A stretch of DNA of 45,529 nt from Pleurotus ostreatus/Saccharomyces cerevisiae fusant (Eukaryota > Opisthokonta): NCBI GenBank assembly GCA_024196135.1, contig JAMQCK010000170.1, positions 1 through 45,529 on the forward strand, given 5' to 3'. Every line of letters begins with the position of its first letter. Positions within the stretch are counted from its first letter, which is position 1. Position numbers and translations under genes: made by a program. Shown piece after piece: positions 1 to 45,529 of the stretch. The notes under the pieces are model-generated. The model saw only the letters and a program-made list of their open reading frames with translations. It was not told where the DNA came from and searched no databases.

Positions 1-175
1 AAAGCGACTCAAGAGTCCCAGAAGAACAAGAGACAGAAAGGAAGACGCACCACGCCTGCACGGCCAGCTGCACGGTGCCTGCGATCATCGTCGCGACGAT
101 CTGGCACCAGAATATGGGCTGGCTGCCGATATACGCGATATGACTCCGGTGAAAGGTGAGCATGGAGCAGCTGGT
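1..175 (-). pseudogene. OPT transporter fragment with internal deletion
   Basis: Read on the minus strand this is a decayed piece of a gene closely related to the intact OPT transporter at 4481-9294. Bases ~118-170 match the exon around 7390-7445, and bases ~2-117 match the exon and following intron around 5736-5852. About 1.5 kb of gene that should lie between them is missing. The join is in frame (…YIGS then PIFWCQ…), and the GT donor of the downstream intron is kept. Residues conserved in the intact gene are altered (LTFDWSQIAYIG reads LTFHRSHIAYIG), and the short segment before it has lost residues. The KVPPR motif of the family lies in the deleted part. No start, no other exons and no long frame remain, so this is a pseudogene remnant. 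It touches the window edge, so more of it may lie outside. Confidence 0.8.
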
Positions 176-677
176 ATAGGTCGCACCTCAAGGCCCCTGT
201 CAGACACTGAGATCGCTCATGAGTCCCGCGTACGCACCCGGTCGACTTAGACCGCTCCTTGTTCTGTACAAGTCCACATTGAGATTTGGGACGATGGAGG
301 CAAATAGGGCGTTGGGAGATCACGACTAGACACGCCACGACAAAGGTCGTTGGTGGCAAGTCAGCCGGAAATTGTGGCGACCAGGAGGGCAGTAGTATCT
401 ACCTACTGACTCGTTGATCGCTCGGATCGGGGCAGAGGATTACGGATGCAAGCTGAGGTTCGGACAGGTAGAGGACATAAGTGTATTCGATGCTACAGAC
501 AAGCCGAGATTGATCAAGTTTCACGATGCATCATACCACACGTGTGCAACGCATGGACGCCTCCAGCGCCCAGAGTGGCGCGCCGCGTACATGATCTATA
601 CTAACTGTATCCGCACGACCTCACTACATATCCGTGTGAGCATCGATCTCCATGCATATTCAGAAGACTCACCACGA
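176..677. other. No recognisable gene
   Basis: Frames here are short or overlap the neighbouring family A gene antisense. No protein motif, RNA gene or clear repeat was seen. Confidence 0.5.
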
Positions 678-1127
678 CTACGAGACTCGCAGAAGCCATT
701 TCGGTTCTTCCTCCGTACCCAACTCCTTCTTCAGCGCGTCAACGACCGCCGGGTCAGGCAAGCTACGCTGCGCCTCGCCCCGACCCTGATTATCCGTCAA
801 GACCAACGCGAACTCGATGTCCCGGTTGCGCAAGGTCGGATCGACGTAGACCAACTTGTATCCGGCGCACGGGAGCTGGTATCTCTCGCCGAGGAGATCA
901 CAGACCACTTGCTGTAGCGCCTGTTCGTGGTAGTCATTGTCGTACCCTTCTGGTTTGCGGTGAAGGTACGTAGGGCAACGCGAGTCGCCCTTGCAGAACC
1001 TGTGGTACATTTCTGGCGTGATTGCCCAGCCCAGGATGAAATGGCGCGAAACAGGAGGATGGAATCTCTGCCATGGACGAGAGACCGGCGAGGGAGATGG
1101 GTGGATAGCTTTCCTCGTGCTATGCAT
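678..1127 (-). CDS. Family A protein, copy A1 (unknown function)
   Basis: Uncharacterised protein of about 149 residues, homologous to the genes at 34844-35436 (A2) and 38376-38894 (A3). The shared core runs from a [HR]xxLGWxxTxEM/LxxxxC segment to a C-terminal block like VLTDNQGRGEAQRSLPDPAV, followed by VDALKKEL. Between them lies a second conserved part (LPCAGYKLVYVD in A1, LPCASYKLVYLD in A3). The reading frame stays open upstream to about 1229, but the first in-frame ATG is at 1127; a 5' exon cannot be excluded. Unlike A2 and A3 it has no F-box gene beside it. I do not recognise a domain family. The size, the several Cys/His residues and the lack of a signal peptide or membrane segment suggest a small soluble protein, but no function is assigned. 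Confidence 0.6.
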   Translation of the reverse strand: MHSTRKAIHPSPSPVSRPWQRFHPPVSRHFILGWAITPEMYHRFCKGDSRCPTYLHRKPEGYDNDYHEQALQQVVCDLLGERYQLPCAGYKLVYVDPTLRNRDIEFALVLTDNQGRGEAQRSLPDPAVVDALKKELGTEEEPKWLLRVS

Positions 1128-2152
1128 GCGGTCCGGAGAACTGCGCTGAGCGCGGGTGTTGGAAGATGTGGTCGTAGTGGCCAAGGTCGGCCGCTGGTCA
1201 GAGCTGGAAAGAAAGTCAAGTCTCGCCACGCGTAGGCTACTTAAACGCCAGGTCTTGGGGTTGATCCGGGGCTGATGGCATCAAACTGCATTGTTCTCGC
1301 GAGCTTGCAGCGGACCGTGAATCCGATTAAGCACAGTCATTGTCTGCTACATGGAGATTTTCTGCCTAACCGAATTCTCTTCCCGTCTCCGATGCAATGA
1401 CAATATTGGCAATCGCCATTGTCTCCAGCCGGCTCGAGCGTCCAAGCGTAACTGCTGAGTGAGCTTCTATCGCATCTCATACATGGCCCACCTGCCGCGA
1501 AGCCCGAGCTTTGAGTACTTGCGCATTGTGCGTGACACTGACAGGCGAGATGACCACCATTGTTCCTGTTATTGCCTTGCATTGTGCCCCTGTCATTGAC
1601 GCGGCCATTCAGCCGCTTACCCCGTTTGAGGGCCAATAGGCGTGGTAACTTCTAGGTCTGTCCATTGTTCGAAGACATGGTGCAGACACCACACCTGGAA
1701 CTCGATATTCCCCGGCGCATACTGCAGGAATATCGTGAGCTAATTCTGAATAAGCGAAGCATAAAGGCGACGCGTGGATTGTGTTTTTATGGGTGGCATT
1801 TTGATCGGTACGGCCTCCGATTGGCTGGGCCTCAATATGCCCTTTCAATCGACCCGCGGTCTTTATCCAAAGCAGATTCAGAATATTCGCTCGATAAACG
1901 TGCAGTAAGCGCCGGGGAATAACGAATTCCGGGTGTGGTGAGAAGCCAACTGAGCACCGCTGTTGATAGCTCCAAGGACTTCTACGGATGCCCACCGAAT
2001 GCGGCACCGTAGTCAACAACAATGTTGACCTTGTACATCGCTGATTTAGCTGGAATGGCATTGTATGCATCGATATAAAAGCCCTGAACGTAGCACGGAC
2101 AGAGCGGCGTATCCCATTGCATCCGTCACTGACTCACTGCACTCATCACATC
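1128..2152. other. Intergenic, no recognisable gene
   Basis: Several short overlapping frames on both strands lack motifs and plausible exon chains. This stretch presumably carries the promoters of the flanking divergent genes (A1 on minus, the 504-residue gene on plus). I see no F-box remnant here, although the paralogues of A1 are paired with one. Confidence 0.5.
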
Positions 2153-3860
2153 ATGTTACCTCGCCACCTTACCCTCGATCATGGCCTTCCCAAGGACGCA
2201 GGGTTCTACACATCGAGCGACTTGGTGATAGATACCAAACTCCACGCCCTTTCCTACACCAGCAACCCGCGCAACCTCGAGGCTCCTTTCTACGGGCTGC
2301 ACAATACGACCTTGTCGGAACTCTTTGATCGCCACCTCATCACGCATCCGCAATACGTTCTTTACACATCGAAGCATGAAGCTCGTACGTGTGTTCTACA
2401 CACAACACTGTGCTCATCATGACTGAACTGCGATCCCCCAAGATTCGATTATTAAACGCCTGAACGACGAAGCGCTTGCAAAGGAAGCAGCAACGTCTTC
2501 CGAGGGGTCGGCTGGTTCGGACTCGGACACGACCTCCTCCGAACCCAGCTCGAGTTGTGAGCATCCCACTTCCGCTTCTTGGAGTTGAAAAGCTCACGTC
2601 ACGCATAGCGCAGCATTTTGCCACCGATCCTGCGTCTACGCCGCCACTGTCCGAATGTAACGCTCTTTTTCCACTCCGAGAAAAGCGAAGTCGACTGACG
2701 CGGTGTATAGCTGTGCCGTCCGAAGATGGCCACTCACATTCTGACGAAGCCGACGAGAGTGCCGGCGTAGTCGGTCCTATGGGAGACGTCGCCGAGGCGG
2801 CGGGCAGCGTTGCCGAAGATGGCGGGAGCATCGCCGAGGTTGCAGGCAGTGTTGTCGAAGACAGAGAGTCCATTGACAGCGCTGAGAACCGCATTTCCGA
2901 CGATGGTAGTGTTGCCGATGCCGAGAGCAGCATTGTCGAGTATGGTGGAGGCGTTGTCGATACCGCGGGCAGCGTCGCTGGAGACAGTGGGAGAGCGGTC
3001 GATGCCGAGGGAAACACCGTGGAGGCTGGAGACTACGATGGTATGTGGTTGTGGTCCTGGTAACATGTCGCTCATGGTCGACTTGTAGCCGATCGGATGT
3101 CGATCGCGTCCATGCACACAGTGTCCGTCCCGGAGGCACTCTCAGGTGTGCCTGACTTCGCGGGTATCTTCTCCATTGTCATCGACATGGAAGGAGGCCC
3201 GACGCAAGTTCCGCCATCGAGACGCAACGTCATTCAACTTCCGCAGAGGAGCAGAGGCACCGCGGAAACTGATCAAAACGTGGACGCTCAGCAGCCTGAG
3301 CCTGAGGCCGAGTCTGAAACGCAGGCTCGCAAGCGGCGCGCGGCCCAGGCGTGTAGTCTATACGATGGTGAATACTTGCTCTGGGAGCGGGTGATCTCTT
3401 AGAGGAGGATAAGCACAACCCGGGTCGAGGTGCGCACTGGAGCCCTGGACCGAATCTTGATGATCCCCAGATCAACAAGCTTCTACAAGAGGCTCAGAAG
3501 GACCTGATCGACTATCTCTTCATCCTGTTCTACCTCGTGGACAAGAACGCGAAGACCGTCGTTGTTCGCGCTACTGCAGGTGTCTTCTGGTGCTGGGCAT
3601 GCATTAATCGGGAAGATGTACCACTGTACACCATGCCTACCCCGAACTCCGACTTACGCCAGTCCCTCACGCTGAGCGAGCGCGCAAAAGCCGACGCTCT
3701 TATTGGGAAGTGGTCGGAGACTTTTGTAGTGGGCAGGCTGAATTCGGACGCGGAGCTAACGAAAATGAGGAAGAAGGTGTTCGAAGTCATCGGGAACGAT
3801 GCTCCTGTCGCTCTTGTCAGAAAGAGGCTGGTCACTAGGGACCAAATGGAGAACATGTAA
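2153..3860 (+). CDS. Uncharacterised 504-residue protein with acidic heptad repeats
   Basis: Five exons join in one frame: 2153-2384, 2443-2556, 2609-3040, 3089-3367 and 3403-3860, giving 504 codons and a TAA stop. Each intron has a GT donor and AG acceptor and is 35-58 nt long. I do not recognise the family. Residues 1-77 form a compact region (PRHLTLDHGL, SELFDRHLITHPQYVLYTSK). Then comes a Ser/Glu/Asp-rich low-complexity part. About eleven degenerate acidic heptads lie at roughly residues 177-259. After a basic RKRRA stretch the last 150 residues look folded, with helical stretches (LIDYLFILFYLVDKNAK, then GVFWCWACINREDVP). No signal peptide is visible. It is likely a fungus-restricted protein expressed from the region divergent to A1. 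Confidence 0.6.
2789..3034 (+). repeat. 21-bp coding repeat (acidic heptads)
   Basis: About eleven degenerate 21-bp units encode heptads such as AGSVAED, GGSIAEV, AGSVVED, SSIVEYG, GGVVDTA and GRAVDAE. Each has V or I near the middle followed by D or E. The units lie inside exon 3 of the 504-residue gene. Confidence 0.65.
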
Positions 3861-4480
3861 AGGCAGTACTTTGTAAATATCGTCACAATTTGGGCTATCG
3901 ATGCAGCACTGGATAATCAAAAATCATACCGAAGAGAGTGTCATCGCAAGCATGAGTTGAAACAGACGTCGGAAAAGCCAACGAAGAAGCACAGTGGGTT
4001 TTACAGGTCGAGCCAGATTTCCACGAAAAGAGAAAGGCGTCATATTCGTTTCCCCGCGGACCTGATTGATTAGCAGAGAGTCGAGACAGAGTTGAAGAAG
4101 CTGGGGCAATAGCAAGGGTAAGCTGGCGTATTGACGACCTGCGGCAGTGAGAGCTTTGCCTGGCTGGTTCTTCTACAACTGATCACATAAATCGGCACGC
4201 GTAAGCCATCGCAGCTCCCATGTCTTGAGCGCTCTGTTCAACGCGGCCAGCAGTGGAGCCGCGAGGATGAGTACCCAAACTGAGACTGAAGCGCACAGTG
4301 CCCAAATGAAGCGCACAGTGCCCAAAGCGTGATAGCGGTGTAGCATACGCAAGCTAAAAATACAATCGAAAGCATCTCGAAAAGCGTCCGGCCATCTACA
4401 GAAAACGCAAACCCTTAGACACGACGACGACAAAGGCTACTGCAAGATGGGTCTGCGCGTCGCGTCAACACCGCCCGAGC
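3861..4480. other. Convergent intergenic region, no gene seen
   Basis: This is the space between the 3' ends of the 504-residue gene and the OPT transporter. The short frames have no motif. It holds one small tandem duplication at 4287-4326. Confidence 0.5.
4287..4326. repeat. 20-bp perfect tandem duplication
   Basis: The unit TGAAGCGCACAGTGCCCAAA occurs twice head to tail without mismatch, in noncoding DNA. Confidence 0.9.
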
Positions 4481-7400
4481 TCAGTGCGTGCCCGAGCACG
4501 TCCCCACGCACCCGAATGACTGCCCCTGGTCGAGTCGGCGTAATGGGGTCGACGACCAGTCCAGCGTGTTCTTGTGGACCGTGTTGCCCCACCAATTCTG
4601 GAGCGAGTTGGCGCCGATGGTCCCGTTGGCAGGGTACTGCAAGCTACGTGGCGAGGAGCGGCGTCAGTTTGGAGGGGAGGTGAGTTTCGCGGGAAGCTAC
4701 GCACCAGAAGTAAACGGCAATAATCCCCAATGCCGTGCCAGCATCGAGGGCCGCGGATAGTACATCTGGATGTCAATGTAATAAGCGGGACGGGAAGAAG
4801 CCGGAGAAAGAGTCAATCGCACAATTATATTTCGTCCAAAAGCCAAACCATCGTCGCCGTACTGCAGCCGGGGTGAGTTGGGTTCGCGGGAAGCGGGAAG
4901 GCTCCGAAGAAGGGGGAAAAGCAAAAAGGGACGCACTTAGGTACTGGAAAACAAACCCGACTGTCGCCCACCCCACGTAGTTGACAGCGGTGGCAGGCGG
5001 TATATCCGACGTGCCAGAGAATACAAGGGGGAAGCTGTGGATGGGGAGCTTAGTACAAGGCGTCGGATTGGATTTAATGGTTGAGGACTCACTTGAGGTA
5101 ATTTAGTATGGTCGTAGGATATTTCTTCGTGATGAGCCATAAGATGACAGGGCACGCCGCCCCGATGAGGAAGAAGAACGTGAGAGCTGGGGGTAGGGAG
5201 GTCAATTGAGACGCCGTAAGAGTGATTTTGAAGACGCCGTTGACTAGGTGGTCGACGCCGTCGCCTAAACTCCCAAAACTCAGAAAAGACACGCACTATA
5301 GTACACTTGTCCAGCCGAGAACTGGAGCTTTGGGCCGATGACGCCCCACTGGGATAGAGGGTCAGCAAGCTTGCTTGATGCCCTGCTTCGCGAAGACCAC
5401 TCGGCGACTTACAATGATCGATGCGGTACCGAAGACTTGTGTAGAGGGGCAGGTAAAGCTAGGATGAGGGTGAGTTTATCGTTCAGCGAAGCTGGGGTAT
5501 TGTCTCGCGTAGGTGAAGGAATTCGCGTCGCGGACGAGGGAAGACATGACCGAAGAGGAAACAAAGCTTACTTATCGCGCTGGTTCTGGGTACACAGGCC
5601 CGGTATGTTGGTGAACATCCTGCGGAGATTGAATGTCAATCAGGATCCCTCAACTCGCCCAAGAGATAGTCGCGGGGGAAATAGGGAGCGGGGGAGTAGG
5701 AAAGCGGAGGGGGGCGTAGGGATCGGGGGAGTAGGAAAGCGACTCAAGAATCCGAGAAGACCAAGAGTCAAAAATGAAAACGCACCACGCCTGCACGGCC
5801 AGCTGCACGGTGCCCGCGATCATCGTCGCGACGATCTGGCACCAGAACATCGGCCGCGGCGGCACCTTCATGTAGTGCCCGAGCTTGAAGTCGGCGGTGA
5901 ATTGCATGGCTGGGGGAGGGGGTGTTAGTTGGGTGCGCGTGAGGTCTGAACTGTCACTTCAAGCGACCAAAGTCCAACGACTGCTCACCCTGCGCCATCG
6001 TGATATATCCATACGTCTTGAACATCATCATCGCGACGGGCTTGCCGGGCAGCATGAAGCCGACGATGAGCTCGGTGATGACGCTAGGAGGTGCGTGTTA
6101 GTGTATGGTTTTTGCTTGGGGAAGATGAAGGTCGGTGGCAGAAGGGACGGTCAGCGGGGAGGAGGACGGTCGATGGTAGAAGGACGATAAGTTGGAAGAA
6201 GGATGGTCAGGAAACGCACTTCAACCCAATTTGTCGATTCGTGACCGCCTGGATCATGCCGATGGGGACGAGGTAGATGAGGGCTGGGGAGAGAATAGAT
6301 CGTCAGTATTTTTATGGGCCAGAGGATAAAGCCAAAGGTGCTCACAAATGATCAAGGCGACCAGCAACGCCCAGATTGTCATCCCCGACGGCCAGACCTC
6401 GATGCAGACGCAGGCGAAGATGAAGGTGACGACTGTCGTTTAGCGGTCGTATTGGGCGACGAAAAAGCCGTATAGGGCGAGATAGTGTCAGGCGAGACGT
6501 GGCAAGCGAGGTAGTGATAACGCATCGAGACCAAGGATGGCACGCGAGTGTTAGCGATAGCAATGCAAAGGAAGCAACGAGCACGGTCAGTAAAGCCCTT
6601 CGGATAGTTATCAAGTTTCTCACCGAAGATAGCGATGTAGTGCCACTCGGGCACCTGCTGGTACCGTGACATCAGCCGGGCGTGGATGTCGGGCTGCTCG
6701 CGCAGGGATCGCTTCAAGTTGATCATGATGGGCTTGTAGAAGTGGATGGCGGCGTGGCTGGGGAGAGGTGAGCCTGGTCCATGACTCCATACGATGGCGA
6801 AAAAACTCGAAGAACGCTCTTGCTAGACTCGCATGAAGCGGGAAAAAATGAAGCCACTCACGTCAACGTCGCCGAAATCGCCAAGAACGACAGCCCGTAG
6901 CACATCACAAATGTGATCGAGAGGTAGAGCGGGCTGTACATGTGGTACGCGTCGACGTCGATGGTCGCGGCGACGGTGAGGATGCGCGTGAGGTTGTACT
7001 CGCTCCCAGTGTTGTCGTAGGCGATGCGGGAGGAGACGGGCATGTATTGCGCGTAGAAGGCGTTGGTGTACTGGGCAAGGGTGGACGTTAAGGAAGACTG
7101 AGAAAAGAGCGAAGACACGAGAAAGGACAGGGAAACAATGATACGCACGTAGAGTATCGGCGTAAGGAACCCTAAAGAGAGAATTAGGTCATAGATCAAG
7201 GCCGAAAACTTGTAGGACGTACAGAAAAAGAACAAGAACCCAATGATCACATTCGCCTGTGCCCACCCTTTAGATAGCTGGGTTAGTCCCGCGTACGACG
7301 GCAGCTGCATAGCTCAAAGGTGCTTACATGGTGTCGCAAGTCTGCAGGCAATGTGAGCTAGGAAGACGCGTGAGGCAGTCAAGATACTCACGGGCTGCCA

Positions 7401-9294
7401 ATATACGCAATCTGACTCCAGTCAAAAGTGAGGATGGAGAAGCCGAGGCCACTGTGGTAGCTGCATGACGCGGGATATGATGAGTATGCTTATTGAATTT
7501 TGAAACACTGGTTGCGCACCCAAATAATTGATTGACTTTCTGCGAGGGAGGGTCTGGTCAGCTTCATTCCTAGACGAAGCTACTATGAAATTTACTCACA
7601 ACGTTATTCGGTGCTATCCAGCACACCCAGGTAAAGACACTATAAATTCGGTCGGTTAGAAGGGAGACCGATTAAGAAGACGGTCAACACTCACCTGAGC
7701 GCCTCAAATAGATACCCGGGGAAGAAATCTGTATGTGGTGCATGAGTAAAGGTGTTCAGTGCGTGGGTGTGAGTGGTCTGGGGCGTGGGAGGTATGCCAC
7801 GGAAAAGCGAGCGAGTTTCCACGGTGATACAAGCGGAGCGTCTCCGCGGCGCACACGCAACCCCGAGGGCATAAATTAGCCTCGGCAGGAATGCGCTGGT
7901 GATACATGGCGGATAGAGCAACAGGAGAGCAGTACTCAGAAGTTCATGGGGTACTAAAAAGACTGCAAGGACAGCGGGAAACTCACACCAAACGAATGCG
8001 CCGCCAAGCGCGAATGCGAAGAACCGCTCGCGGGAGATGCCGCCATACTGCCCGACACCGGCGTAGCTTTGCGAGTGCAGGGTGTTGAAGAGCGCGCAGG
8101 AGACGAGGGTGTTGGGCCAGACTAGGTGGGAGTTAGTGCGTGTTAGACGGTATTTGAGGCGGTTTCGAATTCATCAGAGCTCGGGGTGGGGATGTGGCGT
8201 TGGGGCGTCAGCGGCACAGCGAGCACGTTTGAGAGAGAGAGCGAGCGCGTTTGTGGAAAAAAAGCAAAGTGAATGGTTGCATAGTAAAACCAACGTACTC
8301 ATAGAGGGCGGCGCAACGAGGAAGCGGCGCGCCACGCCACCTGCGCGTGTGATCAGATACGACCGACGTTTGCCATATTGGGCGCCCCACCTATGCTGAA
8401 CCCGATGAGCTGGGTGGACATGACGAGCATCCATTGATCTATGGGGCGCGCGTAGCTTCAGTGACCAGCTGCCGAGGGATCTGGTAATGGGAGACGCACA
8501 GGCGAAGGGCCAGACTTGGTTGTAGTACACGCGCTGGACGGCGACAATGTCGGTGGCATAGGCTGTCTCGGCGCCGACGGTGGCCATGATGGTGACGAGG
8601 ACCTGGGTGAGAGTCGTTAGCGTTTGAGGGGGTAGGGGTTGAAGGAAGGTCGTACGTGTTCCTTGATAGTGAAGGGACCAGGATTTAATGGGATGGAAAA
8701 TATCGACACATTTGGACAGATGAACGCCCAGAGCCGACCGAAGGGGAAGATGAGGAGTTGCGCGACGAGCTGTGAGGGATGTGATTAGCATTTGTGATTG
8801 ACCTTGTAGGGACTGTGGCGCACCCCGGTAACAGTGACGCTAGGGTAGCGGAAGTAGAAGAACTGGTTCATGCCGGGGATGACCATCGCCCAGATGACGC
8901 CAAGGACCCAAGCGCGAATGGTCGACGCAGGCATGGAGGGGTCATCGAAGTTGGCGACGGCACTGCGGACTTCGGGGTAGGGGGAATCCTCGTCTGCGTG
9001 GTACGATGAGCAGAGCACTTTGCGAGGGGAGTAAGAACGCACCGAGGATCTCGGACTTGTTATCATAATCATAATTTGGGTCGAAGTCTTCGTATACTTC
9101 TGACCCAGCGCTCGAGATGACAGATAAGTGGTCGTGGATGAGGGAGGGGGCTGATTCTGGGTGGCGTATGAGTACTTGGATGCGAGAGGAGTTGTACGAC
9201 ACGCACGGATGGATGACTTCTCGACGTCAACATCTTGAATAGTGTATAGCGTATTGCCGCGGGGTTCCTCGTCCCGGGGAAGGACGTCTCTCAT
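4481..9294 (-). CDS. OPT-family oligopeptide transporter, full length
   Basis: Proton-coupled plasma-membrane importer of small peptides of the oligopeptide transporter (OPT) family, peptide-transport clade. Some fungal members move glutathione or tetra/pentapeptides; the substrate cannot be read here. The chain starts at ATG 9294 (MRDVLPRDEE…) and passes through roughly two dozen short exons. It ends in the family-typical WWGNTV…SFG region with a stop at 4481-4483. Diagnostic motifs are SPYPEVRSAV near the N terminus, SIPLNPGPFTIKEHV (NPG motif), YATDIVAVQRVYY, LFNTLHSQSYAGVGQYGGISR, APNNVKVNQLFG, and the KIPPR-type motif as KVPPRPMFWCQ. About 14-16 hydrophobic segments are seen. I traced every exon and found no frameshift. 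Two introns are unusually long: one near 7738-7990 and one of about 190 nt near 6430-6620. An in-frame stop upstream of 9294, with no ATG between, supports the start. A decayed relative lies at 1-175. Confidence 0.93.
5682..5741. repeat. Short direct repeat in an OPT intron
   Basis: A 25-bp purine-rich unit at 5682-5706 recurs at 5717-5741 with one mismatch (period 35 bp). It sits inside the intron just downstream of the KVPPR-containing exon. Confidence 0.85.
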
Positions 9295-10081
9295 CTCATG
9301 AGCCTCGCGCTCGGGGCTGGTGTCTGCAATCTTGATTGTGTGGTGGGGGCGGGTCCGGAGAGTTCGTTGTCCAGTAGTCGGGCGCCAGAACGCGCGTTGA
9401 GACTATCTGGATGCCGGGAAAAGCTGTGGCGCGCGCGATACTACTCGCAAGGGATATAGGACACGGAGCTCGGGAGTATGTGGGTCGAGGGGATGCCGAG
9501 GGAGTCGTTGAGTGCGAGAGGGAAGGGAGATGGTGCGCTTCGGTGTCGACGAGAGGGATGATAGGGTGCGGGGATGGGGGTCAGGAGCAAGCCGGACAGG
9601 CGCGCCAGCCGGAGGGGGGCGCAGGAACGGTCAGCGGCACAGGCCGTTATCTGCCTCAGCTCTGATCGTTCCTGATCCCGCCCGCCACGCGACTTCCACG
9701 TGTGGCTTCCGTCCCCGGAGAGCGCGCCATCTTTCGTCTTGCCGTCGTCGTCTCGCCCGTTTCCGCCGTTGGAAAAATTCGATAGGAGTCGTTCATCTCG
9801 TACTCTATTCCTGAGAGCTCGTCCCGGTCATTCTGACCCGCTCAAACCCCTGCTGGCACTCAGTCCCTGTGACCCCGCCGACTCCGGCGGTCCGCTCGTG
9901 TGCCGCTCCGAGATGCTCGCTGGCGCTGGGAAACGATGTCTGCCCACTTACAGCACACCGCCATGGTCTAGACGGCGCCACCGCTGTCATTCGTCACCCG
10001 TTCGACAGATTGAAGATGGGCAGAGATCCCAGCGATGGGCCTGTCGCCGCTATAGCCTGGTGACCAAACCTCCGACGCGAT
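9295..10081. other. OPT upstream region; no gene
   Basis: GC-rich DNA between the OPT start and the inverted-repeat unit. Plus-strand frames here are arginine- and glycine-rich with no motif and look like chance frames. Confidence 0.5.
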
Positions 10082-10103
10082 GCGAAGCCGCGTTGGAGGG
10101 CTT

Positions 10104-10229
10104 GGTAAAATACGTCAGAATTTTGGCTGACAGGCCTTATGATCGAATTTGTGACAAAACGTGCGCGACGGCATTGTCCGAGGCAGCCAAAATTTCCTTT
10201 TTGGGGACTAATAGGGCGCCGCGCGACGC
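10104..10229 (+). repeat. Left terminal inverted repeat
   Basis: It matches the reverse complement of 15781-15904 with one substitution (GCATTG versus GCAATG) and one 2-bp indel. It contains its own palindrome, AATTTTGGCTG at 10119-10129 against CAGCCAAAATT at 10184-10194. A 26/32 weaker match continues outward to about 10082. Confidence 0.92.
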
Positions 10230-10316
10230 GGGCGACGCGTCTGTCTCCCGCGTCCATGAGACCTTACGCGCACTCGGCATACCTAGTACTTCAGTAACGC
10301 GTCGCTCTGAGCGCAC

Positions 10317-13300
10317 ATGGCGCCTAAGAACAGCTCCTCAAAACATCATAATATTTTCTACTCGGGTGATGTTCCTGGTGTGCGGGCAAACGCGTCCGCA
10401 GGCGCTAGCACAAGCCGGCTCAGCTTCAAGCCAAGTAGCAAGCGGAAGTCGAGGGCGAAGGCTGAGGCAGACGCACGGCCGTCTCAACTCAGCCCCCCTC
10501 CCTTTTCCACCTCTTCAGTCGAGATCGAGCGACCAGCAGCGCGCCCATCGTCGCCGACTTCGCCCTTGGTCCAGCCACGGCAGACATGGGATACGCCTCC
10601 CACGTACCCTTCGACGTCACTTTGGTCGACTTTTGAGGCCTCTACGGCACCACGATACGCTCCGGGAATCCCGCGTGATGAAGGACCGCCTCCTTCAGCT
10701 GCGACTTTTGAACTGGACAGCCCATGGCGACATACGACCCTCATCGTCCCTTCCGACGTGTCCCCCGCAGATACACGTATCAGTGAGCCTCCTCTGACGC
10801 CGATTCTACCCCGGGTCGCTTCTTTACCCTTCACGGATGCGTCGCCTATGGACGACTACTCTGATCTTCCCGAGATCCCGCGCATTCGCAAAGAACGTCG
10901 GTGGAAGCACGACAAGATCCAGGAAGTTCTTAGTACGCTTGTCGACAACGACGTATCCCTAATCTCGGTGCTTCTTGCCATCCTCGACTCAGGGACCGCT
11001 GCATACGAGACCTACCGTGGCCGCTTCTATCGAGATGGCGACGGGTCAGTCGCACGGTTACTCGATGTTATCTACAGCCATAACCGCGGGAAACGCGATG
11101 TTGACGAGTGGATGCGCGAGCGAGCCGTAGACATAGTCTGCGAGACTGTGTACGACGAGATGGAGAAGGCAAAGGAGAGCCTGCATGCGGTCTCATCGGA
11201 GGTGTCTTCAGACTCGCTGAAGCTATGGAACCTCGCCGCGATGACGCGCTCGGCGGAGACACCGGCTTTCAGTGCCGTCCTTAAGGCTGCTACGGAGAAC
11301 GAGAGGTCGGTCGAACGGAATGTCGTGCGAAAACCCAACCTGGTACGTACCTTGGAGGCTCAAAATGCGTCCTTCTCATGCTCCTCCTAGAGTCAACAGA
11401 TCATCACTCTGCAGTGCCATCATATTCGGTCACGGAAGTCAGCGCAACTGCAGCAGATACTCGGCATCTACTTCTGGTCCGAGGGCTGCCCGCGACGCGT
11501 TATTGAGTTTCTCGGCCGGTGCAGCTTGAGCACATCGTTCACCTCGGCCCTTAGCGTCATCGAGCGACTGTCTGACAGCAGCGTCGCTCAAGCAAAGCGC
11601 CTCGTTGTACACGGCCCTCATGCAATCGGCTATGACAACGTCAATGTTTGCATGTCGGAGCACGTCGAGCAACGGCCAGGCGCCCCGCCCAAGGTTAAAT
11701 CCGGTACCTTCGGTCTGATCTACGAGCTGCGCGGTCGCCCCCGTTATCACCACATGCTTCTTGCGCCGATGAAGAGGAACTTGGAGACGGCAAGCGACCT
11801 CACGCTTGCGGACGTCACACCCTCTCTCGAACAATCCCGATGCCTGCTTCAACAACTCAAGACCATCATTGTTCGTGCACTGACTACCCACCACGCCAAA
11901 TTCGCGTCGTACGCGGACTACCCCTCGCTTCAGCATCTCCCTCGTCGGCCGCTCTCGCACACCGAGAAGAACGTCTTCCATCCGCTTCCTATCACGACCA
12001 TCGGCGAGGGCGATATCACCGGCAATCTCAACTACCACGACCATGTCTACCTCGATAAGCTACAGCAGAGCGCGGACGACGCAAGCTCGAATCTATGTAC
12101 CCACGCCATACCACTCTATGCTGACCTGCACACCATGCGCTGCGTACGCAGTGGGCAGCGCCGTCGGACGGGCGACGTCAACTCCTACACTGACCGTCAA
12201 GTTTTCCAACTCGGATTTGGTCTCTTTCATATGCTCATGAATCTCATATGGGCGATTCGTAAAACGCATTTTGGCTCCGAATCACAGCTCGGCAGCCTCT
12301 CGCGCTTCTTCAACGTCGTGATGGGCAAAGTTCGACTCGCAAATGACCGGCCTGACTTCCATACACTACTCGCTGCCCTTGAGCAGATTCGGGATGGAAT
12401 TCTGCTTGAAGCATGGCGTCGCGAGTGCGGCAGCAGCTCGCTTGATTCGTTTCATGAGTCCCAACCCTGCGAAGACGATCTCCTAGCCATCGCAGAGCGC
12501 ATTATCATAAAATACGCCACACCGGTGGACACGAGCGACGTCGACTACCAACCTGATCCTGCCCACGAAAATATCCGCCTCCTCCTTCGCGATCTCCTCT
12601 TCGTCGCCGAAATCACACGCGCTACAGCAGACGGTGACTTTGGGCGCATCGAGGACACGCTTCCGGATGTCGCGCGATTATTCAGAGGCGCTGGATACAA
12701 CAACTATTCGACCGAGCTGATTCACTTCATCCACAACGTGAAGAAGGTGTGGACACCGGAGTTCGCGTAAGTTGCTCATAGTGCGTATTCTTCTGATGCT
12801 AACCAATCGACAGGGACATCATGCGCGACAATATGCTCGTCAACGTCTCCGGCCTGCCTCACCATTTCATGGGTTGCGACATGAACATCGAGCATTTGAT
12901 TGGTTACATCAAGGTCCGTGAATTTTTGGCTGTAAAGAGCGACATCTCATGCTGTCTTAGTATTTATTCACTGCCAAGGGTGTCCACTCTAGCTGGGATA
13001 GGTTGGCGAACGCGTCGGGCGCGGTTGCGGATTTAATGGGCTTGAAAAAGACCATTAATGATCAATTCAACCTCTCGTACAAGAGTCGCACACACTCCAC
13101 GCCAGATACGTCTGCGCTAGTGCGTCGTGTCGCTGCTGATGTCCAGCTCAATGGACTACTTGACCACGCGCCCTCTCGCGAGACGCTCTGCAAAATCAAG
13201 CCGGCGAAGGATCTCCATGCGGCAGGGCATGCAAGCTTCGTTTCGTCCACCTTGTCCACCTTCAACAAGAACATGAACGCCTTCAGGCACAAGACTGGTG

Positions 13301-13392
13301 TTGCGGGCGAAGAGGAGGAGCAGGATGAGCTGGAGGCGCCCGATTACGCGAGTGTATTACCTGGCCACGACGAAGAAGACGAAGGCCATTAG
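10317..13392 (+). CDS. DUF6589-like protein (candidate transposase)
   Basis: Four exons (10317-11342, 11391-12766, 12814-12913, 12961-13392) give 977 residues. The first 180 residues are Ser/Pro/Thr-rich and probably disordered, with basic patches. The rest resembles the DUF6589 proteins of Agaricomycetes. It has a helical N-terminal part (RKERRWKHDKIQEVLSTLVD), then IGYDNVNV at about residues 421-428 followed by KVKSGTFGLIYEL. Next come a LFHMLMNLIWAIRKTHFG block and a C-terminal MLVNVSGLPHHFMGCDMNIEH, then KTHSTPDTSALV-type sequence (here RTHSTPDTSALVRRVA). The end is acidic. The D of YDN and the D/E of DMNIEH are plausible catalytic-type acidic residues, but that is inference. The gene starts 88 bp inside the left inverted repeat and ends overlapping the helicase stop. 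The family assignment is from memory of conserved motifs. Confidence 0.75.
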
Positions 13393-15715
13393 ACATGCAT
13401 ATTATTAACTTTGTATGCTACCTCCCCCAACACCGTTCTCTCCTTGGGCTCATTACCGACGGCACCTGACTCCTCGTCCTCGCTATCGCTGATAAACTCC
13501 TTCGACTTGTACACCTTCCCTTCCTGCCCCTTTTGTCGCTTCGCTGCAGGCTTCGCAGCCTTCTGCGCCCTCTGGCTGACAATTTCCATGCGTAAGTCGT
13601 TGTCTGCCGAGCGCATGTGCTCAATTATAGCCTGTGCCCATTCCCCTCCCCATTCCTCCGACCGCTTGAGAAAAGCGGTCACATCCGAGGCGACGCGCAG
13701 TACGTCCAGGCAGACCTTACATAGCGCCTCAATCTCCCCATCCTCCAGGATATAGTACCGAGGACGTATGGCGCGAAGCGGGTAATCATCGTGTACGTCC
13801 TTGCGCCATAGCTGAAGGGTCTCGCGTAGGACATCGCGGTTGTCCTTTGTGCGCTTGGGGTGGTCTGTCTCGGAAGCACATGGGCGCTTCTTCGGGCGTT
13901 GCTGTTCGCCTGATGCGACGTCTTCGACGGACACGGAATCGGGGACATAAAGTGCCGAGGGAAGGTACTGATCGAGGGGGATTTCACTGCAGTTATCGCA
14001 GCAGAAGTCAGTCACATAAGTGAGTGCTTTTGAGGGGAACAATTAGCGCCGCGACTGAACATCGTACTCGAGTCTCACCTTCAGCGGCCTCGTCATTGAG
14101 GTATCGAGCGAAGAAAGATCGGCGGCATGATTTGGACTGTATAAATGCGGCATAGGAGTGTGGCATGCGCTCCTTCCGCTTCGATTTTTCGGTAAGCGTG
14201 CCCGCGTATGGTCTGTCGACATCGTCTGCGTCACCGCAAAACTCGGAGAGATCAAGCTCTGCAACCCAGCTTTCGTAGAAGAATATGACGAGCCCCATCT
14301 CCGTGGGCGAGCGCATTGTGCGACCAGCAGCCTGAAGGCTGTCTGCAAAGGTTTTGCGCTCATTCATGACGCAGGTTAAATCCACCTTCTGGTGGTCGAC
14401 ACCCTTGTCGTGTGACCCCGCGTTAGCCAGCGAAGCAATCCTTGAAGACGGCACGTACAGTCATCTCCATTGAGGTCGCAACAAGTACGCGACATGATCC
14501 CTTAGCGTCAGCAAAGGCTGCATGCGTCTCGGCCTTGTACTGCGGCGACATATTGCTGTGTTGATGCCGAACGACGCCTTTATCTCGGTAGGCAGGCGGG
14601 ATGTGTTGGCGGAGGAAGAGCGCGAGCTGAACCGCTTGACTGCTGTCTTCGACGGCGATGAGTACACGAGGCTGAGTTTCGAGGTTGAAAGGTCGCGTGA
14701 GGAAGCACAGAAAGTTGTCGAAGCAGGTGGCGCTACCGACAACTTGATGGCAGGCATACATCAGATTTGGGCGGTTGACGGACAGCTGTATGGTCGTGTA
14801 GTTCGCGCGGAGGATGGATTTCTCGATAACCTTGAGCATGTTGCGCGGAGCGGTTGCCGTGAGTGCGAGCCAAGGAACGTACGTGCCGAACAGCGCCTTG
14901 ATTTCGTGCAGGCGTCCATAGACCTTGCGGAACGCGCGAATCCCGTGTAGATCAAGACCGACTGTGTAGAGAGAATGAGCCTCGTCGATAATGATCGCTC
15001 GGACGCGCTGTCGAAAGCCAGGCTCGCGTAGCAGCTGTCCGAGGCGAGAGTAATGGCCCTCGGCGCTCTGCAAGAGCTGCTCTGGAGTCGCGAGAATGAC
15101 CTGCACGTCGCCGGGGCGATTCTTCCCAACGTCGTGTACATGTGCCTGCAGATGACCGATGGGCACGCGTTAGACTCTCAGGCGGTACGGCACGGACCTT
15201 CCAGAAGCCCTTGTCTCGTGTCGTCTGCTCGTTCACAACAAGAACGCGAAAACCGTACACTGATTCAATTGACGACGCCTGTTGACCATCCATTAACACG
15301 ATAGCACTCGTTCGACTAGATATATGCGTACATGTGAGGCTTGTATGCGCGTCAATGGTGTCACTATAATCGTGATACCATTTCTCCTTTCCAGGTAGAC
15401 GTGTAGGATCGCCGCAAGAGTCTTTCCGAAGCCGGTCCCAGCGTAGAGGAAGGTATCCTTGCCGCTGAGTATAGAGAAGGCGGTAGCGAGCTGTTCGACC
15501 TTCGGGCAGTGACGTTCTCCTGTACGATACCAGCAGAGTAGGCAGAGGTCCAGAGCGGTCGCTATAGAGCATAAGGGTCGTAGTCCGAGTATATAAGCGA
15601 GTGGTAGCGAGGCGCGATTAATGTTGCCGAGCGCGAGTTCGAGCTTGGTTTGAGGGATCTGTGCTTCGAGCCAGCTTTCAAGAGACAGTGGGTGGGTTGG
15701 GGGTGTATCAGACAT
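13389..15715 (-). CDS. RecQ-like superfamily 2 DNA helicase
   Basis: ATP-dependent DNA helicase, 704 residues, from five exons read on minus: 15715-15332, 15278-15198, 15145-14459, 14403-14079 and 14026-13389. Motif I is GTGFGKT (residues ~93-99), motif Ia-like is IIVTPL, motif II is DEAH (~209-212) and motif III is TATAP (~251-255). A second helicase lobe carries RVLVATSMEMT and motif VI as QAAGRTMR (~408-415). The C-terminal 210 residues hold CCDNC and CKVC cysteine pairs and a basic, Lys-rich tail ending in an acidic stretch. It lacks a recognisable HRDC domain. Its N terminus is short, so it resembles the multicopy RecQ-type helicases of basidiomycete repeats rather than a housekeeping RecQ. 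It converges on the DUF6589-like gene; the TAA of this gene (13391-13389) overlaps the TAG of that one (13390-13392). It may unwind element ends during transposition (inference). Confidence 0.85.
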
Positions 15716-15780
15716 TGGATTAAAGCCGTGGCATGAGTACGGTAATAGTCGTGGCGGTCGTAAAGCAAGAAGTAACTGGA

Positions 15781-15904
15781 GCGTCGCGGCGCCCTATTAG
15801 TCCCCAAAAAGGAAATTTTGGCTGCCTCGGACATTGCCGTCGCGCACGTTTTGTCACAAATTCGATCATAAGGCCTGTCAGCCAAAATTCTGACGTATTT
15901 TACC
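15781..15904 (-). repeat. Right terminal inverted repeat
   Basis: Reverse-complement copy of 10104-10229 with about 98% identity, including the internal AATTTTGGCTG palindrome. It ends 66 bp upstream of the helicase start codon, so it should contain that gene's core promoter. Confidence 0.92.
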
Positions 15905-15949
15905 GGTCCCTCCCATGCCGCTTCGCTTGTGGCATGGGAGGGCTCCGGT
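15902..15949. other. Strong hairpin at the right edge of the element
   Basis: CCCTCCCATGCC (15908-15919) pairs perfectly with GGCATGGGAGGG (15931-15942) around an 11-nt loop. After a small bulge, ACCGG (15902-15906) pairs with CCGGT. The structure straddles the outer edge of the right inverted repeat and has no counterpart on the left. Confidence 0.85.
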
Positions 15950-16924
15950 CTATCGCCGCTATCGCTGAAGGTCGGCGGAACCAAACCTATCTTCGTCAAA
16001 TTCCAACGGGAGACTTTCTCTATCGAACTCTGGACTCACTGTCGCCACTGCGAGTCCTCTGCGCTCATCGTCTCCCGGCAAGAGGAAACCTATCGTCTAG
16101 CGCTAGTCTTCTTGTGGGCGGGCAAGAGCCCGAGCATGTTCCCCTGCAGGGCTCTATCTCTGCGCTACTGTATGCAGCTTCGACAAGGGCGTCATCCTAT
16201 TCAGACCCTCGGTTTGAATAGGTCGTTACTGAGCTTTATTGACCGGTCCCTAGTCTAGTACTGATGCGGAGAAGGAAGGTAGTCATTCGTTCTCGTCATC
16301 GCCATTCGACGGTCGGAGCATGTCAAGTTCGCCTCGATAGTACCCGAGCCCGAGCCTTCAAAGCTGTTTATATCTCCCTCGCCTTCGCGCACAGACCTTC
16401 CGATATCTACAATCTCAGCTTCAAATTGCTGTCGGGCGAATGCAGAAAGGAAGATCGCCTTGAGGGGAGGGTGGATAGGAGAATGCTCTTGGGTGTCCTA
16501 CTCCCCATCTTCCAAGTCCCTGTCGATCCTTTGGTGCCCGCAACTCATTATGGTCGTGCTTCTCCGAGTGAGTCTTGGGCCGATTCGGACATGCTGGCTG
16601 TTCCTGACTGCGCCTTTCGTTCAGGAAACCTCATATGAAGGCGTCAATGCGCATTTCTATGGTGCCACCCTTCCTCTCCGCACCGGCTACTTCTGTCACC
16701 CGTACAAGGGTGCAGGATTGTCGAGCCGCAAATCGTAGCCTGACTCCCCTTAGGTCTTACCATCAGTTCCTATTTTAATTGCCACAAATGTGAATGTTGC
16801 CTCAAAAGAATCCCCGACTTCGGGTCGATGTTTATTTCCTCTTCAGCCCTTTGTTCTGTCTATGTCAAGTACGCCTTGGTCGTACGGTCTATATCATATC
16901 ACGGTACTGCCACACCAATAGTCA
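15950..16924. other. No recognisable gene
   Basis: The first ~45 bases share short blocks (TCGCCGCTAT and CCAAACCT) in the same order and orientation with the left flank near 10040-10070. A weak plus-strand frame at 16460-16738 has hydrophobic stretches but no motif and no convincing exon partners. Confidence 0.45.
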
Positions 16925-19247
16925 TCACACCCGCTTCTGTCTCCACGCAGCCCGCACGTCGCGAAGGCGGCCAGTCAAGACATAGGCGATGAGAGCGATC
17001 TGAGGGAAGCGCGTCAGTCCTGCAATGGTGGCATTGTCGACGCCGTCGCTACAGGCGGAGGTCGCCAGTATGCAGCTGCCCGCGGAGGCAAGTGAGAGAT
17101 GATCTATCAACGCACCGTGATCAGCACCAAATGCACCAGCTGCCCGTCGAGCAGGTGGTGCTCCTGCGAGAACGCGAAGAGCGATGTGATGCCGGCGGGC
17201 CCGAAGGCGCGCGCAAGGGAGCCGGTGGATTGGACGAGGCCCTGGTGATAGGTGAGTAGTCACTCAATTATTCTCAACCGCCCAACTGAGACATCATCCA
17301 TCGCCCACTTACATTCAACTGCCCCAGCGACTCCCTGCTCGGCGCGGCATTGTTGATCAGGATGCTGTTGCACACGACGCCCATATGCCCGATGGTCTTC
17401 GCGACGATCATGAATGCGAGCACGGTCCAGACGGTCGAGCGCCCGAGCGGGACGAGGTAGTGCGCGACGGGGAGCGCGACGTAGATGAAGGGCAGGCCGG
17501 ACATGGCGAAGCGGAAGGTGCGCACGGGGCCGAGGCGGCGTTCGACGATCTGGGGTGGGTGAGTGGACGGGTGAGTTGGAGAAGGGAGGGTTGGAGGGAA
17601 TAAGAGGAAAAACGTACGGGGAAGAGGAACGCCTGCGAAAACATGGCGGCAACGCCGGTGACGGAGAGCAGAAGCTGAAGAGTAGTGAGGGTACTATCGC
17701 GTTGGAGTGCTCAAGTTGGCTTACACCGATCTGCAAGAAGGTCAGTGATGGAGGTAGTAGCGGACATGCCTTCGACTCACCGAACTGGGAGGGAACCCGA
17801 TACCTCCGGCCTCGTATGGGGAGTCTAATGAGGGTCAGTTTCAGCCACTTCTGGCGCACTTCATACTAGAACTTACAGCAGAACAGCGGGATGAGCGCTC
17901 TGAACAATCGGGTCAGTATACGCACGGCGAAGTGGAGACAGTCACTCACTGGTAGCTTGAGTTCAACAAGAACATAAAGAATGAGATGCTGAGCACGCGG
18001 ACGATCTGGTCGGTGAAGATCGACGGCTTCTCCGGTGCGGGTTCTTGTGATTCGGCATCGACGGGTGCGGCTGGAATCGACTCTCCCTCGGTGACGATGG
18101 CGATCTCGCCGGCTGGGATTTCGGCCTCGTTGACGGGGGTAAGCGTACCGTCGCTGGGCGTGGAAGTTTCCGGAGGCGCATGTTTTGTTGGGTGGTGGAT
18201 GAGGGTCTACATGATATGTTGAGAGACGAGGGAGATGTACCGCCGTGTCAATGTTCACCTCTTCCAAGTAGATCTGCGAGAGCAATCAGAAGTCGGATTC
18301 GCTGAAGAAAAGCCTGTACTCACAATCCCTATGATGATGACCAGCAAGTTCACAAGCGAAGCGACGAAGCCTGCGCGCTACTCTCAGTCCGGTCGTTCCC
18401 CGTACGAGTGACTGCAACTCACAAGGCAAAAAGTATGGGTACTTGACCAGGAATGTGTTACCGCCGAACCACTCCGGGTAACGCTCGACTGGGTGGGAGA
18501 GGTAGCCGCCAAGAAGAGGGCCGACGGTGGCACCGAGAGCCCAAGCAACGGGCATGAGGGAGTAGGCGCGGGCCTGGTTGGTTTCGTCGGTAATCTCGGC
18601 CATCATGCTCTGCAATGGGGTTGATTCTCAGTCCACACGTAAATACCAAGGTAGATTACTTTCGTACCTTGACGATTGCCACATTCCCGTTCATCGCGCC
18701 GGCTATGCAGCGCGTCAAGATCCTGTCCACATTTGTCAGCTTGAGAAGCGAGTGTAAAGGTAAAACATACATCATGGGTAAGCTGGTGGAAAGCCCAAAG
18801 GCTGCGACCGAAAGCATAGCACCAACGATGCCAATAAGCGCAACGATCTTCCGTCCCAGGCGGTCACTGAGTGCACCCCAATGGTACACCGTGAAGAACT
18901 GGACCATAGCAAACACGGATTCGACAAGCTGGGTGGGTTGGATTCATTGACGAACTGATGTAGATAGTAATGTGGCTAACTCACACCAGCATAGTACCCG
19001 ACTTTACTCTTTGGCACATGCGTGACTTCCTCCATCATCTATAGCAGACGCCATCGTCAATAACGATTCGATCAACACCCATTCACTCGCTACGCACCTC
19101 GTTGATGAATGGGAAGATCACTGTATACGCAACTGGCTCCGCGCATCGCATGAGCAGCAGGATCGAGAGCTGCAGCCTCGGCAGCGGCGTCGCTGGCGGA
19201 CGCGCATTCAGCAGCGGTGTCGTCTCTTCTACCGTGTCTTGTGCCAT
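16925..19247 (-). CDS. MFS transporter, fungal zinc-induced-facilitator-like type
   Basis: Twelve-helix major facilitator permease, likely at the plasma or vacuolar membrane; the substrate is not readable. ATG at 19247 begins MAQDTVEETTPLLNARPP, a typical cytosolic N terminus with a PLL motif. About a dozen exons follow. TM1 (LQLSILLLMRCAEPVAYTVI) leads to PFINE, then MVQFFTVYHWGALSD with RLGRK (MFS motif A). Next come GAMNGNVAIVK, MAEITDETNQARAYSLMPVA and GATVGPLLGGYLSHP. A long acidic/proline-rich central loop follows YLEE and ends before IFTDQIVRVLSIS. The second half includes FCYSPYEAGGIGFPPS and NNAAPSRESLGQLNGLVQS. The last exon is best taken as 16999-16925 (IALIAYVLTGRLR…), which restores TM12; this last splice is the least certain. 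The order of motifs matches the fungal YCR023C-like group. No frameshift was found. Confidence 0.88.
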
Positions 19248-19705
19248 CTTCTACCGCCTTGTGAGCCTCCGAGCCTGTAAGATGGGAGAGGGAATGGAAA
19301 GAGGCAGGGAACGTCGTCGTTAGCCTCGAGCTCGCTATCACAGCAGGGTCTCGCCGGGGCGTGGGGGGTGATAAAAGGCGTCGGCGTCGTTCGTTCTCAT
19401 GCCGCCAGCGTGTTCTATATGTACCGTAACGCACTTGACTTATCTCGGTCTACTGAAAGGGTATCAGATAGGCAGGGCCTATTCGAATGTTCGGAGCACG
19501 CGACCTGGCGCGAGGATGCCGCGCCTGGTCGGAATTCGGGCCTGCAGGCGACAGAGGCATGGTTCGAGGCAAGCGAGCAGAATATGTCTTCAGGAATGTC
19601 TTCGCAGGTACTGCAATTGTAATCTGCTTAGAGGCTGATGAAAGTAGGGGCTCAGCTTGACGCTACGGCCTGCCAGCGATGGGACTGGTACGACGACGGC
19701 GTATA
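19248..19705. other. MFS upstream region
   Basis: Noncoding; short frames on both strands without motifs. Confidence 0.4.
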
Positions 19706-20756
19706 TGTCGGAAAAATCCCAAGTCGCGAGTTAGACCGTATTATGCCATGTTAGGCGATTAGGGATCCGGACCCTAGTTAGAAGTCCCAAACGACTAATT
19801 AGATCGCGTTTCATAATTAGGCATACATGCCCTAATTACACCTAACAGGGCCTAATTAGGGTCGCCCTACCAGGAAAACAAAAAAATAGCAGGGGGTTGC
19901 AAGTCCAGAGGACTCGCAACCACCCGCGTAAGATAAGGACAGCAGGAGCAACATGTATTGTCTATGATGATACAAGGTGGGGGTATAAGGATTAAAGAGA
20001 GGGCGACGAGATTAGCGACACTGTGCGAGGTTGGTGAGATGACGTCATCTTGGGCTCGGGCAGGACGTACCAAGTTAAAGTTCCTCAGCAGCCCTGTACA
20101 GACCTGGCGATGAAAGGGTCGTCAGCAAAGATGATTCGTAAGACCGGAAGTATAGACACACCAAGGGCAAAGTTGAAAAGATAGCCGATGACGAAAGGGC
20201 CTGTCGGCGGCGGGGGCAGCGATCTTGGGGAGGACAACGTCGTGCACGCACACGCCAAAGATATCATGCGGTCGTGCGTCTCAACGTAGGGAGAGTGAGG
20301 ACTTCGTCGACGCCATCGAGGTCAGCGGACGACAGAGTCCGTGACGAAGCGGGGGGATGGTGGTGGTCGAGGACGAGCTTGCCTGGCCCGCCTTGGGGCT
20401 TACAAATACACTGACCGGCAAAATCCGATATTTCCCACGCCTCGACAGCGATTTCGCTCAAGTCCGCATCGCAGCCACTAGCGTGTGTGGCCCTCGACTC
20501 TACCACGTCGAGTATGGAGCAATTCATGCTCCAGACATGATTTTGCGAGTGTTTGTGACCTTTTTCAACCGGGAAGACTGTTTTATAGGCGTCAAACAGG
20601 CCTTGAGATGGCCTGGGGGAAGGAGGCCAATCAGTGCTAATGAGGCATACGCGGTCCTAAGCAGACATAATGCCCGTCTAATCAGGGTCCCCCCAGCTCA
20701 TAATTAGGGCGTTAGGGGTTCATATGCCTAACAAGGCTTTTTGGATTTTTCCGACA
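19706..20756. mobile_element. Non-autonomous TIR element flanked by TA
   Basis: The 14-bp repeat TGTCGGAAAAATCC at 19706-19719 is matched exactly by its complement at 20743-20756. Both ends are bordered by TA, consistent with a TA target duplication as in the Tc1/mariner group. The subterminal 150 bp on both sides are rich in TTAGG and TAATTA words (for example 19787-19793, 19816-19824, 19850-19860 and 20700-20712), which could be transposase-binding sites. No transposase frame is present. The interior has short hydrophobic minus-strand frames (20085-20267) that may be a captured gene piece, but I cannot name it. Confidence 0.65.
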
Positions 20757-21053
20757 TACCGAGCTTTCGGCATTTGCCGAAACACTACTTGTTCGTCCTC
20801 CGTTGCCCCTGCAATGCTCGTTTCTTGCGCACGACTACTTCACAGCGACGGCAAATATCCTAGGCCAGAGCGAGACAGCAGTAACGACACTTGGACTGTC
20901 AACGTCACCAGGATTCGAACGTGAGACCTTTCCGAAAGCTAGGGAAGGAAGGTGGGGCACGAAAGCTTTTGTACTTCAGAGTGCACGCGTTCACGCATCA
21001 GCGTTCGTCAAGTCCGTCTTCCCCGTCATCCAAGTCGTACAGGGGATGCTGGC
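20757..21053. other. PAT1 upstream region with small hairpin
   Basis: It holds a perfect short hairpin TTTCGGCA-TT-TGCCGAAA at 20765-20782, directly beside the TIR element. A tRNA-like T-loop word occurs at about 20911-20922 on the minus strand, but no whole tRNA can be built. Confidence 0.5.
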
Positions 21054-24000
21054 ATGTCTTTCTTTGACTTTGAAACCTCAGACTTAGAGAAGGAGAAGCA
21101 AGAGTTCCTCGAAAAGGGCGCCGCGAACGACGAAAAGATCGATGTTTATACGTGGGGGGAGGAGAGCTATGACGGTCTTGGCGACGCGCTCCAGGAGGGC
21201 GGCGATGAGCTCAACGATGAGACGTTCGGCGGGGCGGGCGCTGTAGGTGCGTGAGCGACGTTCAGCCCGACGCATCATCCTGACCGTGAGCTCAGGCAAG
21301 GACTTTGATTTTGGCTCGACCGCTCTACCCGGAGACGAGGAGCGCCAGCAGATCTCCCAGGTGCAGGCGCAGACGCGCGGAACGCCTAAGGAGCTCGCGC
21401 AGCCGCGCTCCTCGGGATTCACGCCCAAGCCCATAGCCCCTCGTGAGCCCCCTCTGTCAATTGTATCCGCTGTATCGAGCCTGATCAACGGCCAGCCCTG
21501 CAATCTGCACCATCGCTCGAGTCGATATGGGACCGCAAGCCCTCCGCGCAGCCCCAGGCGCCCATCCAAAAGCCCATGACATTCTCCCCCTTCGACTCCG
21601 ACGACGCACCCGCGCCCATGCACCGCGGCGCCGCGCAGTCCGGCACGCTCGAGGAGATCGAGGCGGAGATGCGCATGCGTGCGCAGGAAAACCGCATGCT
21701 CGCCGAGCGTCAGCTTCAGCAGCAGATGCTTCTGCGCGAGCAGGAGGAGCGGCTTCTGCTCCAACGTCAGCAAGAGGAAGAATATCGCCGCCAGCGTCAT
21801 CTGCTCCAGGCCGAGCAGCTACAGCGGGCCCAGATCGAGCAGCAGCGCGAGCAGCAGTACCGCCAAATCCTGCTACAGCGCCAGCTCGAACAGGAGCAGG
21901 CCCTTCGTCAAGAGCAGCTGGCGATGCAGCAGCGTCAGGCCCAGGCAGAACTCCAACGGCAGCTGCAGCAGCGCCGCGCGCAGGAGCTTTCCGATCAGAT
22001 GCGCATTGAGGAAATCGAACGTCAGCTTCGCGCTCAGCACATCGCCGCACAGCTTCAAGGCAATCGCCAGTCACCCTTCGATCAGCACCGTCGCTTGCCA
22101 TCAGGTCATGGCGGCGTTGGTACTCTTGCTGATCTCCATGGGCAGCTCATCGCCGAGCAGCAGCGCGCCGCCGCTCGGCGCCAGCGTTCACAGTCGCCGT
22201 TCCAGATCACGCCGGAGATGCTGCAGATGCTCTCGCCACAGGAGCGCCTTCAGCTACAGCAGCGCCTTCTCAACGAGGCTGCGCAGGCTGAAGTGATGCA
22301 GGGCATGTCGCCAGCGGAGCAGGAGTTGCTTCGCGAGGAGGCACGCCGCAAGATCATCGAGGCCGAGCGGATGGAGGAGAAGCGCCGCCGCAAGGCATCC
22401 AAGCTGCACTGCATGGCGCGCTACAACGACCTCATGACACAGTCGGACAAGGACTTCATCACAAGAATTCAGGTCTCGCAGCTCGTCTCGCAGGACCCCT
22501 TCAACGACGACTTCTACGCTCAGGTTTATGCCGCGATCGTGCGCTCGCGTATGGGGCTGCATGCGCAGGACGAGCGGGTGCTCAAGTTTGGGAACGTGGG
22601 TGGTGTTGGGCTCGGGTTCTCGCAGGGCCATAGGAGCAGGAGACCGAATGCGATGCAGCGAATGGAGCAGCAGGTCGAGCGGATCATCAGCAATGCGCGT
22701 AAACGGGAGGAGGAAAAGAGTCAGCATTGTGAGTTCGCACTATCGTGGTATGCCGGACTAGGATCCTGACGGCGAGGGGCAGCTCTTCATGCACTTCAAG
22801 GCGCCCTTGGCAAGACTTCGGGTAGGAGCTACAAGGCAGCTCCGCGTCAGTTGCTCCAGGTCGACTCTTCCGGCTCGGATGCACATGCGCATATTTCCAA
22901 AGACGACGCGAAGGACGCTGCTGCTGAGGCAGCCAAGCTCGGCCGCGAGGCTTTGGGCATCACTGGCGAGGTATGTGCAGTCACGAAGAATCCAGAATGC
23001 ATGTTTAACAGGGGGTCTATAGAGCAACGGTATAGTAGCAAGGAAGCCCTTCACGACTCGCGAGGTCTTGATGCGTCTGGAGCACCTATACGACGTCGTC
23101 ATGCAAGCTGAGCGCCTGAACAACTCGCGTGTTGAGGAGGGTGAGGAGGGCTTTGGAGAGTGGTAAGCGCGTTCAGATTTGGGGTATGAAGACATGCTGA
23201 GTGCGAGCTAGGCAAGCGGAGTACGACAAGATTCGCGAGCAGCTTGCCAACGGCATCGAGCTGTCGGTTCCTCTTGAGGCTTGGTGAGTGTCTGATCATC
23301 ACGCGCCGAGCTGTGCTGACATTGAGTAGCGACCCTCCGCCCTTCATCTCGCTCCTCGGACCGACCAAGGGCAAGCGGCTGCTTCCACGGTTGACTCGCC
23401 ACCTGACCACGGAAACTTCCCTGGCGATGGTCGCACTGCTTGTTGCTGGGTTCGACAAGCTCGACGTCGTTCGCAACGCACCGCTTTTGGACCTCCCTCC
23501 GGGCACGCCAGGGCAGGCGGAGGCGGAAGCGCAGACGCAGGCTTTCCTTCTCAGCGTCATGCAGTCTCTTCTCCCTATCGTCGCCAACCTGGAGCTTCGC
23601 CTCGTTACCGGCATGCTGAGTGTCCTTGTCACCCGCACGGATGTGCCCGCCATCGCTCGTAGCAGGGTGAGTTGATCGTGTCTCTCTCCCGTCGTGGATG
23701 CATCCTTACTGATGCTTCTCTAGCCTGGCCTCGCCCTCTTCACTCTGCTCCTCAGTCGTGTAGAGGTCATTCGCGAGCAATCTGCCAGCGGCACCATCCC
23801 TTCGCCGCCGGATGAGGACTGGACCTCCTTCCACACGATCTACGCGCACTTCGTCGAGCTCCTGCTGCCCCATCTCCCCAGTCTCTTCCCCTCCATGCGC
23901 CAGCAGGCTCCGGTGGGTGAGCGTATGCGCACCGATGTGATTGACCAGCCGGTGTGGCAGTTCCTTGCCGCGCTCTTCATTCTCGCGCAGGGCGAGCAAA

Positions 24001-24167
24001 CGACGGCTCTACTCGCGGCCGTGAGGCACAAGGTCCTTGATGAGGTCAGCATGGTGAAGAAGGGCTGGGTGGCGGACGAGGAAGAGGCAACGACGAAGAT
24101 CAACAATGTCAACCTGGTGCTGCACTCCCTGGGCTTGGACGCGACGCAGATCAGCGTGCTGCAGTAA
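21054..24167 (+). CDS. PAT1: PAT1-family mRNA decapping activator
   Basis: Cytosolic mRNA-decay factor that bridges the Lsm1-7 ring, Dhh1 and the decapping enzyme in P-bodies (known role of the family). Eight exons (21054-21246, 21296-21442, 21496-22728, 22783-22970, 23023-23162, 23212-23283, 23330-23666, 23724-24167) join to 917 residues. The N terminus MSFFDFETSDLEKEKQEFLE is typical, followed by a short acidic stretch. Residues ~175-312 are an extreme Gln/Arg/Glu-rich helical region. The conserved PAT1 block begins near residue 430 (MTQSDKDFITRIQVSQLVSQ then DPFNDDFY). The C-terminal helical-repeat domain includes LGKTSGRSYKAAPRQLLQVD, REVLMRLEHLYDVVMQAE and PPFISLLGPTKGKRLLPRL, and the chain ends in VLQ. 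All splice phases agree. This is the clearest housekeeping gene in the window. Confidence 0.95.
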
Positions 24168-24496
24168 TGATGAATGACGACGCGCCACAGAACGACGGGT
24201 GATAATGGTTTGTTATGATTACCTAGCCACATAACTGTATAGCATTAACTACTTGTTAGACTTTGAAACGCGTGTGTCGTAGATGTACTTTGGGTCGAAT
24301 TCTCGTTCGAATGCGCCTTGTAATGATTGCCACAATTGCTGTGAAATTTGGCATCTGGAGTGCGATGTCATGTTTTTCGTCGAAGGCTCGGCTTTCTGAG
24401 CTGATTATAGGGTGCTTCTCAGGTTCTTAGATGAGCAGCGCTCTGGCGGTAGCCACATACCAGGTCAAGTTGAACTTCAGGAACGCTTTGTCTACG
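24168..24496. other. PAT1 downstream region
   Basis: AT-richer noncoding DNA with probable PAT1 3' untranslated sequence; no gene seen. Confidence 0.45.
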
Positions 24497-24536
24497 TCAC
24501 GTGAGCACCGCGTTTCCGTGACCCCTAGCGTGATGT
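24497..24536 (+). promoter_or_regulatory. F-box copy 1 promoter module (CACGTG, GTGAC, TGATGT)
   Basis: TCACGTGA (24497-24504), GTGACC (24518-24523) and TGATGT (24531-24536) lie about 80-120 bp before the F-box start. The same three words in the same order precede both other F-box copies. CACGTG is the core site for bHLH factors. Confidence 0.55.
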
Positions 24537-24615
24537 AGTGTGACGCGGCCCATTCACCGTCTTGCCTCCTACCATCACTCACCAGCTGAGAAATCCCTCT
24601 CATACCTGTCTTCAA

Positions 24616-27196
24616 ATGTCTGGAACGCGATCTTCCTCTCGCATCAAAACACTGCGTGATCAGAAGGCCGTCCAGAAAGACACGCCACAAACGGTCGCCA
24701 CTCGCGGTGCTCGGGCCTCTCTAGGTCGAACGGACAAGAAGTCGGCCACTACGGCAGCTACTGAGTCCAAGACTGAAGGCAAAGCAAAGGCAAAAGCAGC
24801 CAAGTCGGCGAAGACACCCGCAGCCAAGACAGCCAAAACACCCGCATCGAAGGTCAACTCTCCCGCGAACAAACGGCGCAAAGTGGCGAAAGCCGATGGC
24901 ACTGCCGACGACGACGCGAGCGATGAGGGCCATGCCCAGGTCAAGAGGCCTCGCAAACGCAAGGGAAAGCTGCAAGAGATCACGGATATGCCGCTCGATA
25001 TCCTCTTCGAGATCTTCAAGCTGGTCGATCCGGTCGACCTCTTACACCTTTCCCACGCGAACAAGGCGCTTCGCAGTACCCTCTTGCGCAAGAGCTGCAA
25101 ATGGATCTGGGAATACTCGGTCAAGCACTATCGGACACCCATACCGCCGTGCATGGATGATCGCCTACCCCTACCCCAATACATCAATCTCTTGTTCACC
25201 CAGAATTGCTTCGTGCGTTGACCTTGTCCTCATGGAGCGTGCGCACGTGGACTGACTATGATCCTCCAGGAATGTGGTTCTAGCAAAGGCAAACATGCCC
25301 TCTGGTGCTTCTTTGATCGATTGTGCTCGGAATGCTTACAGGAGAAGTGCGCTCGAACTGTCAAGATATCGTCTCGTGTCCAGATATCTGATCAATCTGC
25401 AGATATATGGCCTTGGGTCGGTCCATAACTTCATCGCATTGGGGCATCCGAACTCAATACAGAATGCCCGGGACCAACAGTACGCCCTTACCCTCTAACT
25501 CCTGCTTTCGATGCTAAATGTTTTGGCAGGTCGAAAACCACAGCAAGTCGTGAGCAGGCGAGAGTATAAGGAAGTCTGGGCGGAGATATGGTCCATCAAG
25601 GACAGCAGAAAACAATGCGAACGTGAACTCGAGATTAATTCCGAGGCCTGTCGGATTATGAAGGTATGCGCGTGTCACCGTGTGCATCGTTTTGCATCGC
25701 TGACGCGCGACTATCTAGTTTGACACCATCATGGCGAACTTTATCCAAATGGAAAAGCGCAAGAATAATCGGGACCTCTCGCGCATCCACAACCAGCGTT
25801 ACAGTTTGTGCGTGGCTGACCTTGGAGTGTGCTCTCTACTCATGACCACATGCAGCCTCATGCAGAAGCTCAAGGAGATGGGGTACGAGGACGAGCTGCC
25901 CAAGCTTCGAGCATGGAATCGGGAGTATCTCGACAAGTACATTGATAGAGACACTGAGCTGACTGCGCGGGGTACGTGGATTGTCTTGCATGGTGATGAT
26001 AATGTGGCTGACGCGCAAATGGTACAGGTTGGGCACTCATGGTGCAAAATGTACAAGAGTACATGGACGAGCTGGTCCTGCTCCGCAAGAAGGCAGTCGC
26101 GGTTGAGGTCTTCAGGGACCGCATTGTCGTGCTGCGACGGAGGCTCGATGGCTTTTCTACTCTAGCTCCTCAATCGCACCAGCCCACCTGGCGGGAGCTT
26201 GCGATTCGGGAGCCGCTTGCGACGCTGTTCATGCAGGATTTACAATCCGGATCGACGGACGTCATGTCTTCGTCGTTGTCGGATGAGACCCTCGTACAGC
26301 TCGCGCGTGAATGCGAGGCAGAGGCGGCCGCGTATCTTCGTTCTTTATTACCGGCGAAGAAGAAGGGCAAGGCTACCCGCAAGGATCAAGGAAAAGCGCA
26401 GGACCAAGATGCCACCGACGGCCTCTTCCTCGCGACCACCTACTTCAAGTGTGCAAAATGCACGGAGCCCATGCCCTACGCTCGCGCTTTGGTGCATCGC
26501 TGCCTCTTCGCTTCGGAGCAGGAGGCCAAAGAGGACGACACGACCATCTCGCTCGCGACCATGCTTACAGCCTGCGCCTCTGCTGTCACGCCGTTCTATC
26601 ACCCGGACTCTGCAGGCGAAAAGGTGTTCTTCGATGAAGAGGCGAGTCGACACGCGGAGATACTCATCAGGGCTTGCGGGCTGGACCCCAGGAATGCGAC
26701 CTTTGCGGATATGGAGTCGTTGAACGTGCGCGTGGAATGCGTCCCATGCAGCAAGAAGCAGCGTCTCGGGATGGGCTGGCGGACTGCGGTACGTGGGCTT
26801 GTTTTCTCTTGTCGCGATCAACCTTCTGACGCTGCCCTGCCTAGCTCCTCCACTCGCTCAAGAAGCACTACGCCACGGACGAAGGGCCTATAACAGCGCA
26901 CTGGAGCGTCGTCGAAGACAAGGATGATCTCAATCGAATCCACGCGGCGGAAGACAAGGCGCACTGGTATAGATGGGGCGTCAAGATACTTTGCTGCCCC
27001 TTCAGCGGGTGCGAGACCCAGTTTGTCGGCAACGAACGCGAGTCGTACGGCATTGATTGGCACAGGGCGGTTGCGTGAGTGGGAGCTTGCGCTCGAGAAA
27101 GCCTTTGCTGATTGAGATTTCTCTAGCCATAAAGATCTGTCGTGCGCCTCGGATATGTCGATGGTCTGCGGTTACCCGTCTGCTGTGCGCTTCTAG
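24616..27196 (+). CDS. F-box protein, copy 1
   Basis: Probable substrate receptor of an SCF ubiquitin ligase. Nine exons (24616-25212, 25270-25346, 25403-25479, 25530-25663, 25719-25807, 25856-25971, 26028-26788, 26845-27074, 27127-27196) give 716 residues. The start MSGTRSSSRIKTLRDQK aligns with its paralogues. The N-terminal 110 residues are Lys/Ala/Ser-rich with a nuclear-signal-like NKRRKV. The F-box is at about residues 120-160 (ITDMPLDILFEIFKLVDPVD, then LLHLSHANKALRSTLL). Next come CGSSKGKHALWCFFDRLCSEC and coiled helical regions. A cysteine/histidine block follows (FKCAKCTEPMPYARALVHRC), then ILIRACGLDPRNATFADMES. The chain ends in a C-x4/5-C…WHRAVAHKDLS finger-like motif. All exons are intact. 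Copies 2 and 3 resemble each other more than this one. Confidence 0.85.
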
Positions 27197-28009
27197 AATT
27201 CGAAGTCGTTTAGGTGCGGAAAGAAATCGCGGAAAGAGGCATTAGCTATCTTCGAGGTCTGTCAGCTTGTATACTCTTCCTGTACTACACTGTTACTATA
27301 GTGGAGAATGCGGACTTAATTGGTTGTGCTTCTCTCTTCACGAAGAGATGAAAACTTTGCCTACATCCCCCGAGGGCCATATTGCTCGCGCTTTAGGGAA
27401 CAACGCCTACCGAACCAGAAACACGGGCACGTCTGCGTATAGTGTCGGTCAGAGAACCAACTCATCACGCCGGTCAAAAGTCCAATCCAAGAGTGCCATC
27501 ATCGATAACAGCCAGCTACTAAGTCATACACAAAAGGGTTCGAGTACCAGGATGGACGTCGGAAGAACCAGCACCTATACAACACATCTCTTCCAACCCA
27601 ATCCGCGCAGCCGTCCGAGCGCACGCGTCGGATGTGACAACGTCAGGCTCGACCGCGAGACACCTATCCACAGGAGAGAGGGACATGGATCCAGGATATA
27701 AGGGGAGAATGGTATAGGACATGCGTCGTGTTAGTGTGAGGGGAATAAAGTGCGCCAGTGCGCAGAGTCCGGGCGGGGGGATGTACTAGGGTAGAGGTGA
27801 CAGCGGTAATGGCAGGCGAACGGCGGGGGAAAGCGAAAGCCGGGTCAGAGTAGGTACATGATTCGTGGTGAGAACAGGAACAGGAGCAGTGTCATGCGTG
27901 AGTCGGATGTCCAGGGACGGCGCCAAGAGACCAGGCTGTTTTGGAGCTCGCCGCAGGAGGCCTCTCAGCGGGGTGCTGAGAGAGCATCACGGCACGAGGA
28001 GCGAGGCGC
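27197..28009. other. No recognisable gene
   Basis: Space between the convergent F-box copy 1 and LysM genes. Short frames only, none with motifs. Confidence 0.45.
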
Positions 28010-28811
28010 TTAGAGCTCGTCGCAGTACGGCCAGGTCGACTCGTCGTTGGGGTCGTAGCCGTCGTCGTTCTCCTCCGCGGCGCTGGACGTCGGGGCAGCC
28101 TCGGACCAGGTCGTCGGCGACTCGGTGGAGGAGGGGGCCTCGGTGGTCGGCGCGGCATCGCTGGTGGTGGGCGTCGCGGACGCAGCGGCGGTCGCGGTCG
28201 CAGGGACGGTCTGCGCCGGGATCCAGTCGCCGTTCGCGGGCGGGTGCACGGCGTAGTTGGCAACACAAAGGACCTGTCAGGACGCGTCAGGAACTGAACG
28301 GCCAAAATTAACGGAGAAACAGCGAGCGTACCTCGCCGACGTAGAGGTTCGAGCAGTCGTCAGCGATCTGCGGGTTGTTCTCCTGGAGGAGCGTCTGGTT
28401 GAGGCCGGTCGCGCTGGTGATTTCGCCGCAGGTTTGCTGCGCCTCGACGACCCAGACGTCCGAGCAGTCCTCGGCGTCGTAGCCGATGCAGTAGGACTGG
28501 CCAGAGATGAGGTTCGTGCAGTCCTCGTTGATCACACCCGCGTTGATGATGGCGAGCTGGTAGCTGTGGGAGCATGTGAGGCGCTGGGGGAAGAGATGCG
28601 AACGTTCGCAACGTACGTGGAGACACCGTGCTTGGCAGAGAGAGCGTCGCAAGTCTGGCCATCCTCGACGGTGGCCCAGCGGACACAGTCACCAGCGAAA
28701 GCGCCTGAAGCACAGTTAGCATCTTGTATCGGACTTCAGACCCTCGCAACACGCACTGCGAACGAAGAAGGGCGCCACGACGGCGGCTGCGGCAAGGGTC
28801 TTGGAGAACAT
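28010..28811 (-). CDS. Secreted protein with two LysM domains
   Basis: Predicted extracellular chitin- or glycan-binding protein. Four exons on minus (28811-28757, 28704-28617, 28563-28332, 28273-28010) give 212 residues. Residues 1-22 form a clear signal peptide (MFSKTLAAAAVVAPFFVRSA then FAG). LysM 1 spans about residues 23-71 (CVRWATVEDGQTCDALSAKH … LISGQSYCIG). LysM 2 spans about 72-125 (CSDVWVVEAQQTCGEITSAT … LYVGEVLCV). Paired cysteines in each suggest disulphides. The last 85 residues are a Thr/Ser/Ala/Pro-rich linker, likely O-glycosylated, ending DESTWPYCDEL. Fungal LysM proteins of this size bind chitin fragments and can mask the cell wall, but no hydrolase is attached and the role here is inferred. 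The third intron separates LysM 2 from the tail. Confidence 0.88.
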
Positions 28812-30340
28812 GGCTACGGGTGCTGCTGGCTGTTACAAAGAACGTGGGGCAAAAAGAGGGACTGGGGCGCGAGCGGCGGAGATGATGGCGGGAGGAGGGA
28901 ACAGGGAGGGAGGAAGAAATAGGCGGGTGCGCCGTGGGAGCGCCCCTAGCGAGAAGTTGATGGGCAAGCGCGTGGCGCGCGGGCGGCTGGATACGCCCGG
29001 CGCCAAGTGCTGCTCCACAACCTCCATGTCCCCTCCCCCGGTCGCCGCAGAGGACATATGGGGGCGTCCCGTGGACATGGTGGACGACCGTTCGTGGTGG
29101 TGTGGCAACGAGTGTCGGCAGTGGCGACGAGTTCGAAGGGCTTGCGTTGGGAATCGGACTCGAAGTGCAACAAAAGCAATCAAGATACCTTTCCAGTCGG
29201 TCATTGACAAGTGGGTAATCAACGATGATAAGATGCATCTCGGGAAGCTCTGCCCGCGGCTTCGAATATTCTTCTAGTCCATTTTGCGGTCAGATATTCG
29301 GTGTCCATCGGGATTGACGGCGTCCGTACGAGTATCCCGGCAAAGGGACAACAGCTTTCGGGGCGGAAGACAGCGCCGAGGGCCCTCGGTATGGACGCGT
29401 TGCTGTGCCCAGCGGGCCTTGTAGGGAATTATTGGCCATGCCAAGGACGCGGAGTATCCGTCGTGCCTGCCTCGCAGAGGACTACCAAAAGACCCAACGT
29501 ACAGGACATGGTCAACTGAATATCGTAGGAAAGTCCGTGAACTTGAGTCCGGTCGAAGCAGAGCAAGCATCGTCACAAAGGTTGGTCATAGATCGCAGCA
29601 GAACTGCCGCGCGAGTAGGTCAACTGGAAGGAACGACAGCAGGCGACGGAAGTTACGTCGGTCGTGAGGCAGGGGCAGTCGGCATCGCGACTAGGGGAGG
29701 ATATTGTATGAAACAAGCTGGGACCGAAAAGGGAAATTCGCAGAGCGGGAGGTTTGTGGGTCCACCGGCGTGACTGTCGGATTCGAACAGGCAGGAACAG
29801 ACACGCAAAGCAAGCCCAGGTGCAAGGGAGGAGAGCTCGAAGGGTAAGGGAAGGCGCTCAACCTTCTTCTCCCGCTATATACGCTGGCAGCGACTGCGCA
29901 TCGGCCAGAAGGAACTGCTCGAAACGCCTCGAGGGCCGACCCTTGGAGCGTTATTATGTGACCGAGTTGAACTTGGGCACGTGATGGGGTACGCGGGGAC
30001 CCACAACTCATGCAGAGCATCCATCAACAGACGCGCTATTTTAAAGTATCTCAGCTCTCAAGAGCGAGATGATGCGCGTAAGTCAAAGAAGAGATGCTGG
30101 TAGCAGAGTGCGGAGCAATGAGACATACGCTGAGTGGTGATTACAGCGGAGAGAGGGCTACAGAGTAGGAGTGGTGGTTACTAGCGACAATGATAGGTCG
30201 CTCAAAGATGGCATACAGGACATACGAGGTCATCCGAGCCGTGATAGTATAGCAGAGTGATGTTGCATCGACACCTGGAGACGTCTACTCAAGCTAGACG
30301 CTTCAAGCTCGAAGACGGTCTTCCAGCTCAAGGACGCCCC
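28812..30340. other. LysM upstream region and spacer; no gene seen
   Basis: About 1.5 kb with many overlapping arginine-rich frames on both strands, typical of GC-rich noncoding DNA. I found no protein motif, RNA gene or repeat. Confidence 0.45.
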
Positions 30341-31586
30341 TCAAGTTTGAGGCTCATGCCTGCCCTCCATGGGCACCGGCTCGGGCTTCGACTCCCGCTG
30401 CTCCTTCCGCGGATCCGCCTCCTCTACCGGACTGCACGCTGCCGCCGTATCCGACCCTCCGCTGCACGCTGTCCCTGCCCCCGGCCGCGCGGGCCCGCCG
30501 AGTCCAAAGAGATTTGTCAGGCTCGAGGCGACCGAGTCGTACACTGTGCGCGAGGGCTCCGGGTGGATCGAGTGGATGGTGTGCTGAAGGATGAGGCCGG
30601 TGGTTGGGGAGAAGGTGTAGGTGGTGGCGCTGGAAAGGTTCACATGCGATATCAGCATCATGCACTCGCGAATCGCATAACGGCCGCTCATCGAACGAAC
30701 GACCGCTCATCGAGCAAGAAATGACAATGGAACAGAGAACATCACTCACACTTCCCAGTCTGCCAGATTCCCGCTGACACGCGCGATGCCCTGGACCTTC
30801 ATGAGCATGTAGAGGCTCTTTTCGCGGCTCTTGCGCTTGGAGGCGGAGTCGGATGCGAGGGGAGGGGGCGTGGGGATGTCCGGGTGCGGCTTCGAGCCGC
30901 CGGTGGTGACGCGCATCTTGGTGAGCTCGACGTGGAGGTCGTGGTACATGGTGCTGAGGCCGCGGCGGAGGAGGACGGAGGAGGCGAGATAGAAGGAGTA
31001 GCCTGTGTTGGAGGTGAGTAGAAGGTACGGGCGTGATGAAGGATACGGGTTGGAGGTATGCCGGGGGAGGATGCACACCTTCTATTGTCAAGTTCTTCGG
31101 CAGTAAAGCGGGTACATGCTCCGCCTTGGGCGTGTACGACAGTCGCACATTTGGACTGTAGATCGACTCTATGTCCTCATCGTGCCTCAGGAAGTCCAGC
31201 GGGCTGGCGTGAGCGATAGGTATGTGCAGAGGCGAGGACCGCCGCGGTTCGCCAGTCTCCTTGTCGATAGACGTGACCAAGCCCGACTTGAAGAAGTCCG
31301 GCAACGTCTCTTGTAGGACGTAGATGCCGCGGCCTGGGCGTTCGGGGTTTGTGGTGAGCAAGGTGCAAGTTTAGCAGAAGAGCCCGCCCAACGCACCTGT
31401 CCTCAACTCCCACTCCTGGTCGGATATCTCCTCAGGGCCCTCCGTGTGCGGGGGCGGGGGATCGCGCGGTGGCGTCCCCGGATCGGAGAACGCGTGTGAG
31501 AAGGTGCGCGCCGTTACACGCCTAGGAGGCGCAGTGCATCGGGCGAGGGGTACGCGGGCGCAGCGCGCGTATCTCACGCAGAGCAT
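30341..31586 (-). CDS. Conserved fungal protein, probable mitochondrial import
   Basis: Four exons on minus (31586-31397, 31333-31079, 31002-30750, 30629-30341) give 328 residues. The first 33 residues (MLCVRYARCARVPLARCTA, then PPRRVTARTFSHAF) are Arg/Ala/Ser-rich without acids and fit a mitochondrial presequence. The body has IYVLQETLPDFFKSGLVTS, DIESIYSPNVRLSYTP, GYSFYLASSVLLRRGLSTMY, KSLYMLMKVQGIARVSGNLA and TYTFSPTTGLILQHTIHSIH. That layout, a helical start then several strands, suggests an NTF2/SnoaL-like alpha+beta fold, but I do not recognise a named family. The C-terminal 45 residues are low complexity (Gly/Ala/Ser then Glu/Pro/Lys). It stands alone between LysM and the F-box cluster. 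Confidence 0.7.
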
Positions 31587-32069
31587 CGGGGTCGGCGGCG
31601 AGGGCGAGGGCGGGGAGGTGAGCGTTCGCGCATGGCTGGTGCGAGCCGCGCGGTGAGATCATCGCGGCCGTTCGCTTTGGCCTTGCTTTGGTTGTTCGAC
31701 GCGGGTGATCGGGCCGGGGCGCCTATTGTGCTGAGCGCCTATAGGCGTTCTTTGATTGCTGGTCTTCTTCTCTGCAGTCGGGTTGCTTGTCTTTGACCTG
31801 GTTCTAGGCCCTTGGCCCTGAAGGCCACGGCCTATATTTTCACAATGTGGTAAGTACAATAGACCTTTGGTATCAAGCGAACTGTAGACACTTTCAGAAC
31901 TTCGAGCGCAAAGAAGGCACTTCGACTCTTTGGCTTTACAAGCTTGCTTCATGGAGCTGTTTGAACGATCATCGGTCCGAATTGTAGTCATTGCATTGTA
32001 GTAGCGTTAAAGAGGACTAATCGTCGACGCACAACTTACCCACTTCAAGGCAGAGCAATCCCAACGTCG
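31587..32069. other. No recognisable gene
   Basis: Spacer between the start of the 328-residue gene and the end of F-box copy 2; nothing recognised. Confidence 0.45.
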
Positions 32070-34592
32070 TTAATAATAACTCACGGGCTCCGGGTAGTCC
32101 TTGACCATAGAGATGTCAGTAGCGCGGGACAGGTCTTTGTGACTTGAAGCGCAATGTTAGCTCGCAGTCGCTGATGTGAGGTAGACTACTCACGCAACAG
32201 CATGGTGCCAGTCGAACGTGTCCGACTGGCCGGTCAGACAGATGATTTCAGTCTTGCAGTCGTCAACGTCGCAGAGCTGTCCGGACCAAGTACCCCACGA
32301 AGGTTTGTTGACTTCCTCGTGTTCGATACGCCTCAGCTCCCACTCGTCTTTGACGACCTCCCAGTAGCATTTGAGGGGTCTGTCATCCTCGACGCGGTGC
32401 TTTTTGAGGGAATGGAGGAGCTAGCAGAGAGGTATGCATCAGGTACCATAGCACGGAGCGAGGGAACGAGACTTACCGCTGCGCGCCAGCCCATCGCGAG
32501 ATTCTTCCTCCCTCTGCAAGACCAGGACATGCACTTGACGTGTACGTTCAGCGACTCCATGTCTGCAAACGTTGCTTTCTTGGGATCAAGGCCGCACGCC
32601 TTGATGAGGATCTTCGCGTGCTGGCTGGCCTCGAGGTCGAAAGTGACCCTCTTCTTCTTGGCGACGGATGGGTGGTAGAAGGGTTTGTCGGCGCAGCCTT
32701 TGGAGGCGAGCATGGTGGTGAGGGAGATGGTAGTGTCTCCCTCATCAGGCGGGCTTTCGGCGGCGTAGAGGCACTCGTGGATCGCGGCACGGGGATAGGG
32801 CATGGGCTCCAGGCATTTGTCGTTCGTGCACCAGAAGTATGTGGTCGCGAGAAAGAGGGGATCGTCGGTGTCCTCGTCGGGCGCCTCGCCTGCGGATTTG
32901 CCTTTCTCTTTTTTGCCGGATTCCTTGGGAGGAATGAGAGCGCGAAGATACGTAGTAGCCTCAGCGGCGCATTCTTGGGCGAGTTCGACGAGTCTTTTGT
33001 CTGAGATCGAAGACAGCACGTCCGTCGAACCGGACTCTAGGTCCTGCATGAGTAGCGTACGGATGGGCTCCTTCATAGCGAGCGCCGCCCAGTGAGGCCG
33101 CAGTGAGCCCGGCGCCAATGTGGAGTAATCCTTGAGCTGTAGGCGCTCGGCGCGCGCGCTGAATGTCTCGAGCGCGGCGTCCTTCTTGCGGTATGGAATC
33201 AAGGCATCGATATACTCTTGAACATTCAATTTCATGGATGCCCAAGCTGTGCGACGGAAAAATTAGGAAGACATGTCAATCGGAGAAGACAATGTACTCA
33301 CCCTCGTTAGTCATGTCCTGATCCCCTTCAGTGTATTCATTGAGGTAATGGGGCCGCCAGGATTGCAGCTTGGGGATTTCGTCGCCGTACCCCATCTCTG
33401 TTAGCTTGCTCGCGATGCTACGCATGGAATGAGTGAACGGAAGGCGCGACGAAGCTGAGTACGCACAAGTCGTAACGCCGTTGACAGATACGGCGGTGCT
33501 CCTTAACATCCTCCTTCTTCTCGGCCTTGAGGAACTCCTCCATGACCTTCTCGAACTAGAAACCAAGGCGTCAGGAATGTCAATTCGCGCGCGTAGCCTC
33601 AGTTCGTACCGCCATGGACTCTTGAGATACTTTGTCTATTTCTCTCAGACGGGAGTAGTATGCGCCGGTATCCTCGATTCGCTTGGTTTCGTCCCGGATC
33701 TTTTTCGCCTCTTGCCGGTTCGCAATGAGCTGCTCGGGACCGGCTGTGTAGAAAACGAGTGAGCGTTCGCGGATTCTCTGCACCACTGTTTGCGCACCGT
33801 AACCCCCGGGCATTTGATACCAGGTGCGTACACCGTAGTAAGATCCATGGTCGATTACCATGTACCTGTCGATCGCGCGAAGGTCAGATATAGCATTGAT
33901 AGAACTGGAGGGTATCGGTACGCACTTCTTGTTGATACATTTGTTGCACATGCGATCCAGAAAGCACCAGAGCGCGTGCTTGCCCTTGTCTGAGCCGCAG
34001 TCCTGTATTGTCGTCAGTACGAGTGAACATGCTGCTAAACAAACGATCGACGTACGAAGCAATTGGTGCTGAACAGGAGACCCATGTATCGAGGAATGAA
34101 CAAGCGATTGTTGGGGCATGGTGGTATGGGGGTGCGATAATGCTTAATCGCGTGTTCCCAGATCCACTTCGAGCTCTTGTGCATGAGGATCCCGCGGAGC
34201 GCCTTGCTTGTCTGTGCGAGACGGAGGATGTCGCCTGGATTACAGACCATGAAGATCTCAAGGAGGATCTCGTGTGGCAAGTCGGTGAATCCTTGCGTAT
34301 CCCGAGTAAGGTTTTCGACGTCGGCATCGTTGTCGACAACCGTAGGCTCGGGGCTTGCCACTCTACGGCGCTTGTTCGCCCTACGTGGCACTTCCTTGTC
34401 TTCGCAGGCGGAAGCCTTGTTCGTCTTCAATGAAGAAGATTTTGTCTTCCTGGCGGTTTGCGAATTCCCAGCGGGCTTCTTGTTGGCACGAGATCGCGCA
34501 GTGGCGGTGGCAGTCGGTCCTTGCGCGTCTTGTTGCGCAGTCGTCTGCTTCAGGGGCGATTTACGACGGGATGTTGAGCGTTTCCCGGCCAT
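32070..34592 (-). CDS. F-box protein, copy 2
   Basis: Intact paralogue of the gene at 24616-27196, with the same exon layout. The start MAGKRSTSRRKSPLKQTTAQ at 34592 is in a Lys/Ala/Thr-rich N terminus with ANKRRRVAS. The F-box reads FTDLPHEILLEIFMVCNPGD, then ILRLAQTSKALRGILM. Downstream are CGSDKGKHALWCFLDRMCNK with C, RYMVIDHGSYYGVRTWYQMP, LKAEKKEDVKEHRRICQRRY, FIASKLTEMGYGDEIPKLQS and LNVQEYIDALIPYRKKDAAL. Further on come YFWCTNDKCLEPMPYPRAAI and AKILIKACGLDPKKATFADM. The end has CDVDDC…WHHAVAHKDLSRATDISM, with a stop at 32070-32072. The last intron and the phases match copy 1. It is divergent from A2 across a 250-bp gap. An SCF substrate-receptor role is inferred from the F-box; no target is known. 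Confidence 0.85.
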
Positions 34593-34652
34593 TCGTGCAG
34601 GCGAGGTGGTGGAAGCGAGTGGCGGTCGGGAACAAGACGAAGGTAGGGACAG

Positions 34653-34691
34653 CCACATCAAGTGACCGTGATCACACGAGGCAATCACGTG
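34653..34691 (-). promoter_or_regulatory. Shared promoter module between F-box 2 and A2
   Basis: Read toward the F-box gene: CACGTGAT (34691-34684), CCTCGTG, GGTCACT (34667-34661) and TGATGTGG (34660-34653). The module lies 60-100 bp before the F-box ATG and about 150 bp before A2, so it may drive both. Confidence 0.6.
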
Positions 34692-34843
34692 GTTACAAAC
34701 AAAAGATGCCTCGTGGCCCTTCGGTTCCGAGTCTCGTTCATCTTACGCGTGCAAAGTCGTGGCAGCGTATGCCGACCTGAGGGCGCAAGGATTCCTTGGA
34801 CAATTTCTCGCCGAGTTTTCCGACGTCTTTCGAAGTGCTCGCG

Positions 34844-35436
34844 ATGGAGTCCTCTTCGACAATGTTCCCTGCCCCGACCCCAGCGTGCACCTTCGGATAC
34901 CATGCCCCAAGCCCAGTGCTCATCTCGCCAACGCACTACCTCCATTACTTCAAGATTTGCAGGCTCAGCGGATGCGACCGGGCCACTGGGTCCTGGGATG
35001 GCTGGCTACAGACGAGCTTTGTCGTGACTATTGTCGCCGCACCTGCCAGTGCCACACGCCTTTCCATAAGGAGAATGGCGACCCTCAAGACGACATGGAA
35101 CAACATCTCTCTTTCTTGAAGCAGACACTCGGAGGCTATCTGGTGCAGAAGTACGACCTTCATTGCCGCGGTGGCGCGGTCGTTTTTGCGGACCGGACGC
35201 TCATGAAGGTCCAATGGGCAATCGTGATGTCGGATACCGAAGGAGAGACTCCAGAGCAGCGGCGCTTGCCATCACCTGAGGTAGTCAACATGATCAAGAT
35301 GGAGCTGGGACGGAGGGAGAGTCACGATGGTTCAAGTGCATTGACTCGAAGATCTGAACTTACTAGCGGAGTTGGTACTCATACGGTGCTTCCAGGAACT
35401 GACGCTCAGTACTACGCTCAGTTGGCGGTCATATAG
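34844..35436 (+). CDS. Family A protein, copy A2 (unknown function)
   Basis: Two exons, 34844-34915 and 34963-35436, give 181 residues. The intron begins GTGCTC and ends TTGCAG. The longer unspliced frame would need a GTG start, so the spliced model from ATG 34844 (MESSSTMFPAP…) is preferred. The core GHWVLGWLATDELCRDYCRR aligns with A3 (GHHVLGWVITDEMCHAFCRR) and A1. The second conserved block is WAIVMSDTEGETPEQRRLPS followed by PEVVNMIKMEL. The C-terminal 30 residues (…TDAQYYAQLAVI) are unique to this copy. It is divergent from F-box copy 2 and convergent with F-box copy 3. There is no recognised domain; Cys and His residues around CRRTCQCHTPFH could bind a metal (inference). Confidence 0.65.
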
Positions 35437-35578
35437 ACCTCACAAATTGAAGTCACTGCGCTCCACATACATCCGCTACCTCTACATGAAAAGTACACTG
35501 GCGCGAAATGATAGACTGCCCCAGGGACTTTTTTGTGCGCGTCCAAAGTGAAAGTGCTAGTACGATTCGACACTGTCG

Positions 35579-38113
35579 CTAAAACTGCACAGGCGCTGGA
35601 TAGTAGCTGACCATCGACGTGTCTGAAGCGCGTGAGAGGTTCTTGTGGCTACATAAATAATGTCAGCTTGCAGGCGGCGAAATTTGAATCACTACTCACG
35701 CAACAGCGCTGTGCCAAGCAAAGGCATCTCTCTCGCCCTTCGGGCAGATCTTGCGTGCGTTGCAGTTCGGGAGAGTACAGCGCAGCCCGCTCCGAGTCTC
35801 TTGCCACCAATGCGGTCTGAGCTCCTCGGCCACGATGCGCTTGAGGTCGCTCGCGTTCCTGACGACGGACCAACGAGAGGAGATTTGCTCGCCATTTCTC
35901 AGTCTGGCGCCGTGCTTGTCGATCGAGTGCAGAAGCTGGAAAGACATGATTAGGCTCGTTCCAGTGGGGTAGAGGGAGCTATGCGTACCGCTGCGCGCCA
36001 GCCCATCGCGAGGCGTTTCTTGCCTTTGCAGGCGAGGCACTCGACGTGGATGCTCAGCGATTCCATATTGGCGAACGTCGCCTTCTTCGGGTCGAGCCCG
36101 CAAGCCGTGATGAGGATCTCTGCGTGCCGGCTGGCTTCGGCGTCGAAGGTTATCCTCCCTGGGGCAGCGTCGGGGTGGTAGAATGGTTTATCGGTCCAGC
36201 CTTTGCTCGCGATCATTGTCGCGAGGGAGATGGTAGTGTCATCCTCGTCGACATTGCCTTCGAGAGCATAGAAGCACTGGTGCATCGCCGCACGAGGGTA
36301 CGGCATGGGCTCCTTGCACGCCTTGTTGGCGCACTTGAAATACGTCGTCGCCAAGAACAGGGGGTCTTCGGTGTCTTCGACCTGCGCTTTGTTGGCGGAT
36401 TTGCCTTTCCCCTCGGCGTCGCGAGGGATGAGAGCGCGAAGGAACGCAGCGGCTTCGGCCTCGCATTCTCTTGCAAGTTTAACGAGTTCGTCGTCCGAGA
36501 GCGCAGATAGCACGTTCGTCGCTCCGGACTCTGCATGAGCAGTGTTGCGATTGGTTCCTTCACCGCGAGCGCAGGCCAGCGGGGTCGCAGCGAGCCGGGA
36601 GCCAGCTTTGGGTAGTCCTTGAGACCCAGTCGAAAGGCACGCCTGCCGAAAGTGTCGGCCGCCGCATCCTTCTTGCGGTAGAGGATCAATGCATCGATGT
36701 AGTCTCGGACCTCCGGCGCCATAGACTTCCAAGCTGCGCGATGATATGGCTCAGCACGGTATGATTATTGGAGGAGCCATGAGACTCACCCTTATCGATT
36801 AGGTCCTCTTTTCCTTCGGCGTATTCGTCGAGATAATGGGGCCTCCAGGATCGCAGCTTCGGGATCTCGTCGCCGTAACCCATCTCTGACAGCTTGCGTG
36901 CGATACTAGACGTCGGTTGGTTGAGTGAGAGGAAGACACGATGAGTCCGCCTACGCACAAATTGGCACGGCGTTGGCAGATACGGCGATGCTCCTTGACG
37001 TCCTCGTCCTTCTCATTCGCGACAAACTCCCTGATGGTCCTGGCGAACTGAAGGGGAACGCGTCAGCATGTCGAAGCACGCGCATGCAGAGCCTGTCCGT
37101 ACCTCTATGCACCAGCGGGACTCGTAGTCTATCTCGTCTTGACGGCGGTGGCGAGCCTTCGTGTCCTTGATCGGCTTGGTTTCGTCCCGGATCCTCTGCG
37201 CTTCTTGGACATTCGCGATGAGCTGGTCGCGGCGGACTGGGCAGAGGTTAAGTATCTTCAGGTCACTGGTGCTGTTGTTGGCGCACCTTTGCTCCCCGGC
37301 AGTCTGTACCAGACGCGTACACCATAGTATGCCGCATTCCTGTCGATTACCATGTATCTGCGAATCGTGAGAAGGTCAGACACGAAAGTCGGAGTTAGAC
37401 AGGCATGGCGTACGCACTTCGTCTTGATGCATTTGTTGCATAAGCGCTCGAAGAAGGCCCAGAGCGCGTATTTTCCTTTGTCGGAGCCGCACTCCTGAAT
37501 CGGTGTCAGCAAGTATGATCACAGCTCGATATCCGCGAAGCCGACGTACGAAGCAATTCGTAGTGAATAATAGATTGATGTATTGAGGGAGACACAAGCG
37601 GCCGTTGTGACAGGGTGGTATGGCGGTCCGATAGTGCTTGATCGTGTACTCCCAGATCCATTTGCAGTTCTTGCGCAGGAGGGTGCCCCGGAGCGCCTTG
37701 CTTGTCTGCGCAAGGCGTAGGATGTCGACCGGATCGCAGAGCTTGAATATCTCGAAGAGAATATCGAGCGGCATGTCGGCGAGCCCTTGGGTGATTCGAT
37801 GGGGATCATCGACTTCGGCATTGTCGTCGCCAACCGCGGGCATGGGCTCGGGATTTACTACTTTACGGCGCTTGTTTGTCCTTGGTGCAGCTATTTTGAC
37901 CTGCTTTTCAGCGGCGGTATTGTCCGTCTTTGATGCAGAAGACTTTGTCGTCCTTGAGACTGGCGATTTTCGGGCGGGTTTCTTGTTCGAACGGGATCGT
38001 GCGTTGGAGGTCCGCCGAGCATGTATGGTGGCAGTCGCGCCTTGCGTATCCTGTTGCGCAGATTTTCGCTCTCGAAGAGCCTTGAGACGGGATGATGAGC
38101 GTGTTCCAGCCAT
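35579..38113 (-). pseudogene. F-box protein, copy 3, with 7-nt frameshifting deletion
   Basis: It is collinear with copies 1 and 2 from MAGTRSSSRLKALRERK (ATG 38113) to a TAG stop at 35579-35581. It has an N-terminal basic region with NKRRKV and an F-box (LADMPLDILFEIFKLCDPVD, then ILRLAQTSKALRGTLL). CGSDKGKYALWAFFERLCNK, ALILYRKKDAAADTFGRRAF and AEILITACGLDPKKATFANM follow, and the C-terminal block is CTLPNC…WHSAVAHKNLSRA. At about 36531 copies 1 and 2 encode MQDL(Q/E)SGS, but this copy lacks 7 nt. The frame before it (…EPIATLLMQ) therefore does not run into the frame after it (SGATNVLSALSDDEL…). No GT-AG intron repairs the break. It is either a recent pseudogene or a sequencing error, because the rest looks under constraint. 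Confidence 0.75.
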
Positions 38114-38160
38114 GTTTGAAGGTATGTTGATGAAGGGAGAAGGCAAGACGGAGGTGGAAA

Positions 38161-38206
38161 GTCACATCATGATGAGTGACCGAAATCACCACGAGGTCAT
38201 CACGTG
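38161..38206 (-). promoter_or_regulatory. Shared promoter module between F-box 3 and A3
   Basis: The same order as at F-box 2: CACGTGAT (38206-38199), CCTCGTG, GGTCACT (38181-38175) and TGATGTGAC (38169-38161), read toward the F-box gene. It sits 48-93 bp before the F-box ATG. Confidence 0.6.
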
Positions 38207-38375
38207 GTCCCCGGCACGACTTGTTCCGTCCTTTCTTCATCTTGAGCGCTGCGTTGTTTCTGATCCTGGCGCGACAGCATAGCGATACATCCACCACATC
38301 TTGCGCTCGCCTTGCGCACCTTGTCCAACATACTCCTTGACTCAGGATCATTCGCCACCCCTTTCTGCTGCGAGC

Positions 38376-38894
38376 ATGTCCGCTACGTGTTCTAAATGCG
38401 GTTCCGATGTCGCTACTCCAACTGCCAGGGTAGATGCCACGACACAGACGGAATGTCCAGCATCCGTAGCCCAGGCTCGCAGCTGGCAGACGCAGCGATG
38501 CCCAAGTGTGGGGCATCATGTTCTCGGCTGGGTCATCACCGACGAGATGTGCCACGCTTTTTGTCGCCGCGGATGCCCGACCAGCTTCCACGACGGCGGG
38601 GCGCCCTTTGATGAAGCTAAGCACTTGTCACGGCTACGATTATTTGTCTGTGGCATCCTTGCCTATAATCATGGTCTTCCATGCGCATCATACAAGCTGG
38701 TGTATCTCGATGCGGAGCATTTTCGCAGGCACCCGTCGCAACATGACCGAACACTGGGCGCCGCGTTGGTGTTGACGAATAATTGGGGATATTCGGAGCT
38801 GCAGCGCAGCTTGCCCGAGCCGGCGCTGGTGGACGCGCTTCAGAGAGAGCTGGAAACGGAGGAGGAGCCGCGATGGCTCATGTACGCTGATTGA
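38376..38894 (+). CDS. Family A protein, copy A3 (unknown function)
   Basis: Single-exon gene of 172 residues. The frame is open upstream to 38301 but lacks an ATG until 38376 (MSATCSKCGSDVATPTARVD). The N terminus has a CSKC pair and Thr/Ala-rich sequence. The core is GHHVLGWVITDEMCHAFCRR, then GCPTSFHDGG and LPCASYKLVYLDAEHF. The C-terminal block (ALVLTNNWGYSELQRSLPEP, then ALVDALQREL) closely matches A1 (VDALKKELGTEEEPKWL versus VDALQRELETEEEPRWL). A1 and A3 are thus closer to each other than to A2, although A2 is the neighbour. It is divergent from F-box copy 3. No known domain, signal or membrane segment. Confidence 0.7.
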   Translation: MSATCSKCGSDVATPTARVDATTQTECPASVAQARSWQTQRCPSVGHHVLGWVITDEMCHAFCRRGCPTSFHDGGAPFDEAKHLSRLRLFVCGILAYNHGLPCASYKLVYLDAEHFRRHPSQHDRTLGAALVLTNNWGYSELQRSLPEPALVDALQRELETEEEPRWLMYAD

Positions 38895-39510
38895 CATGTG
38901 GTGAGTCTGCAAAAACCTGTTTTGGAGTCTGTATCACTGATTCGGGCCGCAGCGTGGCTGTCAGTACTTGGAACACAAGAAGCCCTGCTTTACCTCTCCC
39001 ATTGCATAAACAAATTCTTCTATCATGTCTTGGCTCCATCTATGGACAGTCAATGAGTGCTGCATACTCCCGTCGTCTCGACCCCAATTATGGTCCTGCG
39101 ATATCCTGAACACGTGTTTGCTGAACACGTATACACGTCGGCCCCGTGCACCGGCGGATTTCAGTGGCTGATGGGCCACTGGGTTCCAGCGCCGAGACCA
39201 CTGATTTCCTGTGGTTCAACAACAGCTGAAGTCCAGCTGCGGGGCCGCTGATGTCCAGCTGCGGTCGGCTCGCGGACGGCGGAGCTGACACCACGTGTCG
39301 TCCGCCATCCACCGTCCAATCGCTCGCTCGGTACCACGCTTTCTGCAATTCAGGCCACGAAAAACGAGTCGACGTAGATCATTGTTGTAGTTGGTATAAA
39401 AACTGAAATATATGCTACAGTAAAACGAGTGATAAGAGTATGGATTAAATGTGTGTATGGTAGCGAGTGAGTGAGCGAGCGAGCACTGCTCGCATCGTAT
39501 TGTCAGTAAA
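38895..39510. other. No recognisable gene
   Basis: Noncoding spacer after A3. It contains an 18-bp unit (GCTGAWGTCCAGCTGCGG) at 39225-39242, repeated at 39247-39264, and a pair of CTGAACACGT words near 39106-39128. Confidence 0.5.
39225..39264. repeat. Two-copy 22-bp-period repeat
   Basis: GCTGAAGTCCAGCTGCGG and GCTGATGTCCAGCTGCGG, one mismatch, spaced 22 bp, in noncoding DNA. Confidence 0.85.
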
Positions 39511-41296
39511 TCAGTACTCATCGTCGTCGTATGTGACCCTACGAGTATCGACGAAGCGAGATTCAGGGCTATAGTCCGACATCGTGCTCACACGGGAAGG
39601 TATGCTCGAAGGGCCATCGTGCATAGGTCGCCCGGATCGCTGCTGCGTCGTCATGTAGTCATCCAATTCGCGGGCAGGGTCGTAGCGTGTAGACAACGGC
39701 TCCATTGCGCGAGGTGATGGCGCGGGCGGGGGAACAGACGGGTATGGATGAGATGATGAAGATGCGGCTGTATTTCCTTGGTCGGGAGTGACAGGGGAAG
39801 GCGATGTTGTGGTGCGGGTTGCGTGGGAGGTTGCGCTCGAAATGCGTACGGAATCCTGAGTCTGGAAGCGTTGTTCGTCCTCTGCGATGATTGTGGCCTG
39901 CCAGCTGCTTGAAAATTAGTTTGCATGTACTTGGCTACGACGGGATACGCACCTACGCCATGCGGGAGTCGCGCGATTGTTCGTCTCGCCATGCTCCTGG
40001 TATAGCCTGCGGCACTCGGCATCGAGCTTCTTCCAAAATCCGGTGTCTTGCCCCTTCTTGTTCGGCTTGCCAGCGAGAGGACCGGCGATCTTGCGCTGCA
40101 CAAATACATCAGTACACGAACATTGGGACCCTGATCATGCTTACCATAAGGGCGCAATGCGCCAGCTGTTCATCTGCTAGGACGGTGGGCTTCGGAGGGA
40201 GGTGGTACTTGTCCGTGAGCGTCTTCGTGAGCTCCTTCAGCGTGACACCGCTCTTGGCGAGTTCAAAGACCTGCGAGTGACCGATTAGCAGCGATCGCTG
40301 GCGAAGAGATGCTGGCTCACCTCTTTGCGGACGGCGCTCCGGCAGTTTGCTATGTTCTCTTTCACGAACTGCGTAATGGTCGCCCTGACGTTCTGGTTGT
40401 CTTGAACACCCTCGAGTTCGTAAGCGCGGGGATGCGTGAATATGTACCTCTAAGCGCCAGAATTAGTATGGGGACTCTGTAGCAGGACGTAGTGACTCAC
40501 CACGACGTGCTCGACCATCTTCTCACTGTCCACGGAATCCGCTGGCTTGATGGTCATGTGGTACATCAGCTCCTTCACGGCGTCCTGCGCAGGAGCGAGC
40601 GGTGAGTGAACTGCAACAACATGCAAGTGTTTAAACATACCTCGAGGGGCTCCTTCATAACCCAGCCCAGATCGACAGACTCCTCGATCTTGTCGACCTT
40701 CGCGGCCATCCTTTCGCATACATCAATGAGCCTCGACACCTTCTCCTCGAGGCCGACAATGGCCACGTTCAGCAACGCGATCTTCGTATCCGTGTCCCAC
40801 TTGTCCTTATATAAGATGAGCCCCGTAAGTTCATATGACTTGTGAATGAGCTCACGGAAATGTACTTGTGGGCACGCTCGAAAGCATCGCCTTCAAGACC
40901 CGCCGCGTTGGCTGCTTGGGTGACGACTGCCTCTCTCGCTGTGACCGACACGCCTGGCTGGGCCGGAATGTTGTAGGGCTGTGCGGCGTGTTCTGCACGT
41001 CCGATCCCAGCAGCTGCCGTTCTTGTTGGAGGGTGATTCTCGTATGAGCCGACCGTCATATCTGTCGGCGTACGGTACTGCTGAGCAGGGCCGGCTGTTG
41101 CTGCTTGCGGGTGATGCTCGTCCGTTGGGCCATACGGCGCGTTATTTGTGCGGAACGACTGAGAAAGCGGTGCCATTGGCTGGGAGATGCGCGGTCGTGG
41201 CGATGGATACGGTGCATATCGGTGAGAATGAACGCTGGAGCCTTGAAATGAGGGTGAGACCGGCGACGTCCTGAACGGGCGGGAGAGTTGGGACAT
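39511..41296 (-). CDS. Uncharacterised 494-residue protein
   Basis: Seven exons on minus (41296-40856, 40805-40641, 40584-40501, 40449-40321, 40270-40145, 40095-39953, 39907-39511) join in phase to 494 residues. The first 100 residues (MSQLSRPFRTSPVSPSFQGS…) are Ser/Pro/His-rich and disordered. Residues ~110-320 are helical: AREAVVTQAANAAGLEGDAF, KIALLNVAIVGLEEKVSRLI with DVCERMAAKVDK (a probable coiled coil), EPLEDAVKELMYHMTIKPAD, and FVKENIANCRSAVRKEVFEL. GFWKKLDAECRRLYQEHGET follows near residue 345. The C-terminal 130 residues are Ser/Thr/Pro-rich and end VTYDDDEY. I do not recognise the family and see no enzyme motif. It could be a domesticated or resident transposon accessory protein, given the neighbour at 41530, but nothing in the sequence proves that. 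Confidence 0.65.
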
Positions 41297-41529
41297 GGAT
41301 GAGAAGATAAATAGAAAGAAAGAAAGAGAGCTGGCGGAAGCGAGAACGACCAGCGGTGACGCGACGGCGAGAGCCAACGCGAAAAGAAACGAAGTCCAGT
41401 GTGACGCTGACATTGAGGCACGTGACCCCTCGTGACTTCAGGCGAAGTTCAACTTTGCGAGCTACAGTCCTCATTGCTCGACAGTCAGCCTTCTATCTCA
41501 TGCGTACACATAGCGATGGTGTATTATAA
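41297..41529. other. Spacer with CACGTGA/CTCGTGAC words
   Basis: CACGTGACCCCTCGTGAC at 41419-41436 resembles the F-box promoter words. Otherwise nothing was recognised. Confidence 0.4.
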
Positions 41530-44500
41530 TTATTGGGGCCGGTTTTGTACGTATGTCTGAGCTGTAGTATAGAAACGTCGGTCCAATATCTGATTTTGAA
41601 CTTCACGGTGCTCGGTGGGCGCATACGGCGGGACAGAGGCATTCTGCTGCGGGTTCGGGTAATGGGTGTTCATAGGAGGTGGTGGATAGTAGTTTGCGCC
41701 ATGCATGGCGTGCGAAGCGGTGTACGAAACTGGAAAATGAGTGCCATATGCGAAAGGAATCGGTGGGGGGTATTGTAAGGAATGTAGGTATGCTGACGAG
41801 CCTGCGACGCGAGTTTCCGGGTCTAGTGAAGGTCCGCCAGGTCCGGCGAGTATCCTTGAGGGCGCGGGAGGTCCTGCGGTCCGTGCGTCGAGCGCGGTCT
41901 GCGAGCGCGGTCGCTTGTCAAGCGACGCAGGCGCCACCTCGGCCTCCTCCACGGCGGGTCGTTTCGTGCGACTCTTGCCTGTTGTTCTCGTCCCCGTCTG
42001 ATCTGCGACTCTCCGGCGCTCTAGCACCATACTAAGGAACCGTTCGCGCGAGATCCCGCTATCCGGGCGTTGTGTCCGAGGGCAGAGGAAGTGGAGGGTG
42101 GAGGCACTGCGCAGCTGAGCTAGATTGAGAAGCCGGTCCTCAGGCGAATCGTGGGTGACCTCCAACCCGTGCTCTTTCATCTCCTGTCGCTCCTTGCGCT
42201 GTACACGAGTGGGAGTCACTCTACAGTCGTGGCTGGCGCAGTCGTGAATGGTGCCAATTGCCGCAAGACATTTGTCAATTGACACCCATATCGGCCGACT
42301 CGTGTCATCAGCACGTACGGAGGGAAAGTAATAAGGCTTTGCAACGTCGCCTATGACGCACGGCTGTAGCAAGAGGCCCAGTACTCTTTCGGGCAGCCCC
42401 CCTGCAATAATCTCGATAACACGAGCGACGCGCGGCAGGTCTTGTTCATCGTTGGTGAGGCGTATCAGGATGAAGCCATTGACACATGCCTCATCCCTAG
42501 ATTCCAGGACAACGCTCTTGCAGAAGCGGAAAGTCTCCTTCGGACTCGGGAGAGGAGAATTATAGCCAGCCGCGCCCGCTCTTGTGGCAGACCACAAGAC
42601 GGGAGGCTGCCTGCGTTGGGGGGAGAAGACACCTGCACTCAAAGTCAGAAAAAGGACGTTAATCAGTAGTACGTCGGCAGGAGCGCACCTCCTTGAAGCG
42701 GGGCCTTCAAATCGGACATACCCATGAGCTTCGCGTAAAGGGGATCATCCGGGAAGTCCATAACCCTCTTGCCAGCCTGTCGCCACACAACAGCCCCCTG
42801 CGCCAAGGCTTCCGGGTCTTGTACATACCCACCGCTGACGAGGTGGCGAACAGTGTGCATGCGAGCGAAAGAGGAGCCAATGTCGGTGCTAGGTGCATGT
42901 CGAGATGAGTGGATACTCCGAAGGCGGATGACGAAGTTGTAAGATTCAAAGGACTCGGTAGCGCTGTGTAGAGCTGGCCCAAAACGACGGACGTGTTCTG
43001 CTATGTGGAGGAGAATGTGGAACTTGGGCTTATTGAACCATTGGGTCGTCCACATGGCGGTACACGCAAGGAAGTCCTGCACCGCGAACTCGAGGTCTGC
43101 CTGGTTGTATTCGGGTCAGAATGCGGCTCACAGCAACTGATCAAGCCTTGAAATACTCACCAAGTACCTTGTTTTGTTCTCAATTGTTGGTTGGAATGCG
43201 AGAGGTGCGAGCCGACAAAGCGCTAGCCACGTCTCATAGGCCTCGGTGGGTATGAGTCCCAGCAAGACGCTTGGGGCGAGCTGCAGGATGACACGGAAAT
43301 CACGGCCAGTGAGCGATCCGGCGTATTGTACGAGTAGCTGGCCCCGCGCTTTGGGTATGCCGAGTCCAGTCACGTCGAAGCTTTCGATACGAGCCTTCAG
43401 AGTTTCCTTTCCCTCCTGCGAGAGCCTTGAGACGGCATCTCGCCAAAAATATTTGACAAAGCCGAGCAGGAGGACGTGGAGTATTTCCACCGGGGTATCC
43501 CGACAAGGATCGAATTCTGTGGCATCTTTCAGTGGCGAGCAAACCAGACTTTTGCATACAGGAACTCACCTTCGAGGCGAAGCGCGGGATTGAAGATGTT
43601 CTTGGGCATTGTGTCGCGGAGTTTTTTAAGAGCGACCTTGAGGTCCGGCACTGTTCGATCCCCTGCCTGCAGTCTCTCCTTGATACGACCGCACTCTGCA
43701 GAGAGTTTCTCGAAGAAATGTTCGAAATACCTGTCCTTGACGCCGGTTTCTCTCTGCTGCTTCTCCGCGCGTGTTGGAGCGCCATCAAGAACCGCCTCGA
43801 GCTGCTTTTCCAGCGCCGCCAGGACTTCCTCGCGTGTCCGAGCGTTGTCCTCCTGCGGGAACATGAACATGTCAATTCGCTCGCTCTCCACGGTGTCTCC
43901 CGCCTTGCGCGACTTATTGTCGTTGCGTGCGTGGCATGCACGGCAGAAGCACTTCCCCGCCAAGCCGATGTGCGATGCGAACTCGCTCTGCATGGGGTTG
44001 TCCCCATTCATGCCCAGAACCCAAGGAAGAAGCAGCACAACTTCGTGGTGAACACAGTCATATGCTTCGATTCCTCCTTTTTCGCGAATTTCTCTGCGGA
44101 GCAGGTCAATTTATAAGTGTATGTTCGCGAGAAGCGTACATACTTGAGCTTGTCGACAAGGACTTCGAACATCTCGAGGGGCGAAGCGATATTTGAGGTT
44201 GCTAGGAAGTGGATGTTATATAGGAGGTGGATAAGGTCGGGGGGCAAGCCAGCGAGCGTGAAAAGCAGTGAATTATGCTTGTTCCATTTTTTGGAGGTGT
44301 TTCCCGACGTGTCATCGCAAAACATCCAGATCGGAGGGGTATAGACGCGCTTTCCCTTCGCTTGGAGACGAATGGGATGGGGTGCTACAATCGGTGACTT
44401 CAGAAAGCTACCGTCGGGTTGTATGATTCCTGAAGGATCATGATCAACTCGTCTACTACCCATGTTTGAAGTAGAGCCGCACCTTCAATTCGACTCGGTT

Positions 44501-45141
44501 CAGGTAGCTCATAAGTATTGTGGATAGATCGGAGGTCCTCGTAGTTGGCCAAGAAGGACGAGAGAGGGACGTCGAAGCAATCAACACGAGCATCCACCGC
44601 CAATACATCCCCTTCCCGGCACGACACGACACCAAGAGCCCGAACTCTTCCCCAGAGTGATCTGTCCGCGCGCTCAAACCAACGTAACGGCATGACCGCA
44701 TGCACTGTTGACCCAATGGTCACCAACGCAGGCTCCTCAACGTAGTAGTCACGGCCGTTCGCTGCTCGGACCATTGGTCCCGAGAGCGCGGGGTTGACTT
44801 CCTCGCGCCACTTCGATGCGTTATACGGCGCGCTCAGCTTTTCGCCTGAGTCTTCGGCATAGGTACGCAAGTGCGGTCGCACGCAAGGATTGGCCCATTC
44901 CTTCACTGTGTTTCAGTACGATGAGTGCGATGAGTTGGGTCAAAAATACGCACATCTGCAATAATCTTGCCGAAGTCAAGCATAGCAAATGGGCTGCCCA
45001 AAGCGCCCTTGTGCGCGGTATTGGGAGGGCCTAACGTATGCGACACCTCGTCGCGGCATGAGTTCAACTGCCGGACGGTATATGCGATGTCGGCGCCGCA
45101 CTGCCGCGCGAGCCATACTGCGGTGTGTTGGACATCTGGCC
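41530..45141 (-). CDS. Transposon-type protein, 5'-truncated and possibly frameshifted
   Basis: Large multi-exon protein of a repeat family common in mushroom genomes; it is not Gypsy or Copia and I do not know its formal superfamily. Exons traced on minus are about 45141-44954, ~44896-44144 (with a frame break near 44430), 44093-43570, 43525-43161, 43100-42689 and 42632-41530. Marker motifs are WMFCDDTSGNTSKKWNKHN, FLATSNIASPLEMFE, GDNPMQSEFASHIGLAGKCF followed by CRACHA (a C-x2-C pair), DPCRDTPVEILHVLLLGFVK, FNKPKFHILLHIAEHVRRFG, and ESYNFVIRLRSIHSSRHAPS. The C-terminal exon is less conserved, ending in Pro/Tyr/Asn-rich sequence. The first visible exon (DVQHTAVWLARQCGADIAYT…) has no start codon and stops abruptly at the LTR beginning at about 45142. 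The gene is therefore cut by the retrotransposon. Confidence 0.7.
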
Positions 45142-45390
45142 TGTCACATGTTATGACTCACGCATCACATGACGGACACATGGACACACGTGGACACACA
45201 CTACGACATCATATGTTTATTGTTTACATGTCCACTGCATTATCACATGCTACCTACATCCCTGTACATATATAAGGAGGCCCTCTCTGCCCTCCAGAAT
45301 AACAGGTCTTTACCTACCTCTGCACTTGCCTCATATCAAGCTCCTTACCACCAGGTAAGCTGCTAGGCGCGCTTCCCCGCATGCTCAACA
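45142..45390 (+). repeat. 5' LTR of a copia-like retrotransposon
   Basis: It begins TGTCACATG (or TGTTATGAC at 45149) and ends CTCAACA directly before the primer-binding site. It contains TATATAAGG at about 45268-45276, the expected core promoter, with a downstream pyrimidine-rich start region. The second LTR lies beyond the window, so the exact ends are inferred. Confidence 0.7.
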
Positions 45391-45529
45391 GGTTATGAGC
45401 CCCGGTGAGCTGTGACCAGCGCCCCAGTGGCTGCGGCACAATGAGTAGCGCCTCAGTGGCTGCAACTCAAGTCATCTGCGCCCTTGCTGGCTGCGATGAC
45501 GAGCAGCGCCTTGCCTGCTTGCCTGTTCG
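45391..45529 (+). mobile_element. Internal start of the copia-like element (half-tRNA primer site)
   Basis: GGTTATGAGCCCC at 45391-45403 is complementary to the anticodon arm of initiator-methionine tRNA (GGGGCTCATAACC). This is the half-tRNA type of priming known from Drosophila copia and many fungal Ty1/copia elements. It is followed by three to four degenerate copies, about 30 bp apart, of AGCGCCYCAGTGGCTGC (45418, 45447, 45478 and ~45504). An ATG at 45441 opens a frame to the window edge that may be the start of gag. Confidence 0.65.

Follow-up and report, generated by a model that had tools for sequence, protein, structure and literature searches.

Between positions 10082 and 15926 of a 45,529-nucleotide stretch of DNA (hereafter the window), two genes lie closely packed between inverted repeats, one encoding a protein of the DUF6589 family and the other a RecQ-like helicase. 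This arrangement raises the question of whether the pair is a mobile element in its own right, and if so which protein moves it and to what class it belongs. Protein identity places the host very near Schizophyllum commune, the species of the best protein match (99%). We put at roughly 87% the probability that the locus belongs to AcademH as an autonomous-type DNA transposon, with the DUF6589 protein as its transposase and the helicase as partner.

The unit that had been placed at 10082..15926 in the original prediction is real, but its edges lie further out. Independent detection recovered inverted arms at 10082-10223 and 15785-15926 (142 nt, 95% complementary), which bears out the repeats of ~125 bp and about 98% identity proposed earlier. 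In aligned copies, however, the common sequence continues past these coordinates to abrupt limits, 5'-TAGCCTGG at the DUF6589 end and TAGACCGG at the helicase end, 29 and 26 bp outside the arms. The target duplication that was to be looked for is also present and exact, so that the locus is delimited as follows.

10053..15952, no strand assigned: complete transposon, 5900 bp, 5'-TAGCCTGG...CCGGTCTA-3' (ends aligned with 9 other loci, plus the flanking duplication)
10044..10052, plus strand: left copy of the 9-bp target site duplication, TCGCCGCTA
15953..15961, plus strand: right copy of the 9-bp target site duplication, TCGCCGCTA
10104..10223, plus strand: left inverted repeat core, 120 bp, 99.2% identical to the right core
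15785..15904, minus strand: right inverted repeat core
10317..13392, plus strand: DUF6589 gene, 977 aa, exons 10317-11342, 11391-12766, 12814-12913 and 12961-13392 (spliced model plus Pfam)
13389..15715, minus strand: RecQ-family helicase gene, 707 aa, exons 15715-15332, 15278-15189, 15145-14459, 14403-14079 and 14026-13389 (spliced model guided by the homologue P0080)

No gene lies within 10053-15952 beyond these two intact-looking ones, whose coding regions converge and overlap tail-to-tail by 4 bp (stops ending at 13392 and 13389). When one repeat arm was searched against the 40-Mb assembly it gave 18 matches, 16 of them forming 8 inverted pairs, a pattern that together with the exact 9-bp duplications at paired loci is not attributable to chance. 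The window family has one full copy, and end searches for the two other families gave one or two copies each. A search for an empty site with the joined window flanks matched only the window's own two flanks, a result of little weight if the assembly represents one haplotype. As to the surroundings, the transposon lies about 0.75 kb upstream of a minus-strand reading frame (8785-9294) that encodes the beginning of an OPT oligopeptide transporter domain (PF03169, E 8.8e-6, just under the cut-off); the window also holds a PAT1-like reading frame (21576-22769, plus strand, E 7.5e-17) and an F-box reading frame (37376-38113, minus strand, E 4.2e-7).

The same anatomy recurs elsewhere in this genome. 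At six of the eight paired loci tested, TAG...CTA ends outside both genes combined with an equal 9-bp flank had exactly one solution each, and the same rule applied to mismatched left and right locus pairs gave 0 hits in 56. The resulting duplications of full elements are TCGCCGCTA at the window locus (C359), TGGACAAGC at C1, CCTTCTCTT at C405, GCGTTGGAG at C333, CACAACGAT at C747 and CAGCAAAAC at C924. Linkage of the two genes between such ends at other loci, which the original prediction had called for, is thus borne out, and counted by contig, ends and duplication occur on six of the nine that carry both DUF6589 and helicase, of which all but C551 entered the duplication test. The element at C732 (3825-10809) has both conserved ends, recognised by comparison with C924 (proteins 87% and 89% identical); its flanks are unequal and carry no duplication, possibly as a result of recombination after insertion. 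No recognisable ends were found at C171.

Eight short paired elements (182 to 1176 bp) have related ends and no intact genes, and seven of them are flanked by an exact 9-bp duplication (C625 has none), which brings the total to 13 exact duplications, six at full and seven at short elements, with no common sequence discernible by eye. A further locus, C420, is a single end only. One short element (C946 140360-141535) consists of window-element positions 1-557 and 5275-5900 at about 98% identity and is an internal deletion. Another, C946:262336-262517, retains both window-family ends in only 182 bp, with 36 bp of one end fused to 146 bp of the other, is flanked by the exact 9-bp duplication ATGCTATGG, and shows how little sequence movement in trans may require. 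The more diverged element at C67:37016-38077 (1062 bp, ends 72-79% identical, duplication GACCCACAA) still has part of the helicase start, 59% identical, and its divergence points to a related family of which no full copy was seen. The original prediction had named the occurrence of the repeats without the two genes as a finding that would speak against it; taken literally such repeats do exist, as these eight elements, but being non-autonomous derivatives they favor a transposon.

How consistently the two genes keep company can be judged from the whole assembly, in which DUF6589 has at least 24 matches on 13 contigs and the helicase 21 matches. Helicase matches adjoin a DUF6589 gene on C359, C405, C1, C747, C732, C924, C333 and C171, and a helicase fragment at C551 emerged from a profile scan, so that a helicase stands beside DUF6589 on nine of the 13 contigs. 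Further helicase matches lie inside two short elements with same-type ends (C946 and C67), and one weak match (E 7.5e-4) lies on C680, a contig without a DUF6589 match. The profile scan found no helicase near the DUF6589 gene of C988 within positions 1-8800, and on C1050, C350 and C609, which have DUF6589 matches, the absence of a helicase was judged on at most 3.2 kb each and is of little weight. Six pairs are convergent (C359, C405, C1, C333, C171 and C551) and three divergent (C747, C732 and C924); elements with the divergent arrangement, 7.0 to 7.6 kb long, nevertheless have same-type TAG ends. Across eight loci the pairwise identities of the two proteins are correlated with r = 0.958 (C551, with only 208 helicase columns present, was left out), a value reached by 8 of 40,320 permutations including the unpermuted order, although this figure is indicative only because the eight loci are related and not independent. 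Divergence in step to this degree (r = 0.96) argues that the two proteins travel as one unit, and sequence comparison indicates that the pair is inherited together down to about 20% identity. On the strength of the nine paired contigs, the six with ends and duplication, and this co-divergence, we uphold the earlier proposal that the pair forms one transposon class.

The identity of the DUF6589 protein is central to this view. Its Pfam entry (PF20231) describes a family of unknown function, whose members are annotated "hypothetical protein" in many mushroom genomes. The 977-residue product predicted at this locus does belong to it, since the spliced protein matches positions 4-410 of the 410-position profile with E 1.2e-86. 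A DUF6589 sequence profile run against solved structures gave nothing relevant, only two chance matches (E about 0.8). For two distantly related DUF6589 lineages, the structure models gave DDE transposases (Hermes, P element and RAG1) as the best-ranked matches, and a D-D-E triad was conserved in both; Foldseek alone also placed transposases first, none of them at E <= 0.001, and a fold search among viral models gave one weak hAT-like Pandoravirus match (E 8.7e-3). The models support a DDE-transposase (RNase H-type) fold for DUF6589 homologues, which agrees with the transposase role and RNase H fold suggested at the outset. By the fold and triad of these homologues, the candidate catalytic residues of the window protein are D424, D587 and E827, with H622. 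The predicted fold resembles that of hAT (Hermes) and P element transposases in its RNase H-like core and in a long helical segment ahead of the final acidic residue, but no sequence match to them exists in Pfam or among solved structures. Among 11 DUF6589 proteins scanned by Pfam, the sole family was DUF6589, with otherwise single chance-level matches (E 0.012 or worse). A homologue search with a mixed-lineage DUF6589 profile returned only DUF6589 proteins in the best 120 of 284 matches, those with names all being fungal; animal Academ proteins with a nuclease domain were not reached among these 120.

The partner protein, originally given 704 residues, is indeed of the RecQ family, but a five-exon model without internal stops gives it 707. 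The exon ends match those of its closest relative, P0080 from Schizophyllum amplum, and two of the four splice acceptors have AAG, a less usual form. An earlier 691-aa exon model, which was used for the genome searches before the 707-aa model was made, contains DEAD (PF00270, 3.1e-15) and Helicase_C (PF00271, 2.4e-8) domains, and its first 499 aa match solved structures of helicase Q1 (RecQ1; 2.6e-12) and of an 'ATP-dependent DNA helicase' (7a8r; 1.7e-14). P0080 matches recQ_fam at 4.3e-27, yet this lies below that model's own cut-off. It is the DEAD and Helicase_C core resembling RecQ that places the window helicase in the family.

A known group of transposons with a helicase is AcademH, which was reportedly defined by Kojima in 2020 (Mobile DNA 11:15) as a fungal and animal group within the Academ superfamily. 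It is described as a helicase-encoding DNA transposon lineage that occurs in fungi, and the excerpted text of PMC10045372 gives duplications of 9 or 10 bp for AcademH and of 3 or 4 bp for AcademX, related there to helicase and nuclease; the view that no superfamily with this pair is known is consequently not supported. Extracts from two further papers state that AcademH occurs at low copy number in Basidiomycota, Ascomycota and Mucoromycota (PMC10799480), and that the domains of fungal Academ copies include PF00270 and recQ_fam (PMC6416283). The elements described here have a helicase inside the window element and beside DUF6589 on nine of 13 contigs, 13 exact 9-bp duplications, a low copy number in a basidiomycete setting (Schizophyllum commune, with one full window-family copy) and, by the modelled fold and triad of DUF6589 homologues, a DDD/E transposase. 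Since the helicase, the 9-bp duplication, the low copy number, the placement in Basidiomycota and the recQ_fam domain all agree with what these excerpts say of fungal Academ and AcademH, we file the element there, a membership that is probable, not proven, as the comparison drew on the written description of AcademH. The present elements also have near-terminal hairpins and two gene orientations. If the filing holds, AcademX would belong to the same superfamily by name, but its 3 or 4 bp duplications and nuclease set it apart from DUF6589 homologues, which among the matches listed carry no other precomputed Pfam domain.

Several other classes were considered and rejected. MuDR/MULE elements make duplications of about 9 bp, but none of the 11 DUF6589 proteins scanned by Pfam has a MULE transposase domain. 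Plavaka and Zisupton were set aside because their duplications, according to an extract from PMC12730594, are 2-3 bp and 8 bp, and hAT because there is no hAT Pfam match and its duplications are usually 8 bp (same source) rather than 9, though the fold is similar.

We think it rather improbable that the element represents a separate, undescribed superfamily, in which a DUF6589 DDE transposase unrelated in sequence to Academ teamed up independently with a RecQ helicase and makes 9-bp duplications. The literature searched, whose coverage was incomplete, did not name DUF6589 or PF20231 as a transposon protein, no animal protein stood among the best 120 of 284 profile matches, and a RecQ helicase also occurs in KolobokH, a lineage of another fungal superfamily, according to the excerpted PMC9587614. 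Against this, all five features on which the AcademH filing is based would have to coincide with the available descriptions. A scenario in which both genes are passengers, host genes trapped between ends mobilized by a transposase encoded elsewhere, is very unlikely: short elements with the same ends are more numerous than the full copy, as noted above, but the same pair lies between same-type ends in several families whose proteins are just 20-50% identical and diverge in step, and the DUF6589 protein itself is modelled with a transposase fold and triad.

The ends of the element have a further feature, a predicted hairpin close to each terminus.

10063..10106, plus strand: near-terminal hairpin at the DUF6589-side end (DNA folding)
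15902..15949, minus strand: near-terminal hairpin at the helicase-side end (DNA folding)

In the window element the terminal 80 bases at both ends fold more stably than every internal window of the same element. Across 16 ends of eight elements, the mean is -16.9 kcal/mol for the 80-base ends and -9.2 for the 1086 internal windows compared (p 4e-9 in a one-sided Mann-Whitney test); nine are stabler than 95% of their own element's internal windows and seven are not, the fraction of equally stable internal windows being 0.055 (C333 L), 0.059 (C405 R), 0.090 (C1 L), 0.099 (C747 R), 0.186 (C333 R), 0.411 (C924 R) and 0.464 (C732 L). A hairpin is predicted at all eight ends of C359, C1, C405 and C67, the four families closest to the window. 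Here the pairing of a 3' arm averages -18.2 with the 5' part of the same end but only -12.2 (SD 2.6, 56 swaps) when the 5' part is taken from another end, a sign of compensating changes that preserve the stems. On the distal side of the hairpin, the transposase-side end TAGCCTGG is echoed by C(C/T)TGGT and the helicase-side end TAGACCGG by ACCGGT. With these end-specific motifs (CCTGG and ACCGG, respectively), the two ends are distinct and each repeats its own motif. Among the papers listed in a literature search, none appeared from its title to concern Academ ends.

Hairpins at all eight of these ends, together with a helicase gene, could also suggest single-strand or rolling-circle movement of the kind used by Helitrons or IS200/IS605. 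We regard this as highly improbable given the exact 9-bp duplications, inverted repeats of over 100 bp, the DDE fold of the DUF6589 models and the lack of any HUH or Rep domain in Pfam scans of the spliced proteins. KolobokH, although a fungal DDE lineage with a RecQ helicase in the excerpted text of PMC9587614, was set aside as very improbable because the same text gives Kolobok TTAA-specific 4-bp duplications against 13 varied 9-bp ones here; the position of the window helicase as a separate opposite-strand gene is not decisive, since one red-algal Kolobok is reported to have its helicase on the complementary strand.

Returning to the AcademH-type transposon that we favor, sequence and modelling document its anatomy, duplications, derivatives and long co-inheritance and the predicted DDE fold of DUF6589 homologues, and a plausible route of movement can be drawn from them. 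The DUF6589 protein would bind both ends, different as they are (CCTGG at the transposase end, ACCGG at the helicase end), cut them with a D424/D587/E827 site and join them to two target strands 9 bp apart, gap filling then yielding the 9-bp duplication. Short copies would be moved in trans by the same two proteins. The frequent presence of the RecQ-like helicase beside DUF6589 leads us to infer that it is a required or strongly favored partner acting on the transposition intermediate, and the hairpins offer it a substrate. It would most likely open DNA at the ends, where the hairpins lie, or clear the strand-transfer complex for repair. One doubtful extension, which we put forward tentatively, is that the hairpins are functional substrates of helicase-coupled DDE transposition, that the RecQ helicase encoded by the element extrudes or unwinds them while the ends are recognized or strand transfer is cleared, that the ends are asymmetric signals, and that this mechanism is common to the whole Agaricomycete DUF6589 family, be it AcademH or a superfamily of its own.

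The transposon class itself has very probably been named already. The chief gain is a likely function, that of a DDE transposase, for a widespread mushroom protein family, and the remaining interest lies in this identification, in the conserved hairpins, which were less expected, and in the question of the helicase. If DUF6589 proteins are DDE transposases, many presumed host genes would have to be relabelled as mobile elements, and annotators would gain a search set consisting of the DUF6589 profile, the TAG...CTA end motif, the 9-bp duplication and the helicase partner gene. Why a cut-and-paste transposon should carry a RecQ helicase is a question common to AcademH and KolobokH, and an intact-looking pair accompanied by short derivatives with the same ends provides a practical starting point for addressing it.
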